Below, one piece after another: positions 1 to 64,000 of a DNA stretch of 64,000 bases (within the stretch, counting starts at the first letter, position 1; every line of letters starts with the position of its first letter). The position numbers and the translations under genes are program-made. The stretch is from NCBI RefSeq assembly GCF_027531905.1, contig NZ_JAPZSU010000012.1, positions 28,672 through 92,671 on the forward strand, read 5' to 3'. The notes beneath the pieces are model-generated. The model was not told where the DNA came from. It saw only the letters and a list, made by a program, of their open reading frames with translations, and searched no databases. This DNA comes from Flavobacterium sp. GTDB lineage: Bacteria; Bacteroidota; Bacteroidia; Flavobacteriales; Flavobacteriaceae.

Positions 1-317
1 TCTATACAAAAGGCAATTAGTTGTCTTCCGATGCCTAATCCTTGCACATTTTCAGTAATTGCCATTTTTGATAATTCAAAAGTAGTTGCGTTCATTTTTA
101 TTAAGGATACGGTTCCTATAATTTCTTTGTCATAGCGAGCATAATATATTTTGCCGCCTTTATTAATGATTTCCTCGACAGGGTTGCTTAGTACCAATTC
201 GTCTTTGGGTTCTACCTTGAAGTATTTTTGTAACCATTCTAAATTTAATGTTTTAATGGCTTCTTTATGTTCAATAGAGAAAGGAATGATTTCAACTGTG
301 GCATTTGGATTTTTCAT
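1..317 (-). CDS. GNAT family N-acetyltransferase, partial (C-terminus off the left edge)
   Basis: Reading the minus strand from the ATG at 317 gives an uninterrupted 105-codon frame to the window edge, starting MKNPNATVEIIPF. The segment TFELSKMAITENVQGLGIGRQ matches the GNAT acetyl-CoA binding motif (Q-x-x-G-x-G/A), preceded by the usual beta-strand IIGTVSLIK. GNAT enzymes transfer acetyl from acetyl-CoA to an amine; the substrate cannot be told. The ORF track missed it because it has no stop inside the window. It lies about 110 bp downstream of tsaE on the same strand, so co-transcription is possible. Confidence 0.8.
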   Translation of the reverse strand, partial: MKNPNATVEIIPFSIEHKEAIKTLNLEWLQKYFKVEPKDELVLSNPVEEIINKGGKIYYARYDKEIIGTVSLIKMNATTFELSKMAITENVQGLGIGRQLIAFCI

Positions 318-427
318 ATATGTAAAAGTTATTTGTTAGCGGCCATATATGGTATCGGCTCTTGTTTATAGGTGTTTGTTTGCAACAAACCTGTTATTAA
401 TGGCGATTTCATAGCAAGAAATAGTTG

Positions 428-835
428 TTATGTTAAAACTAGTGTTCTATTGCCATCAGGTAATATTTCTATGGTAATGATTGAATGTTCTTCTGGAATA
501 AGAGTAGCAATTTTTTCAGCCCATTCTATAAAACACCAATGTCCCGAATATAAGTATTCATCAATTCCCATATCCAAAGCTTCGATTTCTGATTTTAATC
601 GATAACAATCAAAATGATAAATGTATTGATTGTTAGTAGTATAGTATTCATTAACTAAAGAAAAGGTTGGGCTGCTTGTGGGTTCGTTAACTCCTAAATG
701 CTTGCATAATTTTTTTATTAAGGTGGTTTTTCCTGCGCCCATTTCGCCATTGAATAATAGTACTTTATTTGGGTTTTGTTCTAGTATTTGTTGAGCAACC
801 TGATCTAGCTGTTCTATTGAAAATGTTATTGTCAT
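428..835 (-). CDS. tsaE: tRNA threonylcarbamoyladenosine biosynthesis ATPase TsaE
   Basis: The 135-aa protein has the normal TsaE length and fold markers: Walker A GEMGAGKTT at residues 30-38, PTSSPTFSLVNEY, HFDCYRL and FIEWAEK. TsaE is the P-loop ATPase that acts with TsaB and TsaD to place threonylcarbamoyl on A37 of ANN-decoding tRNAs in the cytoplasm. It sits 85 bp downstream of porX on the same strand. Function is assigned from family motifs and is firm. Confidence 0.95.
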   Translation of the reverse strand: MTITFSIEQLDQVAQQILEQNPNKVLLFNGEMGAGKTTLIKKLCKHLGVNEPTSSPTFSLVNEYYTTNNQYIYHFDCYRLKSEIEALDMGIDEYLYSGHWCFIEWAEKIATLIPEEHSIITIEILPDGNRTLVLT

Positions 836-920
836 TCTTATAAAAGTTTATCGGCTATTCTTAATAATTTTTAGCTTGTTTTTTACCTTCAATGATTTAA
901 TGTAAACTATTACATACGAA

Positions 921-2474
921 TTACTTTGGATGGAATACCAAAAAGGGAATAATCATTTCTTCTAATGAAATTCCACCATGTTGATAAGTGTTTTTGTAGT
1001 AACTTACGTAATGGTTGTAGTTATTGACATAGGCCAGAAACAAATCATTTTTTGCAAAAATATACGAACTGGTCATATTTATGGTAGGTAAACCGATTTC
1101 TTTTGGTTCTTTTACGGCATACACATCTTTTTGCTCATAGGTCAAACTTCTGCCCGTTTTGTATCTTAAATTCAAACTTGTGTTTTTATCGCCCACTACT
1201 TTAGATGGGTTTTTGACATTAATAGTTCCATGGTCTGTCGTCAAAATCAATTTGAAACCTAATTTTTGCGCTTGTTGAATGATTTCGAGCAAAGGAGAAT
1301 TTTTGAACCAACTTAAGGTTAATGAGCGATAAGCCTTATCATCTGCGGCTAATTCTTTGACCACATCCATTTCGGTTTTGGCATGAGAAAGCATATCTAC
1401 AAAGTTGTAGACAATCGTAACTAAGTCGTTATTTTTTAAGGCTTTAAAATTTTCGACTAATTTTTTCCCTCCTGCTAAATTGGTGATTTTGAAATAATCT
1501 TCTTTAATCGTTATGCCTAATCGTTTCAATTGAGCGGTTAAGAATTCAGCTTCATAGAGATTTTTGCCGCCTTCTTCGGGATCATTTTTCCAGTATTTTG
1601 GAAATTTTTTCTCCATGTCAAGCGGAGTTAATCCTGAAAAAATAGCATTTCGGGCATATTGCGTAGCTGTGGGCAGAATCGAATAATAAGGGACTTCTTT
1701 TTCAAGTTTGTAATAGTTGGCGACTACATTTTCAAAAGCTTTCCATTGGTCGTACCTTAAATTATCAATCACAACAAAAAGTACGGGTTTGTCTTTCTTT
1801 AGGATTTCTGGGACAACCAATTCTTTGAATAAGGTATGGGATTGAATGGGTTTGTCGCTTTTAGGAGCAAACCAATCTTCGTAATTGCGTTCTATGAATT
1901 TACCAAACTGAGAATTCGCTTCTACTTTTTGCGATTCAAGAATTTCGATCATGCTTTGGTCATCGATATTTTCTAATTCTAATTCCCAAAAAATCAATTT
2001 TTTATAAAGTTCAATCCAATCTTCATAAGTGTTGACCATAGCCATCTCTAAGGTGATTTTTCTGAATTCCTTTTGATAATCCAAGGTTGTTTTTTGAGAA
2101 ATTAATCGAGAATGATCTAAGTTCTTTTTTAGACTTAGAAGAATTTGATTAGGATTGACGGGTTTGATTAAATAATCGGCTATTTTTGAACCAATAGCTT
2201 CTTCCATGATGTATTCTTCCTCACTTTTGGTAATCATAATCATGGGGATGGCCGATTTTTTTTCTTTCATTTCTGAAAGGGTTTCTAATCCGCTCATTCC
2301 TGGCATGTTTTCGTCCAAAAACACTATGTCGAAATTATTTTCTTCAAAAATAGCGATTGCGTCAAGTCCATTATTACAAGTGGTTATGCTATAATTTTTC
2401 TTTTCTAAGAAAAGAATATGAGGTTTGAGCAAGTCGATTTCATCATCTACCCAAAGTATTTTTATTGTATCCAT
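921..2474 (-). CDS. porX: T9SS regulator PorX: response regulator receiver plus PglZ-type domain
   Basis: Residues 1-120 form a CheY-like receiver with the acidic pocket DDE (10-12) and phospho-acceptor D54 in FLDENMPG. After a helical linker comes an alkaline-phosphatase-superfamily (PglZ) domain marked by VVIDNLRYDQWK and LTTDHGTI, which supply metal ligands. This order and the 517-aa length are those of PorX. In Porphyromonas and Flavobacterium, PorX works with kinase PorY and sigma factor SigP to control the type IX secretion system, and its PglZ domain has phosphodiesterase activity. PorY is not in this window. The PorX call rests on the unusual domain pairing and the T9SS setting. Confidence 0.93.
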   Translation of the reverse strand: MDTIKILWVDDEIDLLKPHILFLEKKNYSITTCNNGLDAIAIFEENNFDIVFLDENMPGMSGLETLSEMKEKKSAIPMIMITKSEEEYIMEEAIGSKIADYLIKPVNPNQILLSLKKNLDHSRLISQKTTLDYQKEFRKITLEMAMVNTYEDWIELYKKLIFWELELENIDDQSMIEILESQKVEANSQFGKFIERNYEDWFAPKSDKPIQSHTLFKELVVPEILKKDKPVLFVVIDNLRYDQWKAFENVVANYYKLEKEVPYYSILPTATQYARNAIFSGLTPLDMEKKFPKYWKNDPEEGGKNLYEAEFLTAQLKRLGITIKEDYFKITNLAGGKKLVENFKALKNNDLVTIVYNFVDMLSHAKTEMDVVKELAADDKAYRSLTLSWFKNSPLLEIIQQAQKLGFKLILTTDHGTINVKNPSKVVGDKNTSLNLRYKTGRSLTYEQKDVYAVKEPKEIGLPTINMTSSYIFAKNDLFLAYVNNYNHYVSYYKNTYQHGGISLEEMIIPFLVFHPK

Positions 2475-2671
2475 ATTTGGTGGTCAAGCATTCAAAATTA
2501 GTAAAACATTTAGCCAAATTAATTAAATATATTAGGCTTTGATGTGGTATTGTGATTTTTTTAGCTATTTATATGGTTTTTAACTATCGAAATAGCAACT
2601 TTTGTATTGGTTTACAGCGTGCTCGGAACGATTTACTTTCTCGAAGTAAAGGGCGTAACATCTAAATTGCT

Positions 2672-2679
2672 TATATTTG
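2672..2679 (+). promoter_or_regulatory. Possible -7 element (TATATTTG) before the HD-domain gene
   Basis: TATATTTG fits the Bacteroidota -7 consensus TAnnTTTG and lies 25 bp before the GTG start at 2704. I could not place a well-spaced -33 TTG, so only this half is called. Confidence 0.4.
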
Positions 2680-2703
2680 TCGTCCTAAAAAAAATAACAA
2701 GAA

Positions 2704-3933
2704 GTGAGTCAAATCAACAAACTTAAAATATTTAATGATCCCATTTATGGTTTTATTACCGTCCCCAATGCGCTTATTTACGATTTAATTCAACATCCAT
2801 ATTTTCAACGCCTCCGCCGGATTTCTCAAATGGGTTTGTCTTATTTGGTATATCCTGGCGCTAATCATACGCGTTTTCATCACGCATTAGGATGTATGCA
2901 TATTATGCAAAAAGCCGTTGAATCGCTTCGTTTTAAAGGCGTTTCAATCTCGGTTGAGGAGGAAAATGCATTGTATATTGCCATTTTGTTGCACGATATT
3001 GGTCATGGTCCTTTTTCTCATGCCATGGAAAGTAGTATTGTAGAAGATGTGCACCATGAAGCAATTTCTTTGTTGTTTATGCAACAATTAAATAAGGAAT
3101 TTGAGGGTAAATTAAGTTTAGCAATTCAAGTTTTTAAAGGCGAATACCATCGCAAATTTATGTTGCAATTGATTTCGAGTCAGTTGGATATGGATCGAAT
3201 GGATTATTTAAAAAGAGATAGTTTTTACTCGGGCGTGTCTGAGGGAAATGTTAATTCTGAGCGAATTATACAGATGATGAATGTGGTGGATGATGTTTTG
3301 GTAATCGAAGAAAAAGGAATTTATTCGGTAGAAAAATTTTTAATGTCTCGTCGCTTAATGTATTGGCAAGTGTATCTTCATAAAACGAGTTTGGTTGCCG
3401 AATCTATTTTGACCAAAATACTAAAACGAGCAAAAGAACTTACATTAAAAGGAGAGGAGTTGAAAGCCAGTTCGCCTTTATCCTTTTTTATGCATCACAA
3501 GGTAACAATGGAGACTTTTGATGCAGAAACTTTGAATTTGTTTTCCAAATTAGATGATTTTGACATTATTAGTGCCTTAAAATCTTGGCAAGATCACCCC
3601 GATTTTGTTCTCTCATCCTTGAGTAAAATGATTATTAATCGTGATTTGTTGAAAATAAAACTAAGCAGTGAAAAAATTTCTTCAGAAGATTTATTGCCAT
3701 TAAAGGAAAGAGTTGTTTCAGAATATGGGATTTCTTTAACAGAAGCGAATTATTTTATTTTTAGAGGAAAAATCAAAAATCAGGCGTACAGTAAAGAAGC
3801 AGAGCCTATTAGGATTTTGAAAAAAGATAAAACCATAGAGGATATTGTTGACGCCTCAGATCAATTGAATTTTAAATCAGTATCTAAGTTTGTAACGAAG
3901 TATTACATCTGTTTTCCAAAACAACTGTTGTAA
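2704..3933 (+). CDS. HD-domain phosphohydrolase (dGTPase-like)
   Basis: The 409-aa protein carries the HD signature HTRFHHALGC near residue 58, LLHDIGHGPFSHAME near 98 and a later Asp in SSQLDMDRMDYLKRD. These are the metal ligands of the dNTP triphosphohydrolase/SAMHD1-like branch. Related proteins hydrolyse dNTPs or other phosphorylated nucleotides; the substrate here is not known. GTG is the start: the frame begins VSQINKLKIFNDPIYGF, the usual N-terminus of this family, and no ATG lies just upstream. It is monocistronic between divergent porX and the lipid A block. Confidence 0.88.
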   Translation: MSQINKLKIFNDPIYGFITVPNALIYDLIQHPYFQRLRRISQMGLSYLVYPGANHTRFHHALGCMHIMQKAVESLRFKGVSISVEEENALYIAILLHDIGHGPFSHAMESSIVEDVHHEAISLLFMQQLNKEFEGKLSLAIQVFKGEYHRKFMLQLISSQLDMDRMDYLKRDSFYSGVSEGNVNSERIIQMMNVVDDVLVIEEKGIYSVEKFLMSRRLMYWQVYLHKTSLVAESILTKILKRAKELTLKGEELKASSPLSFFMHHKVTMETFDAETLNLFSKLDDFDIISALKSWQDHPDFVLSSLSKMIINRDLLKIKLSSEKISSEDLLPLKERVVSEYGISLTEANYFIFRGKIKNQAYSKEAEPIRILKKDKTIEDIVDASDQLNFKSVSKFVTKYYICFPKQLL

Positions 3934-4064
3934 TTTATAACAATTAAAACCTATTTTTTATATTTTTGTCGCGATGAAACGAACGAGTAAGTTATTTTTG
4001 AAAATAAACAATACATTCTCTAGTGAGTTACATCTTATTCCAATGAATAATACAATCCAATAAG

Positions 4065-5105
4065 ATGAAATTTACAGCAGAACAAATAGCAGGTATTTTA
4101 GAAGGTGAAGTAGTGGGTAATCCAAGTGCTTCAGTATCTAGATTATCAAAAATTGAAGAAGGTACAGAAGGCTCCTTGACTTTTCTGTCCAATCCGAAGT
4201 ACTTGAATTATATATATTCTACTCAGGCCTCCATTACTATTGTTAATGACACTTTTGAGCCTGAATCTCCAATAACCACCACCTTGATTAAAGTAAAAGA
4301 TGCGTATGCTTCTTTCACTAAGCTTTTAGAATTTTACAATGAAGTCAAAAGAAATAAATCTGGCATAGAACAACCTTCCGTTATTTCTGATGCTGTAAAA
4401 TATGGAGCTAATTTGTATTTAGGAAGTTTTAGTTACATTGGTCAAAATGTAGTTATAGGCGATAACGTCAAAATTTACCCCAATTGTTTTATTGGTGATA
4501 ATGTTGTCATTGGTAATAATGTTACTATTTTTGCCGGCGTTAATATTTACTCAGAGACCGTGATTGGAAATGATTGCGTCATTCATTCTGGGGTGGTTTT
4601 AGGATCGGATGGATTTGGGTTTGTACCAAAACCAGATGGTACTTTTGATAAAATTCCACAAATAGGAAATGTAGTTTTAGAAGACGGAGTAGAAGTTGGC
4701 GCAAACACTACTATCGATAGAGCTACATTAGGTTCAACAATCATCAGACGTGGCGTGAAATTAGACAATCAGATACAGATTGCCCACAATGTAGAGATTG
4801 GCGAAAACACAGTGATAGCAGCACAAACGGGTATAGCTGGCTCATCAAAAGTAGGTAAGAATGCTATGCTAGGCGGTCAAGTGGGGGTCGTTGGACATTT
4901 AACCATTGGTGACAATGTTCGCATTCAAGCACAATCAGGAGTGACCAGAAACATCAAAGATGACGAAACCATTCAAGGTACACCGGCATTTACTTATAAC
5001 GATTTTAATAAGTCATATATTTATTTTAAAAAGTTGCCACAATTGGTAGCCGAACTAGAAGAATTAAAGAAAATAATAAATCAAAAACATGGAAATAATG
5101 GTTAA
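4065..5105 (+). CDS. lpxD: UDP-3-O-(3-hydroxyacyl)glucosamine N-acyltransferase LpxD
   Basis: LpxD adds the N-linked hydroxyacyl chain in the third step of lipid A synthesis. The 346-aa protein has the N-terminal uridine-binding domain (residues 1-100, SLTFLSNPKYLNY), then left-handed beta-helix hexapeptide repeats (IGDNVKIYPNCFIGDNVVIG onward). The catalytic His lies in IQIAHNVEIG, and a C-terminal helix follows. It is the first gene of lpxD-lpxC/fabZ-lpxA-efp, overlapping the next start by 8 bp. A TATTTTTG element at 3961-3968 may be its promoter -7 box, giving a leader of about 95 nt. Confidence 0.95.
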   Translation: MKFTAEQIAGILEGEVVGNPSASVSRLSKIEEGTEGSLTFLSNPKYLNYIYSTQASITIVNDTFEPESPITTTLIKVKDAYASFTKLLEFYNEVKRNKSGIEQPSVISDAVKYGANLYLGSFSYIGQNVVIGDNVKIYPNCFIGDNVVIGNNVTIFAGVNIYSETVIGNDCVIHSGVVLGSDGFGFVPKPDGTFDKIPQIGNVVLEDGVEVGANTTIDRATLGSTIIRRGVKLDNQIQIAHNVEIGENTVIAAQTGIAGSSKVGKNAMLGGQVGVVGHLTIGDNVRIQAQSGVTRNIKDDETIQGTPAFTYNDFNKSYIYFKKLPQLVAELEELKKIINQKHGNNG

Positions 5106-6486
5106 ACAGAAAACCATCAAGACGGAAATATCATTAACTGGTGTTGGATTACATACAGGGAAAGAAGTGACAATGACTTTTAAACCTGCGCCAGTAAATA
5201 ACGGTTTTACATTTGTAAGAGTTGATTTAGAAGGGCAGCCAATTATTGAAGCTGACGCTAATTATGTTGTAAATACACAAAGAGGAACTAACTTAGAAAA
5301 ATTAGGAGTTAAAATTCAAACTCCTGAGCATGTTTTGGCAGCTTTAGAAGGTTGCGATTTAGATAACGTTATTATCGAATTGAATGCTTCAGAGTTACCT
5401 ATTATGGATGGTTCTTCAAAATACTTTGTTGAAGCTATTGAGAAGGTAGGTGTTGAAGAGCAAAATGCTAATCGAAATGTATATGTTGTCAAAGAAATCA
5501 TCTCATTTGTAGATGAAACTACAGGTAGTGAGATTTTGGTTATGCCTAATGATCATTATTCTGTAACTACAATGGTTGATTTTGGAACAAAAATCCTTGG
5601 AACTCAAAATGCAACTTTGAAAAGCATTGCCGATTTCAAAACTGAAATTAGTGATTCGAGAACGTTTAGTTTTTTACATGAGTTAGAATCCCTTTTGGAT
5701 AATGGATTAATCAAAGGCGGTGACCTTAATAATGCAATTGTATATGTAGATAAAGAAATATCTGCAACTACCATGGAAAATCTTAAAACGGCTTTTGGTA
5801 AAGACACCATTTCAGTTACCCCAAACGGAATTTTAGATAACTTGACGTTACATTATCCAAACGAGGCCGCTAGACATAAATTACTTGATGTTGTGGGTGA
5901 TTTAGCATTAATTGGAACAAAAATCCAAGGTAAAGTTATTGCAAATAAACCGGGACATTTTGTAAACACCCAATTTGCAAAAAAAATGGCAAAATTGATT
6001 AAAATTGAACAGCGTAATTATGTTCCTGTTTATGATTTGAATCAAGAACCTTTGATGGATATTCATAAAATCATGTCGGTTTTACCGCACAGACCTCCAT
6101 TTTTATTGATAGATCGCATCATTGAAATGTCGGATACTCATGTTGTAGGAATGAAAAATGTCACCATGAATGAAAATTTCTTCGTTGGGCATTTTCCTGA
6201 TGCACCAGTAATGCCAGGGGTTTTAATTGTAGAAGCTATGGCTCAAACGGGGGGAATTTTAGTATTAAGTACCGTTCCAGATCCAGAAAACTATCTGACT
6301 TTCTTTATGAAAATTGATAAAGTTAAGTTCAAGCACAAAGTACTTCCAGGGGATACTTTAATCTTTAAATGTGATTTGATTACACCTATCAGAAGAGGAA
6401 TTTGTCATATGCAAGCCAATGCTTATGCTAATGGAAAATTAGTAGCAGAAGCAGAATTAATGGCGCAAATTGCTAGAAAACAATAA
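5098..6486 (+). CDS. lpxC/fabZ: Bifunctional LpxC deacetylase / FabZ dehydratase
   Basis: This is a fusion of two lipid enzymes. Residues 1 to about 300 are LpxC, the zinc deacetylase that commits UDP-acyl-GlcNAc to lipid A (TPEHVLAALEG, AARHKLLDVVGDLALIG). The last 150 residues are FabZ, the 3-hydroxyacyl-ACP dehydratase (LPHRPPFLLIDRI, GHFPDAPVMPGVLIVEAMAQ with its active-site His and Glu). The fusion is standard in Bacteroidota and may balance lipid A against fatty acid synthesis. The ORF track starts at 5089; I prefer the ATG at 5098 (MVKQKTIKTEISL), where homologues begin. It overlaps the lpxD end. Confidence 0.96.
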   Translation: MVKQKTIKTEISLTGVGLHTGKEVTMTFKPAPVNNGFTFVRVDLEGQPIIEADANYVVNTQRGTNLEKLGVKIQTPEHVLAALEGCDLDNVIIELNASELPIMDGSSKYFVEAIEKVGVEEQNANRNVYVVKEIISFVDETTGSEILVMPNDHYSVTTMVDFGTKILGTQNATLKSIADFKTEISDSRTFSFLHELESLLDNGLIKGGDLNNAIVYVDKEISATTMENLKTAFGKDTISVTPNGILDNLTLHYPNEAARHKLLDVVGDLALIGTKIQGKVIANKPGHFVNTQFAKKMAKLIKIEQRNYVPVYDLNQEPLMDIHKIMSVLPHRPPFLLIDRIIEMSDTHVVGMKNVTMNENFFVGHFPDAPVMPGVLIVEAMAQTGGILVLSTVPDPENYLTFFMKIDKVKFKHKVLPGDTLIFKCDLITPIRRGICHMQANAYANGKLVAEAELMAQIARKQ

Positions 6487-6556
6487 TTTTTTTGTTGAGT
6501 TGCTTAATCTTTTTAAGGGTTAATCAATTAAACAGCTTAACGACTAAACTCAAAAA

Positions 6557-7342
6557 ATGAATCAACCATTAGCATATGTACATCCAGGGGCAAAAATTGC
6601 CAAAAATGTAGTAATAGAGCCTTTTACTACCATTCATAATAATGTAGTTATCGGTGATGGAACTTGGATAGGTTCTAATGTAACCATCATGGAAGGGGCT
6701 AGAATTGGTAAAAATTGTAATATTTTTCCTGGTGCAGTAATTTCTGCAGTTCCTCAAGATTTAAAATTTGGAGGTGAAGAGTCTTTGGCTATCATTGGTG
6801 ATAATTGTACTATTAGAGAGTGCGTGACGATCAATAGAGGGACTATTGCTTCTGGACAAACTACTTTAGGTAATAATTGTTTAGTAATGGCTACAGCTCA
6901 TATTGCTCACGATTGTCATATTGGTGACAATGCAATTATCGTAAATGGCGTTGCTTTGGCGGGTCATGTAATTGTTGGAAAACATGCGGTAATCGGAGGG
7001 TTAGCAGCTATCCATCAATTTATTCATATTGGAGATCATGCTATGGTTTCTGGTGGATCTTTGGTTAGAAAAGATGTGCCACCCTTTACTAAAGCAGCAA
7101 AAGAACCTTTGTCTTATGTAGGGATTAACTCAGTAGGATTAAGAAGAAGAGGTTTTACCACCGAAAAAATCAAAGAGATTCAAGATATTTACAGAATTTT
7201 ATATCAAAAAAATTACAACACGACTCAAGCTTTAGGGATAATTGAGGCCGAAATGGAAGCAACACCAGAGCGTGATGAGATCATCGACTTTATTCGTAAC
7301 TCTTCAAGAGGAGTTATGAAAGGCTACTCAGGAAATTATTAA
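6557..7342 (+). CDS. lpxA: Acyl-ACP--UDP-N-acetylglucosamine O-acyltransferase LpxA
   Basis: LpxA performs the first acylation of UDP-GlcNAc in lipid A synthesis. The 261-aa protein has the family length, hexapeptide repeats from VHPGAKIAKNVVIEPF, the catalytic His region ATAHIAHDCHIGDNAIIVNG, GGLAAIHQFIHIGDHAMVSGGS, and the helical C-terminus with GLRRRGFT. It lies 70 bp after lpxC/fabZ and 29 bp before efp, so all are probably one transcript. Confidence 0.96.
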   Translation: MNQPLAYVHPGAKIAKNVVIEPFTTIHNNVVIGDGTWIGSNVTIMEGARIGKNCNIFPGAVISAVPQDLKFGGEESLAIIGDNCTIRECVTINRGTIASGQTTLGNNCLVMATAHIAHDCHIGDNAIIVNGVALAGHVIVGKHAVIGGLAAIHQFIHIGDHAMVSGGSLVRKDVPPFTKAAKEPLSYVGINSVGLRRRGFTTEKIKEIQDIYRILYQKNYNTTQALGIIEAEMEATPERDEIIDFIRNSSRGVMKGYSGNY

Positions 7343-7371
7343 AAAACAAATAAATTATTAAATAAAAAAAA

Positions 7372-7938
7372 ATGGCATCTACTTCAGATATTAAAAACGG
7401 ACTTTGTATAAAACACAATCACGATATTTATAAAATTATTGAATTTCTTCACGTTAAACCAGGAAAAGGGCCAGCTTTTGTTAGAACAAAGCTAAAGTCT
7501 GTAACTAATGGTAAAGTGTTGGATAATACTTTTTCTGCTGGACATAAGATTGATGTAGTGCGTGTTGAGACGCATACGTTTCAATTTTTGTATCCTGAAG
7601 GAGATCAGTTTCATTTTATGAATGCTGAAACTTTTGAACAAATTACTCTAAATAGAAATGTTTTGGACGCTCCAGATTTGTTGAAAGAAGGTGAAAATGT
7701 AATGATTCAAATCAATACTGAGACGGATTTGCCGCTTTCTGTTGATATGGCGCCATCTGTAGTTTTGGAAGTTACATACACTGAGCCAGGTGTAAAAGGC
7801 AACACAGCAACTAATGCTACAAAACCAGCTACTGTTGAGACAGGGGCAACAATCAATGTGCCTTTGTTTATTAATGAAGGGGATAAAATTAAAATTGATA
7901 CGGCTACAAGTTCTTATATGGAACGTGTAAAAGAATAA
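7372..7938 (+). CDS. efp: Translation elongation factor P
   Basis: EF-P relieves ribosome stalling at polyproline. The 188-aa protein shows the three beta-barrel domains and the tip loop VKPGKGPAFVRTKLKS, where Lys modification occurs in other species. The C-terminal signature IKIDTATSSYMERV is also present. It closes the lpx block, and a strong terminator follows at 7954. Confidence 0.97.
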   Translation: MASTSDIKNGLCIKHNHDIYKIIEFLHVKPGKGPAFVRTKLKSVTNGKVLDNTFSAGHKIDVVRVETHTFQFLYPEGDQFHFMNAETFEQITLNRNVLDAPDLLKEGENVMIQINTETDLPLSVDMAPSVVLEVTYTEPGVKGNTATNATKPATVETGATINVPLFINEGDKIKIDTATSSYMERVKE

Positions 7939-7953
7939 TTTTTAAAAGCTTAG

Positions 7954-8016
7954 GTTTTCAGTCTTAGTTTGCAATTCGGATATAGAATTGTGACTAAGAT
8001 TGAAAACTTTTTTTTT
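7954..8016 (+). terminator. Intrinsic terminator after efp
   Basis: A long imperfect stem pairs GTTTTCAgTCTTAGT with ACTAAGAtTGAAAAC, and GCAATTC with GAATTGT inside it. Nine T residues follow. It separates the lpx-efp operon from the second LpxD-like gene. Confidence 0.85.
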
Positions 8017-8112
8017 AAACTAATGATATTATGAAATCGCCTTAATAGATTTTCTCGAAGGCTATTAAAATTTGGCGATACCATATGTGATCATCAAACA
8101 AAAAATACACAT

Positions 8113-9042
8113 ATGAAATTCCATAAACAATATTCCTTACAAGACATTGCTACATTAATTGACTGCACATTTGTAGGGGATCCTCTATTTCCTGTTTTAG
8201 GAATGAATGAAATACATGTCGTAGAACCAGGCGATATTGTATTTGTAGATCATCCTAAGTACTACGACAAAGCATTACAATCAGCAGCTACTATCATTTT
8301 GATTAACAAAGAAGTGGTTTGTCCAGAAGGGAAAGCACTATTGATTTCTGATGATCCTTTCAGGGATTTCAATGCTTTGACCAGACATTTTAAACCGTTT
8401 GTTGGTTCAAATGTGACGATAAGTCCAACCGCAAAAATTGGAGAGAATACGGTAATACAACCTAATGTTTTTATTGGAAATGAAGTCGTTATTGGGGATA
8501 ATTGCTTGATACATTCCAATGTAGCAATCTATGATCAAACCGTTATTGGTAATAACGTAATAATTCATGCAGGAACGGTTTTGGGAGCGGATGCCTTTTA
8601 TTACAAAAAGAGGATGACTGGCTTTGATCAATTGCTTTCTGGAGGAAGGGTAGTAATCGAGGACAATGTAGGGATAGGCGCGCTTTGTACTATTGATAAA
8701 GGGGTTACAGGCGATACAACTATTGGAGAAGGAACTAAACTTGACAATCAAGTACACGTAGGACACGATACTGTAATTGGTAAAAAATGCTTAATTGCTT
8801 CTCAAACTGGCATTGCGGGTTGTGTTATCATTGAAGATGAGGTTACTTTGTGGGGACAAGTAGGAACAACAAGCGGAATAACCATTGGTTCAAAAGCTGT
8901 AGTAATGGGACAAACAGGTGTTACTAAGTCTGTTGAAGGAGGGAAATCTTATTTTGGAACACCTATCCAAGAATCACGTGAAAAATTAAAGCAATTAGCA
9001 AATATTAAAAAAATCCCAGAAATTTTAAATAAATTAAAATAA
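8113..9042 (+). CDS. LpxD-like hexapeptide acyltransferase (second paralogue)
   Basis: The 309-aa protein repeats the LpxD plan: an N-terminal domain ([15 protein letters not shown]), left-handed beta-helix repeats ([20 protein letters not shown]) and a His in [13 protein letters not shown] at the place of the LpxD catalytic His. It lacks the long C-terminal helix of the upstream LpxD and is shorter. It may N-acylate a different nucleotide sugar or use a different acyl chain. It is followed after 1 bp by the NTF2-like gene and has its own transcription unit after the efp terminator. Confidence 0.85.
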
Positions 9043-9043
9043 T

Positions 9044-9406
9044 ATGTCTGCAAAAGATTTTGTCAAAGCATTTTACAAGTCGGATGCTTTAATTGACAGC
9101 ACAATTTTAAAGGATTTTATTCATCCTGAAATTAGTATTGATTGGAATTCCACAGAAGGATTTGTTCAGTTAAATTATCAGGGCTTGATTAATTTAGCAG
9201 ATCAATTGCATAAAGCCTATGTAAGATCAAAAGTAAGAATTAGCCATATTGTAGAGGAGAATGAAATGATTGCTGTGCGCTATTCTCATTTTGTGAAAAC
9301 GATTGAAAACCCAAGGGAAGAGATCCTTTTGGCACATTTTATGACAATTTGGGAAATTAAAGACAATAAATTATTCAGAGGCTATCAAATGAGTCAACTA
9401 TCTTAA
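9044..9406 (+). CDS. NTF2/SnoaL-like small protein
   Basis: The 120-aa protein has the cone-shaped NTF2-like pattern: an N-terminal helix (AKDFVKAFYKSDALID), IHPEISIDWNSTEGF, then alternating beta strands ending in LLAHFMTIWEIKDNKLFRGYQMSQ. The fold fits ketosteroid-isomerase or SnoaL-like proteins of unassigned activity. Its start lies 1 bp after the LpxD-like stop, so the two are probably translated together. No substrate is evident. Confidence 0.75.
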   Translation: MSAKDFVKAFYKSDALIDSTILKDFIHPEISIDWNSTEGFVQLNYQGLINLADQLHKAYVRSKVRISHIVEENEMIAVRYSHFVKTIENPREEILLAHFMTIWEIKDNKLFRGYQMSQLS

Positions 9407-9491
9407 ATAATTTGACACTAAATGGGGTTAAAATAATTTCAAAAACCTTACTTTTGCAACACAATTTTAAAAACTACATAAAAAATATATC

Positions 9492-10364
9492 ATGAGTGTT
9501 TTAGTTAATAAAGATTCTAAAATTATTGTTCAAGGATTCACAGGTAGCGAAGGAACTTTCCACGCTTCTCAAATGATTGAATACGGAACAAATGTTGTGG
9601 GTGGTGTAACTCCTGGAAAAGGTGGCTCTACACACTTGGATTTACCAGTTTTTAATACAGTTAAAGATGCTGTAGATCAAGCTGGAGCAGATACTACAAT
9701 TATTTTTGTTCCACCCGCTTTTGCTGCTGATGCAATTATGGAAGCGGCTGATGCTGGTATTAAAGTGATTATTGCTATTACAGAAGGTATTCCAGTAGCA
9801 GACATGATTAAAGCTAATGCTTATGTTAAAGAAAGAAACGCTAGATTAATCGGACCAAACTGTCCAGGTGTGATTACACCAGGTGAGGCAAAAGTGGGAA
9901 TTATGCCAGGTTTTGTTTTCAAAAAAGGAACGGTTGGAATCGTTTCTAAATCTGGAACGTTGACGTATGAAGCTGCTGACCAAGTAGTAAAACAAGGTTT
10001 AGGAATCACTACAGCCATTGGAATTGGTGGAGATCCAATTATAGGAACTACGACTAAAGAAGCTGTAGAATTATTAATGAACGATCCTGAGACTGAACTT
10101 ATCATTATGATTGGTGAAATTGGTGGTCAATTAGAAGCTGATGCTGCTAAATGGATTAAAGCTGATGGTAACCGTAAACCAGTTGTTGGTTTTATTGCGG
10201 GAGAAACTGCACCTGCCGGTAGAACAATGGGGCATGCTGGAGCAATTGTTGGAGGATCTGATGATACTGCTGCTGCCAAAAAGCAAATTATGAGAGATAA
10301 TGGTATTCACGTAGTTGATTCTCCAGCCGAAATAGGTAAAAAAGTAAAAGAAGTTTTAGGATAA
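9492..10364 (+). CDS. sucD: Succinyl-CoA synthetase (succinate--CoA ligase) alpha subunit
   Basis: The alpha subunit binds CoA and carries the phospho-histidine that couples succinyl-CoA to NTP formation in the TCA cycle. The 290-aa protein has the CoA-binding Rossmann part ([22 protein letters not shown]), the GPNCPGVI loop, and GHAGAIVGG with the phosphorylated His. The beta subunit gene (sucC) is not in this window. A TACTTTTG box at 9449-9456 is a possible -7 element. Confidence 0.97.
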
Positions 10365-10391
10365 TTTCCGGATTTTAAAATTATAAATCTC

Positions 10392-10424
10392 AAAATGCCT
10401 CACGATTTGGTGAGGCATTTTGTT
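10392..10424 (+). terminator. Intrinsic terminator after sucD
   Basis: AAAATGCCTCAC pairs perfectly with GTGAGGCATTTT across a 6-nt loop and runs into a T-rich tract. Confidence 0.85.
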
Positions 10425-10437
10425 TAAATAAAAAGAT

Positions 10438-10860
10438 ATGTATAAAGAATTAGAAAAGTTTAAAGTAACCAACAGTTTTGTGTTTACCCCAGAAGATAGT
10501 CTAGAACAAGTTTGTAATGCTTCTGAAGGATGTGGTGTGTTTTTGGTATATGATTTGACTTCAGATAGAGAACTAATTATGGTGGGTTCTACAGGTACAG
10601 TACAAAACAACGGAACTCTTAAAATTAAAAATGGAGGTTTAGCATATAAAATTGTAGAAGGACATCAATTTGCTAAAACAGGTAGAAAATATTCTTGGCC
10701 TACACAAATGAAATTGGAAGGTATTACATCGCTTGAAGTGGTTTGGTACGAAACCTTTAATAATGGGGTGAAAGCCATTCCAACAAGTGTGGAAGGGCAA
10801 GTTTTACAAAGTTTTTTAGATAAAAATGGAACATTACCTAGATGGAATGTTGCTTTTTAA
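10438..10860 (+). CDS. GIY-YIG-like protein with degenerate motifs
   Basis: I do not recognise a named family, but the 140-aa layout resembles the GIY-YIG nuclease fold. CGVFLVYDLTSDRELIMVGSTG sits where GVYLIY...ELIYIGSTG would be, and PTSVEGQVLQSFLDKNGTLPRWN resembles the segment that carries the catalytic Glu. The first tyrosine of GIY is replaced (VFLVY) and YIG reads MVG, so nuclease activity is doubtful. It starts just behind the sucD terminator and is followed by its own terminator. Confidence 0.6.
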   Translation: MYKELEKFKVTNSFVFTPEDSLEQVCNASEGCGVFLVYDLTSDRELIMVGSTGTVQNNGTLKIKNGGLAYKIVEGHQFAKTGRKYSWPTQMKLEGITSLEVVWYETFNNGVKAIPTSVEGQVLQSFLDKNGTLPRWNVAF

Positions 10861-10903
10861 TTCTTTAGAATTTAATAGAAATAGCTGATCTTAGCTATAT
10901 TAC

Positions 10904-10942
10904 AATCTCATAGTTTTTCGTAAAGCTATGAGATTTTTTTTG
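10904..10942 (+). terminator. Intrinsic terminator
   Basis: AATCTCATAG pairs with CTATGAGATT and is followed by a T-rich run, ending the GIY-YIG-like gene. The ORF track entry 10928..11137 covers it and is not coding. Confidence 0.8.
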
Positions 10943-11018
10943 TTTTGGGTTGTAAACAGTAGGAGTAGGCTTTTTACAATAAAATCAAAAAATAAAGTTG
11001 TATATCACGGCTTAATAC

Positions 11019-11050
11019 TTGTAAATAGCCTAAATAATGCATTAATTTTG
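11019..11050 (+). promoter_or_regulatory. Promoter of the M48 lipoprotein gene
   Basis: TTG (11019-11021), 21 bp, then TAATTTTG (11043-11050) fits the Bacteroidota consensus. Transcription would start near 11057, about 16 nt before the chosen ATG. This argues against the ORF-track start at 11052. Confidence 0.6.
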
Positions 11051-11072
11051 TGTGCTACAAAAAATAAAAATT

Positions 11073-11888
11073 ATGAAAAAATATACTTCTTTACTTCCAA
11101 TTCTTGTATTGTTGATGGGGAGCTCTTGTGCCACTAATCCGATGACAGGAAAAAAAACATTGAATCTGGTTTCGAATAGCGAATTGTTTCCAGCTTCATT
11201 TCAACAATATGGTCAATTTCTGAAAGAAAACAAAGTAGTCCAAGGAACAGCTGATGCTAAACGAGTGGAAACCATTGGAATAAAAATAAAAGATGCTGCA
11301 GAAAAATATTTAGCTTCAATCGGTCAGAATCAATATTTAAAAGAGTATCGTTGGGAATATAAATTGGTAGAAAGTAAAGATGTAAATGCATGGTGTTTGC
11401 CAGGTGGAAAGATTGTTGTTTATACTGGTATTTTATCTGTAACTAAAGATGATGCAGGATTAGCCACCGTTATGGCTCATGAAGTATCTCATGCGTTAGC
11501 TAATCATGGAGCGCAACGTATGAGTGCCGCAAAATTGCAAGGTGTTGGTGCGGTAGGAGTAGCCGCTCTTACGGGAGGTCAATCAGCGGAAAGTCAAAGC
11601 ATGTGGCGACAATTATATGGAGTAGGCTCACAAGTAGGTATAATGTTGCCTTTTAGTCGCGGACATGAGAGTGAAGCTGATAAAATTGGATTAACATTAA
11701 TGGCGATTGCAGGATATAATCCACAAGAAGCCATAGCATTTTGGAAGCGAATGGCAGCACAATCGGGAGGGAACTCACAACCTGAATTCATGAGTACACA
11801 TCCATCTGACGCCACGAGAGTAGCTAATTTACAAAACCTTATCCCTGAAGCAAAAGCTATTGCAGCTAAATTTGGAAAAATATACTAA
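11073..11888 (+). CDS. M48-family zinc metallopeptidase, lipoprotein
   Basis: The protein starts MKKYTSLLPILVLLMGSSC, a lipoprotein signal with the lipid-attached Cys at residue 19. The HExxH zinc site lies in MAHEVSHALANHG and the third ligand in HESEADKIG, as in the M48B (LoiP/BepA/YcaL-like) peptidases. These act in periplasmic quality control of envelope proteins. It is about 271 aa from the chosen start. It probably stands alone, since about 135 bp separate it from the next gene. Confidence 0.92.
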   Translation: MKKYTSLLPILVLLMGSSCATNPMTGKKTLNLVSNSELFPASFQQYGQFLKENKVVQGTADAKRVETIGIKIKDAAEKYLASIGQNQYLKEYRWEYKLVESKDVNAWCLPGGKIVVYTGILSVTKDDAGLATVMAHEVSHALANHGAQRMSAAKLQGVGAVGVAALTGGQSAESQSMWRQLYGVGSQVGIMLPFSRGHESEADKIGLTLMAIAGYNPQEAIAFWKRMAAQSGGNSQPEFMSTHPSDATRVANLQNLIPEAKAIAAKFGKIY

Positions 11889-12023
11889 ACCAAAATTTAA
11901 TTAGGTTATCGCATAATGCCCAGCATTGACTTGGCTTTTTTTTGCAATTATTTAAAGTGAATTTATTTTTTGAATTCAAGAAAAAAGATACATTTACACA
12001 ACTAAAATATGAACCTATAATTT

Positions 12024-13349
12024 ATGGCAAACTTACCTAAAGGAGATAAAAAATTACTAAATGCTTGGGCATTCTATGATTGGGCAAATTCGGTATATAC
12101 CTTAACCATAGTATCAGCAGTTTTTCCAATATTTTATGAGGCGTTGTTTACCGACAAGAGTCATTATATCGACGTTTTTGGAATGCATTTAAAAAACTCA
12201 GCTTTGATAAGTTTTATCACAGCTTTAGCTTTTTTAGTAGTGGCTTTTATCTCTCCTTTGTTATCTGGAATTGCAGATTATGTTGGGAATAAAAAAAGCT
12301 TTATGAAGTTTTTTTGCTATTTAGGAGCTTTGTCTTGTATGGGATTGTATTGGTTTGATTTAGATTCAATTTATAGTGGGTTGTTATTCTATTTTCTTGG
12401 GTTATTGGGTTATTGGGGTAGTCTAGTTTTTTATAATTCCTATCTACCAGATATTGCTTTTACTGAACAACAAGATGCGATTAGTGCCAAAGGTTATTCT
12501 TTGGGGTATATAGGTAGTGTGATTTTATTGATTATCAATTTGGCGATGATCATGAAGCCAAAATGGTTTGGAATTTCTGGAACCGAAGGAGTAGCGGCAA
12601 TGAAAGCCATGCGTTATTCATTTGTAATGGTAGGAGTTTGGTGGATTTTATTCAGTCAGTATACCTATTATTTTTTACCCAAAGGATCAAAAAAAACAGC
12701 TGAGGAGACTATTAAGACAAATCTTATTTTCAATGGATTTAAAGAATTAAAAATAGTATGGCATATACTGAGAGAAAACCTTCCATTAAAACGCTATTTA
12801 TATGGTTTTTTTGTTTCAAGTATGGCGGTTCAAACGGTGATGCTAATTGCTACTTATTTTGGAGCCCAAGAAATCGAATGGAAAGCAAAAGAAGATAGCA
12901 CTACAGGATTGATTATATGTATCTTGTTGATTCAATTGGTAGCTGTGCTAGGCGCTTTTTTGACCTCAAAAGCCTCTGAAAAATTCGGAAATATAAAAAC
13001 GTTAATCGTTATTAACAGTATTTGGTTAGTCCTCTGTATAGGTGCTTTTATAATAACAGCGCCTATTCAATTTTATATAATGGCGGTTTTTGTTGGTTTA
13101 GTAATGGGAGGCATACAAGCTTTATCTCGTTCTACTTATTCTAAATTTTTGCCAGAAACCACAGACACTGCTTCGTTTTTTAGTTTTTATGATGTGGCTG
13201 AAAAAGTAGGTATCGTTATCGGTATGTGTGTGTATGGTATAATCGACCAAGTGACTGGAAGTCCAAGATTTGCTATTGTTTTCTTGGCTTTATTCTTTTT
13301 CATCGCGGTTCTTTTATTAAAACGTGTACCATCAAAAAAAGCGTCTTAA
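12024..13349 (+). CDS. UMF1-type MFS transporter (Atg22-like)
   Basis: The 441-aa protein has about 12 hydrophobic segments and the family opening LLNAWAFYDWANSVY. Further markers are the loop SGIADYVGNKKSFMKFF and a late segment GGIQALSRSTYSKFLPE. This matches the UMF1/Atg22-like branch of the major facilitator superfamily; substrates of bacterial members are mostly unknown. It converges with the sigma-factor operon, and a bidirectional terminator overlaps its stop codon. Confidence 0.87.
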   Translation: MANLPKGDKKLLNAWAFYDWANSVYTLTIVSAVFPIFYEALFTDKSHYIDVFGMHLKNSALISFITALAFLVVAFISPLLSGIADYVGNKKSFMKFFCYLGALSCMGLYWFDLDSIYSGLLFYFLGLLGYWGSLVFYNSYLPDIAFTEQQDAISAKGYSLGYIGSVILLIINLAMIMKPKWFGISGTEGVAAMKAMRYSFVMVGVWWILFSQYTYYFLPKGSKKTAEETIKTNLIFNGFKELKIVWHILRENLPLKRYLYGFFVSSMAVQTVMLIATYFGAQEIEWKAKEDSTTGLIICILLIQLVAVLGAFLTSKASEKFGNIKTLIVINSIWLVLCIGAFIITAPIQFYIMAVFVGLVMGGIQALSRSTYSKFLPETTDTASFFSFYDVAEKVGIVIGMCVYGIIDQVTGSPRFAIVFLALFFFIAVLLLKRVPSKKAS

Positions 13350-13363
13350 ATAAAGACGCTTTT
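13337..13363. terminator. Bidirectional terminator between convergent genes
   Basis: AAAAGCGTCTT pairs with AAGACGCTTTT. The stem overlaps the MFS stop codon and can serve both that gene and the DUF2807 gene. Confidence 0.75.
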
Positions 13364-13385
13364 AGTGACTAAAAAACAAAAATAA

Positions 13386-14120
13386 TTAACCTTTAGAAAT
13401 CTCACCTGAGCCATTCACTTTAGTGTCTTTTTTGGTTGGATTTCCATAATACACAATATCTCCTGAACCAGAAACTCTTGCGTATAGACTCTCGGAACAA
13501 CTTACTTTCGTATCGCCAGAACCTGAAATGCTGATTGAGGCTGTTTTTGATTTTAAATTCGAGGCATTGATGTCTCCTGAACCTGAAATACTGCTAGAGA
13601 AGTCATCGGCAGTTCCGCTTAAAACGATGTCTCCAGAACCGCTCAAACTCATATTGAACTTTTGAGCATCTACTGCCAATTTTAAATCACCAGAACCCGA
13701 AAGTTTGGCATCAAAAGCATCCGTTTTGATAACATCTTTACTAATAATATCGCCTGAGCCGCTTAATACTAAACCATTAATCGATTCAAAAGGGATAGTA
13801 ATATGAACTGATTTTCCTGGGGATAATTTAAAATTGTATCCTTTCTCGGTTCCAATTTTTAAGACATTGTCTACCACTTCCACATCAATATAATCCAAAA
13901 TGTTTTGTTCTCCTTTGATAGTGATACTACCTTCTTTTCCTGATACTAAATCCACATCAAAAAAGCCCGAAACTTTTATGGATTCATAACTTGTAGTAGT
14001 TCGGGTTTCTGTAATCACATTCCCGTTCCCTTTAATTTGTTTCCCCATATTCCATTGCCCGTAGGATAGGAAAGAGCTAAAAGACAGCAATAAAACACTC
14101 GCAATAGATAGATTTTTCAT
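13386..14120 (-). CDS. Head-GIN (DUF2807) domain secreted protein
   Basis: The 244-aa product has a signal peptide (MKNLSIASVLLLSFSSFLSYG) and then a beta-helix-like DUF2807 domain with eight or so SGSGD turns, each rung ending in this motif. Such proteins are envelope-located with no known activity. It is the last gene of the sigma-factor operon. Its upstream region holds a five-copy TTATAG repeat that may affect translation. Confidence 0.87.
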   Translation of the reverse strand: MKNLSIASVLLLSFSSFLSYGQWNMGKQIKGNGNVITETRTTTSYESIKVSGFFDVDLVSGKEGSITIKGEQNILDYIDVEVVDNVLKIGTEKGYNFKLSPGKSVHITIPFESINGLVLSGSGDIISKDVIKTDAFDAKLSGSGDLKLAVDAQKFNMSLSGSGDIVLSGTADDFSSSISGSGDINASNLKSKTASISISGSGDTKVSCSESLYARVSGSGDIVYYGNPTKKDTKVNGSGEISKG

Positions 14121-14133
14121 AAGTATTGTTTTT

Positions 14134-14163
14134 TTATAGTTATAGTTATAGTTATAGTTATAG
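14134..14163. repeat. Five perfect copies of hexamer TTATAG
   Basis: Units lie at 14134, 14140, 14146, 14152 and 14158. The tract covers the stop codon of the upstream (DUF4097-like) gene and ends 14 nt before the DUF2807 start, inside the zone where a ribosome would bind. Confidence 0.95.
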
Positions 14164-15222
14164 TTTTTTAGTTAAGGCAACATTCCCGTAATCTGATGTA
14201 ATTATTACACTATTTACTCCTTTTTTCTTGTAGTAACCATTAAAGTTTTTGGTGTAATTGGTTTCGGCTTTATTTAAAAATTCAAAATCACTATCGTATT
14301 TAAAATCAGCATATCGAAGCGTTACGTCAAAATCGAAAGCATAATTGGGGCTAAAACCTACTTTTACTCCAGTATATCCAGCATTGATTGCAATCGAATT
14401 GGCTTTGGCTTGAACTAATCCAACATCTACACTGCTGTATTTGGTTTGTAATTTGATTTGGTTGTTTAATGTTCCTACTTTTATGGTCAAATAGTTCCCA
14501 ATTCCATCAAGCGAATTCACTTCTTTGATTTTCACAGTACCGTATTTACTGGTGTATTTTACATCGCCTGCATCACCAATTGTGGTGTCTGTGTAGTCAG
14601 AAATTAAATCTATTTTCGAGAGGGCATCAATACTAAGTCCAGAATAACGACCTGTTATATTTCCATTTTTTAAATAAGAAATGCTGGAGTTGGAGCAGTA
14701 TTCTATAGTGATGTTGTTTTTGTTACTATTCAATCTTCCCATTGTAATTTTTCCATATTTACAAAGAATATTGGTAGGCGCATTCAAATCGGTAGTGGAG
14801 ATATTCCCGTATTTGTTATCTATCGTTACCCCGCCATTTTTTGGAATCTTAATAACATAATTAATCTCAAAACTGTTATTTCTTCCTTTTGAGCGATAAT
14901 TGTTGTTTTCGATTTGCGTTTTTGCAGTAACTAGTGATTTTAGTCCAATAATGTCAACTGTTATGTCGTTTAAGCGCTGATTCACCCAGTTTTCGCTATC
15001 ACCACTTACTTTTATTAAAATATCAAGTTCAATTTTGTCTTCATTCCAAGTGGTTACAAATACCGTCCCATATGAATTGGTGATGTTAATACCAGCATCA
15101 GCGTTTACAATAAATGCTTTTTTGATGTTTTTTTGCTTTGAAATTATAGCATCATCATTCGCAAAACCAAGTATCGGAAATAGCAAAAAGATAATGATAG
15201 TTTTATAGAGTTTTTTCATCAT
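14158..15222 (-). CDS. DUF4097-like secreted beta-rich protein
   Basis: The product has a signal peptide (MMKKLYKTIIIFLLFPILGFA) followed by about 330 residues of short beta strands: INITNSYGTVFVTTWNEDKIELD, TIDNKYGNISTTDLNAPT, VKYTSKYGTVKIKEV. The repeated YGxV/I turns resemble the DUF4097/DUF2807 adhesin-like beta-solenoids. I chose the start at 15222 (MMKKLYK) rather than 15252, because the signal peptide begins there. It overlaps the anti-sigma-like gene by 20 bp, so they are co-translated. Function unknown; the operon suggests envelope stress. Confidence 0.75.
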   Translation of the reverse strand: MMKKLYKTIIIFLLFPILGFANDDAIISKQKNIKKAFIVNADAGINITNSYGTVFVTTWNEDKIELDILIKVSGDSENWVNQRLNDITVDIIGLKSLVTAKTQIENNNYRSKGRNNSFEINYVIKIPKNGGVTIDNKYGNISTTDLNAPTNILCKYGKITMGRLNSNKNNITIEYCSNSSISYLKNGNITGRYSGLSIDALSKIDLISDYTDTTIGDAGDVKYTSKYGTVKIKEVNSLDGIGNYLTIKVGTLNNQIKLQTKYSSVDVGLVQAKANSIAINAGYTGVKVGFSPNYAFDFDVTLRYADFKYDSDFEFLNKAETNYTKNFNGYYKKKGVNSVIITSDYGNVALTKKL

Positions 15223-15757
15223 TTTGAGTATTAAGTTGTTCAGTTGTTTCAATTTGGTTTAATACATTTTGTAGAAATGAAATTCGAGTTTGCAAATTGC
15301 TAATCATCGCATAAATAATTTGCTTGTTTTCTCCATTTCTAGCAATCTCTTTAATGATTTTTTGATAATCATTGTCCAAAACCTTCATTTGCTGTAGGGC
15401 ATCAGCAATAATTTTTTGATTCTGAGGAGATTCTTTTTCCTTGAGTTTGTTCAGTTCATTTTTAATAAGAACATTAAAAATAGAATCTGTTTGTTTGGTT
15501 TCTTTTGAAGCAAAAGTGAGCTTGTTCGTTTTTGCCTCAGGTTTGAAAAAGAAAGACAAACTAAACATCACTACCAAAGTCGCTGCAATAGCAATCGTTG
15601 TGTATAAATTTCGTTTTCTATTCTTGATAGATTTTGTATTCAGTTTGTCAATAAACCGATTTTCGTGATTTTTGGGTAATTCAACAACATCCCAATCTGA
15701 ATCGAATTTTGCAAATAATTGGTCTAATTTTTCCTCTTCATTTCTCATATTTCGCAT
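15203..15757 (-). CDS. Membrane anti-sigma-like protein
   Basis: The 184-aa protein has a cytosolic N-terminus (EEKLDQLFAKFDSDWDVVELPKNH), one transmembrane helix at about residues 47-66 (LYTTIAIAATLVVMFSLSFFF) and a helical periplasmic domain. The size, topology and 13-bp overlap with the sigma-factor gene suggest it holds that sigma factor at the membrane. No zinc-finger anti-sigma motif is visible, so the role is inferred from context. Confidence 0.65.
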   Translation of the reverse strand: MRNMRNEEEKLDQLFAKFDSDWDVVELPKNHENRFIDKLNTKSIKNRKRNLYTTIAIAATLVVMFSLSFFFKPEAKTNKLTFASKETKQTDSIFNVLIKNELNKLKEKESPQNQKIIADALQQMKVLDNDYQKIIKEIARNGENKQIIYAMISNLQTRISFLQNVLNQIETTEQLNTQNDEKTL

Positions 15758-16299
15758 AATTTATTTCTTAAACTTTCTTTGGCTCTACTCAAAGTTGTTC
15801 TACAATTCGCGTAGCTTATTTTTAGGATTTCGCTTATTTCTTCTTGGTCGTAACCTTCAATATAAAACAAAGTCAAAACCGTACTGTAACTACTTTTCAA
15901 CGACTGAATAGCATTCAAAACTTCTTTTACTTTTATTTCATCAAAGTTGATAACTTCAGTGAATTCAGCTTCTTTATCTTCAATTTTGTAAAGATTTTTC
16001 TCGAAATCATCTGACTTTAATTTGTTGTTTTTTTTACAAAAATCAATGCTATAATTAATAACGATTCGTTTTAACCAAGCACCAAAAGCCACTTCTTTTT
16101 TGTAAGAATCTATTTTTGTAAACGCTTTCAAAAAACTTTCTTGCATCACATCTTCAGCAAAATGTTCATCCTTCACAATTCGAAAAGCCACATTATACAT
16201 TGCTTTACAATACCTATTGTAGACTTCAAATTGAGCCTTTTGGTTTTGTTGTTGGCAAAGTGTTACCAATTCTTCGATATGTAATTGTTGATAGGACAA
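15745..16299 (-). CDS. ECF-type RNA polymerase sigma factor
   Basis: Region 2 is seen in YNRYCKAMYNVAFRIVKDEHFAEDVMQESFLKAF and region 4 in LTLFYIEGYDQEEISEILKISYANCRTTLSRAKESLRNKL, giving a typical two-domain ECF factor of 184 aa. The ORF track begins at 16419, but its first 40 residues are a hydrophobic stretch foreign to the family. I chose the TTG at 16299 (encoding the start of MSYQQLHIEEL). It heads a four-gene operon with the anti-sigma-like, DUF4097-like and DUF2807 genes. Confidence 0.88.
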   Translation of the reverse strand: MSYQQLHIEELVTLCQQQNQKAQFEVYNRYCKAMYNVAFRIVKDEHFAEDVMQESFLKAFTKIDSYKKEVAFGAWLKRIVINYSIDFCKKNNKLKSDDFEKNLYKIEDKEAEFTEVINFDEIKVKEVLNAIQSLKSSYSTVLTLFYIEGYDQEEISEILKISYANCRTTLSRAKESLRNKLCEI

Positions 16300-16436
16300 G
16301 TAGCTAGTAATCGTTTTAATGAAAGACGTTCCTTTTTTTGCAGTGTTACAGTTTTTGAAAAAAAATATAGTTAAAGGTATCAAAATAAAGATATTTAAGA
16401 CGAAAAGCTTTATTTTCAATTTCGTTCTTTTCTTTT

Positions 16437-16543
16437 GGAGCAGAAAGTTTTGGCTTTTTTGTAAGCAAAGTCCCGCTGTTCGTTATATCTTTGCTTTTAT
16501 AAAGAAAAAAAGCAAAGGATGCCACTACCATCGGGGCTAGCAG
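16437..16543. ncRNA. Family A structured repeat, copy 1 (possible ncRNA; Flavo-1-like?)
   Basis: This 107-nt block matches 41242-41348, which has exactly the same length. Both copies keep GGAGCAGAAA at one end and CGGGGCTAG at the other. An outer helix pairs AGTCCCG (16469-16475) with CGGGGCT (16532-16538), and a central hairpin pairs CTTTGC (16489) with GCAAAG (16512) through T- and A-rich arms. The preserved structure suggests an RNA. Whether it equals the published Flavo-1 motif I cannot verify. Apart from the lon promoter region, the 450-bp gap between the sigma factor and lon holds nothing else I can name. Confidence 0.6.
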
Positions 16544-16699
16544 TTAGTATTGTTTTTCTTTTGCTGGCAAACTGTAAAATATACCTTTACCTTTTTCGTT
16601 TTAAAAGCTCTGGCACAAAGATTGTCTTTGCTAGTGTGAATAATACAACGCCAAACGGCATAAGTATTGAATTCCAGATAAATAAAAAGTATAAATCAT

Positions 16700-16707
16700 T
16701 AACTTTG
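16700..16707 (+). promoter_or_regulatory. Possible -7 element (TAACTTTG) before lon
   Basis: TAACTTTG fits TAnnTTTG and would start a leader of about 40 nt before the lon ATG. The nearest upstream TTG is about 30 bp away, longer than usual, so only the -7 half is called. Confidence 0.45.
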
Positions 16708-16752
16708 CATTGAATGACTTTTCATTTAATGACAAAATGACTTAATAACGAT

Positions 16753-19206
16753 ATGTCAAATCACAAAATACTTACAATTGACAACTTGTCACTTCAAGAA
16801 TTTGATTCCGAATCAGATTTAATTCCACTTTTAACTCCCGAGGATGAAGAGGAAATGAACAACGAAATATTGCCAGAGACACTACCAATTTTGCCTTTGC
16901 GCAACACCGTTTTGTTTCCTGGGGTAGTGATTCCTATTTCTGCAGGAAGAGATAAATCCATCAAATTAATCAATGATGCCAATGCATCAGGAAAAGTGAT
17001 TGGAGTTGTGGCTCAAATCAACGAAGCCGACGAAGACCCTTCGAAAAACGATATCAACAAAATTGGTACTGTTGCCAAAATTTTACGTGTTTTAAAAATG
17101 CCTGACGGTAATGTTACCGTAATTCTGCAAGGTAAAAAGCGTTTCGAAATCGACGAAGTAGTAGCTGAAGAACCTTATCTAACAGCAACTATCAAAGAAG
17201 TTTCAGAAAAAAGACCTCGAAAAAACGATACTGAATTCTCGGCAATTATTGATTCTATCAAAGAATTGGCGATTAAGATTATTCAAGAAAGTCCAAATAT
17301 TCCAACCGAAGCTACTTTTGCGATTAAAAACATCGAAAGCCAGTCTTTTTTGGTGAATTTCGTGTCTTCCAATATGAATCTTTCTGTCAAAGAAAAACAA
17401 GATTTATTAGCTATTAATGGTTTAAAGGAGCGCGCATTAGAAACTTTGCGTTTTATGAATGTAGAATTGCAAAAGTTAGAATTAAAAAATGACATTCAAT
17501 CCAAAGTTCGTTTTGACCTTGACCAGCAACAAAGAGAATATTTCTTGCACCAGCAAATGAAAACCATTCAAGAAGAATTGGGAGGTGTTTCGCAGGAGGA
17601 AGAAATGGACGAAATGAGTCAAAAAGCCAAAACCAAAAAATGGGACGAAAAAACGAAACAGCACTTCGAAAAAGAGTTGTCTAAAATGCGTAGAATGAAT
17701 CCTCAAGCTCCAGATTTTGGTATTCAAAGGAACTATTTAGAAATGTTTTTAGACCTTCCTTGGGGAGAGTTTTCAAAAGACAATTTTGATTTAAAACACG
17801 CTCAAAAAGTTTTAGACAAAGACCATTTTGGATTAGAGGAAGTAAAAAAACGAATGATAGAGCATTTGGCAGTTCTTAAACTAAGAAATGATATGAAATC
17901 TCCAATTATTTGTTTAACAGGGCCTCCGGGTGTTGGGAAAACTTCAATTGGTCGCTCGGTTGCAGAAGCTTTAGGAAGAGAATATGTTCGTATTTCGTTG
18001 GGTGGTTTGCGTGACGAAGCAGAAATTCGTGGTCACAGAAAAACCTACATTGGGGCAATGCCTGGACGAATCATTCAAAGTTTGAAAAAAGCAGGTACAT
18101 CCAATCCAGTTTTTGTTTTAGATGAAATCGATAAATTGTCAAGTAGTCATAACGGAGATCCTTCTTCGGCTTTGTTAGAGGTTTTGGATCCTGAACAAAA
18201 CAATGCTTTTTATGATAATTTCCTAGAAATGGGGTATGATTTGTCTAAAGTAATGTTTATTGCTACTTCAAATACGATGTCGACTATACAGCCAGCCTTA
18301 AAAGATCGTATGGAAGTAATCAAGATGTCGGGCTATACTATTGAGGAAAAGGTTGAAATTGCCAAAAAACATTTATTTGCCAAACAACTTGAAGCTCACG
18401 GTTTGACTGCTAAAGATTTGACTATTGGAAAAAAACAACTAGAAAAAATCATTGAAGGTTATACTAGAGAATCTGGTGTGCGTGGTTTGGAGAATAAAAT
18501 TGCTCAAATTGTTCGAAATGCCGCGAAATCTGTTGCGATGGAGGAGGAGTACAACAAAAAAGTAACCGACGAAGACATCGTAAAAGTATTAGGCGTTCCA
18601 AGATTAGAGCGCGATAAATATGAAAGCAATGATGTAGCAGGAGTAGTTACTGGTTTGGCTTGGACAAGTGTTGGCGGTGATATTTTATTTATAGAATCAT
18701 TGATTTCTCCAGGTAAAGGAAGTATGACGATTACTGGGAATTTAGGTAATGTGATGAAAGAATCGGCTACGATTGCTTTAGAATACATCAAAGCTAACGC
18801 TGAGTTGTTGGGCTTGAATCCTGAAATTATTTCTAAATACAACATTCACTTACACGTTCCTGAAGGAGCTACGCCAAAAGACGGTCCAAGTGCGGGTATT
18901 GCAATGTTGACTTCTTTGGTATCCTTGTTTACACAAAAGCGAGTGAAGAAAAACTTAGCGATGACTGGCGAAATTACTTTACGTGGAAAAGTATTGCCAG
19001 TAGGTGGAATCAAAGAAAAAATATTAGCTGCTAAAAGAGCGAATATCAAAGAAATCATCCTTTGTCACGAAAATCAAAGTGATATTGATGAAATTAAATC
19101 GGAGTATTTAGAAGGACTTACGTTTCATTATGTGAAAGAAATGAGTGAAGTTTTAGCTATCGCTATTACAAATCAAAAAGTGAAAAATGCCAAAGATTTA
19201 AAATAA
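16753..19206 (+). CDS. lon: ATP-dependent protease La
   Basis: Lon degrades misfolded and regulatory proteins in the cytoplasm. The 817-aa protein has the N-terminal LON substrate domain (LPILPLRNTVLFPGVVIPI), the AAA+ module with Walker A GPPGVGKTS and Walker B VFVLDEIDKL, and the C-terminal protease with its catalytic Ser in PKDGPSAG and Lys in GIKEKILAA. The length is normal. It is monocistronic with a strong terminator. Confidence 0.98.
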   Translation: MSNHKILTIDNLSLQEFDSESDLIPLLTPEDEEEMNNEILPETLPILPLRNTVLFPGVVIPISAGRDKSIKLINDANASGKVIGVVAQINEADEDPSKNDINKIGTVAKILRVLKMPDGNVTVILQGKKRFEIDEVVAEEPYLTATIKEVSEKRPRKNDTEFSAIIDSIKELAIKIIQESPNIPTEATFAIKNIESQSFLVNFVSSNMNLSVKEKQDLLAINGLKERALETLRFMNVELQKLELKNDIQSKVRFDLDQQQREYFLHQQMKTIQEELGGVSQEEEMDEMSQKAKTKKWDEKTKQHFEKELSKMRRMNPQAPDFGIQRNYLEMFLDLPWGEFSKDNFDLKHAQKVLDKDHFGLEEVKKRMIEHLAVLKLRNDMKSPIICLTGPPGVGKTSIGRSVAEALGREYVRISLGGLRDEAEIRGHRKTYIGAMPGRIIQSLKKAGTSNPVFVLDEIDKLSSSHNGDPSSALLEVLDPEQNNAFYDNFLEMGYDLSKVMFIATSNTMSTIQPALKDRMEVIKMSGYTIEEKVEIAKKHLFAKQLEAHGLTAKDLTIGKKQLEKIIEGYTRESGVRGLENKIAQIVRNAAKSVAMEEEYNKKVTDEDIVKVLGVPRLERDKYESNDVAGVVTGLAWTSVGGDILFIESLISPGKGSMTITGNLGNVMKESATIALEYIKANAELLGLNPEIISKYNIHLHVPEGATPKDGPSAGIAMLTSLVSLFTQKRVKKNLAMTGEITLRGKVLPVGGIKEKILAAKRANIKEIILCHENQSDIDEIKSEYLEGLTFHYVKEMSEVLAIAITNQKVKNAKDLK

Positions 19207-19223
19207 AACAAAGGTTTATTGTT

Positions 19224-19275
19224 ATTCCAAATTCCAGCTGTTTATCAAGTTTGGAATTTGGAATTTCTTTTTTTA
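19224..19275 (+). terminator. Intrinsic terminator after lon
   Basis: ATTCCAAATTCC (19224-19235) and GGAATTTGGAAT (19253-19264) are perfect 12-bp inverted arms followed by a T-rich run. Confidence 0.88.
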
Positions 19276-19351
19276 TAAGGGAAACCATGTTTTTATTGGA
19301 TATAATTTTATCTTCGTTTTATCGTTCTAGTTAATCAAAAAAAACACCGTC

Positions 19352-20377
19352 TTGAGGGTATTCAAAAAGTTTTTAGTTGTACTCATAATTTTACTTTGTT
19401 TGCCAGTTTTTGGGCAAATAGGAGGAAGGTACACCTATCAGTTTTTGAATTTGGTTACTTCTCCTCGTCAAGCTGCTTTGGGTGGAAAAATAGTAACGAT
19501 ATATGATGAAGATGTCAATCAAGCGCATTTTAATCCAGCTTCGATTAATCCAGAAATGCATAATCAATTGGCGCTGAATTACGGAAGTTATTTCGGAGAA
19601 GTGAGTTATGGGACTGCCTCTTATGCCTATACTTACGACCAGCATTTACAAACGTTTCAAGCAGGCATCAATTACATCAATTACGGAAAATTTGATGGCT
19701 ATGACGAAAATGGACAAGCAACCAATTCTTTTACCGGTAGCGAAGTAGCGGTTTCTTTGGGGTACGCTTATAATATCCCTTTTACAAGTTTACATATTGG
19801 CGCCAATGCCAAAGTAATCTCATCTGTTTTAGAAAACTATAATTCATTAGGTGGTGCGCTGGATATAGGGGCGGTTTATAGAGATGAACGCAACGATGTG
19901 AATTGGGCTTTGGTGATTCGAAATATTGGAACACAATTCACTACTTATTCAGGGGTTCGTGAAAAATTACCCTTAGAAGTAATGATTGGTGTTTCTCAAG
20001 AATTAGACAATGTTCCCATTCGTTGGCATTTGACCTTAGAGAATTTGCAACAATGGAATATTGCTTTTTCTAATCCCGTGCGTGGAGAAACAGCCATTGA
20101 TGGAAGCCAAACCGAAGAGAAGGTTTCTTTTGTAAATAATGCGTTGCGCCACGTTATTTTTGGCGTAGAATTGTTCCCGAAAAGGGCATTTAACGTAAGA
20201 CTTGGCTATAATTTTCGACGTGGAGAAGAATTACGTGTAGTAGATAAACGTCATTTTTCTGGAATTTCTGTCGGTTTTGGCTTAAAAATGAACAGATTGA
20301 AATTCAATTATTCCTACTCTCGATATACCTTGGCGGCAAACACAAGTTTGTTTGGTTTGACGTTGAACTTGCAATAA
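19352..20377 (+). CDS. porQ: Type IX secretion system protein PorQ
   Basis: The 341-aa product has a signal peptide (RVFKKFLVVLIILLCLPVFG) and the PorQ opening GGRYTYQFLNLVTSPRQAALGG, followed by an outer-membrane beta-barrel ending in FGLTLNLQ. PorQ is a barrel component of the T9SS attachment complex (with PorU, PorV and PorZ in Porphyromonas). The start is TTG at 19352; no ATG lies in frame near the signal peptide. Its end overlaps the cmk promoter. Confidence 0.92.
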   Translation: MRVFKKFLVVLIILLCLPVFGQIGGRYTYQFLNLVTSPRQAALGGKIVTIYDEDVNQAHFNPASINPEMHNQLALNYGSYFGEVSYGTASYAYTYDQHLQTFQAGINYINYGKFDGYDENGQATNSFTGSEVAVSLGYAYNIPFTSLHIGANAKVISSVLENYNSLGGALDIGAVYRDERNDVNWALVIRNIGTQFTTYSGVREKLPLEVMIGVSQELDNVPIRWHLTLENLQQWNIAFSNPVRGETAIDGSQTEEKVSFVNNALRHVIFGVELFPKRAFNVRLGYNFRRGEELRVVDKRHFSGISVGFGLKMNRLKFNYSYSRYTLAANTSLFGLTLNLQ

Positions 20378-20393
20378 GAGTTTGTTAACTTTG
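20363..20393 (+). promoter_or_regulatory. Promoter for cmk, overlapping the porQ end
   Basis: TTG (20363-20365), 20 bp, then TAACTTTG (20386-20393) matches the consensus well. The -33 part lies inside the porQ coding sequence. Confidence 0.6.
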
Positions 20394-20452
20394 TCCATTA
20401 TTAAAAATCAGCAATTTTTTCATTGGGAAGATTGCAAAAAATCGCCTTCATT

Positions 20453-21148
20453 TTGAATACTAAAATCACTATCGCTATTGACGGATTCTCGTCTACAGGT
20501 AAAAGCACTTTAGCCAAACAATTAGCTAAACATTTAGGATATATTTATGTAGATACAGGAGCAATGTACCGAGCTGTTGCATATTTTGCTATGCAAAAAG
20601 GATTTATTACTTCATCAACTTTTGATAAATCGGCGTTGATAGCAGCGCTTCCTACTATTCAATTGTCTTTTGAATTCAATGAAACTTTAGGCTTTGCCGA
20701 AATGTATTTGAACAATGAAAATGTAGAAACTCAAATCAGAACGATTGAAGTGTCTAATTATGTGAGTAAAGTAGCCGAGGTTTCAGCAGTGAGAGCAAAA
20801 TTGGTTGAGCAACAACAAGAAATGGGAAAAAACAAAGGAATTGTGATGGACGGTCGGGATATCGGAACCGTAGTTTTTCCTGAAGCGGAACTTAAAATTT
20901 TTATGACTGCAAGCGCTGCCACTCGTGCCCAAAGACGTTTTGCTGAGTTGCAACAAAAAGGAGATGAAGTAAGCTATGAAGAAGTGCTTAAAAATGTTGA
21001 AGAACGCGATTATATTGACACACATAGAGCCGATTCGCCCTTGATTATAGCTAACGATGCCATAGAAATAGACAATTCTGATTTAAGTAAAGAAGAACAA
21101 TTTAAAATTGTTTTGGATTTGGTTGACGAAGTGATTAATGCCAAGTAA
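20453..21148 (+). CDS. cmk: (d)CMP kinase
   Basis: Cytidylate kinase phosphorylates CMP and dCMP with ATP. The protein shows ITIAIDGFSSTGKSTLAKQLA (P-loop), YVDTGAMYRA, and GIVMDGRDIGTVVFPEAELK. The ORF track starts at a TTG at 20423; I prefer the TTG at 20453 (NTKITIAIDG), which puts the P-loop at the usual distance from the start, giving about 231 aa. Both are TTG, so the exact start is uncertain. Confidence 0.95.
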   Translation: MNTKITIAIDGFSSTGKSTLAKQLAKHLGYIYVDTGAMYRAVAYFAMQKGFITSSTFDKSALIAALPTIQLSFEFNETLGFAEMYLNNENVETQIRTIEVSNYVSKVAEVSAVRAKLVEQQQEMGKNKGIVMDGRDIGTVVFPEAELKIFMTASAATRAQRRFAELQQKGDEVSYEEVLKNVEERDYIDTHRADSPLIIANDAIEIDNSDLSKEEQFKIVLDLVDEVINAK

Positions 21149-21216
21149 GTTTTGTAAATCTCTTTTTAATATAGTAGATTTACCGCTTACTTTTTTTTAA
21201 AATTCAATTCGACTGT

Positions 21217-22593
21217 ATGGGAATTAAAATTAGATTGATCATAATGAGTTTTCTTCAATTTTTTGTTTGGGGAGCTTGGCTCATTACTATTGCCAATTTT
21301 TGGTTTGGCACAAAAAGCTGGGACGGAACACAATTTGGATTAGTCTTTAGTACCATGGGAATTGCCTCATTGTTTATGCCTACCCTTACAGGAATTATAG
21401 CCGACAGATGGATTAATGCTGAAAAGCTTTATGGAGTTTTGCATATTTTGTATGCTTTGGTTTTGTTTTATTTGCCACAAATTACTACTCCTGATAACTT
21501 TATTTATGTGATGCTTTTGGCGATGTGTTGTTATATGCCAACGATTGCTTTGAGTAATTCTATTTCCTATACTGCCTTAAAATTGAATAATTGTGATGTA
21601 GTTAAAGATTTTCCACCGATTCGTGTTTTTGGAACCATTGGTTTTATTGTAGCCATGTGGATTACCAATTTAACTGGTAACAAAGCGTCTGCCTACCAGT
21701 TTTATATTGCTGGAATTGCTGCGATTGGATTAGGATTGTATTCTTTTTCGTTGCCAAAGTGTAAACCACAAAATTTAATCAAAGAAAACGCTTCGTTTAT
21801 GGAGCTGATGGGATTAGAGTCATTTAAATTGTTTGCCAATTATAAAATGGCCTTGTTTTTTATCTTCTCTATGTTTTTGGGTGCCGCCTTACAGCTAACC
21901 AATGCTTATGGGGATGTGTTTTTAGATGAATTCAAGCATTTTCCAAAATATGCCGATTCTTTTGTGGTAAAATATTCTACCATTATTATGTCGATTTCTC
22001 AAATATCTGAAACCTTGTTTATTTTAGCTATTCCATTCTTTTTAAAGCGTTTTGGAATCAAACAAGTAATGTTGATTAGTATGTTGGCTTGGGTATTGCG
22101 ATTTGGTTTGTTTGCTTTTGGAGACCCAGTGAATGGATTGTGGATGATTATTTTATCGTGTGTGGTTTACGGAATGGCTTTTGACTTCTTTAATATTTCA
22201 GGTTCATTATTTGTAGAAACCAATACGGATGCAAAAAATCGTTCTTCGGCTCAGGGCTTGTTTATGATGATGACAAATGGGATTGGGGCTGTTTTAGGAA
22301 GTTTTACTTCGGGTTGGGCTATTGATCAGTTTTTTACTAAGTCGTTCAAGACAACAACTGAATTAGCTGGTTTTTTACAGACTGAAATTACAAATCCTAA
22401 AATGATGGAATTTATTGGGTCTCAAGGAAAAAAAGTTGCTGTTGATGGCACATTAGATTCGGTTTTATTAATGAAAGATTGGCATCACATCTGGTTGGCT
22501 TTTGCTGTCTATGCTTTGATCATAGCTATTGCTTTTGCTTTGTTGTTCAAACATGAGCATCGTCCTTTGGATGTAGAAAACGCGCGCCATTAA
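21217..22593 (+). CDS. Nucleoside:H+ symporter-type permease (NHS/NupG-like MFS)
   Basis: The 458-aa protein has about 12 transmembrane segments. It opens with IKIRLIIMSFLQFFVWGAWLIT and has GTIGFIVAMWITN plus FFNISGSLFVETNTDAKNRSSAQGLF, all markers of the NupG/XapB nucleoside permease family. It likely brings nucleosides across the inner membrane. It follows cmk by 68 bp, so a nucleotide-related link is plausible. A terminator follows. Confidence 0.87.
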   Translation: MGIKIRLIIMSFLQFFVWGAWLITIANFWFGTKSWDGTQFGLVFSTMGIASLFMPTLTGIIADRWINAEKLYGVLHILYALVLFYLPQITTPDNFIYVMLLAMCCYMPTIALSNSISYTALKLNNCDVVKDFPPIRVFGTIGFIVAMWITNLTGNKASAYQFYIAGIAAIGLGLYSFSLPKCKPQNLIKENASFMELMGLESFKLFANYKMALFFIFSMFLGAALQLTNAYGDVFLDEFKHFPKYADSFVVKYSTIIMSISQISETLFILAIPFFLKRFGIKQVMLISMLAWVLRFGLFAFGDPVNGLWMIILSCVVYGMAFDFFNISGSLFVETNTDAKNRSSAQGLFMMMTNGIGAVLGSFTSGWAIDQFFTKSFKTTTELAGFLQTEITNPKMMEFIGSQGKKVAVDGTLDSVLLMKDWHHIWLAFAVYALIIAIAFALLFKHEHRPLDVENARH

Positions 22594-22611
22594 ATAATAT
22601 ATCAATATGAT

Positions 22612-22646
22612 AAATCCGAGGGCAAAGAATTGTTCTCGGATTTTTT
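22612..22646 (+). terminator. Intrinsic terminator after the nucleoside permease
   Basis: AAATCCGAG pairs with CTCGGATTT, followed by T residues. It sits between convergent genes. Confidence 0.8.
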
Positions 22647-22661
22647 ATAATTTCAAATTAA

Positions 22662-23258
22662 TTATTTGTTTAAGGAGTCCTTAAAACATTGAATATTATA
22701 CTCACTTTCAAAATCTATAATAGTTAGTACTTGTGCTAATGTTAAGACATTTCTTTTAATTAATGTTTTCAAGAATGGATATATTGTCTCATGTTGCGCC
22801 TCAAATTCTTTTCTGAAAAAGATTTTATTATTGACACCATTTTTTAAGCAATATTCAATCCAATTATTTGTTCCGTTTGAAGCGACTCCATTTAAATTAG
22901 GACTACGATAATTATATCTATAAAGTTCTCCCATAAAATCCCTAACCGATAGTTCAATGGTTTGAATTTCAGACATATAAATTCTGGTATTATTTACTAC
23001 AAGGCTTTCTTTTTCAAAAATAATTAATCCTTCTAATTTTCCTTTGATTGGTTTAGTTCTAAATGTTCTTGTAGCAACCAAATAAATGTAAATTATTGCA
23101 AAAATTATCAATATAAAATTAATAATACTATGATATGGTTCTAATCGTAAATTTAAAAACAAGATGATAAATACTGCCAAAAGTGGATAGTATACCAAGT
23201 TAATGGAAAGTGTAAATTTTTTGTCATCTGGGATAAAAATTTGAAACGAATTGTACAT
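22662..23258 (-). CDS. Hypothetical two-helix membrane protein
   Basis: Family not recognised. From the ATG at 23258 (MYNSFQIFIPDDKKFTLSIN) the product is 198 aa, with two transmembrane helices near residues 22-67 (YPLLAVFIILFLNL, IINFILIIFAIIYIYLVA) and a soluble C-terminal domain. That arrangement resembles the PH-like small membrane proteins common in Bacteroidota. The extra 31 residues of the ORF-track start look non-coding. It is alone and convergent with the nucleoside permease. Confidence 0.7.
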   Translation of the reverse strand: MYNSFQIFIPDDKKFTLSINLVYYPLLAVFIILFLNLRLEPYHSIINFILIIFAIIYIYLVATRTFRTKPIKGKLEGLIIFEKESLVVNNTRIYMSEIQTIELSVRDFMGELYRYNYRSPNLNGVASNGTNNWIEYCLKNGVNNKIFFRKEFEAQHETIYPFLKTLIKRNVLTLAQVLTIIDFESEYNIQCFKDSLNK

Positions 23259-23433
23259 AAACTTTTTTTTCTTACAAATATATGTAATTGGTAAGAAATT
23301 GTGCAGATAAAGCTGTATGCCTCTAAGTGTGCAAATAGAGGTATTCTTCACAGCAAAAATGCCAATTCTTTCGCTTCTAAATGCTTTTATTTATTCTTAT
23401 GATTTTAGTTGACAACATCTAGGGGTAAATATT

Positions 23434-23463
23434 TTGTCATATTGATTAAATGTTTTACTTTTG
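23434..23463 (+). promoter_or_regulatory. Promoter of rpsA
   Basis: TTG (23434-23436), exactly 19 bp, then TACTTTTG (23456-23463) is the best consensus match in the window, as expected for a highly expressed ribosomal gene. Confidence 0.75.
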
Positions 23464-23469
23464 CGCACC

Positions 23470-23581
23470 TTTTGGTGGATAAGAGTTTCCTTTAGGTGTC
23501 AACTATTTATGTAAAACAACTTCTGTTTTTTCTCTCGCTTTAAGAAACTCAAGAAAAACAGAATACAAATTTTTTATCAGC
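23470..23581 (+). promoter_or_regulatory. Long rpsA 5' leader with a stem-loop
   Basis: About 110 nt separate the predicted transcription start from the rpsA ATG. Near its end TTCTGTTTTTTC (23521-23532) can pair with GAAAAACAGAA (23553-23563), one T unpaired, placing a hairpin 18 nt before the start codon. In Escherichia coli S1 represses its own translation; a similar role here is inference. The rest of the 23259-23581 gap is AT-rich and holds no other gene. Confidence 0.5.
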
Positions 23582-25357
23582 ATGTCTGAACAATTAAAAT
23601 CACAAGAAGAGTTTTTAGCAAATTTTAACTGGCATAACTTCGAAGAAGGGATCGATGCAGTAGATGAGAAAAACTTATTAGAATTCGAAGAACTAGTATC
23701 AAAAACTTTCATCGCTACAGATCAAGAAGAAGTTGTTGAAGGAGTAGTTGTTAGAATTACAGATAGAGACGTTATCGTTGATATCAACGCTAAATCGGAA
23801 GGTGTTATTTCATTAAATGAATTCCGTTACAACCCAAATTTAAAAGTTGGAGACAAAGTAGAAGTATTAATTGACATCCGTGAGGACAAAACTGGTCAAT
23901 TGGTATTATCTCACAGAAAAGCTCGTACTATTAAATCATGGGATAGAGTTATTGCTGCAAACGAAACAGGTGAAATCGTAACTGGTTTTGTAAAATGCAG
24001 AACTAAAGGTGGTATGATCGTTGATGTTTTCGGAATTGAAGCATTCTTACCAGGATCTCAAATTGATGTTAAACCAATTAGAGATTACGATGTATACGTA
24101 AACAAAAACATGGAATTCAAAGTGGTAAAAATCAACCACGAATTCAAAAACGTTGTAGTATCTCACAAAGCGCTTATCGAAGCGGATATTGAAGTACAGA
24201 AAAAAGAAATCATCGGTCAATTACAAAAAGGACAAGTATTAGAAGGTGTTGTTAAAAACATTACTTCTTATGGTGTGTTCATTGACTTAGGTGGTGTTGA
24301 TGGATTAATTCACATTACTGACCTTTCTTGGAGTAGAATCAACCACCCAAGTGAAGTGCTTGAATTAGACCAAAAATTAAACGTAGTAATCCTTGATTTC
24401 GATGATGAGAAAACAAGAATTCAATTAGGATTGAAACAATTAAACGCTCACCCATGGGATGCTTTAGATGCTAACTTAGCTGTTGGTGACAAAGTGAAAG
24501 GTAAAGTAGTAGTTATCGCTGACTACGGTGCTTTCATTGAAGTAGCTGAAGGTGTTGAAGGTTTAATCCACGTTTCTGAAATGTCATGGTCTACTCACTT
24601 ACGTTCTGCTCAAGATTTCGTAAAAGTAGGAGATATCGTTGAAGGAGTTATTTTAACTTTGGATAGAGATGACCGTAAAATGTCATTAGGTATCAAACAA
24701 TTGACTCAAGATCCTTGGACTGACATTACTTCTAAATACCCTGTAGGTTCTAAACATACAGGTATCGTTAGAAACTTTACAAACTTTGGTATTTTCGTAG
24801 AATTAGAAGAAGGAATTGATGGATTAATCTATATTTCTGACTTATCTTGGACTAAGAAAATCAAACACCCATCTGAATTTGTAAATGTTGGTGAAAAATT
24901 AGACGTAGTGGTATTAGAATTAGATGTTGATGGACGTAAATTATCTTTAGGTCACAAACAAACTACTGCTAATCCTTGGGATCAATACGAAGATTCTTTC
25001 GCTGTAGGAACGATCCACAATGGTGAAATTTCTGAAATCGTTGACAAAGGAGCTACTGTAGAATTTGGAGATGATATCGTTGCATTCATTCCTACGCGTC
25101 ACCTTGAAAAAGAAGACGGTAAGAAATTGAAAAAAGGCGAATCTGCAGATTTCAAAGTAATTGAATTCAATAAAGAATTTAAAAGAGTAGTGGCTTCTCA
25201 CACCGCTATCTTCCGTGAAGAAGAAGAGAAAAACGTGAAAGCTGCAACTGAAAATACTTCATCTGCTTCTACTAATGCACCTGCAGCAACTTTAGGAGAT
25301 AACAATGATGTATTAGCTGCATTGAAAGCTAAAATGGAAAAATCAGAGAAAAAATAA
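23582..25357 (+). CDS. rpsA: 30S ribosomal protein S1
   Basis: The 591-aa protein is a chain of S1 RNA-binding domains. Clear repeats are GVFIDLGGVDGLIHITDLSW, GAFIEVAEGVEGLIHVSEMSW and GIFVELEEGIDGLIYISDLSW, with earlier and later divergent copies. S1 helps mRNA bind the 30S subunit. The codon use (frequent GTT, GGT, AAC) is that of a strongly expressed gene. It is monocistronic between its promoter and a strong terminator. Confidence 0.97.
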   Translation: MSEQLKSQEEFLANFNWHNFEEGIDAVDEKNLLEFEELVSKTFIATDQEEVVEGVVVRITDRDVIVDINAKSEGVISLNEFRYNPNLKVGDKVEVLIDIREDKTGQLVLSHRKARTIKSWDRVIAANETGEIVTGFVKCRTKGGMIVDVFGIEAFLPGSQIDVKPIRDYDVYVNKNMEFKVVKINHEFKNVVVSHKALIEADIEVQKKEIIGQLQKGQVLEGVVKNITSYGVFIDLGGVDGLIHITDLSWSRINHPSEVLELDQKLNVVILDFDDEKTRIQLGLKQLNAHPWDALDANLAVGDKVKGKVVVIADYGAFIEVAEGVEGLIHVSEMSWSTHLRSAQDFVKVGDIVEGVILTLDRDDRKMSLGIKQLTQDPWTDITSKYPVGSKHTGIVRNFTNFGIFVELEEGIDGLIYISDLSWTKKIKHPSEFVNVGEKLDVVVLELDVDGRKLSLGHKQTTANPWDQYEDSFAVGTIHNGEISEIVDKGATVEFGDDIVAFIPTRHLEKEDGKKLKKGESADFKVIEFNKEFKRVVASHTAIFREEEEKNVKAATENTSSASTNAPAATLGDNNDVLAALKAKMEKSEKK

Positions 25358-25378
25358 TTTTTTTGATTTAATGATAGT

Positions 25379-25416
25379 AATCCTGTCTTGTTGTAAACAA
25401 GGCAGGATTTTTTTTA
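25379..25416 (+). terminator. Intrinsic terminator after rpsA
   Basis: AATCCTGTCTTGT pairs with ACAAGGCAGGATT (one G-T pair) around a short loop, followed by eight T residues. Confidence 0.9.
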
Positions 25417-25465
25417 TGTATGCATTTCAAAGTTTTTTGTTTTTTATTAATAATCAACTAATTGT

Positions 25466-25495
25466 TTGTTTTTTGTATGAAAATGTTTATATTTG
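25466..25495 (+). promoter_or_regulatory. Promoter of the T9SS cargo operon
   Basis: TTG (25466-25468), 19 bp, then TATATTTG (25488-25495). The -7 box overlaps the ORF-track TTG start at 25493, so translation must begin at the ATG at 25517. Confidence 0.7.
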
Positions 25496-25516
25496 ATAAA
25501 TAAAAAAAATAATCGT

Positions 25517-28156
25517 ATGATAAAAAAACTACTTTTTTCTCCGTCTTTTCGGAGTGTTTACTTTTTTTTAGGCTTATTTTTCTTTTTTCTATCGTCTACT
25601 AATGCTAGAGCACAATGTGCAGGTAGTGATAATGCTGTAGAAATTTGTAACATAACCGATCCCAGTAGTGCCTCGATTAATCTTTTCAGTTTACTTGGCG
25701 GTAGTCCTACAGCTGGTGGTGTTTGGAAGGATGTTGATAAATCAGGTGGCTTTGATAAAACTACAGGGGTTTTAAACGCACAACAAATAAAGAAAAGTGG
25801 TATTTATCATTTTACCTATACCGTAACGAATGTTACAGGTTGCGTAGATAACACAGCAGAGCTAACGGTAACAATTGGGGGTTATGCCGGAGTCCCTGCC
25901 CCAAATTCTTCAATTTGCAATACAGAACTTGCTTTTAATTTATTTCAAGTATTTGATGGTAATTTTTTATCGCCTCAAACCGGGGGTATTTGGAAAGGGA
26001 ATACAACTAATTTAGGATTGAATGATAATTTATTGGATGCTTCGGTATTAAACCCAGGGAGTACTTATTCATATACTTATACAGTTCCAACTGTTGGTAA
26101 TTGTCCAGTGCCGCCTCCAGTGACAGTTTTTGTAACCATATATCGTTCACCAATTTCTGGAGTACCTACAAATATCAGTTTATGTTCGAATGAATTAAGT
26201 ACCAATACCAATTTTAATTTAAACAATCTATTAGTTGGTGAAGATAGTGATGGTACTTGGACAGAATTTGGAACCTCAGAGATAAGTGATGATGAGGATA
26301 ATCAAGTGAATTTACTAGCTATTTATAACAAGTTTGGCCCTGGAGTTTATCGTTTTGCTTATACGGTGTTATCTAAAAGTAATGTTTGCGCTGATCAGAA
26401 ATCAGAAGTAGAAATTACAATTGAAAAGCAACGTGATTATACTGGTGCTACTTTGCTTGTGAATTCAGATATATGTGAAAATGAAATTACTACAGCTACT
26501 TATACTGCAACTTTATCACAAGGAAATAATCTAATTCCGGATGGTAATTATGAGATTACCTATAGTGTTTCGGGTAATCTGCCTATAAAAACCATACAAC
26601 CTTTTGTTGGGGGAAAATTAGTCTTTCCAATTGAACGTACTAATTTTCAAAATGTTAATGACTACACTGTTAAAATTGAAGAGATTAAGCAAGTGACAAG
26701 CACAAACATTTGTAAGGCTAATATTGGTACGGTTGAAGATATTTTGCATGTTTATGCGATACCAAATATAAATAGTGCTACTCTCAAAATTGATCCTATC
26801 TGCCAAGGCGAGAATGCCACAGTAGTACTCTCTGGGATTTCTAATCTTACCAACGGTACTTATACAATTTTATATAATTTAAGTGGTTTGAATGGAGCAG
26901 CTGCTATTTCAGCCGACATCAATGTAGTAGGTGGGATTTCAAGTTTTGTTATTCCTTCTAACTTGATTCCAGTTGCTGGCACTACCACTATCACTATTAC
27001 TAAAATTTTGAATAAAATTTCTAATTGTGCCAATAGTACAACCATAAAAAAAGAATTTATTGTAAATGCTTTACCAATACTGACTAATTTGATTATGACG
27101 GTAAATGATGTTTGTCAAGGTTCGCCCACAAGTGTAAAACTAACGGGATTAGAAAACTTGTCAGCAACTACCATTAGCTATACCATATCAGGAGCTAATA
27201 CAGTTGCAACAAAAACGATTTCAATAAACGTGATAGCTGGTGCTGTAAGTTTTACTATTCCCTCCTCCGAAATACCAAATATAGGAACAACAACCATAAC
27301 CATTGCTAATGTTACAAACGCTTCGACTGGTTGTTCAATTGTAGCGTCATTTTCTAAGACGTTTAGCATCAATTCAATTCCATCTGTACCAATAGCGCCA
27401 AATAATCAGCCTTTTTGTGCTAATGATAATGCAACCTTGGGGAATTTAATTCCAAAAGGAAATCAATACATATGGTATGATTCTCCTAGCGGCACACAAC
27501 CCTTAGCTGCAAACACAAAATTGATTACGGGGAAGTACTATGTAAGAGAAAGAAATGTTTCCGGTTGTGAGTCCAATGCAGCATTGGTCAATGTAATCAT
27601 TACTAATGTCCCAATTCCAGTTTTAGCTGCTAATGGCCAAAATTTTTGTGGCGTAGATCAACCAACTATTTTGAGTTTATCTAATAAGACAAGTTTTACA
27701 GGAACCATTCAATGGTATGATGCATTAAATAATGGAAATGTATTAGAGAATTCTAAATTACTTGCGGAAGGTGCTACTTATTATGGTTTTGATTTTGATA
27801 GTGCTACAAATTGTACTTCAAGCCCATTGATCGTAACGGTTTCACTAAAAGATTGTACCGCAACACCGGATAATTTCTTTATCCCAGATGGGTTTTCCCC
27901 CAACGGAGACGGAATAAATGACTTCTTTCAAATTCAAAATATTGAATTTGTGTATCCTAATTATACGATAGAAATTTTTAATCGCTATGGCAATGTAGTA
28001 TTCAAAGGAGATGTAAATAAACCTGCTTGGGACGGAAAAAATGAAAATTCCAATTTTATAAGTGGCGAATCCGCAACCGGAGTTTATTTTTATAGTATTC
28101 ATTATAATAAAGACAATTTGCCTCCTAAACAAGGACAACTTTATTTAAATCGATAA
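25517..28156 (+). CDS. T9SS type B sorted surface protein (gliding motility-associated C-terminal domain)
   Basis: The 879-aa protein has a signal peptide ending near ARAQC. A series of Ig-like repeats of about 100 residues follows, each with paired Cys and phrases such as GGVWKDVD and GTYTILYNLSG. The C-terminal 100 residues are a type B sorting domain: DNFFIPDGFSPNGDGINDFF, YTIEIFNRYGNVVF, PAWDGKN, GVYFYSI. Such proteins cross the outer membrane through the type IX system and usually need the PorP/SprF-like protein encoded just downstream. It is the first gene of the operon. Confidence 0.92.
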   Translation: MIKKLLFSPSFRSVYFFLGLFFFFLSSTNARAQCAGSDNAVEICNITDPSSASINLFSLLGGSPTAGGVWKDVDKSGGFDKTTGVLNAQQIKKSGIYHFTYTVTNVTGCVDNTAELTVTIGGYAGVPAPNSSICNTELAFNLFQVFDGNFLSPQTGGIWKGNTTNLGLNDNLLDASVLNPGSTYSYTYTVPTVGNCPVPPPVTVFVTIYRSPISGVPTNISLCSNELSTNTNFNLNNLLVGEDSDGTWTEFGTSEISDDEDNQVNLLAIYNKFGPGVYRFAYTVLSKSNVCADQKSEVEITIEKQRDYTGATLLVNSDICENEITTATYTATLSQGNNLIPDGNYEITYSVSGNLPIKTIQPFVGGKLVFPIERTNFQNVNDYTVKIEEIKQVTSTNICKANIGTVEDILHVYAIPNINSATLKIDPICQGENATVVLSGISNLTNGTYTILYNLSGLNGAAAISADINVVGGISSFVIPSNLIPVAGTTTITITKILNKISNCANSTTIKKEFIVNALPILTNLIMTVNDVCQGSPTSVKLTGLENLSATTISYTISGANTVATKTISINVIAGAVSFTIPSSEIPNIGTTTITIANVTNASTGCSIVASFSKTFSINSIPSVPIAPNNQPFCANDNATLGNLIPKGNQYIWYDSPSGTQPLAANTKLITGKYYVRERNVSGCESNAALVNVIITNVPIPVLAANGQNFCGVDQPTILSLSNKTSFTGTIQWYDALNNGNVLENSKLLAEGATYYGFDFDSATNCTSSPLIVTVSLKDCTATPDNFFIPDGFSPNGDGINDFFQIQNIEFVYPNYTIEIFNRYGNVVFKGDVNKPAWDGKNENSNFISGESATGVYFYSIHYNKDNLPPKQGQLYLNR

Positions 28157-28184
28157 TTTATACTTTACCATTAAACCAAATTCA

Positions 28185-29120
28185 ATGAAAAAAATAATAC
28201 GTTTTGTGTTTTTTTTATTTTTTATAACAAAAGCCTCTGCGCAGCAAGATCCCCATTTTACTCAATATATGACTAATATGAGCGTGATTAATCCAGCTTA
28301 TACAACAGGAAATGCTTCTGTACTCAATTTAGGAAGTTTGTACCGCTATCAATGGTCAGGAATTAAAGGAGCCCCAAGAACGATAACTTTATTTGCACAT
28401 ATGCCTTTCTACGAAAAACTAGAAGGTGGATTTTCTTTGATTTCAGATGATATAGGAGATGGTGCTAAGAAGGAAACTAATTTTTTTGCTGATTTTGCAT
28501 ATAATTTTCAACTAAATGAGAGGCAACGCATAGCGTTTGGCGTTAAAGCGGGAGTCAGCGCTATTACTACAAATTTTAATGGATTCCGATTAAATAGTGG
28601 TAATAGCACTACTGATAATGCATTTGCTGAAAATATAAATGAAACGGTTCCTAATATTGGAGTTGGTGCTTATTTTTTTGGGGATAAATATTATGTTGGG
28701 CTCTCGATTCCCAACTTGCTTTCTGCGGAACATATCAAGTTTAGACCCACTATAAATTCCTTTGGCCCACAAGAAATCCATACTTTTTTTACGGGAGGAT
28801 ATGTACTTGATATTAATGAAGCATTTAAACTTAAGCCTGCTTTTATGACTGTTTTTGTAAAAGGAGCCCCAGTATCTGTAGATTTAACAGCAAATGTTTT
28901 GTACAACGAAAAGTTTGAATTAGGAGCGGCCTACCGCTTTAATGATTCGGTTAGTCTTTTGATGAATGTTAATGTAACGCCTAGCCTTAGAATTGGTTAT
29001 TCTTATGATTACACTACTTCTAATCTGAGTCAATTTAATTCGGGTTCACACGAAATTGTACTCTTGTATACTCTCAATTTATTAGGTAAAGGTTACGACA
29101 AATCACCAAGATTCTTTTAA
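28185..29120 (+). CDS. PorP/SprF family T9SS outer-membrane protein
   Basis: The 311-aa product starts with a signal peptide ending ASA and the family signature QQDPHFTQYMTNMSVINPAYTTG. A beta-barrel follows, with YRYQWSGIKGAPRT and SLRIGYSYDYTTSNLSQF. In Flavobacterium johnsoniae SprF is needed for secretion of the adhesin SprB, and paralogues are paired with other type B cargo. Here it lies 28 bp after such a cargo gene, so it is probably its dedicated partner. Confidence 0.93.
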   Translation: MKKIIRFVFFLFFITKASAQQDPHFTQYMTNMSVINPAYTTGNASVLNLGSLYRYQWSGIKGAPRTITLFAHMPFYEKLEGGFSLISDDIGDGAKKETNFFADFAYNFQLNERQRIAFGVKAGVSAITTNFNGFRLNSGNSTTDNAFAENINETVPNIGVGAYFFGDKYYVGLSIPNLLSAEHIKFRPTINSFGPQEIHTFFTGGYVLDINEAFKLKPAFMTVFVKGAPVSVDLTANVLYNEKFELGAAYRFNDSVSLLMNVNVTPSLRIGYSYDYTTSNLSQFNSGSHEIVLLYTLNLLGKGYDKSPRFF

Positions 29121-29131
29121 ATACTACAAAC

Positions 29132-31318
29132 ATGAAAAATATCTATATAATTCTAATCGTGTTAGTATACCAATTTGCGATTGGTCAACAACAAGAATTA
29201 CAACGCGCTAACGTTTTGTTTAATAAAACCTATTACAGTGCCGCAATTCCTTTATTTGAAGAAATAAACAAAAAAAGACCAACGAATGAAGTGATTCAGA
29301 AATTGGGAGATTGTTATTATTATACGAATCAGTATGATAAAGCACAAAGACAATATGCTCTTTTATCGAAAAAGAATGCTTTAACGGAAGAGTTTTATTT
29401 TAGACATGCACAAACATTAAAAGCTATTGGAAAATACGATGATGCCATTACTTTATTACGCCAATATTATACCGATGCCAATGATGCTACTGCCATTGAA
29501 AAATTAGAAGAAGGTATTAAACAGCTAAAAAACATAACCGCAATAGGCGACAGATTTGTAATTCAGAATTTGGCGCTAAATACCATGAATTCTGAGTTCG
29601 GTGGTGTGGTTTGGAACGATAATTTAGTATTTGCTGCGGTTAAATTAAAACCAAACCTTTTTGACAAAACTTATAAATGGAATAATGAATCCTATCTAAA
29701 TTTGGTGAGCATTCCATTGGCTGACGTCAATTCAAAAGACACTTTAGTGAATTATTTTTCAAAAGATTTAAAATCAGCCTTGCATGAATCGAATGCTGTA
29801 TTTACGAATGATGGTAAAACAATGTATTTTACTAGAAACAATTCAAAAAACGGAAAGAGAGTTAAAAACAGTGCTAAGGTTTCGAATATTCAAATTTTTA
29901 GGGCTGATTTTGTAAATAATAAATGGACCAATATTCAATCTTTACCGTTCAATAGTCCTGAGTATTCCGTAGAGCATCCAGCGCTGAGTCCAGATAATAA
30001 AACCTTGTATTTTGCTTCAGATATGCCAGGGACTTTGGGATCCTTAGACATTTTTAGCGTGACTATTGAAGGCACAAGTTATGGAAAACCAGTGAATCTT
30101 GGGAAACAAATAAACACTGTTAAGAGAGAACAATTTCCATTTGTTTCCAATGACAATAAATTATATTTTTCTTCGAATGGACATGAAGGATATGGTGGTT
30201 TAGATATTTTTGTTTCTGATTTAGGCGCTACTTTATTAAAAGCTTCGAACGTTGGGCTACCAGTCAATTCTGGTTATGACGATTTTGCTTTTTACATTAA
30301 TTCAGATTCAAAAGAAGGCTTTTTTAGTTCGGATAGACCCGGCGGAAAAGGAAAAGATGATATATACGCTTTAAAAGAAACCAAAGAGTTACTGATTGAG
30401 AATTGCAAACAGTATATTGCAGGAACGATCACTGATACAGATTCACATCTCGCACTCGATAAGGCACTCGTAGTGCTAAAAAATGGGAGCAACCATGAAT
30501 TGGAAAGAGTGATTACCTCGATAGATGGAAAGTTCCATTTTGCAATTGAATGTGAATCTAAGTATTCAATAAGCGTTACCAAAGAAAACTATACTGAAAA
30601 CTCTAGAAATTTATCAAGCACTGCGGAAAGAAATATGAGCAATGATGGATCTATGACTATTCGTTCTTTGGAAGCAATCAAAAAAGAGCAACAATTTATT
30701 CTTGACCAAAAAAAGGCGAATGATTTATTAATCGCCCAACAATTGAAAGCGGCTGAACTAGTTGCCTTGGCAAAAAAGAAAAAAGAAGAGGCTATAGCAC
30801 TCGAAAATAAAAAGAAGGAAGATTTGGCAGCCCTTTCTCAACTGAAAAAGGACAAAGAATTAGCTGATAAAAAAGCTGCTGAACTTGCAATTGCTAAGAA
30901 AAAAGAAAAAATGGCCACTATTATTGCAGCAGAAAAAGATGTGGTAAAAGAAAAAGATAGATTAATGATCAAAACTGATCCAATATATTTTGATTATACT
31001 ATGTGGTATATACGAAAAGAATCAAAAAAAATATTGAATCGTGTGGTTGAATTAATGAAGAAATATCCAGAAATGGTAGTAGAGATTGGTTCGCATACTG
31101 ATAATCGTGGGAACCAGATATTTAATGCTGAGCTTTCTCAAAAAAGAGCTGATGCTACCAAAGCGTACATAATAGAACAAGGAATTTCTAAAAATAGAAT
31201 TACGGCAAAAGGCTATGGTGAATCGGTTCCTATAGTGAAATGCATCCCTGAAGATTCATGTGATGAGGAACAACATGAACTGAATCGAAGAAGTGAATTT
31301 GTGATTAAAAACTTATGA
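29132..31318 (+). CDS. PorE-like periplasmic protein: TPR, beta-propeller, CarboxypepD_reg and OmpA domains
   Basis: Domain order in 728 aa: signal peptide (to FAIGQ), TPR-like helices (about 20-130), WD40/PD40 beta-propeller blades (about 150-390, SPEYSVEHPALSPDNKTLYFASD), carboxypeptidase regulatory fold (about 425-490), a Lys/Ala-rich coiled coil (about 510-610), then an OmpA domain (GSHTDNRGNQIFNAELSQKRA) that binds peptidoglycan. PorE of Porphyromonas has the same TPR-propeller-CRD-OmpA plan and anchors the T9SS. Located 11 bp after the PorP/SprF gene, it may anchor that paralogous complex. Confidence 0.88.
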   Translation: MKNIYIILIVLVYQFAIGQQQELQRANVLFNKTYYSAAIPLFEEINKKRPTNEVIQKLGDCYYYTNQYDKAQRQYALLSKKNALTEEFYFRHAQTLKAIGKYDDAITLLRQYYTDANDATAIEKLEEGIKQLKNITAIGDRFVIQNLALNTMNSEFGGVVWNDNLVFAAVKLKPNLFDKTYKWNNESYLNLVSIPLADVNSKDTLVNYFSKDLKSALHESNAVFTNDGKTMYFTRNNSKNGKRVKNSAKVSNIQIFRADFVNNKWTNIQSLPFNSPEYSVEHPALSPDNKTLYFASDMPGTLGSLDIFSVTIEGTSYGKPVNLGKQINTVKREQFPFVSNDNKLYFSSNGHEGYGGLDIFVSDLGATLLKASNVGLPVNSGYDDFAFYINSDSKEGFFSSDRPGGKGKDDIYALKETKELLIENCKQYIAGTITDTDSHLALDKALVVLKNGSNHELERVITSIDGKFHFAIECESKYSISVTKENYTENSRNLSSTAERNMSNDGSMTIRSLEAIKKEQQFILDQKKANDLLIAQQLKAAELVALAKKKKEEAIALENKKKEDLAALSQLKKDKELADKKAAELAIAKKKEKMATIIAAEKDVVKEKDRLMIKTDPIYFDYTMWYIRKESKKILNRVVELMKKYPEMVVEIGSHTDNRGNQIFNAELSQKRADATKAYIIEQGISKNRITAKGYGESVPIVKCIPEDSCDEEQHELNRRSEFVIKNL

Positions 31319-31403
31319 TAAATGTTTAGCTTCCAATTCGTTTGTAATGAATTTGGATTTTGTCTTTATATCTTTATAAGTTGCTGCAAAATTTTGAGGC
31401 TGT

Positions 31404-32048
31404 TTAGATGAAAACAATTCTGTTTTTTATAGCATAAAGGACTAATCCAATTCTAGTTTTAATTTCTAATTTTTCAAATAGGGATTCTCTGTAGCCATCG
31501 ATTGTCTTTGGGCTAAGGCACATTTCGTTAGCAATTTCCTTGTATGTTTTTTCGCTACATGCTAATTTAATAAAAATGAGTTCTTTTTCTTTTAAGGTGA
31601 TTTTTTTACTGTCACTATCAATTTTATTAATCAAAATAGAGGAAACCAACTCTGTAAAATAATAGCCCTTTTCGATTACCGCAATAATTGCTTCTTGAAA
31701 GATTTTTGGACTGGTATCCTTTAGTAAATATCCTTTGGCTCCATTGGTTATCATTTTTATGATGGTTTCATCGTCATTTTTTACTGAGAGCGCTATAACG
31801 TTCAGGTTGGGCTGGTTTTCCTTTATCCATTTAATGGTGCTTAACCCATCTAAAATAGGCATATTCACATCCAAAAGGACCAAATCGACAATGGTATCGG
31901 GGTTTTCCTGAAGATGATGGATAAATTCTTTACCATTCTCAAAGCTGTTTACCACTTCAAAATCATCAAAACTATTGATTAAGAGTTTTAAAGATTGAGA
32001 AAAGAGGAGATGATCATCTACTATGATTATTTTATTGGTAGTCTTCAT
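31404..32048 (-). CDS. NarL/LuxR-type response regulator
   Basis: The 214-aa regulator has a receiver (IIIVDDHLLFSQSLK, phospho-Asp in LVLLDVNMPILDG, Lys in LLKDTSPKIF) and a LuxR helix-turn-helix (CSEKTYKEIANEMCLSPKTIDGYRESLFEKL). It overlaps the histidine kinase gene by 17 bp and is the last gene of a four-gene operon. The likely target is the divergent DUF2589 gene set or its own operon, by position only. Confidence 0.92.
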   Translation of the reverse strand: MKTTNKIIIVDDHLLFSQSLKLLINSFDDFEVVNSFENGKEFIHHLQENPDTIVDLVLLDVNMPILDGLSTIKWIKENQPNLNVIALSVKNDDETIIKMITNGAKGYLLKDTSPKIFQEAIIAVIEKGYYFTELVSSILINKIDSDSKKITLKEKELIFIKLACSEKTYKEIANEMCLSPKTIDGYRESLFEKLEIKTRIGLVLYAIKNRIVFI

Positions 32049-32826
32049 GATTTGGGGATAAAGGATATATTAACTTAATTGAGGTGCCCTTATTGTTGGA
32101 ATTTATATCTATTGATGCGCCAATAAGCTGGGCTCTTAGTTTCATATTGTTCAATCCAGAACCGGTATATAATTCATTGGTATTGTATCCAATTCCGAAA
32201 TCTGTTAAGGTTAACAGGAAATAATCTTTTGAAGTTTGAATGGTGATTTCAAAAGTTTCACTGTGCGAATGTTTTAAACTGTTGTGAATGGCTTCTTGAA
32301 AAATCCGGTAAATAAATAATTCGTGCTCGAAATCTATCGGTGGTGAAAGACCATCCCAGTTCAAGATGCACTTGATTTTTTTTAACTTTTTAATTTTATC
32401 TAAGTCTAATTGAATCGCCTCAATAAAATTGTATTGTAAGGTATTTTCTTTGTTTATTATTGTTGATAAAATTCTAATTTCATCTAATGCGTTGGCGATA
32501 AGGTCTTTTAAGTCAATAAGATCTTTGGGTTTGACAATCTTTTTTTCATTATGTAGAAATAAGTTGAGTTGCATTATGGCCACAGATAAAATTTGACCAA
32601 TATTGTCATGAAGTTCTTTGCTAATTTCGGATAAGGTTTGATCTTTGATTTCTATCCTTGTTTTTACTAGTTCGGATTGAAAGTAATGTTCGGACTTCAT
32701 TTGTTCAATCAAAAAAGAATTCTTTTTCTTTGAAAAATAGAAGAACAAAGTCAGTAGTATTACAATTAAAGTAAAGAATACTATACTTAGTGAAATAATT
32801 AATAGTTGTATCTCTTTTCGCTCCAT
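32032..32826 (-). CDS. Sensor histidine kinase (HisKA_3 / HATPase)
   Basis: The 264-aa kinase has one N-terminal transmembrane helix (LLIISLSIVFFTLIVILLTLFFYF), the HisKA_3 phospho-acceptor in SKELHDNIGQILSVAIMQL, and an ATPase domain with HNSLKHS (N box) and TGSGLNNMKLRAQ (G box). It lacks a sensory domain of its own, so the seven-helix protein encoded immediately upstream (28-bp overlap) may supply sensing. It pairs with the regulator downstream. Confidence 0.92.
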   Translation of the reverse strand: MERKEIQLLIISLSIVFFTLIVILLTLFFYFSKKKNSFLIEQMKSEHYFQSELVKTRIEIKDQTLSEISKELHDNIGQILSVAIMQLNLFLHNEKKIVKPKDLIDLKDLIANALDEIRILSTIINKENTLQYNFIEAIQLDLDKIKKLKKIKCILNWDGLSPPIDFEHELFIYRIFQEAIHNSLKHSHSETFEITIQTSKDYFLLTLTDFGIGYNTNELYTGSGLNNMKLRAQLIGASIDINSNNKGTSIKLIYPLSPNHEDYQ

Positions 32827-33446
32827 AAAAATCCAATGATAAAACAGCTGTTCATTAATAGATTCAATATAAAAAGCACTAGGCTAAATATTGATTCATC
32901 ATTTTTTATTAAAAACCATTTTATGGCCAGCATAAAAGGTAGGAAAGGGACGTGAAAAAGTAAAATTCCAAGGATAAACCAAAAGTAAATGGATTTCTTG
33001 AAATTAAGTATTTTTTCGGAATTAAATATTTCTACGAAGTAACAACACGATAAAAGCAAAACAAAAATGACTCCAAGAGCAAAACTATTGGTGAACACCG
33101 TATCGTTTTGGTACTGAAAATAGTAAAGGTTAAAAAAGTAGAAAAAATAAAAGGTGATTAAGAAGCTAATAGCAATCCTTTTGCATGCTAATTTTTGTAA
33201 GAGCGCATACAATAATAGGATGTAGGCGCTAAAACTAGCGAGCATATAGAAATTATAAACTGGAAAATTGATTAATCCAGTCCATGAAGTAAAATACTTG
33301 CCTATAAATTCTGTTAAAAACGAGAATACAATGATATACAATACAAATTTAGCTTTATTATTAGGCAATTTATGATAGAATCGAAATCCTACTAAACTTG
33401 ATAATAAAGCTAAATAAATAATACAAAATCTTAAATCTTCAAACAT
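32799..33446 (-). CDS. Hypothetical membrane protein with about seven helices
   Basis: Family not recognised. The 215-aa protein is almost entirely hydrophobic, with about seven transmembrane helices (FCIIYLALLSSLVGF, FVLYIIVFSFLTEFIG, MLASFSAYILLLYALL and others). It has no catalytic motif I can see. It begins 3 bp after the 142-aa gene and overlaps the kinase gene by 28 bp. By context it could be the membrane sensor of the kinase. Confidence 0.75.
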   Translation of the reverse strand: MFEDLRFCIIYLALLSSLVGFRFYHKLPNNKAKFVLYIIVFSFLTEFIGKYFTSWTGLINFPVYNFYMLASFSAYILLLYALLQKLACKRIAISFLITFYFFYFFNLYYFQYQNDTVFTNSFALGVIFVLLLSCCYFVEIFNSEKILNFKKSIYFWFILGILLFHVPFLPFMLAIKWFLIKNDESIFSLVLFILNLLMNSCFIIGFLWSEKRYNY

Positions 33447-33449
33447 TTA

Positions 33450-33878
33450 TTAGATATAAGTGATTGGAGGAGGGTTACCAATGGAGCCATAGTTTAATGG
33501 CGCAATATTCAAGGAATCATCATTTTCTGCAGATTTTTCCATTTTGATGTTCTCAGTTGTTTTTTTAATTTTCTTTTTCCCAGTTGGTGCTAAAAATATA
33601 GTGGTCAATCCTGCTTTTTCAGCATAAGCTTTGTCTTCAGGATAAGCGCCAAAATGAAAACGTATTCCGTCGATTTCGCCTTTTTGCTTTTTTGCTTCAG
33701 CTTTTATATAGGCAATATAGTTTTCTAATTCCACAATAGAAAACCAAATAGCATTGGCATCTTCTTTTTTTATCGCTTCTTTAATCAAAGGATATCTGGT
33801 CTTGTTATAATTTTCATTTAGCAATTTAGCAAATTCCTTGGTAATAAGTTGTTTTGGTTTTCCTTGTTTTTGTTCCAT
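33450..33878 (-). CDS. Hypothetical 142-aa protein, first gene of the two-component operon
   Basis: Family not recognised, though proteins with this pattern recur in Flavobacteria. The N-terminal 90 residues are mainly helical (ITKEFAKLLNENYNKTRYPLIK, IWFSIVELENYIAYIKAEAKKQ) followed by GIRFHFGAYPEDK and TIFLAPTGKKK. The C-terminal part is a charged linker with a polar Pro-rich end. No signal peptide. It is the first gene behind the minus-strand promoter at 33923-33953. Confidence 0.72.
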   Translation of the reverse strand: MEQKQGKPKQLITKEFAKLLNENYNKTRYPLIKEAIKKEDANAIWFSIVELENYIAYIKAEAKKQKGEIDGIRFHFGAYPEDKAYAEKAGLTTIFLAPTGKKKIKKTTENIKMEKSAENDDSLNIAPLNYGSIGNPPPITYI

Positions 33879-33922
33879 AATGTTTTTTAGTTAAGGTTAA
33901 TTTATAGTAAAAGGTAACAGGA

Positions 33923-33953
33923 CAAAACTATTTTAATTCTTGAGATAGGACAA
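33923..33953 (-). promoter_or_regulatory. Promoter of the 142-aa/7-TM/kinase/regulator operon
   Basis: On the minus strand TTG (33953-33951), 20 bp, then TAGTTTTG (33930-33923) fits the consensus. The first start codon is about 45 nt further downstream. Confidence 0.6.
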
Positions 33954-33976
33954 GGGGAAATTCCCCCTTTTTTTTA
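33952..33976. promoter_or_regulatory. Near-perfect 18-bp dyad at the -33 element (operator or terminator-like)
   Basis: AAGGGG-AAATTC-CCCCTT (33952-33969) is an 18-bp dyad with one mismatched pair. Its edge overlaps the -33 TTG of the minus promoter. A T-run follows on the plus strand, so it could also be a terminator or attenuator in a leader reading toward the DUF2589 genes. Confidence 0.5.
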
Positions 33977-34131
33977 GGGTAAATTCAAAACGAAAAATAG
34001 GGTGTGTATGCTCTTTTGTGCAAACTTGTTATGACTCAACTTTGTATCAATCCATTTGGTGCACAAAATGGAGAGGTGGAATCTGAAAAACCTTAGTAAG
34101 AGAGTAAGAGTTAAATTTTAAAATAATAAGT

Positions 34132-34734
34132 ATGTCAAATTTAATCGCAGAATTAAATAGTTTAGATTTTAGTGTTTACATTGGTGGACCTTTGCAAGCA
34201 GCTGTTCAAGCGCAAAACGCAGCCTCTATGGCACAAGTTAATTTTATTCAATCTATTGGATTTGAAGAGGGTGCTTCTCCTACTGATCCAAAAAAATTGC
34301 GTTATGTAGATTTCAATTACAAAAAATCAGTACCTAATCCAAATTATGATCCTGATCCTACAAAAGCAAACGATCCAGGAAATACAAAATTTGATGATAA
34401 AGAGGTAGAAATTAAAGTTCCGTTTTTGACGATGTTGTCTATTCCAAGTATCAGAATTGAGGAGATGACCATTGATTTCAATGCCAAACTTACTTCTACT
34501 GAGACCAAAAGTGTTTCTAGTGAGTTTGCTGCAAGTGCTGAACTGGGTATTAACTACAAAATTGTCAATTTCAAAGCTTCTGCTTCATATAAGAGAACTT
34601 CGGTTACTGGTTCCAATGTAGAGAAAACCTATAACCTTGGGGTTCACGTTCGCGCTGTAAATGATGAAATTCCAGCTGGGTTGGATCGAATCTTAACTAT
34701 GCTAGAAGATAGCATTACGAGTGTAAACGAGTAA
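34132..34734 (+). CDS. DUF2589 domain protein
   Basis: The 200-aa protein matches the DUF2589 pattern: GGPLQAAVQAQNAASMAQVNFIQSIGF near the N-terminus, then VDFNYKK, VPFLTMLSIPSIRIEEMTIDFNAKL, and a final beta-rich half with EFAASAELGINYKI. No signal peptide or membrane helix. The family has no assigned activity that I know. It begins a three-gene plus-strand set that diverges from the two-component operon, and a strong hairpin follows its stop. Confidence 0.83.
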   Translation: MSNLIAELNSLDFSVYIGGPLQAAVQAQNAASMAQVNFIQSIGFEEGASPTDPKKLRYVDFNYKKSVPNPNYDPDPTKANDPGNTKFDDKEVEIKVPFLTMLSIPSIRIEEMTIDFNAKLTSTETKSVSSEFAASAELGINYKIVNFKASASYKRTSVTGSNVEKTYNLGVHVRAVNDEIPAGLDRILTMLEDSITSVNE

Positions 34735-34742
34735 TAATGTTA

Positions 34743-34787
34743 AAATAGATTGGCTTTCTATTGATAAGTGATAGAAGCCAATCTATT
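34743..34787 (+). promoter_or_regulatory. Strong intercistronic hairpin between the two DUF2589-type genes
   Basis: AAATAGATTGGCTTtCTAT pairs with ATAGAAGCCAATCTATTT, about 18 bp of stem and a 9-nt loop. No T-run follows, so it is more likely an RNA stability or processing element than a full terminator. Confidence 0.6.
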
Positions 34788-34805
34788 TAAAAAAAATCAA
34801 AAACT

Positions 34806-35510
34806 ATGATAAAATTGAATGATTACTTAGGAAGTATTGTGGCTAGTTTTACCAATGCTAAAATAATGTCTGACCTTCAAACTGTAAAATTGGCTGAAGA
34901 ATATGCAAAACACGATTATTTGAAGCATTTTTCAATTCCAAGAATGCGAATTGACGATGTTGAAATGACAATTCCAATTGCCTTAGATGAAATTGAAAAC
35001 ATCTCAAAACCTCCAGTAATTGGTTTTGATAGTCTAAAGATTAACACTTTGGTTTATAGTTTTCTATTAGAAAAAATTGGAGTCTTAAAAATCACAAAAG
35101 AGCCCTCCAGATTGTTGCAAACGGAAACAGCTAAACAAGTTGGTGTTTTAGAAAAACAAATCAAACTAGCCAATAGTCACGGTCCTGTTTCGGGTTTTTC
35201 AAAAGAAATCGTAGTCTATTTTTTAAGGATAATCGAAAAGTATGCTTTGGTGAACAAAGAGGTATTAGCCAAAATGAACATTGAGTTGCTTAGTAAAGAT
35301 TTGATTGCTGTTGTAACCAAAGAAATTACTATTAATAAAGAAGTTGAAGCTTTGGCCAATCTTAATATTGTTGTTGAAGCCAGTAAATTAAGGGAACTTA
35401 AGTCTGAAAATTTGATTTTCATTAAATTGAAAATTTCTGAAAATGGTATGGAGTGGAGTAGATCTGAAAATGCAAATGGAGAAATCGAATCAAAATTATT
35501 ACCAGAATAG
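34806..35510 (+). CDS. DUF2589-like partner protein
   Basis: The 234-aa protein shares one clear motif with its neighbour: HFSIPRMRIDDVEMTIPIAL against LSIPSIRIEEMTIDF. It is preceded by a helix DYLGSIVASFTNAKIMSDLQTVKLAEEYAKH seen in DUF2589-type partners. The middle and C-terminal parts are helical, then beta-rich with a Glu-rich tail. No signal peptide. Its stop is 2 bp before the third gene, so these two are translationally coupled. Confidence 0.7.
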   Translation: MIKLNDYLGSIVASFTNAKIMSDLQTVKLAEEYAKHDYLKHFSIPRMRIDDVEMTIPIALDEIENISKPPVIGFDSLKINTLVYSFLLEKIGVLKITKEPSRLLQTETAKQVGVLEKQIKLANSHGPVSGFSKEIVVYFLRIIEKYALVNKEVLAKMNIELLSKDLIAVVTKEITINKEVEALANLNIVVEASKLRELKSENLIFIKLKISENGMEWSRSENANGEIESKLLPE

Positions 35511-35512
35511 CG

Positions 35513-36064
35513 ATGAAAAAATCAACATTGAATCTAGTTAGTGTTCTAAAAAACAATTTGTTGGAATTCCCAAAAATAACTAGAAGTCTAGAAAATAAGG
35601 ATCCGTTTTTTGTTGAGAAATTAGCAGCATGGATCCAAAAAAACGAGGAAATATTTAGCACGTATACGATTAGCGAGGTTTCTGAATTATCAGGTTTGTA
35701 TAGTAAATTGTTGATTCCAAGGTTTTCTGATACTAAAAATAGTTCTTTTAAGAAAGCGCAATTAAAAGCCGCTTCGGAGATATTATATGATTTACAAAGT
35801 TTGGTATTGACCGTTTTGAAACCCTTTGAATTGAAAGTTGAAGAATGTAGAGAATTGGTGAAACAGATAGTATTGATCATCAGTCAAGCACAAGTGGTAA
35901 AGTACGATGCTAATTTACCATTTGAAAATTTTGTAGATATCATTTGGAAATTTACCCTATCGAATGAACAATTGAAGGCAGGAGCAATAAAATTAAAAAC
36001 AATGCTAATTATGTCCGATATTCAAATGCTTATTGCAGAGGAAATTGATCTTGAAGATTTTTGA
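35513..36064 (+). CDS. Hypothetical helical protein, third gene of the DUF2589 set
   Basis: Family not recognised. The 183-aa protein is predicted almost all helical (LNLVSVLKNNLLEFPKITRSL, AQLKAASEILYDLQSLVLTVLKPF, LKAGAIKLKTMLIMSDIQMLIAEEIDL), without a signal peptide or Cys. Its 2-bp spacing from the previous gene argues for a shared complex. A terminator follows at 36134. Confidence 0.72.
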   Translation: MKKSTLNLVSVLKNNLLEFPKITRSLENKDPFFVEKLAAWIQKNEEIFSTYTISEVSELSGLYSKLLIPRFSDTKNSSFKKAQLKAASEILYDLQSLVLTVLKPFELKVEECRELVKQIVLIISQAQVVKYDANLPFENFVDIIWKFTLSNEQLKAGAIKLKTMLIMSDIQMLIAEEIDLEDF

Positions 36065-36133
36065 TGGTAATTTAATTTATTTTTATAGAAAAGAATGAAA
36101 AAGAAGATACTACGTTACGTTTGTAAAAGTTAT

Positions 36134-36174
36134 ACAACCCCAAAATAAAAACTATTTTGGGGTTGTCTTTTTCT
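36134..36174 (+). terminator. Intrinsic terminator of the DUF2589 set
   Basis: ACAACCCCAAAATA and TATTTTGGGGTTGT are perfect 14-bp arms followed by a T-rich run. Confidence 0.9.
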
Positions 36175-36204
36175 TTACAACTTTTTTTAAGTTGCTATTA
36201 TTGG

Positions 36205-36239
36205 TAAAAAAAATGAGCCCGATATTTTCGAGCTCATTA
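36205..36239 (-). terminator. Intrinsic terminator of the M56/BlaI operon
   Basis: On the minus strand AATGAGC pairs with GCTCATT, with further partial pairing inside, and nine T residues follow. Confidence 0.8.
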
Positions 36240-36276
36240 ATATAGTACAATCGTATTCTTTAATATTTTGTTGAGA

Positions 36277-38151
36277 TTATTTTTTTTGATTTTTCTGAGT
36301 ATCAGCTTTCGCCTTTTCTATTTCTTTTTTGGCTTTTAGAATTTCTTGTTTCGCTTTTTCTATTTCGGCTTTTGCTTTTTGCATTTCAATTTTTGATAGC
36401 TCAATTTCTTTTCTAGCACGTTCCATTTCGGCTTGCATGTTTTCTCTGTCGTTGAGAGAGCGTTCTACATCAGCTTGAGCTCTTTTGATTATTTTGTTCA
36501 CATTTACCTCAGTTCTTCCATCTTTAGTTGTAATTGCGATTACGCCGTTTTTACCATCGTCTCCGTATTTTTCAATAGAGATGTCTCCTTTATATACATC
36601 CATTCTTTCGATTGATTTGGAATCTAATTTCGAAGTTAATTCTTCCATAGTGACATCCACTTTTTTCCCATTGATGTAAACTATTGGTTTTTCACCATTT
36701 TTACTATTCTTTATGGAAATTGTTTTTTTGACAACTGTGTATGGGGTGTTTGGCGATGTTGAATTATATGGCGTATGAATAGAAGGAGGTACTTTTTCGT
36801 TAGCAAATATCGAAGGAGCATCTGGTGCATCTAGTGCATCAGGAACACTTGGAGCATCTGGTGGAGTTAAATCCTCTTCGTCATCACTAAAAGAAAAAGC
36901 AAAGTTAGATTCTTCATCATCTGAAGAATTTAGTACTATTCTTTTATTGATTTTAGCATTTGGTTTGTTTTTGCCTGTGTATAATCCAATACTAGTTTTT
37001 CCATTTTTGTCTGTGCTTTTTGAAAAAGTAATAGGCTCAATTGGTTTGTCTCCACTAAATTGACTTGTTCCTTTCTTTCCCTGATTGTCATCAAATTGTA
37101 CTTTGATTCCTGTAATTTCTTGATTAGCATTACGCTTAACTTTCGAAATTTTTAGGTTAATGCCATGTTGGTCTTTCAGTAATTGTGCTTCTTGTTTTAA
37201 CTTGGCATCAGAAGTGTTTTTGTCTATGACTAAAATGATGTCTTCTGTTGTTGTTTTGGATGATGTAGTGTGTGTTACTGTTTTCTCTTGCGCCAAAACC
37301 TTAATTTGGAAAATAAATACAAAGGCGATTAAGGCTGGAAGTATCAGCGCGTACTTCCACGAATTCCATTTTTTTGATTGATTTTTGTTTAACATAACGA
37401 TTCGTTTTTTGATTAATGATTGATAAAAATGATTGGTAAGGGCAACACAATTTTCGTGTGTTGTTATTTTTAAAAGTGCCATTTGATAGGCCTTTTTGTC
37501 GCCTAGTCGTTTGGTAGCTTCGTTATCCGCAATGAATTCAAGGTTTTGAAGTATGGCTCTTTGGTACAACCAAATAAAAGGATTGAACCAAAACACGATA
37601 CTAAAAAAGCGAATAATCAAAACATCTATGGTATGGTGTTGCTCGCTGTGCACTTTTTCGTGTTCTAAAATGCTTTGTAATTCTGATGGAGAATACAAAG
37701 AAGAATTGAAAACAATCGTGTTGAAATACGAAAAAGGCGCTATTTTTTCTGGAACATCAATCAATTTGAAGTCGGCTTGTTGTTGCGCTTTGGTTTTATA
37801 CAATACTCGATTCAAACTCCAATAATCCATTCCAAATTTGATGAAGAACAAGGCAGAACCTACTATATAAATGGCAATGGCAGACAAATACCAATTTATT
37901 TCAAAGGTTTCCTCAGGCGCAACTTCCTGCATTGGCAGTTCAGAAATAGGAAAAGTGAGTGGAGTAGGGGTTACCCAAACAATTTTTGTAATGTAGAATA
38001 ACGGAAGCACCACAGCTGTTCCTAATCCAGCGAGTAAGAAAAAGCGATTGACTGTAAAGAAAGTTTCTTTTCGTAACAAGAAATAGTAAGCCAAATAAAA
38101 TAAGGCAATCAAACCGCTTGCTTTTAGTAAGTAGATATAGAGAGTTTCCAT
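36277..38151 (-). CDS. M56 (BlaR1-like) membrane metallopeptidase with TonB-plug-like tail
   Basis: The N-terminal 290 residues form the BlaR1/MecR1-type peptidase: membrane helices, HEKVHSEQHHTIDVL with the zinc-binding HxxxH, and a final helix YALILPALIAFVFIFQI. The periplasmic part is unusual. A linker rich in DAP motifs leads to VVKKTISIKNSKNGEKPIVYINGKKVDVTMEELT and IERMDVYKGDISIEKYGDDGKNGVIAITTKDG, which resembles a TonB-dependent receptor plug. It ends in a heptad-like coiled coil (AKAEIEKAKQEILKAKKEIEKAKAD). It lies 5 bp after the BlaI-type repressor gene, its likely substrate. Confidence 0.88.
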   Translation of the reverse strand: METLYIYLLKASGLIALFYLAYYFLLRKETFFTVNRFFLLAGLGTAVVLPLFYITKIVWVTPTPLTFPISELPMQEVAPEETFEINWYLSAIAIYIVGSALFFIKFGMDYWSLNRVLYKTKAQQQADFKLIDVPEKIAPFSYFNTIVFNSSLYSPSELQSILEHEKVHSEQHHTIDVLIIRFFSIVFWFNPFIWLYQRAILQNLEFIADNEATKRLGDKKAYQMALLKITTHENCVALTNHFYQSLIKKRIVMLNKNQSKKWNSWKYALILPALIAFVFIFQIKVLAQEKTVTHTTSSKTTTEDIILVIDKNTSDAKLKQEAQLLKDQHGINLKISKVKRNANQEITGIKVQFDDNQGKKGTSQFSGDKPIEPITFSKSTDKNGKTSIGLYTGKNKPNAKINKRIVLNSSDDEESNFAFSFSDDEEDLTPPDAPSVPDALDAPDAPSIFANEKVPPSIHTPYNSTSPNTPYTVVKKTISIKNSKNGEKPIVYINGKKVDVTMEELTSKLDSKSIERMDVYKGDISIEKYGDDGKNGVIAITTKDGRTEVNVNKIIKRAQADVERSLNDRENMQAEMERARKEIELSKIEMQKAKAEIEKAKQEILKAKKEIEKAKADTQKNQKK

Positions 38152-38156
38152 AACGC

Positions 38157-38513
38157 TTATTTTTGTTCAATCATCGCTAATATTTCTCGTAATTCTTCAG
38201 CAGATATTTTTTCTTCTTTCGCAAATTGCGATACCATATTCTTGTAGGAACTGCCAAAAAATGTTGCTATGGCATTCGACATGAAGTTCTTGCGATAGTC
38301 TTCAATTTTAACGACAGGAAAATATTGATGGGTGTTGCCAAAAGCGTTGTGCGACACATATCCTTTCTCTTCTAGATTTCTAACAATGGTAGAAAGGGTG
38401 TTGTAGTGGGGTTGATCTTCGGTGATTTCTGCTTGAATTTCTTTTACAAAAGCTTTTTTAAGCTTCCATAAAATGTGCATAATTTCTTCTTCTTTGTTGG
38501 TTAATTTTTGCAT
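38157..38513 (-). CDS. BlaI/MecI/CopY-family transcriptional repressor
   Basis: The 118-aa winged-helix repressor opens MQKLTNKEEEIMHILWKLKKAFVKEI and has the wing HYNTLSTIVRNLEEKGYVSH. It is a dimer that is cleaved or released after signalling by the M56 peptidase encoded next to it. Probable operators lie upstream at 38547-38564 and 38591-38610. Confidence 0.93.
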   Translation of the reverse strand: MQKLTNKEEEIMHILWKLKKAFVKEIQAEITEDQPHYNTLSTIVRNLEEKGYVSHNAFGNTHQYFPVVKIEDYRKNFMSNAIATFFGSSYKNMVSQFAKEEKISAEELREILAMIEQK

Positions 38514-38546
38514 CTCGATTAAGTTTGATGTATTGACAAAACAAAC

Positions 38547-38610
38547 CTACAACTATTTTTGTAGTTAACAAACTAAAAATATAGTTATTTAACTAAATTT
38601 TAAGTTAGTT
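38547..38610 (-). promoter_or_regulatory. Candidate BlaI operators
   Basis: CTACAACTATTTTTGTAG (38547-38564) has the TACA/TGTA half-sites of BlaI/MecI boxes. AACTAAATTTTAAGTTAGTT (38591-38610) is a second dyad with AACTAA/TTAGTT ends. Both lie 34-97 nt upstream of the repressor start. Confidence 0.5.
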
Positions 38611-38647
38611 GAGATTTTACTATCTCAAAATGCAGTAAAATAGGGAG

Positions 38648-39865
38648 TTATTGGTTTTCTTTACGAACCAATCGCATTACCCAAATACAACCCAAAATGG
38701 ATACTACGCCCAAGAAAGCCATAAAAAGCCAATTGTTTTGGTAGCCAAATCGACTGATAATATCCATTCCAGTTTTGGAACTAACGATATGTGCCAAACT
38801 AAAACTCATCGTAAAAAGGGCCATATAACGCCCTTCGTGTCCCTTGGGAGCTCGACTCAAAGCAAAAGAATTCGAAAAAGGAAAAATGAACATTTCTCCA
38901 AAAGTGATCAACAATAAACTGAGTACTAAAAAACCTACCCAAAATTGAAACAACAGTACCAAGAAACTGATGGACATAAATACACAGCCCCAAAGAATGA
39001 TTTTCAGCTTGTTCACATTTTTGCGTTGGGAAACACTTACGATAGGCATTTCTAGGAAAAATATAATCAACCCGTTTAACGACAATAGCAATCCACTTTG
39101 AAATTCAGTCAAGCCAAATTGTTCTTTATGGTACAAAGGCAAAGTAGTAAACAATTGAAAAAACAATACCGCTGTTATGAAACAAACAAACAAGAAAATC
39201 CAAAAAACGGTGTCTTTAAACACTGATATTCTGGTAGCATTGATTTCTTTCAGTTTTTCTTTGTCGATAGTGCTTTTCTTTTCCTTTACCAAAAGGGCAA
39301 AAATCAAAATAGAAACAATACAAGAAGCACCGTCTACCCAAAACAATCCTTGATATCCCATCCTCATAATGATTAAACCGCCAAGCGCTGGACCAGCGGC
39401 AAGTCCCAGGTTTACAGCCAAACGAACTAAGGTCAAAGCTCTAGTTCTGTTCTCTGGTTTGGCATAAGTACCTAGGGAGACAAACATAGCAGGTCGAAAC
39501 ATGTCGGCTATTGACATGATAAAAAACATGCTAAAACACAGTGCCCAAAAAGAAGTTACATATTGCATAAAAAAAAACAAAACGCCTGTGGTAAACAAAC
39601 TGAAAATCATTATTTTGTAAAACCCAATTTTGTCGGATAGTTTTCCACCTAGCCAAGAACCGAGCATAGAGCCTAAACCAAAACAGACCATAATCCATCC
39701 CACTTGCCCAAACGAAAAACCAAGGTCTTCTTTCAAGTATTTGGACAAAAAAGGCAACACCATCGTTCCAGCTCGATTGATAAAAGTCATCAAAGTAAGT
39801 ATCCAAATTTCTCTTGAAAAGCCTCGGTAATTGTCAAAATAGCGTTGAATGGCAGTGGTCAGCAT
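38648..39865 (-). CDS. MFS exporter
   Basis: About 12 transmembrane segments and the loop-2 signature LGSMLGSWLGGKLSDKIGF place it in the drug/metabolite-export MFS. The ORF track starts at 39955, only 3 bp from the divergent DUF1684 start, leaving no room for promoters. The ATG at 39865 (MLTTAIQRYFDNYRGFSREIW) begins just before the first conserved segment, so I use it (405 aa). Substrate unknown. Confidence 0.85.
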   Translation of the reverse strand: MLTTAIQRYFDNYRGFSREIWILTLMTFINRAGTMVLPFLSKYLKEDLGFSFGQVGWIMVCFGLGSMLGSWLGGKLSDKIGFYKIMIFSLFTTGVLFFFMQYVTSFWALCFSMFFIMSIADMFRPAMFVSLGTYAKPENRTRALTLVRLAVNLGLAAGPALGGLIIMRMGYQGLFWVDGASCIVSILIFALLVKEKKSTIDKEKLKEINATRISVFKDTVFWIFLFVCFITAVLFFQLFTTLPLYHKEQFGLTEFQSGLLLSLNGLIIFFLEMPIVSVSQRKNVNKLKIILWGCVFMSISFLVLLFQFWVGFLVLSLLLITFGEMFIFPFSNSFALSRAPKGHEGRYMALFTMSFSLAHIVSSKTGMDIISRFGYQNNWLFMAFLGVVSILGCIWVMRLVRKENQ

Positions 39866-39958
39866 CTTTTTTTTCGTTTTGCCAAAGGTAGTAACTTTGA
39901 CCGGAAGCACTTTGCTGACTGCTAACTTTAAACTATTTTTGCCAAAACGACTCAAAAG

Positions 39959-40561
39959 ATGAAAAAAGCACTTGTTGTATTGATGATTATTTGCTCAAAT
40001 TGGACTTTCGGACAAGCTCAAAAAGGCAAAGAAGCCGTAGAAAAATTCCAAAAGGAACTCAATGCAGAATATGCTTCTGCTGAAAAAAGTCCTTTGCTCA
40101 AAGAGGATTTAGCCGTTTTCAAAAGCTTGGATTTTTTTCCTTACAATCCCAACTTGCAAATTGAAGCTCGTTTTGTTCGTACGCCGAATGAGAAGGTGTT
40201 CGAAATGAAAACCTCTACGACAAGAAAACCCTTGTATATTAAATTCGGAGAAGCGCATTTCAATATCGACGGAAAAGCTTTGGTACTCAATATTTATCAA
40301 AACATCGAACTTTCCAAAAAGAAAGAATATGTAGACTACTTGTTTTTGCCTTTTTCTGACCTGACTTGCGGCAAAGAAAGTTACATCGGCGGACGCTACA
40401 TCGATTTGAAAATCCCAACAAGCGATACTATTCTTATCGATTTCAATACGGCTTACAACCCTTATTGCGCTTACAATCACAAATATTCTTGCCCCATAGT
40501 GCCGCTTGAAAATGATTTGCCAATAGCCATAAATGCGGGAGTAAAAAAGTTTCACGACTAA
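39959..40561 (+). CDS. DUF1684 domain secreted protein
   Basis: The 200-aa protein has a signal peptide (MKKALVVLMIICSNWTFGQ) and the DUF1684 core: DLTCGKESYIGGRYIDL, then IDFNTAYNPYCAYNHKYSCP, which resembles a small hydrolase-like domain with a Cys-rich end. Function not known. The TatD gene begins directly after its stop, with no spacer. Confidence 0.85.
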   Translation: MKKALVVLMIICSNWTFGQAQKGKEAVEKFQKELNAEYASAEKSPLLKEDLAVFKSLDFFPYNPNLQIEARFVRTPNEKVFEMKTSTTRKPLYIKFGEAHFNIDGKALVLNIYQNIELSKKKEYVDYLFLPFSDLTCGKESYIGGRYIDLKIPTSDTILIDFNTAYNPYCAYNHKYSCPIVPLENDLPIAINAGVKKFHD

Positions 40562-41218
40562 ATGAAATATTTCAATTTACATACGCACAAAGCCACTCAA
40601 AATCCCAACCGAATCGAGTTGGTCAATCAGTATCCAAACGAGTTCGAGAACTCTTTTCCCTATTATTCCATTGGCATTCATCCTTGGTATATTGTGGAGG
40701 AGCGAATAGCAAGCGATTTGGAAATCATCGAGCAACAACTCCAAGACCCCAATTGTTTGGCCTTGGGCGAGTGCGGTTTAGACAAGCGAATTGCCATTCC
40801 GTTAGAGGTGCAACAAGCCGTTTTTGAACAACAATTGCATTTGGCGCAAAAGTACAACAAACCTGTAGTGATTCATTGTGTGGCGGCGTATCAGGAGGTA
40901 ATAGCTAGTAGTAAGAAATTAAAAATCACTGTTCCACTACTCATTCACGGATTTTCAAAGAACGAAACCGTGGCGCAATCGTTACTCAACAACGGATTTT
41001 ATCTGTCCTTTGGGAAGTATTTGGTTCAAAATCCAGCTTTAGCAAGCGTTTTTCAAAAAGTGCCAGACCATCAGTTCTTTCTAGAAACCGATACCATCGA
41101 AAACGGAATCGAAGAAGTCTACGCTTTGGCCGCCCAATACAAAAACACAACCGTTGAAGCCATACAGCAGCAAATCAACGCAAACATAAAACGAGTTTTT
41201 GGACTACAACTCGATTGA
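40562..41218 (+). CDS. TatD family metal-dependent deoxyribonuclease
   Basis: The 218-aa protein has metal-binding LHTH near the N-terminus, LALGECGLDKRI, PVVIHCVAAYQE, LIHGFSKN and FLETDTIE, the classical TatD metal-ligand set. TatD proteins are 3'-5' exonucleases or related hydrolases. The ATG directly follows the DUF1684 stop, so the two are coupled. At 218 residues it is shorter than typical TatD, by loss in loop regions. Confidence 0.87.
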   Translation: MKYFNLHTHKATQNPNRIELVNQYPNEFENSFPYYSIGIHPWYIVEERIASDLEIIEQQLQDPNCLALGECGLDKRIAIPLEVQQAVFEQQLHLAQKYNKPVVIHCVAAYQEVIASSKKLKITVPLLIHGFSKNETVAQSLLNNGFYLSFGKYLVQNPALASVFQKVPDHQFFLETDTIENGIEEVYALAAQYKNTTVEAIQQQINANIKRVFGLQLD

Positions 41219-41241
41219 TTTTAGAATAAAATGAATTTTTA

Positions 41242-41348
41242 GGAGCAGAAAAAATAGGCATTTTAGCCAGCAAAGTCCCGTTATCCGCTATATCTTTGCT
41301 TTTTTAAAGAAAAAAAGCAAAGGATGCCGCTCCTACCGGGGCTAGAAG
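41242..41348. ncRNA. Family A structured repeat, copy 2
   Basis: The same 107-nt length as 16437-16543. AGTCCCG (41274-41280) pairs with CGGGGCT (41337-41343), and CTTTGC...GCAAAG forms the central hairpin. Base changes between copies are concentrated outside the paired parts. Confidence 0.6.
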
Positions 41349-41425
41349 GGAAGATTGGGGATTTTTAGGAAACATTGAAAAAAGAAAAAAGATTCTCACT
41401 TTGGTTGAAATACAAATAAAAAAAA

Positions 41426-41572
41426 TTAACCACATAGAATTATAGATTAAAAGTAAATCAACCTAGAAAAAATAGAAATAGCACTATTTTTCACATAGAT
41501 GAGCTATGTGAATAGTAAAACGTCTATTTCTTTCTATTAAAACCTACAAATTCTATGACTCTATGTGGTTAA
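41426..41572. repeat. Family B palindromic repeat, copy 1
   Basis: TTAACCACATAGA begins the element and TCTATGTGGTTAA ends it, making 13-bp terminal inverted repeats around 147 bp. The centre has CACATAG/CTATGTG and a wider TAGAAATAG/CTATTTCT arm. The sequence matches 49819-49961 in the opposite orientation. No ORF. The 41219-41681 gap is filled by this and family A copy 2. Confidence 0.8.
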
Positions 41573-41681
41573 AAATAAAGTAACTCAAACAGTTTACTAC
41601 AATTAATAAGTAGCAAAAACTAAAATGACTTAAATGTTTATAAAACAATCAAATAACAAAGAATAACTTTAAACAAAGAAT

Positions 41682-42395
41682 ATGGCAGAGTGGACAGAAA
41701 GAGCCGAGCTTTTATTTAAAGCCGAAGGATTACAAAAATTACAAAACGCTAAGGTATTAGTCGTAGGACTTGGAGGAGTAGGCTCATTTGCTGCCGAGTT
41801 TTTGGCAAGAGCAGGCGTAGGGAATATGACGATTGTCGATGGCGACGTGGTAGACATTACCAATATCAATCGTCAATTACCAGCCTTACATTCCACTGTA
41901 GGGCAACCAAAAGTAACCGTCGTTGGCGACCGATTAATGGACATCAATCCCGCACTTAACCTTACTCGAGTAGAAGAATTTTTATCTCCAGAGCGCGCTT
42001 TAGAGATTGTTTCTACCGATTATGATTATGTTTTGGACTGTATCGATAGCGTAACTCCTAAATTGAATTTGATTTTGTCAGCCAAAAGAAACAGAGTTAA
42101 AATCATCAGTAGTATGGGAGCTGGAGGGAAAATGTTAGCTTCAAAAGTAAAAGTCACAGACATTTCCAAAACAATGAATTGTTACTTCTCCAAAACCATA
42201 AGACGTCGCCTAAAAGAATTAAAAATCAACAAACTGAAAGTAGTTTTTTCTTCAGAAATTCAAGACCCAAATAGCTTAAGAATGACTGATGGTTCTAATT
42301 TCAAGAAATCATTTTACGGAACCAATAGCTATATGCCAGGTCTTTTTGGCCTGCATGCGGCCGAAACTGTAATTCGTTATTTACTGAAGAATTAG
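41682..42395 (+). CDS. tcdA: tRNA threonylcarbamoyladenosine dehydratase TcdA
   Basis: TcdA is an E1-like enzyme that cyclises t6A37 on tRNA with ATP. The 237-aa protein has KVLVVGLGGVGSFAAEFLARAGVGNMTIVD (adenylation site), DITNINRQLPA, DCIDSVTPKLNLI and SSMGAGGKM. It acts downstream of the t6A pathway to which tsaE at the other end of the window belongs. Confidence 0.93.
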   Translation: MAEWTERAELLFKAEGLQKLQNAKVLVVGLGGVGSFAAEFLARAGVGNMTIVDGDVVDITNINRQLPALHSTVGQPKVTVVGDRLMDINPALNLTRVEEFLSPERALEIVSTDYDYVLDCIDSVTPKLNLILSAKRNRVKIISSMGAGGKMLASKVKVTDISKTMNCYFSKTIRRRLKELKINKLKVVFSSEIQDPNSLRMTDGSNFKKSFYGTNSYMPGLFGLHAAETVIRYLLKN

Positions 42396-42470
42396 TCCTT
42401 AGTAATTAGTTCAATACAAACAAGCAACTCAGAAACTTAGCTTCTTAGCTACTTAGCAACTTAAAAAAAT

Positions 42471-43130
42471 ATGATACAAACTGTGATTTTTGATATGGAT
42501 GGGGTAATTGTAGACACAGAACCTGTTCATCGTTATGCCTATTATCAATTATTTGATGAATTAAATATTACCGTTCCCGAGGAAATGTATACTTCTTTTA
42601 CAGGTTTTTCAACACGTAATACTTTTCAGTTTTTAAAAAATGAATTTGGTTTATTCCATGAAGTAGAGGATTTGATCCAACGTAAGCGGAACCTTTTTAA
42701 TGATGCTTTCGATACCAAAGAAGATTTGGAATTGTTGGCCGGTGTTGAAAATTTAATCAAAGATCTTCACCAAAATGAAAAGCAATTAATTGTTGCTTCC
42801 TCAGCTTCAAAAGTTACGATTGATCGAGTGTTTAAAAGATTTGATTTGCATCGGTATTTCTCCCACATCGTTAGTGGTGAGGATTTTCCGCAATCCAAAC
42901 CGCATCCTGCCATTTTTGAGCACGCGGCGAGTCTCTCAATTGCTCCTAAAGAAAACTGTATCGTCATCGAAGACAGTACGAATGGCGTGAAAGCAGCCAA
43001 TGCCGCTGGAATTTTTTGTGTTGGGTATCAGAGCTTTCATTCCAAAGACCAAAATTTAGCATCTGCTGATTGCATCATTCAAGATTTTAATGAATTGAAC
43101 GCTGAAACTGTTTCAAAATTGGGTTTTTAA
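42471..43130 (+). CDS. HAD-superfamily hydrolase (beta-phosphoglucomutase/YqaB-like)
   Basis: The 219-aa enzyme shows HAD motif I FDMDGVIVDTEP, motif II in IVASSASK, and motifs III-IV in SKPHPAIFE and CIVIEDSTNGVKAANAAGI. Members dephosphorylate or isomerise phosphosugars; the substrate cannot be told. The short upstream gap holds CTTAGC-type repeats. It likely has its own promoter. Confidence 0.88.
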   Translation: MIQTVIFDMDGVIVDTEPVHRYAYYQLFDELNITVPEEMYTSFTGFSTRNTFQFLKNEFGLFHEVEDLIQRKRNLFNDAFDTKEDLELLAGVENLIKDLHQNEKQLIVASSASKVTIDRVFKRFDLHRYFSHIVSGEDFPQSKPHPAIFEHAASLSIAPKENCIVIEDSTNGVKAANAAGIFCVGYQSFHSKDQNLASADCIIQDFNELNAETVSKLGF

Positions 43131-43137
43131 ATTTTAA

Positions 43138-43171
43138 TTGTGGAAATATTTGAATCTTATTTGTAAATTTG
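43138..43171 (+). promoter_or_regulatory. Promoter of the DUF2911 gene
   Basis: TTG (43138-43140), 23 bp, then TAAATTTG (43164-43171), with an ATG 24 nt later. Confidence 0.5.
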
Positions 43172-43194
43172 AGCCACTAACTTAATAAACACAT

Positions 43195-44040
43195 ATGAAA
43201 AAAATTATTATTGCTTTAGCGATTTTTATTGCGAATTTCACTATCGAAGCACAAGTAAAAACGCCAGCTCCAAGTCCAAAAGCGACCATTATGCAAACAG
43301 TAGGTTTGACAGATGTAGAGGTGGTGTATTCAAGACCTGCTGCCAAAGGAAGACCTGTTTTTGGAAACTTAGTTCCTTTTGGAAAACTTTGGAGAACTGG
43401 GGCAAATGCCAATACTACCATTTCATTTTCAGATGACGTAGTGATTGATGGTAAAACCTTGAAAAAAGGTAAATATGCTTTGTACACTATTCCAAAAATC
43501 GAAAGTTGGGAGATCATTTTCTATTCCACTACCGATAATTGGGGATTACCAGAAGAATTCAAAGAAGCTAATGTGGCTTTGAGAACTACTGTAAAAGAAG
43601 AGGCTTTGCCAAAAGCAGTAGAATCTTTCACTATCGGAATCAATAATCTAGATTTGAATTCTGGACATTTGGATATGGCTTGGGAAAACTCTTCTGTTTC
43701 TATGAAATTTGAAGTGCCAACTCAAAAAATAGCTACAGCAAGCATTGAAAAAGTATTAGCTGGTCCAACAGCGAATGATTATTTTTCATCTGCACAATAT
43801 TTATTCCAAGCGAATGGAGATATTACAAAATCAAGAACGTATGTGGACAAAGCTTTAGAATTAAGCACTGAAAAACCATTTTGGTTCTTGCGTTTGAAAT
43901 CATTGATCCAAGCCAAACAAGGTGATAAAGCTGGGGCTATCGAAACTGCGAAACAATCTCTTGTAGCAGCTGAAGCCGCTAAAAACCAAGATTATGTAAA
44001 AATGAATAAAGACAGTATAGCAGAGTGGAGCAAAAAATAA
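43195..44040 (+). CDS. DUF2911 domain secreted protein
   Basis: The 281-aa protein has a signal peptide (MKKIIIALAIFIANFTIEAQ) and the DUF2911 core: VEVVYSRPAAKGRPVFGNLVPFGKLWRTGANANTTISF, DLNSGHLDMAWENSSV. A TPR-like C-terminal part follows (SAQYLFQANGDITKSRTYVDKAL). Such proteins are common in Bacteroidota; function unknown. A strong terminator follows. Confidence 0.9.
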   Translation: MKKIIIALAIFIANFTIEAQVKTPAPSPKATIMQTVGLTDVEVVYSRPAAKGRPVFGNLVPFGKLWRTGANANTTISFSDDVVIDGKTLKKGKYALYTIPKIESWEIIFYSTTDNWGLPEEFKEANVALRTTVKEEALPKAVESFTIGINNLDLNSGHLDMAWENSSVSMKFEVPTQKIATASIEKVLAGPTANDYFSSAQYLFQANGDITKSRTYVDKALELSTEKPFWFLRLKSLIQAKQGDKAGAIETAKQSLVAAEAAKNQDYVKMNKDSIAEWSKK

Positions 44041-44060
44041 GCTGCAATTGTTATCTTATA

Positions 44061-44100
44061 AAAAAAGTCCCGTTCTTATGATAAGAACGGGACTTTTTTT
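44061..44100. terminator. Strong (bidirectional) terminator after the DUF2911 gene
   Basis: AAAAAAGTCCCGTTCTTA and TAAGAACGGGACTTTTTT are perfect 18-bp arms with a 3-nt loop. Confidence 0.92.
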
Positions 44101-44120
44101 GGGTCTAAAGATGAAATATT

Positions 44121-44296
44121 AACCCAGAATCCGCATTAGACTTCGTAGCGAAACTGAATTATTCAATAAAAGCAAGAGCTCACGGACTATTTTTGAAGAA
44201 GGAATACTTTTGTATTTTGAATTTAAAAATGGGAGTAAGTTCTTGCTTTTGAAGAAGAATTTAGTTGTAGTAGATTTCTAATGCGGAATCTGGGAT
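44121..44296. repeat. Element C: 176-bp palindromic repeat between convergent genes
   Basis: CCCAGAATCCGCATTAGA (44123-44140) and TCTAATGCGGAATCTGGG (44277-44294) are inverted with one mismatch. Inside, AACTGAATT pairs with AATTTAGTT and AAAGCAAGA with TCTTGCTTT, so the element can fold nearly end to end. Its right arm abuts the symporter stop codon. No ORF of its own. Confidence 0.75.
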
Positions 44297-46020
44297 TAAT
44301 TACTTTCTATTTCTATTTTCTTTTTACACAACATTTGAATCAAAATAGATAGTACAATAGTTAATAGCGCACCAATAAAATTCAACCACAGATACCCTAA
44401 TTTTTCTTCGTCGCTCGGATAGATGTAAATAGCAAAATAGTAGATGATAAAAATGGTAATTTGACTAATCACTGCACTATAGAACACGGCTTGTGATTGC
44501 ACTTTTTTGAGATAAAAACCGACCAAAAAGATACCCAATACGGTTCCGTAAAATATAGAACCAATGATGTTAACCAACTGAATTAAGTTCTCGAATAAAG
44601 TACCAATACAAGCAAATAGAATAGCAATTACTCCCCACATCAAAGTGAAAAACTTCGTAGCATTTAAATAATGGGTCTCTGATTTTTCGGTTTTGAGATT
44701 GCGTTTGTAAATGTCAATTGCTGTGGTTGAAGCCAAAGCACTCAATCCAGAAGCCGTCGAGGACATAGCTGCTGAAAGAATAACCGCCAACAACAAACCA
44801 ATTAAACCCTTGGGAAGATAGTTGAGTACAAAATGGAAAAAGACATAATCTTTATCATTCGTTTCGCTATCTGGGTCGGCTTTGGTGATAATGTCTTTGG
44901 CGCGGTCGCGTAAATCTTTTTCTTTATTCGATAAAGCAACTAATTCCTTGCGCAAAGTTGGGTTGTCATAATCCTGATTCAATTGGTCGATGTACAAAAG
45001 ATTAATTACTTTCTTGTCTTCAGAAAGCGCATTAAGTTTGTTTTCTAAGGTTTGATATTCCTTTTTGTATTTCGAATTTTCAATTACGGTTTTGTTATTC
45101 GGATTGAAGTTAAGCGGAACAGGATTGAATTGAAAAAAGACAAAAACCATAACACCAGTCAATAAGATAAAGAATTGCATAGGAACTTTGAGCAGCCCAT
45201 TCATAATCAATCCCATTTGACTTTCTCGAACCGATTTTCCAGACAGATAACGCCCCACTTGTGATTGGTCGGTTCCAAAATACGCCAAAGCCAAGAAAAA
45301 GCCTCCCGTAATTCCACTCCAAAACGTATACTTTTGTTCTGGGTCAAAAGAAAAATCTACAATGTTCATTTTGTCATTGGCTCCTGCAATGTGCAAGGCA
45401 CTAGAAAAAGTCATATCGTTGGGTAAGTAGTGTAAGATTAAGAAAAAAGTGATGAACATACCAGACATTATTACAAACATCTGTTGTTTTTGCGTCACGT
45501 TTACAGCCTTGGTACCTCCAGAAAAAGTATAAATAATCACCGAAATACCAATGAAAATGTTCATATAGGTCAAGTTCCAACCCAATATAGCCGATAAAAT
45601 AATTGCGGGTGCGTAGATGGTCAAGCCAGTGCCTAATCCGCGTTGGACTAAGAACAAAACCGCTGCTAAGGAACGAGTTTTTAAATCAAATCGTTTTTCT
45701 AAATATTCGTAGGCTGTATAGACTTTGTATTTATGATATATAGGAATGAAGGTCACACATATTAATACCATTGCAATGGGTAATCCAAAATAGAATTGCA
45801 CAAATCCCATACCATCGTGATACGCTTGCCCAGGAGTGGACAAGAAAGTGATTGCACTAGCTTGAGTTGCCATCACAGAAAGACCAACAACGTGCCAAGG
45901 CGTTTCGTTATTACCCAAAATGAAATCTTCAACGTTTTTACTTCCTTTGGTTTTCCAAACGCCATAAATGACAATGAATAAAAGGGTGGTCAATAAAATA
46001 ATCCAATCAAATAATTGCAT
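44296..46020 (-). CDS. Sodium:solute symporter (SSS family)
   Basis: The 574-aa transporter has about 13-14 transmembrane helices and SSS signatures such as GLSVMATQASAITFLSTPGQAYHDG, AYEYLEKRFDLKTRSLAAVLFL and AVILSAAMSSTASGLSALASTTAIDIYKRN. A long charged insertion (about residues 305-370) is unusual. It follows a 35-aa membrane protein gene by 3 bp and the PIG-L gene, so its substrate may be linked to amino sugars or acylated sugars; that is inference. Confidence 0.9.
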   Translation of the reverse strand: MQLFDWIILLTTLLFIVIYGVWKTKGSKNVEDFILGNNETPWHVVGLSVMATQASAITFLSTPGQAYHDGMGFVQFYFGLPIAMVLICVTFIPIYHKYKVYTAYEYLEKRFDLKTRSLAAVLFLVQRGLGTGLTIYAPAIILSAILGWNLTYMNIFIGISVIIYTFSGGTKAVNVTQKQQMFVIMSGMFITFFLILHYLPNDMTFSSALHIAGANDKMNIVDFSFDPEQKYTFWSGITGGFFLALAYFGTDQSQVGRYLSGKSVRESQMGLIMNGLLKVPMQFFILLTGVMVFVFFQFNPVPLNFNPNNKTVIENSKYKKEYQTLENKLNALSEDKKVINLLYIDQLNQDYDNPTLRKELVALSNKEKDLRDRAKDIITKADPDSETNDKDYVFFHFVLNYLPKGLIGLLLAVILSAAMSSTASGLSALASTTAIDIYKRNLKTEKSETHYLNATKFFTLMWGVIAILFACIGTLFENLIQLVNIIGSIFYGTVLGIFLVGFYLKKVQSQAVFYSAVISQITIFIIYYFAIYIYPSDEEKLGYLWLNFIGALLTIVLSILIQMLCKKKIEIESN

Positions 46021-46023
46021 AAG

Positions 46024-46131
46024 CTAGGCGTATAATTTCATAATGAGACAAAAAATCAATATGTAGACGATATTGGCCACCAATACATAGGTGTAGTCCT
46101 TTTTCCAAATTTTTTCTTTCTTGGGTTCCAT
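46024..46131 (-). CDS. 35-aa single-helix membrane protein upstream of the symporter
   Basis: Too short for the ORF track. The minus-strand ATG at 46131 reads MEPKKEKIWKKDYTYVLVAN and continues IVYILIFCLIMKLYA before TAG. It has a basic cytosolic end and one transmembrane helix. It sits 9 bp after the PIG-L stop and 3 bp before the symporter start, so translation is probably coupled. It could be a small subunit of the transporter, as with other SSS accessory proteins. Coding status is inferred from spacing and composition. Confidence 0.72.
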   Translation of the reverse strand: MEPKKEKIWKKDYTYVLVANIVYILIFCLIMKLYA

Positions 46132-46140
46132 AGCGGGTCT

Positions 46141-48672
46141 TTAGTTGTTAATTTTTGGAGCAGGCATTTTGGTCTCTGATTTTACAGAAATGGTATTGGC
46201 CATCAATTTAAAAGCACCAAGAACACCTTCTGGTAGTTCTCTAAAAAAGCTTAATCCAGTGTAAATATAATTGCCTTTTCCGTAAGGTGCTACTAACAAA
46301 GCTCCGTTTTTAGGAGTTTCGCCTTTGTCATTAGAAGACAAGATAGGAGTGAAGGCAGCATCAAAAGTATTAGGATAATACAATCCTTGTTCTTGTTTCC
46401 AGCCTTTGAAATCATTGGCAGTAATCTTATTTGGGTAATTCAAAATAGGATGATTAGGAGCCAAGAAACGAACTTCGGCATCTTCTTCCGTTACTCGGTC
46501 ACGAGAAACTTTTAGCGGATAAGGAGCCAGATTGGGAGTTACTAAATCATCGGTAGTGTTATACTGAACAATCATTGTTTTTCCTTCTTTGACAAATTCA
46601 AATAAAAGCGCTTGTTTGTTAGCCAAAGCCTGAACGGTATTGTAGGCTCGAACTCCAGTCATCACTACATCAAACGTAGCCAAACGCTCGGGTGTGATTT
46701 CTTCGGGTTTCAAAATAGTGACTTGATAGCCCATTTGCTCTAAGCTTGCGGGGACTTCATCACCCGCACCCATAATGTAGGCGATTTTTTCATTATTGGT
46801 TTTCAAATCTACACGCAAGAACTTAGCCTCTGCATTTTTAAGAATTTGTTGCTTGGTAATATGATTAAAATCGATAGTGATTTGGCTTTTGTTCAATTGT
46901 TTGTCTCCAATAACCACGATGCTTTTGGCTACAATCTCTTGATTGTTTTTAGGTGGAGTTACGGTAAAATAAACGGTTTTTTCACTTCCTTTTTTATCCA
47001 AATTCACTTCGATAAAAGCGGGATTTATTTTCCAATCTTTTCCTAAATCCAATTGAACGATTCCTTTTATTGCATCTTTACCAGCTTTGACTTTCACACC
47101 AACGGTTTTGCTTTTTTCATTGGTAAATAACAAAACTTTTTCAGTAAACGTTGAGGTGGCTTCGGGAACGATATCCAAGAAATTGTACATTTCGCCTTTT
47201 ACATCGTCATTGTATTTGTAAACGACTGTTCGTTCAAAGGGAATTTCAACACCTTCAATGCTTACAGTAAATACAACTTTCGCATCTCTTTCTTTTTCGG
47301 GTAGTCCAATTTCAGTAGGATTACTTACAGTATACATTCCCACAGTAGCTTCTTCTGCCAACCAATATGGTTGTGTGTAGGCTATGGTTTCTGGCAGTTG
47401 CAAATCAAGGGCAAAGTTGAGTAATTGGTTAGGTTGCAAAGGTGTATTCTGTAACGTTGTGCTTTGGTTAGGCAAGGTGGTTACACTTTTCAATACCATC
47501 GGAATTGAAGAACGATTGATGGCTTCTATCTTTAATTTCAGACTACTTCCAGGCGTCGTTTCTTGCGTTGGAGCAACAGCTTCTAGGTATAAACCAGCGC
47601 AGGCTGCAATTATTTTTTTGGTTTCGGCGGCTTTTTGTTTCGACCAATGATTTTCGTCTAATTGCAACATCATTTGGTAGGCTTTGACTAGTTTTGGAAT
47701 GCTAGCTGCAGGATTGTTATGATTGAATTCTTTGCTAATCAAATTTAGGAGTTCACCAATGGCTTTTCCGCCTTTAACACGATTCCAGCTCGTATCAATT
47801 CCGTCAAAAAGAGAACCGTTTGTAGGTACTCTTTCGCCATTTAAAAATTCTAAATATTCCGTTTCTTCACCACGCGTTCCTGTGCTTCCAAATCCTTGTG
47901 ATTGATGTGAACTTCTGCTTAATGCGGCAATTTCTTGGTTGGATTTTCCAATATTTGGATAATAAACTCCAGTTTGCATTGCAATTAGGTTGGTTTTGTC
48001 CGCGGCATTAAATTTTTCTTGTGAGCCATAAAACCACCAAGAGGTATTGAAAAACTGGCGTTTGGCTTGCCAAGGTTGAACGTATTTAAGCTGTTCAGGA
48101 TAAACTGAAGGATTATTGGTCAAATTAAAACTTTCCACACTCAACATTGCAGAAGCGGTGTGATGGCCGTGAGTAGTTCCTGGAGAACGATGGTCAAAAC
48201 GGTTGATGATTACATCGGGTTGGAATTTACGAATTGCCCAAACTACATCAGCAAGGACTTTTTCTTTGTCCCAAATGGCTAAAGTTTCAGTTGGATTTTT
48301 GGAGAAACCAAAATCATTGGCTCTAGAAAAAAGTTGTTCTCCGCCATCAATTTTTCGTGCTTCTATAAGTTCTTGAGTACGAATTACTCCAAGCAGTTCG
48401 CGCAATTGTGCTCCAATTAGATTTTGTCCTCCATCGCCTCGAGTTAGCGACAAATAGGCTGTTCTGGCTTTGGTTTCATTGGCTAAATACGAAATCAATC
48501 GGGTATTTTCGTCATCTGGATGTGCTGCGACATAGAGTACGGAACCCAGAAAATTGAGTTTTTGAATTTGATTGTAAATTTCAACCGAGTTGGGTTTTGT
48601 AGGTTTTTGTGCAAAAGCTAGGGTAGTGGATAGTAATAAAAGGAAGGCCGTTTTAACTATTGACTGCTGCAT
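46141..48672 (-). CDS. PIG-L family deacetylase, secreted
   Basis: The 843-aa protein has a signal peptide (to TLAFAQ) and the PIG-L/LmbE zinc site VLYVAAHPDDENTRLISYL, RGDGGQN and HHTASAML near residues 45-180. The C-terminal half holds beta-sandwich segments and a final domain resembling GATase1-like folds (FDVVMTGVRAYNTVQAL). PIG-L enzymes remove acetyl groups from GlcNAc-type substrates. The operon with a symporter suggests periplasmic sugar deacetylation followed by uptake. Confidence 0.88.
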   Translation of the reverse strand: MQQSIVKTAFLLLLSTTLAFAQKPTKPNSVEIYNQIQKLNFLGSVLYVAAHPDDENTRLISYLANETKARTAYLSLTRGDGGQNLIGAQLRELLGVIRTQELIEARKIDGGEQLFSRANDFGFSKNPTETLAIWDKEKVLADVVWAIRKFQPDVIINRFDHRSPGTTHGHHTASAMLSVESFNLTNNPSVYPEQLKYVQPWQAKRQFFNTSWWFYGSQEKFNAADKTNLIAMQTGVYYPNIGKSNQEIAALSRSSHQSQGFGSTGTRGEETEYLEFLNGERVPTNGSLFDGIDTSWNRVKGGKAIGELLNLISKEFNHNNPAASIPKLVKAYQMMLQLDENHWSKQKAAETKKIIAACAGLYLEAVAPTQETTPGSSLKLKIEAINRSSIPMVLKSVTTLPNQSTTLQNTPLQPNQLLNFALDLQLPETIAYTQPYWLAEEATVGMYTVSNPTEIGLPEKERDAKVVFTVSIEGVEIPFERTVVYKYNDDVKGEMYNFLDIVPEATSTFTEKVLLFTNEKSKTVGVKVKAGKDAIKGIVQLDLGKDWKINPAFIEVNLDKKGSEKTVYFTVTPPKNNQEIVAKSIVVIGDKQLNKSQITIDFNHITKQQILKNAEAKFLRVDLKTNNEKIAYIMGAGDEVPASLEQMGYQVTILKPEEITPERLATFDVVMTGVRAYNTVQALANKQALLFEFVKEGKTMIVQYNTTDDLVTPNLAPYPLKVSRDRVTEEDAEVRFLAPNHPILNYPNKITANDFKGWKQEQGLYYPNTFDAAFTPILSSNDKGETPKNGALLVAPYGKGNYIYTGLSFFRELPEGVLGAFKLMANTISVKSETKMPAPKINN

Positions 48673-48826
48673 AGAGTTTTTTGTTATTGATACATTTCAA
48701 AAATAGTAATTAAGAGTTGGTAATTTTTGTTAATTTTTGTTAATGCTGATTATTTATGATTTCATCCGTCAAATGATGATTTTTACAGATAATATTACTA
48801 CTTTAGAGTTATTTCTTATTTACGCT

Positions 48827-49786
48827 ATGAAAACAATAACTTATCAATCAGATTATTTAGGAAATGGATTTGAATATGCGACTATTGCTCAACCCGATGA
48901 TTATGAAGGTAAAGTAGTGGCAACAATAATTAGAAAACAGTGTAGCAGACCCAGTACCAAAGCGGTCTTGTATGTACATGGTTTTAATGATTATTTTTTT
49001 CAATCGGAAATGGCTCATAAATTTAATGAAAAAGGATTTCATTTTTATGCGATTGATTTACGGAAATATGGTCGTTCTATTTTGCCGCATCAAAAGAGTA
49101 ATAACATGCGTAGCTTAACAGAATATTTTGAAGATTTAGACGCGGCTTTAGAGATAATGGAGCAAGAGGGCAATAAACAAGTGGTGTTATCGGGTCATTC
49201 TACAGGTGGTTTATTGGTTACTTTATATGCATCGCAACGCATCGGGAAAGAAAAATTCGAAGCCATTTTTTGCAATAGCCCCTTTTATGCGATGAATATT
49301 CCGGGCTATCAAAAGCGCTTGCTGCTGCCACTGGTTGCCCTTTTCGGAACGTATTTTCCTGAGGTATTACTTCCTGGTAAAATTTCAGAATGGTATGGCC
49401 ACAGCTTGCATAGTGAAAAGAAAGGGGAGTGGGACTATAACTTGGCATGGAAACCACATTTGGTTCCCGCTTTAAATGCAGGTTGGATCAACGCCATATA
49501 TCAAGGACATGCGCAAATAAAAAAAGGAATAATTCTCACGCGACCAATTTTGGTGATGCATTCTCATCAATCGATTTATAGCAAGGATTGGAAGGCTTCT
49601 TTTTTTGAAGGAGATGCCATTTTGAATGTAAAAGACATCAAGGCAGGAGCAGAAAAGATCCTAGCACCTAAACGCAAGATACACGAAGTTAATGGTGGTA
49701 TGCATGATCTGATCTTGTCACCCCTTCAGGTACGAGAACGTGTATATCTTGTTTTATTTGAGTGGTTGGAACAAATTATAAAATGA
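48827..49786 (+). CDS. Alpha/beta hydrolase (monoacylglycerol-lipase-like)
   Basis: The enzyme shows AVLYVHGFNDYFFQSEMAHKF, the nucleophile elbow VVLSGHSTGGLLVTLYA, and a late His in NGGMHDLILSP. The ORF track starts at 48737; the ATG at 48827 (MKTITYQSDYLGNGFEYATI) begins the conserved part and gives 319 aa. No signal peptide, so it is cytosolic. Substrate unknown. Confidence 0.87.
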   Translation: MKTITYQSDYLGNGFEYATIAQPDDYEGKVVATIIRKQCSRPSTKAVLYVHGFNDYFFQSEMAHKFNEKGFHFYAIDLRKYGRSILPHQKSNNMRSLTEYFEDLDAALEIMEQEGNKQVVLSGHSTGGLLVTLYASQRIGKEKFEAIFCNSPFYAMNIPGYQKRLLLPLVALFGTYFPEVLLPGKISEWYGHSLHSEKKGEWDYNLAWKPHLVPALNAGWINAIYQGHAQIKKGIILTRPILVMHSHQSIYSKDWKASFFEGDAILNVKDIKAGAEKILAPKRKIHEVNGGMHDLILSPLQVRERVYLVLFEWLEQIIK

Positions 49787-49818
49787 TTATTCATAAAACC
49801 GTTGATGAAGTTATTTTT

Positions 49819-49961
49819 GCCACATTAATATAGGATTTATAGCTTCATTAACTAGAAATTGACGCTTTACTATTCACATAGCTCTACTATGTGTGAAGTA
49901 ATGCTATTTCTATTCTTTCTTTAACGATTTTACTTTTATCAATGATTCTATGTAGCTATAT
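49819..49961. repeat. Family B palindromic repeat, copy 2 (opposite orientation)
   Basis: Relative to the reverse complement of 41426-41572 it keeps GACGctTTACTATTCACATAGCTC, TGCTATTTCTATTcTTTCT and TTTTACTTTTATC, with a decayed left end (GCCACATtaatATAG). The central ATTCACATAGCT...CTATGTGTGAA hairpin is kept. This fills most of the 213-bp gap. Confidence 0.75.
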
Positions 49962-49999
49962 TTTTTATTTTAGTTGAATTTCACCCAACGGGTTATTCT

Positions 50000-51832
50000 T
50001 TACTTATAAATCACCGTTCGGGGTTTATTCAACTCAAAATCAAGTAAGCCAAAATCACTCGTTTCAAAAGCATTTGTTCTAAGATTCTTATCATCGGGAC
50101 CAAAGGTAGTCGGGTAGTAAGCAAACGACAACTGAAACGAACTAAACACCAAATAATCATTATTGATAATTAAACCTAAGCCAATACTAGAGTAGGTTTG
50201 ATTCTTAAGCTTGGTGTTTTTATCATTTCCAATAATTCCAAGGGTATAATTAAAAAACGGATTCAAACGAAAACCCCAAAGATCCCATGGAGAATAGCTT
50301 TGTGTTTGCGCACTGAAAACCATTTTTTTGGTGCCGTATAAAGCATTGTTGAATCCAGGAATTCCATATTCACCATTTAAGGTGATTTGATCCCCAGTTG
50401 CAGCCAATCGATGGTTACCAAATATAACTTGCTGTTTTAAAAACTGTCTAATTTTCCAATCGCCAATCTCGAATAATTTGGTAAAATAATTGGCTTGAAA
50501 CGAAAAAGCGGATTGAACCGTTTTGGAATGCTGAAAAAAGCTGCCCCATTCGGCATTCATGCTAAAAAATCCCCAACGGAAATAGTTTCCAAACGAAGCT
50601 CTTGTGCCTAAATACAATTGCCCCGTATGGTTTTTTCGCTGATAACCTGTGGTTAGACTATAGGTTTTTCCAATAGGTACATCTTCAATAATCCCGTTGT
50701 TGAACAAATAGCGCTCTTGGACGAAGTTTCTGGCGTTGATCCCCACGCTCATGAGTAGAAGTTTTTGGTCTGTATAGAATCCAACACTGTCATAAGCTAC
50801 ACTCGGATTTTCTAAAAAATTGATGTTCAAGAAACGACCGGCCACGATCAAGTTGGTAATTTTGCTTTTTTCTGAATGGTCGTTATCCAACGAAAAAGCA
50901 TGTCCAAGCCAGTAATCATCAGTATTGAACTTGAATCGCTGTTGCGCAAAAACACCATTTTTATCAGCCAAACTATCTTGAATAAACCTTTGTTCATAGA
51001 GAATTCCACCTCCCCATTTGGTCAAAGGCGACACAAACATTCTAGAAGCTTCCAAACTTCGGTTATAATTACTGTTTACCTCTTTTTGATGGGTCGCTTG
51101 TAATTTGATAAAGGTTTTCCGGAAATTATTGACCGTATACTGCAACAAATGACCATTTTGACTTTCTTTGGAACGATTGGTATATTCTCCTCGAATTTCA
51201 TGACCTTGACCAAGAAAATTACGTTCTCTAAGTTTTAGGGTGGTTTCGGCAGTGCTAAAAGAGGCATTTGGAATTAAACTCCAAGAATCCAAAACTTGAA
51301 TAAAAACATCTACATAGTCGGGGTTTTCGGCTACAATTTCCATATGTATTGCCACACTGTTGACAAAACGTTGTGCTCGAATCAAACGCTGACTTTCTTT
51401 AACCAATAACGAATCTAACGGTTCATTTTCTTTAAGTAATAAAACTTTTCGAATCGTATAGTCTTTGGATTTAATATGTAATTTGTTTCCCCATTCTTCT
51501 ACTGTATTGAGTTCTTTTTGGGGTGTAATTGTTTCAAATTGCTGTGTTTTTTTGCCAAAAGGATCAAGAGTAGTGATCGAAATACTTCGGATTATTTTAC
51601 CTTGATAAGGACGGTAATCTATTTTGGAGATTGGCTTGTTGGGAAGGTTTGGATTTATGGGTCTAAAGATTAAGCGATGCAAAAAACTGGTCGCTTTTTT
51701 CTTTTGAGAAAATTGTTGGATGTTTTTATAAATTTTGGCGCTATCTGCCTTTGGTTTTTCATGTTGGGAAAAAGCAAACTGAGATAAAAAAAACAAAACG
51801 ACTAGTAAAGTAAAAGCTTTTTTTTGATACAT
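50000..51832 (-). CDS. Outer-membrane beta-barrel protein with POTRA-like N-terminus
   Basis: The 610-aa product has a signal peptide (AFTLLVVLFFLSQFAFS) and a region IDYRPYQGKIIRSISITTLDPFG, IRKVLLLKENEPLDSLLVKESQRLIRAQRFVNSVAIHMEI that looks like POTRA domains of the BamA/TamA type. A long barrel follows, with alternating strands (LRERNFLGQGHEIRGEY, YSSIGLGLIINNDYLVFSSF). It may insert or assemble outer-membrane proteins or lipids. I do not recognise a named family. It closes a minus-strand gene run. Confidence 0.75.
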   Translation of the reverse strand: MYQKKAFTLLVVLFFLSQFAFSQHEKPKADSAKIYKNIQQFSQKKKATSFLHRLIFRPINPNLPNKPISKIDYRPYQGKIIRSISITTLDPFGKKTQQFETITPQKELNTVEEWGNKLHIKSKDYTIRKVLLLKENEPLDSLLVKESQRLIRAQRFVNSVAIHMEIVAENPDYVDVFIQVLDSWSLIPNASFSTAETTLKLRERNFLGQGHEIRGEYTNRSKESQNGHLLQYTVNNFRKTFIKLQATHQKEVNSNYNRSLEASRMFVSPLTKWGGGILYEQRFIQDSLADKNGVFAQQRFKFNTDDYWLGHAFSLDNDHSEKSKITNLIVAGRFLNINFLENPSVAYDSVGFYTDQKLLLMSVGINARNFVQERYLFNNGIIEDVPIGKTYSLTTGYQRKNHTGQLYLGTRASFGNYFRWGFFSMNAEWGSFFQHSKTVQSAFSFQANYFTKLFEIGDWKIRQFLKQQVIFGNHRLAATGDQITLNGEYGIPGFNNALYGTKKMVFSAQTQSYSPWDLWGFRLNPFFNYTLGIIGNDKNTKLKNQTYSSIGLGLIINNDYLVFSSFQLSFAYYPTTFGPDDKNLRTNAFETSDFGLLDFELNKPRTVIYK

Positions 51833-51875
51833 GTTGCCTGTTTTTTTTATGTTAATTCAATAATATAAACTTTGC

Positions 51876-52418
51876 CTAATCTGTAAATTCATTAATGGTA
51901 TCGCTGGAACTCTTGTTGAGAATTGAAATGCCTTTTTGAAAAAATAAATTATTGGGGTAAATCACCATTTCCCCTTCTTTGGATCGGATGGTTACATGAT
52001 AAGCACCAATATCTTCAATTTCTCCCTCTACAGGATACTCTTTGTCATGGATCAAAATAGCATCACCAATTTTGAATGGGAACGAAAAGAATAAAATAAT
52101 TCCTGCAGTTATATTACTTAATATGGACCATTGCGCAAACATAGCAACACCAATTACCGTGGCTACGGATGAAACGGTGATAAAAATATCTTTAGCCTGC
52201 ACGCCCCAAATCAAAATCAAGGTGATAAGGGCTAAGATAGTAATCAAAATGTTTATGTATTTGATGACCAAATTCGTTCTTCTTTCAATAATTTCACTCG
52301 TTTTAGCATATTTTCTAATGAGTTTGGCAACCAAGGCCCGAGTGAGAAAAACTAATACTAATAGTATTCCTGTACTGATTTCTTCTTTGAGATATTGATC
52401 AAAAAAATTCATATCCAT
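51876..52418 (-). CDS. Small mechanosensitive channel (MscS family)
   Basis: The 180-aa protein has three transmembrane helices and the MscS core AQWSILSNITAGIILFFSFPFKIGDAILI, then the beta domain VEGEIEDIGAYHVTIRSKEGEMVIYPNNLFF. It is shorter than classical MscS because the cytoplasmic cage is cut back. Such channels relieve osmotic stress. It begins 5 bp after the Maf gene. Confidence 0.9.
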   Translation of the reverse strand: MDMNFFDQYLKEEISTGILLVLVFLTRALVAKLIRKYAKTSEIIERRTNLVIKYINILITILALITLILIWGVQAKDIFITVSSVATVIGVAMFAQWSILSNITAGIILFFSFPFKIGDAILIHDKEYPVEGEIEDIGAYHVTIRSKEGEMVIYPNNLFFQKGISILNKSSSDTINEFTD

Positions 52419-52423
52419 TAATT

Positions 52424-53005
52424 TTAAAGTTGACTAAGATACGCAAACACTTTGTCAGTTGGCATTCCCATAACATTAGTATAGGAACCTTCTACTTTAG
52501 AAACGCCAATAAAACCAATCCATTCCTGAATTCCGTAAGCACCAGCCTTATCAAAAGGTTGGTAATGGTCTAAATAATAGAGAATAGCTTCATCACTCAA
52601 GGCATTAAAGGTGACTTTTGTGGTCTCGGAAATGACTTCTGTTTTGTGCTTTGTTTTAAAACATACCGATGTAATGACTTCATGGGTGTTGTTCGATAAA
52701 GATTGCAAAATTTCGAAGGCCTCTTGTGCATCTTTCGGCTTTCCTAAGGGGCGATTTTGGTGCCAAACAATGGTATCACTAGTAATAAGAAGTTCGTTAT
52801 CTTGCAATTCGCCCTCAAAAGCATTGGCTTTCAGTATAGATAGGTAATTTGTGATTTCTTCTCCTTTTAGCGTATTGGGAAAAATTTCTTCAATTTCTTT
52901 GAGTCGGATTTCGAAATCCAAATCTAAGTCTTTGAAAAATTGCTGTCTTCTAGGGGAACTCGAAGCCAAAATAATACGATAAGGCGCTAGTTTATTTTTA
53001 AGCAT
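52424..53005 (-). CDS. maf: Maf-like nucleoside triphosphate pyrophosphatase
   Basis: The enzyme begins MLKNKLAPYRIILASSSPRRQQFFKDL, the Maf signature, and has TSDTIVW, KPKDAQEAFEILQSLSNNTHEVIT and DKAGAYGIQEWIGFI. Maf proteins hydrolyse non-canonical or pyrimidine NTPs. The ORF-track start at 53059 adds 18 residues that are not family-like, so I use the ATG at 53005. It overlaps the prenyltransferase stop by 8 bp. Confidence 0.93.
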   Translation of the reverse strand: MLKNKLAPYRIILASSSPRRQQFFKDLDLDFEIRLKEIEEIFPNTLKGEEITNYLSILKANAFEGELQDNELLITSDTIVWHQNRPLGKPKDAQEAFEILQSLSNNTHEVITSVCFKTKHKTEVISETTKVTFNALSDEAILYYLDHYQPFDKAGAYGIQEWIGFIGVSKVEGSYTNVMGMPTDKVFAYLSQL

Positions 53006-53927
53006 GATGTTGAATGTTGTAGGTGAGTAAGGGCAATAGAAAGAGTCCAAAAAAGACAATCCATTTGAGAACAGTGCTCAAGTGATGCAACTCAGTTTTG
53101 GTTTTAGCAGTCGCTATTTTTATGGTAAAATACAAAAAAGGAGCAATAATAAAAACCAAACTGTAAATCGTAATGAGATGCAAATCGTTTAAAACAAAAT
53201 AGCGATACATGTAATCAAGAAGTAATCCAATCGGGAGAAGACTCAAGACAGCAAGTAATTTGGTTGTTTTAGAAATGCCTAAACGAATCGCCAAGGTGTT
53301 CATCCCTTGGTGTTCATCGCCTTTGATATCTTCTAGATCTTTCGTGATTTCTCTTATCAAATGTAAAAGAAAAGCAAAAACGGCATAATCTATCAGTAGG
53401 CTGAAAATTGGTATCATTTGCCGTTGATTCTCAGCATAAATAACTGGGAGCAAATCAAAAACACCTATAATCAATACGCTTACGGCTAATAGTAAAGCAA
53501 TAATGATATTCCCAAGTAGCAGCATTTGTTTTAGAGTGGTGGCATAAAAATAGAGTGTGGCGGCAATTAAAATAAACAATCCAGCAAAATTAGGTTTGTC
53601 AATCACGTTTGAAAGATAAAAACCGATGCATACTCCAATTACGGTCAGTCCAATATACAAGTTATAGGCTACACTTTCTTGGATGGTTTTGCCAATAAGT
53701 ACTTGCTCGGGTTTGTTAATGGCATCGGTATCTTGATCAAAAATATCGTTAATTACATAGCCACCTGCCGCAATACAAATCGTAGCTAAAACCAACAAAA
53801 CATATTGAAAGTTGGATAAAGCCAAGCTACAATTTTGTTCTTTTAAGAAACCAAAACGCAACATCAATTGCATTAAAGCTAATAAAAGTAAGTTTTGATA
53901 ACGTAGTAATTGAAGGTATTTCATCAT
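52998..53927 (-). CDS. UbiA-family prenyltransferase
   Basis: The 309-aa membrane enzyme has about nine helices and the two Asp-rich motifs: VINDIFDQDTDAINKPEQ and EITKDLEDIKGDEHQGMNTLAI. These bind the prenyl diphosphate and Mg2+. Related Bacteroidota proteins are often labelled geranylgeranylglycerol-phosphate geranylgeranyltransferase-like; the acceptor is not shown by sequence. It overlaps Maf and follows the KdsC-like gene after a low-complexity gap. Confidence 0.9.
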   Translation of the reverse strand: MMKYLQLLRYQNLLLLALMQLMLRFGFLKEQNCSLALSNFQYVLLVLATICIAAGGYVINDIFDQDTDAINKPEQVLIGKTIQESVAYNLYIGLTVIGVCIGFYLSNVIDKPNFAGLFILIAATLYFYATTLKQMLLLGNIIIALLLAVSVLIIGVFDLLPVIYAENQRQMIPIFSLLIDYAVFAFLLHLIREITKDLEDIKGDEHQGMNTLAIRLGISKTTKLLAVLSLLPIGLLLDYMYRYFVLNDLHLITIYSLVFIIAPFLYFTIKIATAKTKTELHHLSTVLKWIVFFGLFLLPLLTYNIQHHA

Positions 53928-53978
53928 TTTGGTACTGTATTAATTTACGGCGCAGTTTCGAAACGGCAAGGTTTTTTC

Positions 53979-54048
53979 TCCCATCTCACATTTCACTTTT
54001 CACATTTCACTTCTCACATCTGCCTTCTCACTTTTCACTTTCTCCCTT
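53979..54048. repeat. Degenerate TTTCAC/TTCTCAC low-complexity repeat
   Basis: The stretch repeats units such as CATTTCACTTTT, CACATTTCAC, TTCTCACATC and CTCACTTTTCAC. It occupies the gap between the KdsC-like gene and the prenyltransferase start and reads as purine-rich GTGAAAAGTGAGA on the transcribed strand. Confidence 0.8.
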
Positions 54049-54576
54049 CTAATCATGTTTCCCATCAAAACTTTCCATCCATTTTCCTTGTACTTTCATG
54101 ACCTGTTCTATCACGTCTCTAACAGCTCCTTTACCGCCATTTTTATGAGAAATGTATTTTGAAATGGCTTTTATTTCTGGACTTGCATCCTGCGGACAAG
54201 TAGGTAATCCTACCAATTGCATGACGTGGTAGTCTGGAATGTCGTCTCCCATGTACAAAACGTGTTCAGGCAGAATATTATAGACATCGGTATATTCATC
54301 AAAGGTGGCTACTTTATCGGGGGTACCTAAATGAATGTCGGTGATGCCTAAATTTCTCAAGCGCACTCGAACACCTTCATTGCTTCCGCCAGAAATAATA
54401 CAAACATTGTAGCCATTATCTACAGCTGCTTTTAGTGCGTAGCCATCGCGAATGTTCATGGTTCGTAGCATTTCGCCTGTGGTATTTACAAATACAGAAC
54501 CATCAGTAAGTACGCCATCTACGTCAAACACAAACGTCGTAATTTCATTCATTATTTCTTTATAACTTTTTGCCAT
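54049..54576 (-). CDS. KdsC-like HAD phosphatase
   Basis: The 175-aa enzyme has the KdsC hallmarks: FVFDVDGVLTDGSVFV (catalytic DxD), ISGGSNEGV, MGDDIPDYHVM, and GGKGAVRDVIEQV at the C-terminus. KdsC removes phosphate from 3-deoxy-D-manno-octulosonate 8-phosphate, a step toward the lipid A-core sugar Kdo. It overlaps the DUF2520 gene by 17 bp. Confidence 0.9.
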   Translation of the reverse strand: MAKSYKEIMNEITTFVFDVDGVLTDGSVFVNTTGEMLRTMNIRDGYALKAAVDNGYNVCIISGGSNEGVRVRLRNLGITDIHLGTPDKVATFDEYTDVYNILPEHVLYMGDDIPDYHVMQLVGLPTCPQDASPEIKAISKYISHKNGGKGAVRDVIEQVMKVQGKWMESFDGKHD

Positions 54577-55321
54577 GATTTTGAATAGATTGGGTTAAGA
54601 TTTTATATATAGTCGATTGATTTTCATTGGATAAAAAAGATTCATGCGCCTCGATGGTAGAAAAATCATTACGTTTTGCAGGTCCTGTTTGGGCTTCTTT
54701 TGGGGATAATGTCAATAATTTTTCGGCCGTTTCCAGGATTAAAGGTTTTAGAATATCAAAAGGAACATGGTTTTCTATACAAATTTCATGACCTAATTGA
54801 TACAAATAGTTGGTAAAGTTATTTACAAAAACTGCCGCCACATGCAATGCTTTTCGTTGATGGGAATTAATCGCATGAACATCATCTGAAATAGCTCTTG
54901 CCACTTTCTCTACTATAAAATAATCCTGAGGTTCTACTGTTTCTAAACACATTGGAATCGTTTTAAAATCGACCTGTTTTCCTTTCGTAAAGGTTTGCAA
55001 TGGATAGAAAACCCCTTTTCTATTGTTGTCATTCAAAGCGTCTAAAGGAGCAGCTCCTGAGGTATGAACGACCAAGCGGTTTTCGAAAGGCAATTGTGAT
55101 GAAACACTGGCTATGGCATCGTCAGAAACGGCAATGATATAGACGTCAGCTTCTTTCAAATCGCTATAATTAGAAACGATTTTGTCTACCCCAATTCCTG
55201 GGATTATAGTTGTTGAATTTCTGGAATACACTTGCACGATTTCTATGCCCGTTGCGGTTAGAAAGGTCGAAATAAGATGTTGTGCTACATTGCCAGCGCC
55301 AATAAGTGTTACTCTGATCAT
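54560..55321 (-). CDS. Rossmann-fold / DUF2520 protein
   Basis: The 253-aa protein starts with a Rossmann dinucleotide motif (VTLIGAGNVAQHLISTF), continues with ADVYIIAVSDDAIASV and VHTSGAAPLDAL, then the helical DUF2520 domain (HAINSHQRKALHVAAVFVNNFTNYLYQL). It resembles ketopantoate/6-phosphogluconate-type dehydrogenases, but the reaction is not known. It is the first gene of the run to MscS. Confidence 0.88.
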   Translation of the reverse strand: MIRVTLIGAGNVAQHLISTFLTATGIEIVQVYSRNSTTIIPGIGVDKIVSNYSDLKEADVYIIAVSDDAIASVSSQLPFENRLVVHTSGAAPLDALNDNNRKGVFYPLQTFTKGKQVDFKTIPMCLETVEPQDYFIVEKVARAISDDVHAINSHQRKALHVAAVFVNNFTNYLYQLGHEICIENHVPFDILKPLILETAEKLLTLSPKEAQTGPAKRNDFSTIEAHESFLSNENQSTIYKILTQSIQNHGKKL

Positions 55322-55522
55322 CCCGCAAAAATAGTGATTTTTTTATAGTGATAAAAGGGATTGTTTTTGAAGGATACTTTGTTTTTGGAGGCACTATTTC
55401 AAACGTTTTTGGAGTTAATTTGTAAGCTTAATTTTAGATTAAATTAACAAGTGTGTTCGTTTCAAATCAACAATATTTAAGTACTTTTGCTACACTTTTA
55501 CAAAAAATAAATTCCTTTTTAA

Positions 55523-58500
55523 ATGGATAAAAAAATCTACTCCTTTTTGTTTTCTACTCGTTTGATGGCGGTATTGTTCATTGCCTATGCAGTAGCCATG
55601 GCTACCGGAACGTTTATCGAAAGTAAATACAATACCGATACAGCCAAAATTTGGATTTATAATGCTTGGTGGTTCGAAGTCATTCATGTGTTTTTCTTGA
55701 TTAATTTCTTCGGAAATATCAAAAGATACCAGTTATTAAAAAAAGAAAAATGGGCCACCTTATTGCTACACTTGGCTTTTATTTTTATTATCATTGGTGC
55801 ATTTATTACACGTTATATTAGCTATGAAGGAATGATGCCAATTAGAGAAGGTGCTACTGAAAGCCGAATCTTTTCTGATAAAACGTTTGTAACTGTTTTT
55901 GTTGATGGGGAGTACAAAGGAGAAATGAAGCGTCGAACGTTCGAGAAAAATGTGTTGCTTTCTCCGGTGACAAATAATGATTTCTCGATTGAGGATAAAT
56001 TTGCCGAAATCCCTTTTGAAGTGAATTATGAAAACTTCATCATGGGCGCAAAGGAATACATCAAACCTGATTCTAAAGGAATTTTATATCTAAAAATCGT
56101 CGAAGCTGGCGAAGGCGGACGAGAAGAGCATTTCTTGAAAGAAGGCGAAGTACAAAACATTCATAACGTTTTGTATGCTTTGAATAAATATACCGAAGGA
56201 GCGATCAATATTACGACTACGGGAAAAGAGTACACCATTCAAACCCCATTTGAAGGAAACTTTATGCGAATGGCGGATAAGTTGGAAGGAAAAGTAGCCA
56301 AAGATGTGGTGCAACCTTTAATGATGCGTTCGTTATATTCTATTGGTGAAAAACGAATTGTTTTTCCCGAACCTGCTGTTAGAGGAGTAATTGCTTACGA
56401 GTCAAATAATGATTTTAAAGCCAAAACTCATGAAGATGCTTTAGAGTTGACTATTACTTCACAAGGAAAGACTGAAAAAGTGACTGTTTTAGGTTCTAAA
56501 GGAAAAATTGGTGATTTTAAAACAGTTAAAATTGGTAAATTGGATTTTGCCATCGCTTATGGAAGTAAAGAATATCTATTGCCTTTCAAAGTAAAACTAA
56601 ACGATTTTATTGCGACCAAATATCCTGGAACGGAAAAGAGTTATTCGGCTTTTGAAAGTAAAGTAACTGTTTTAGATGGCAAAGATAATTTTGACGCACG
56701 TATTTATATGAATCATGTGTTGGATCACAAACAATATCGATTCTTTCAATCGGGTTTCGATCCTGATGAAAAAGGAACCATTCTTTCGGTAAACCATGAT
56801 TTCTGGGGAACGAACATTACATATTTGGGGTACTTTTTATTATATTTTGCAATGATGGCAATTCTATTTACCAAGCATTCTCGTTTTGGCGATTTGAAAA
56901 GAAAGTTAGAAGCAGTAAAGAATAAGAAAGCTAAATTACTTTCTATTTTTTTGTTGTTTTTTGGATTACAAGGTTTTGCACAAAGTCATGAAGGACACAA
57001 TCACGCGCCTGGTGAAGGGCATGAGCATGAGCAATCTGCAATGCATACAAGAAAAGCGCCAACCGAAGCGGAATTGGATGCGTTATTGAAAACCAATACG
57101 ATCAAAGCAGAACATGCGGCGAAATTTGGTCGATTGATTATTCAAGATGCCGGCGGAAGAATGAAACCGATTAATACGTTTTCGTCTGAATTATTGCGAA
57201 AAGTGAGTCACGATAATACATTTAAAGGGATGAACTCGGATCAAGTGTTTCTGTCAATGACACAATTTGCTAATATTTGGCTAGAAGTGCCTTTGATTTA
57301 TATCACCCCCAAAAACGATAGTATCCGTAAAATTATAGGTGTTGATAGCAAAGCTAAATTAGTCCCATTTATCAAGTTTTTTGATGAAAAAGGAAACTAC
57401 AAATTGTCTCCTTATTTGGATGCTGCCTACAAAGCAGCCAATCCAAATAGTTTTGAAAAAGATTTTATTGAAACGGATAAAAAAGTCAACTTAATGGAAT
57501 CGGCATTGAGCGGTCGTATTTTGAAAATTTTTCCTATTCCCAATCATGAAAATTCGAAATGGGTTTCCTACTTAGAATTGAATGAAGCAGGATTAAAAGG
57601 AATGGATTCTACCTATACCAAAAGTATTTTGCCTTTGTATTTTGGCACCTTGAATAATGCCATTAAAACCCAATCCTATGACACTTCGGATGAATTACTT
57701 GAAAGTATAAATGGGTTTCAGAAAAAATTTGGTGGAAAAGTGCTGCCTAGCGAAAAGAAAATTGATTTGGAAATAGCTTACAATAAGTATGATGTTTTTC
57801 AAAAACTACCAAATATTTACTTGTTAGCGGCAATGATGATGTTAATTTTTACGATCTTACAAATTTTTAAAGATAGAAAAGCATTGCGTATAATAATTAA
57901 TGGCTTCCATGTTTTTATTGGACTTTTATTTGCATTACATACGGTTGGATTGATTGCGAGATGGTATATTTCGGGTCACGCACCTTGGAGCAACGCTTAC
58001 GAATCGATTATTTATATTGCATGGTCTACCATGTTCTTTGGATTGGCTTTTGACCGAAAATCAAAATTAACTGTAGCTTCTTCAGCCTTTGTTACAGCTA
58101 TGATTTTATGGGCGGCATCTTTAAATTGGATTGACCCAGAAATTGCAAACCTGCAACCAGTTTTGAATTCGTATTGGTTAATGATTCACGTGGCGGTAAT
58201 TGTAGCGAGTTATGGACCAACTGCATTAGGGATGATTCTAGGATTTGTTTCTTTATTGCTGATTTTCTTTACCAATGAAAAGAATAAAGCAAAAATGGAG
58301 TTGAACATCCAAGAGTTGACCTATATCAACGAAATGGCATTGACAATAGGTTTGGTGATGCTTACGATTGGAAATTTCTTAGGTGGACAATGGGCCAACG
58401 AAAGTTGGGGACGCTACTGGGGTTGGGATCCAAAAGAAACTTGGGCTTTGATCAGTATTATGGTGTATGCTTTTGTGATTCACATGCGATTCGTGCCTTC

Positions 58501-58714
58501 GTTAAGAGGAAAATGGATTTTTAATTTGATGAGCATGTACGCCTTTCTTTCGATTTTGTTCACCTATTATGGAGTAAATTTCCATTTAGTAGGTTTACAT
58601 TCTTATGCGAGTGGCGAAGCAAAATCCTTAAGCTGGATTTGGTATTCTTTAGGAACGATTACGTTCATCGGGGCCTTAACCTATCCAAAATATAAGAAGT
58701 TTTATAAAAAATAA
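55523..58714 (+). CDS. ccsBA: Cytochrome c biogenesis fusion protein (ResB/CcsB-CcsA)
   Basis: The 1063-aa protein fuses a ResB-like N-terminal half (helices near 12-34, 57-70, 78-95 and 430-450, with periplasmic VNHDFWGTNITYLGYFLLY) to a CcsA-type C-terminal half. That half has many helices and the haem-handling motif WGRYWGWDPKETWALI. The halves export and attach haem to apocytochrome c. Between them is an internal hydrophobic segment and a His-rich stretch (SHEGHNHAPGEGHEHEQSAM, about residues 488-508). Fused versions are common in Bacteroidota. Confidence 0.94.
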   Translation: MDKKIYSFLFSTRLMAVLFIAYAVAMATGTFIESKYNTDTAKIWIYNAWWFEVIHVFFLINFFGNIKRYQLLKKEKWATLLLHLAFIFIIIGAFITRYISYEGMMPIREGATESRIFSDKTFVTVFVDGEYKGEMKRRTFEKNVLLSPVTNNDFSIEDKFAEIPFEVNYENFIMGAKEYIKPDSKGILYLKIVEAGEGGREEHFLKEGEVQNIHNVLYALNKYTEGAINITTTGKEYTIQTPFEGNFMRMADKLEGKVAKDVVQPLMMRSLYSIGEKRIVFPEPAVRGVIAYESNNDFKAKTHEDALELTITSQGKTEKVTVLGSKGKIGDFKTVKIGKLDFAIAYGSKEYLLPFKVKLNDFIATKYPGTEKSYSAFESKVTVLDGKDNFDARIYMNHVLDHKQYRFFQSGFDPDEKGTILSVNHDFWGTNITYLGYFLLYFAMMAILFTKHSRFGDLKRKLEAVKNKKAKLLSIFLLFFGLQGFAQSHEGHNHAPGEGHEHEQSAMHTRKAPTEAELDALLKTNTIKAEHAAKFGRLIIQDAGGRMKPINTFSSELLRKVSHDNTFKGMNSDQVFLSMTQFANIWLEVPLIYITPKNDSIRKIIGVDSKAKLVPFIKFFDEKGNYKLSPYLDAAYKAANPNSFEKDFIETDKKVNLMESALSGRILKIFPIPNHENSKWVSYLELNEAGLKGMDSTYTKSILPLYFGTLNNAIKTQSYDTSDELLESINGFQKKFGGKVLPSEKKIDLEIAYNKYDVFQKLPNIYLLAAMMMLIFTILQIFKDRKALRIIINGFHVFIGLLFALHTVGLIARWYISGHAPWSNAYESIIYIAWSTMFFGLAFDRKSKLTVASSAFVTAMILWAASLNWIDPEIANLQPVLNSYWLMIHVAVIVASYGPTALGMILGFVSLLLIFFTNEKNKAKMELNIQELTYINEMALTIGLVMLTIGNFLGGQWANESWGRYWGWDPKETWALISIMVYAFVIHMRFVPSLRGKWIFNLMSMYAFLSILFTYYGVNFHLVGLHSYASGEAKSLSWIWYSLGTITFIGALTYPKYKKFYKK

Positions 58715-58734
58715 CGTTATTCCCATTTAAATTC

Positions 58735-58776
58735 AAAATCAGCTGCTTTCCATCAGCTGATTTTTTTTTTTTTTTG
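58735..58776 (+). terminator. Intrinsic terminator after ccsBA
   Basis: AAAATCAGCTG pairs with CAGCTGATTTT followed by a run of about 16 T. Confidence 0.9.
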
Positions 58777-58854
58777 ATAAAAGATTAACTTTTGTTGATC
58801 TAACCAAGATTTTTTTGGAACGAATAAATGGTTACTTTTATGAAAAATTATAAG

Positions 58855-59442
58855 ATGAAAAAATTAGTTTCCATAGTAAGCGTAGCATTACTATTTTTTA
58901 GTTGTCAAAATCAAGCACAAACCTCAAAAGTTAATTCTACAGTTATGACTACCAATGTTGCCAAAGAAACCATCTATCAATTTAAAGTAACCGATTTATC
59001 AGGAGATACTTTTGATTTCGCTACGTTGAAAGGGAAAAAAATTATGATTGTCAACACCGCTTCCAAATGTGGTTTGACACCTCAATACAAAGACTTAGAA
59101 GCTTTGTATAAAGAATACTCCAGCAAAGGATTTGTAATTGTTGGTTTTCCAGCAAATAATTTTGCTTCACAAGAACCGGGAACCAAAGAGGAAATAGCTA
59201 CGTTCTGTCAACAAAATTATGGAGTAACTTTCCCGATGATGGATAAAGTTTCGGTAAAAGGAAGTGACATGTGTGCTGTGTACCAGTTTTTAACTCAAAA
59301 AGCTAAAAACGGTCTAAAAGATTCTGAAGTTGAATGGAATTTCCAAAAATACTTGTTGAACGAAAAAGGGGAGTTAGTTGAGGTTATTTCACCTAGAACC
59401 TTACCAACCGACCCAAAAATTATAAATTGGATAAAAAGTTAG
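58855..59442 (+). CDS. Glutathione peroxidase-like lipoprotein
   Basis: From the ATG at 58855 the product (about 195 aa) has a lipoprotein signal (MKKLVSIVSVALLFFSC). The GPx fold follows: NTASKCGLTPQYKDLEALY with a Cys (not selenocysteine) as peroxidatic residue, GFPANNFASQEPG, and VEWNFQKYLLNEKGE with the conserved Trp. Such proteins reduce peroxides in the envelope, usually with thioredoxin. The upstream ATGs at 58828 and 58840 are possible but place extra residues before the signal. Confidence 0.9.
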   Translation: MKKLVSIVSVALLFFSCQNQAQTSKVNSTVMTTNVAKETIYQFKVTDLSGDTFDFATLKGKKIMIVNTASKCGLTPQYKDLEALYKEYSSKGFVIVGFPANNFASQEPGTKEEIATFCQQNYGVTFPMMDKVSVKGSDMCAVYQFLTQKAKNGLKDSEVEWNFQKYLLNEKGELVEVISPRTLPTDPKIINWIKS

Positions 59443-59478
59443 TTTGTTATTATATAGTAGTTTTAGTAATTTAATTTG

Positions 59479-59510
59479 AAAAAGAGTTTGCTTTGGCAAG
59501 CTCTTTTTTT
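59479..59510 (+). terminator. Intrinsic terminator after the glutathione peroxidase gene
   Basis: AAAAAGAG pairs with CTCTTTTT, extended by TTGC/GCAA inside, and T residues follow. Confidence 0.75.
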
Positions 59511-59723
59511 GAAATAAAGAGAAATTTTAGAAAAAAATGAACTGCAAATTTGCAAATTTTTTTTACAAAAACTGATGTCTTTGATGGAAAATTATGAAAG
59601 TAAAGTAGTTGCTAATCTTGTTGAATTGAAGTTAGAATTTTACTGGTATTTAAAGATATTCATTTCAATCTGCGTCATCCGCGTTCCGTTTTAAAACGAT
59701 TTACATACAATTTCAGGTAAAAT

Positions 59724-60671
59724 TTATGATTCTTTAGCTATTATTTCTTTTACCGTAGCTTCATAATTTTTGATGCTTTTGGCTTTTTTAATATTCTTAT
59801 GCACTTTGTGTGGATTTGAAAAAAGCACTGAAAAGTACTCCCACAAATGATGCATTTTCAATAAAATATGAGTAGCCCCAGACAAGGATTCGCTATAGCC
59901 TTCGTAAAGTGTGTCGTGAAACTGGCTAAACACTTCCATTTTATTTTTGGGGTATTCGAAAGTATTGTTTTTAATCATATTGGGAAGAAAGGGATCCGCA
60001 ATCAATCCGCGGCCAATCATCCAGTGGTCGATACTTGGGAAACGTTGCTGCATCTTTTGAAATTGCGCCACCGAAGTGATGTCCCCGTTGTAATATAGTT
60101 TATGTTTTGTATTGTCAATGCAGTTTTGAAACCCTTCCAAATCAACACCTCCTTTGTACAATTGTTTTCCTAAACGAGCATGAATGGCAATATTTTTTAT
60201 GGGATATTGATCCAAAATAGGAAGGACGTCAAGTATTTCTTGTGGCGATTCGTAGCCTAAACGCATTTTCATCGAAACAATGATGTCGGTTTCGGTATGC
60301 GCTCTATCGAGTATATGATTGATTTTTTCTGTATTGCTTATTAGACCTGAACCCATTCCAGATTTTGTAACCATCGGATAGGGGCAACCTAGATTCCAGT
60401 TGAGTTCTTTGTATCCTAATTCTTTTACATAGCGGGCAACAAATAAAAATTCTTCGGCATCGTTCGTAATTACCTGCGGAATCACTTCAAGTGTAGCATT
60501 GTTTTCTGGGAGTAAATCTCTGTGATAGGAATTTTTGATGAGTAATTTTCCGTTCAGCCGAATATAAGGCGAATAAAAAGTGTCGATGCCGCCAAAATAT
60601 TTTTGTTGTGCATTTCGAAAGCGGTAATCGGTGAATCCTTGTAAAGGTGAAGAAAGCAATGTGAAACTCAT
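59724..60671 (-). CDS. tRNA-dihydrouridine synthase (Dus family)
   Basis: Dus enzymes reduce uridine in tRNA with FMN and NADPH. The protein begins MSFTLLSSPLQGFTDYRFRN and has ELNWNLGCPYPMVTKSGMGS with the catalytic Cys, VSMKMRLGY, AIHARLGKQLYKG and YNGDI. The last part resembles DusC-type enzymes. I use the ATG at 60671 since the extra N-terminal residues of the ORF track (60701) are not family-like. About 315 aa. Confidence 0.9.
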   Translation of the reverse strand: MSFTLLSSPLQGFTDYRFRNAQQKYFGGIDTFYSPYIRLNGKLLIKNSYHRDLLPENNATLEVIPQVITNDAEEFLFVARYVKELGYKELNWNLGCPYPMVTKSGMGSGLISNTEKINHILDRAHTETDIIVSMKMRLGYESPQEILDVLPILDQYPIKNIAIHARLGKQLYKGGVDLEGFQNCIDNTKHKLYYNGDITSVAQFQKMQQRFPSIDHWMIGRGLIADPFLPNMIKNNTFEYPKNKMEVFSQFHDTLYEGYSESLSGATHILLKMHHLWEYFSVLFSNPHKVHKNIKKAKSIKNYEATVKEIIAKES

Positions 60672-60747
60672 AGTCGTAATAAAGCTGCAAAGATAAGTCA
60701 TTCAATTTTAGAAAGACGAATCTTGGTAGCCCAAAGTATCAGAGTTG

Positions 60748-60878
60748 TTGCCACGAATTAATAAATATAAGGGGAGTTCATATTTAGCTACAAATTCTCG
60801 AATTAATAAAACAAAAAGAAGCCGACAGATTACTCTAATTCAATAAGAAATAAAAAATAATTCGCGATTTCGTGGCAA
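60748..60878. repeat. Element D: 131-bp palindromic repeat with TTGCCACGAATT ends
   Basis: TTGCCACGAATT begins the element and ATTTCGTGGCAA ends it. Further AATTCG-type arms lie inside. It lies between the Dus gene and the GNAT gene, with no ORF. Similar CCACGAATTC elements are widespread in Flavobacterium as I recall. Confidence 0.7.
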
Positions 60879-60890
60879 AATAAAACTACT

Positions 60891-61388
60891 CTATTCCAAA
60901 ATCAATTGCATAAATACCGAATGCAACCAACGATCAAATTTATAACCCGATTCTTTGATGATTCCTACGGTTTTAAAGCCAAATTTTTCATGAAACAAAA
61001 CGCTACCTTGATTTTCGGAATCAATAACAGCTATCATCGTGTGGAGTTTTTGGGCTTTGGCCAAAGCAATTAGTTCTGCTAATAATACGTTTCCAATTCC
61101 TTTTCCGTGGTAATCATTCGCTACATAGACAGAATGTTCTACAGTAAATTTATAGGCTTCTCTAAAACGAAACTCGCTGTACATTCCAAAACCAACCACT
61201 TGACCATCAACTTCGGCCACGATTACAGGAAAATTTTTGGCCAATTTATCATCCAAAATTGCTTTCTGTTGTTCATACGTTCTGATGTTGTAATCATACA
61301 AAGCAGTTGAATGCAAAATGTTATAATTGATGATGTCCAATATGGCTTGTGTATCTTCGGTTTGGTAGGCTCTGATTTCGATTTTCAT
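60891..61388 (-). CDS. GNAT N-acetyltransferase (phosphinothricin acetyltransferase-like)
   Basis: The 165-aa enzyme has the pattern of the PAT branch of GNAT: IRAYQTEDTQAILDIINYNI, VVGFGMYSEFR, VEHSVYVANDYHGKGIGNVLLAEL (acetyl-CoA loop), MIAVIDSENQGSVLFHEKFGF. It acetylates small amines or amino acids; substrate not fixed. I use the ATG at 61388 (MKIEIRAYQ) instead of 61409. Confidence 0.9.
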   Translation of the reverse strand: MKIEIRAYQTEDTQAILDIINYNILHSTALYDYNIRTYEQQKAILDDKLAKNFPVIVAEVDGQVVGFGMYSEFRFREAYKFTVEHSVYVANDYHGKGIGNVLLAELIALAKAQKLHTMIAVIDSENQGSVLFHEKFGFKTVGIIKESGYKFDRWLHSVFMQLILE

Positions 61389-61431
61389 TTTTAAAGTATT
61401 TCTATCCAAAAATAGGAAAAATTGATGTGTT

Positions 61432-61465
61432 TTGAAGGTTTTCGGTACTCAAGTTTGTAACTTTG
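61432..61465 (+). promoter_or_regulatory. Promoter of menD
   Basis: TTG (61432-61434), 23 bp, then TAACTTTG (61458-61465). About 55 nt of leader with AACTTCTAACTTT-type low complexity precede the ATG. Confidence 0.5.
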
Positions 61466-61526
61466 CTGCTTATGTTGAAGTACTATAACTTCTAACTTTT
61501 TTAACATCTAATTTCCAACTTTAAAA

Positions 61527-63185
61527 ATGGTGTATCCCAAAATACCTTTAGCACAAAGCCTACTTCAGATTTTTTTAGCCAAAGGAATTCAAACAATAGT
61601 TATCTCTCCTGGTTCTCGAAATGCCCCTCTAACCATTGGTTTTGCGAGTCATCCTGATTTTACTTGTTATAGCATTGCTGATGAGCGTTGCGCTGCATTT
61701 TTTGCGATGGGAATTGCCCAACAAACGCAAAAGCCAGTGGCCGTGGTGTGTACTTCTGGTTCGGCATTATTAAATTATTATCCTGCATTTGCAGAGGCTT
61801 TTTATAGTCAGATTCCGTTGATTGTACTTTCTGCAGACCGTCCACAAAGCAAGATAGACATTGGAGACGGACAAACGATTCGTCAAGAGAATGTTTTCCT
61901 GAATCATTCGTTATACAATGCCAATTTAACCGAAGACGCTTCTTTCGAGAATGATGTAAAAATCAACGAAGCGATTAACACTTCGATTACCCAAAAAGGC
62001 CCCGTTCATATCAATGCGCCATTCGAAGAGCCATTATATGAAACGGTAGAAGCTTTTACAGCTAATGCTCATATCGATGCTACGATTCCTGTTACTGTTG
62101 ATAAGCCATTAGGTGATTTGACACCTTTTGCGGAGATTTGGAATGCCTCCAAAAAGAAAATGATTTTGGTAGGCGTTAGTGGTTTGGATGCCAATGCGAA
62201 GTCGATTAACGTGATTGCGAATGACGATTCGATTATAGTGATGACTGAAACGACTTCGAATATTCACCATCCGAGTTTTGTCAACAATATCGATACGATA
62301 ATTACCCCGTTTACAAAAGAAGATTTCGAGGAGTTTCAACCCGATATTTTGGTGACTTTTGGAGGAATGGTGGTGTCCAAACGCATCAAAGCTTTTTTAA
62401 GAAAATACAAACCCAAACATCATTGGCATATTGACCCTTTGAGAGCTTATGATACGTTTGGTGCTTTAACACACCATTTTGAAGTACATCCGAATATCTT
62501 TTTTACCGCATTTTATCCTTTGGCACAAAAAGTTAAGAGCAATTATTCATCCCAATTGGCGCAGGTGAAATATTTGCGCAAGCAAAAACACGATTGGTAT
62601 GTGTCTAAAATGCCGTTTTGTGATTTTATGGTTTTTGATAAAGTAATTTCGAATTTGCCTAAAAACTCGCAATTGCAAATCAGTAACAGTTCGGCCATTC
62701 GATACGCTCAGTTGATTGATATTGACCCATCGATTGAAGTGTTTTGCAACCGAGGAACCAGTGGTATCGATGGAAGTACGTCTACTGCCATTGGAGCGGC
62801 TGTGGCTAACGGAAAACCAACCGTTTTTATGGGCGGAGATATTGGGTTTTTCTATGATAGTAATGCCCTTTGGAACAATTATATTCCGAAAAATTTTAAA
62901 ATCATCCTTATCAATAATGGAGGAGGAGGCATCTTTAGAATCTTACCCGGACATGATGAAACACCAGTTTTTAATACTTTCTTCGAAACCTCACATCACT
63001 TAACTGCGGAACATTTGGCTAAAATGTATGGTTTAGCGTACAGCAAAGCGACAGATGCTGCAAGTTTAGATGAGGCTATTGTTACTTTGTTCCAACAAAA
63101 TGAAGTGCCTCAACTATTAGAAATCTTCACCCCAACGGTTGAAAATGATAAGATTTTATTACAATATTTCAGGGAGTTGATTTGA
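61527..63185 (+). CDS. menD: SEPHCHC synthase MenD
   Basis: MenD is the ThDP-dependent enzyme that joins isochorismate and 2-oxoglutarate in menaquinone synthesis. The 552-aa protein has the N-terminal ISPGSRNAPLTIGFASHPDF, CTSGSALLNYYPAFAEA, LSADRPQ, and the ThDP/Mg site GGDIGFFYDSNALWN with NNGGGGIFRILPG. Length and order are standard. No other men gene lies in the window. Confidence 0.97.
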   Translation: MVYPKIPLAQSLLQIFLAKGIQTIVISPGSRNAPLTIGFASHPDFTCYSIADERCAAFFAMGIAQQTQKPVAVVCTSGSALLNYYPAFAEAFYSQIPLIVLSADRPQSKIDIGDGQTIRQENVFLNHSLYNANLTEDASFENDVKINEAINTSITQKGPVHINAPFEEPLYETVEAFTANAHIDATIPVTVDKPLGDLTPFAEIWNASKKKMILVGVSGLDANAKSINVIANDDSIIVMTETTSNIHHPSFVNNIDTIITPFTKEDFEEFQPDILVTFGGMVVSKRIKAFLRKYKPKHHWHIDPLRAYDTFGALTHHFEVHPNIFFTAFYPLAQKVKSNYSSQLAQVKYLRKQKHDWYVSKMPFCDFMVFDKVISNLPKNSQLQISNSSAIRYAQLIDIDPSIEVFCNRGTSGIDGSTSTAIGAAVANGKPTVFMGGDIGFFYDSNALWNNYIPKNFKIILINNGGGGIFRILPGHDETPVFNTFFETSHHLTAEHLAKMYGLAYSKATDAASLDEAIVTLFQQNEVPQLLEIFTPTVENDKILLQYFRELI

Positions 63186-63842
63186 TTTGGAGACTTTTAG
63201 TATGTTTACAATACTTGAGTAGCAAAAAACATCAAGTTTAGAGTTTTTTAGGCGCTAAATTTTTACTTAAAAAGTAACCATGGAATAAGCTTATAAAAAC
63301 TGGTGGATAGTTTTGGATCTTAGTAATTTGGATTTTTTTTTTAAAGTATAAAAGCCTTTCATACTTCTTTCTTAAAACTTTACGTTAACCCCATAATCCA
63401 TAAATGCATTTTAGAAATTCTTATTCATTTATTTACAAGTTGAGATTTTTATCAGCTTTCCTATTGAGTTGCCATTTTTATCATTTGTCTAATAACGTTT
63501 TAAAGCTTGAAGAAATGTAAAAATAAGGAAGTCTCAATTTTCGATTAAATTCTGACTTGGTAAGTACAAAAGCAATTTCAAAGTAAGTCCAAAAACCGCC
63601 ATTTTTGCAAACTGCTGATGGGGGGCATTTATAATGTTCACGTTGCTGCATATCTAAATTTACCATCCTTTTTATTCCAAATTTATCGGTAAACATAAAA
63701 AGTTAAAGGTTAAAAAATCCAGCCTTTAACTTTTGGGATCATTGGTTAAATTATTGCCCCATTTGTTGAGATTCTTCATAATTTGGCCCATATAAAGATG
63801 GAACTTTGTTGAACTAAACCTTCGGTAGCACCAAGCAAATGA
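63186..63842. other. No confident gene; AT-rich intergenic stretch
   Basis: After menD the sequence is AT-rich with many stops in all frames. The 71-codon minus-strand frame at 63481-63696 lacks any recognised motif and is not called. Minus-strand readings near 63750-63840 give short open pieces that look like remnants but cannot be named. Confidence 0.5.
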
Positions 63843-63851
63843 TTTAGTATC

Positions 63852-63876
63852 TTACGAATATACTTAAAATTCGTAA
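63852..63876. promoter_or_regulatory. Inverted repeat TTACGAAT-N9-ATTCGTAA
   Basis: Perfect 8-bp arms at 63852-63859 and 63869-63876 lie 3 nt before a possible ATG at 63880. They could be an operator or cover the ribosome site of the gene at the edge. Confidence 0.45.
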
Positions 63877-63879
63877 ATT

Positions 63880-64000
63880 ATGACTACAAAAAAAAGAATC
63901 CGGAAGCATTAAGGGAAAATAAAATCCTACATCAAGCCAAACGGGAAGTTCTAGGTTTTGAAGAATTACTATCACGCTTTGAGCGCACGGTTTCTGTCTT
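63880..64000 (+). pseudogene. Possible partial gene with frame break at A8
   Basis: The ATG at 63880 gives MTTKKRIRKH then a stop. The next frame is open from 63843 to the edge and reads KNPEALRENKILHQAKREVL and on to GFEELLSRFERTVSV, which looks like real coding sequence. The two would join if the A8 run at 63888-63895 had nine A. It could be a frameshifted gene, a sequencing error or slippage. The product is not recognised. Confidence 0.35.

Follow-up and report, generated by a model that had tools for sequence, protein, structure and literature searches.

A Flavobacterium two-component cassette with a probably exchangeable output, here a gene trio headed by DUF2589

A compact two-component operon and three genes headed by a DUF2589 gene face each other in a Flavobacterium genome. 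Do these seven genes form one system, and what might the trio do? We analyzed the locus within a 64,000-nt stretch of one Flavobacterium sp. contig (hereafter the window). Our results suggest that it is likely a two-component regulon whose output can be exchanged and in this genome is the trio, the products of which would serve as an assembly for antagonism or lysis-linked release. We are quite confident in the regulatory part of this explanation, which draws on sequence comparisons. That the trio makes a cytosolic protein assembly used for antagonism, or released when the producer cell lyses, is a tentative proposal.

Layout of the divergent locus

The original prediction of seven open reading frames was correct in their positions, order, and spacing. 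The features of the locus are the following (window coordinates):

31404..32048, minus strand: RR, NarL/LuxR-type response regulator of the cassette (Response_reg 6.5e-25, GerE 1.1e-7)
32032..32826, minus strand: HK, HisKA_3 histidine kinase (HATPase_c 4.5e-9, HisKA_3 2e-6; one N-terminal membrane helix by hydropathy)
32799..33446, minus strand: TM7, 215-aa membrane protein, putative sensor (7-8 membrane segments by hydropathy; tree)
33450..33878, minus strand: P142, 142-aa protein, without a signal peptide here
33952..33972, no strand: palindromic operator AAGGGGAAATTCCCCCTTTTT, putative RR site between the divergent operons (comparison of promoters and genomes)
34073..34110, plus strand: DUF805b cis-regulatory RNA (RF02914; 32.8 bits, E 8.6e-8; covariation and conservation)
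34132..34734, plus strand: trio gene 1, DUF2589 protein (PF11655, E 4.9e-29; conserved across phyla)
34806..35510, plus strand: trio gene 2 (IP2), 234 aa, no family (AlphaFold2 mean pLDDT 82)
35513..36064, plus strand: trio gene 3 (HEL3), 183 aa, no family, helical judging by sequence

The minus-strand genes had been described as tightly packed, and they indeed overlap by 17 and 28 bp or lie 3 bp apart; trio genes 2 and 3 are separated by 2 bp, and a 71-bp gap separates the DUF2589 gene from the 234-aa gene. The expected domains were all recovered: HisKA_3 and HATPase_c in the kinase, Response_reg and GerE in the regulator, and DUF2589 in the first trio protein, which passes the Pfam cut-off of PF11655 (102.1 bits vs. 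23), the other two trio proteins being unmatched. The membrane protein, predicted to have roughly seven helices, presents 7-8 hydropathic segments, and the kinase is without a recognized sensor domain, as proposed, apart from its N-terminal membrane segment. Neither signal peptides nor enzyme motifs are found in the trio, again as predicted, and hydropathy assigns it zero membrane segments. No convincing Pfam or NCBIfam family was identified for P142, TM7, IP2, or HEL3. Many genomes repeat this gene order, which places the arrangement well outside anything expected by chance. Next to the cassette, both here (window 28185-31318) and in loci L124-L126, lie genes whose sequences suggest a PorP/SprF-like protein and an OmpA-domain protein.

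The motif IPxxRI[ED][ED] was said to be shared by two of the trio proteins. It is present in both window proteins, but it has no single conserved register and homology is unsupported. Common descent of DUF2589 and IP2 is not established, because the conserved arginine lies at P+3 in DUF2589 vs. P+1 in the 234-aa family and profile comparison gave a probability of 1-3% (E 0.015 at 3%); we rejected this homology. We also rejected the third-gene proteins of tandem DUF2589 loci as a bridge between the families: these match DUF2589 (94.7%) and IP2 at only 0.1%. The structure model of DUF2589 was poor (pLDDT 53.8) and unfit for a fold search. The IP2 model consists of an N-terminal helix, a strand, a helical bundle, and C-terminal beta strands.

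The cassette, its putative operator, and the leader RNA

A P142-TM7-HK(-RR) cassette close to the window kind was found in 12 of the first 61 same-genus genomes (window genome counted), and in this sample none of the cassettes outside the window genome has DUF2589 alongside. The TM7 family is present in 176 of 301 Flavobacteriaceae genomes. P142 is regularly followed by a TM7 gene, and its homologues outside the window's clade are mostly lipoprotein-like or membrane-anchored. A membrane protein in the corresponding position in genome G072 was rejected as a TM7 homologue by profile. The best NCBIfam match of HK is UhpB (E 3.5e-25, below cut-off). This kinase probably receives its signal through a receptor made of P142 and TM7.

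The palindrome AAGGGGAAATTCCCCCTT in the divergent promoter is the only strong copy in the window genome, in which two-mismatch matches are at control level. The sequence AAGGGGAAANNNMCCCTTTTT is common to the P142 intergenic region of all 12 Flavobacterium cassettes. Scanning genomes, we detected the operator in 12/12 with the cassette vs. 0/10 without it, and the reversed-pattern control gave 0; this association has a Fisher p of 1.5e-6, uncorrected for descent and obtained with a pattern derived from these same cassettes. The distance from operator to leader RNA is 111-112 bp for both trio and P290 outputs. This common, cassette-restricted motif suggests that the palindrome at 33952-33972 is probably the binding site of the phosphorylated regulator, which, once bound, would turn on the divergent trio operon and perhaps its own operon too. 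Control of the trio by the regulator and a sensing role of the membrane protein are both inferred.

Extra operator sites with 0-1 mismatch immediately precede eCIS operons (L080, L086), patatin genes, and genes of 93-111-aa proteins resembling two-segment membrane proteins, and some extra sites have no evident target. In L070:1106-1387 (also L058, L064, and L071), such 93-111-aa proteins are holin-like by eye and have both the operator and DUF805b RNA in their leader; genes of the L070 type are not with the cassette and adjoin a purL-like gene. We considered ACGTCAAGTTYTGTCGCT, another operator-like motif, as a private operator and rejected it as too widespread. This palindrome is common to promoters of the M15 peptidase, patatin, and trio in Chryseobacterium-like genomes (L016, L019, L096-L122), in several of which the M15 gene and a UmuC-like gene point away from each other.

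The DUF2589 leader contains an element common to leaders across phyla, known in Rfam as DUF805b. The window copy is below the gathering threshold (32.8 vs. 35.6 bits) and those of L132, L145, L152, and L244 are above it. A conserved stem with compensatory changes stands at the same place before the gene, the element ending 15-35 nt (mostly 21-26 nt, and about 22 nt in the window) upstream of the start codon. In the window, the RNA comprises a stem AGGU/ACCU and a pseudoknot UCU/AGA, with compensated changes in both. Stem and three-pair pseudoknot covary, with 98.6% of cells paired and 32 cells changed on both sides, a count that is not a blind test since the alignment was hand-cut and the pseudoknot was first noticed on the same sequences. 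The covariation score was 0.654 vs. 0.183 in shuffles, and slid structures were far worse. The thermodynamic fold of the leader includes the stem, and its energy is not unusual (z 0.83). The presence and structure of the RNA are supported by covariation; lying just before the DUF2589 start, it would provide a second, post-transcriptional control that tunes translation.

DUF805b RNA precedes DUF2589 in Flavobacteriia, Bacteroidales, Balneolia, Rheinheimera, and Lysobacteraceae; it was not found in DUF2589 leaders of Chryseobacterium, Oceanobacter, Alteromonas, and some distant loci. Outputs of the P290, P515, and caspase kinds are preceded by it as well. Since DUF805b RNAs also lead many genes for secreted or small proteins of unrelated kinds, the RNA does not define function. 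The two other copies in the window genome (L322:2408-5814, G000 contig C9) lie by 126-aa and 183-aa orphan proteins near a LytTR two-component system, an arrangement parallel to this locus. In the full-text literature outside subscription journals, one paper names DUF2589 and none of those found for DUF805 appeared to concern the RNA; novelty is stated relative to that literature.

The trio and its changing partners

We scanned genome contigs with a DUF2589 alignment and obtained 80 loci, in 72 of which the ORF caller recovered the DUF2589 gene. IP2 and HEL3 accompany it in 70 of these 72 loci, in order with few exceptions, and the Lysobacteraceae loci tested had the same trio by tblastn. The hosts are Flavobacterium, Tenacibaculum, Nonlabens, Chryseobacterium, Saprospiraceae, Bacteroidales, Balneolia, Rheinheimera, Arsukibacterium, Alteromonas, Oceanobacter, and Lysobacteraceae. 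DUF2589 is rare, occurring in 19 of 297 sampled Bacteroidota genomes. The trio probably moves between phyla, because copies of DUF2589 from Gammaproteobacteria share 64-74% identity with the Flavobacterium one over the best segment. A phage or plasmid origin was rejected: the trio proteins had no convincing match in PHROGs or PADLOC, and the search gave zero phage matches and one weak plasmid match (25.7%, Burkholderia stagnalis). IP2 was not found in the viral contigs searched.

Several loci present reduced or extended versions of the system. Short remnants of a LytTR regulator gene lie beside an intact trio in L144:8677-8793 and L147:8673-8786, which suggests loss of the regulator with retention of the trio. 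In L236:7137-7679 and L247:7513-7770, HEL3 is divergent from P142 without neighboring DUF2589 or IP2 and may represent a decayed or reduced output. Small zinc-ribbon-like proteins are encoded within DUF2589 operons of distant genomes (L309:8710-8916, L300:11001-11318).

Examining the neighborhood in other genomes, as had been proposed, we found that the trio and the two-component genes co-occur. This is the case in F. tiangeerense, F. succinicans, Flavobacterium I-STPP5a and 9AF, Tenacibaculum ovolyticum, the second trio of genome G531, and Nonlabens, where P142-TM7 is paired with a LytS-type kinase and a LytTR regulator that replace HisKA_3/GerE. P142-TM7 adjoins the trio at 8 of 12 distinct Flavobacteriaceae loci (window, L124, L125, L126, L127, L133, L152, and L306). 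On the TM7 tree (43 rows, with some long branches whose exact placement is unsure), we count a minimum of five changes in trio state. Neither partner is bound to the other: the cassette has other outputs alongside in most cases, and Gammaproteobacteria and Chryseobacterium carry the trio with no adjacent cassette.

Alternatively, the two sets of genes might only be neighbors, the cassette controlling itself and distant genes and the trio having been transferred to a permissive island that happened to adjoin it. A patchy distribution of the trio, its apparent transfer between phyla, and its occurrence without the cassette in many genomes are expected from such a scenario. However, its repeated association with several TM7 lineages, the location of the genome's one strong operator in this very promoter, and the presence of two different outputs behind the same leader layout argue against mere adjacency, which we consider improbable.

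Probably exchangeable outputs and candidate roles of the trio

If the locus is a regulon with an exchangeable output, here the DUF2589-IP2-HEL3 products presumably forming an assembly, the outputs found beside related cassettes may be informative. Several are enzymes that act on proteins or the cell wall: a subtilase accompanied by a PG-binding-like protein, proteases of caspase and trypsin-like type, an Amidase_2 enzyme, a CHAP hydrolase, and an N-acetylmuramidase found together with 671-aa/717-aa proteins. Genes of phage-tail-like contractile injection systems (eCIS) also occur. With the pheT-side neighbor constant (PheT named from its sequence), the output varies: it is the trio in L124 and L126, and P671-P717-muramidase, muramidase alone, or P290-subtilase in L038-L045. 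In L039:10388-15458 and its counterparts in L041, L042, and L044, the 671-aa/717-aa proteins, which have no family, and a PG_binding_1-Muramidase protein share the same cassette and operator. TM7-family cassettes also adjoin unrelated genes, which counts against our explanation.

Homologous cassettes beside eCIS operons, or operators before them, were found in relatives (L048, L080, L086, L246). The operator lies directly upstream of eCIS operons with 0-1 mismatch in G006 and G049, and in another genus P142 faces eCIS Pvc16-sheath-tube genes (L246). eCIS are only modestly enriched in genomes with the cassette (4/12 vs. 2/51, p 0.01, uncorrected for phylogeny), and the eCIS marker PF14065 has no match in the window genome (G000); both results count against our explanation. 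Elsewhere, the trio neighbors an M15 peptidase and a patatin, a CHAP hydrolase, or a subtilase, and a peptidoglycan hydrolase adjoins it in Chryseobacterium clade 1 and Tenacibaculum; in the window, there is none in the trio operon or beside the trio. In Gammaproteobacteria, the trio is found alone or beside a LytS/LytTR pair, which lies inside the locus in six Rheinheimera/Arsukibacterium loci. The lack of an enzyme motif and of a neighboring hydrolase in the window, like this gammaproteobacterial setting, also weighs against our explanation.

A role in antagonism or lysis-linked release is proposed because the cassette or operator in relatives adjoins eCIS, peptidoglycan hydrolase, and protease modules; these swaps and the trio's neighbors point weakly in this direction. 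About as likely, and possible with the regulatory part unchanged, is that the trio forms a stress assembly made in response to envelope stress, such as a particle for storage, a phasin-like one, or one protecting the envelope. Its lack of toxin or enzyme motifs and of signal peptides, its stand-alone occurrence in Gammaproteobacteria, and the increase of the DUF2589-related genes AF0414-AF0417 on lactate in Archaeoglobus fulgidus (PMC3949148) are consistent with such a particle. A single kind of control region alternating between trio, eCIS, and hydrolase modules is less readily explained in this way, as are the hydrolase, patatin, or subtilase partners in several lineages.

The trio could also descend from, or be a minimal form related to, contractile injection or phage-tail genes that have degraded, since the regulator facing it is of the same kind as that of eCIS, and fibre-like genes (starting with LKxYFExGDxPTQEQYxDLIDSYID or similar) and CHAP hydrolases lie near it in Tenacibaculum and Chryseobacterium-like genomes. 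We regard this as very unlikely: no tail-protein match (sheath, tube, or baseplate) was found in PHROGs, Pfam, or PDB, and the IP2 fold search returned nothing significant, only chance-level helical matches, Avd-like bundles among them. In its most specific form, our proposal is that DUF2589-IP2-HEL3 constitutes a new kind of self-standing system for antagonism or release, without kinship to phage tails, swapped at the regulatory socket of contractile injection systems under a pseudoknotted leader RNA often kept in other phyla; at this level of detail, it is rather doubtful.

With these results, what was an orphan DUF becomes part of a defined system of three genes, for which a regulator is named, an operator predicted, and a leader RNA described. 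They also suggest that some Bacteroidota eCIS may be switched on by one sensing cassette acting through one operator on several interchangeable outputs. Finally, DUF805b RNA is now linked to a gene that it accompanies in several phyla, and its structure is extended by a covarying pseudoknot.

GerE regulators at eCIS loci are already known: according to passages of Geller et al. 2021 (PMC8213781), they adjoin 25.8% of eCIS loci, and 9% of these loci also have an upstream kinase gene. Our cassette likewise has a GerE regulator and an upstream histidine kinase, and its relatives in L048 and L246 adjoin eCIS; P142, TM7, the operator, non-eCIS outputs, and DUF2589 do not appear in those passages. 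The first trio gene clearly belongs to DUF2589 (PF11655), a family without assigned function whose steady partners IP2 and HEL3 are absent from all libraries searched. Relative to DUF805b (RF02914), the window copy has the stem, the GAAAA loop, and a AGAGUAGG-like tail just before the start codon, whereas its pseudoknot is absent from the consensus line shown by cmscan. In the UhpB-UhpA system, the kinase uses a separate membrane protein, UhpC, as sensor. Although TM7 is without a Pfam family, P142 is without a counterpart, and the targets are different, our cassette likewise combines a HisKA_3 kinase and a LuxR-type regulator with a separate membrane protein.
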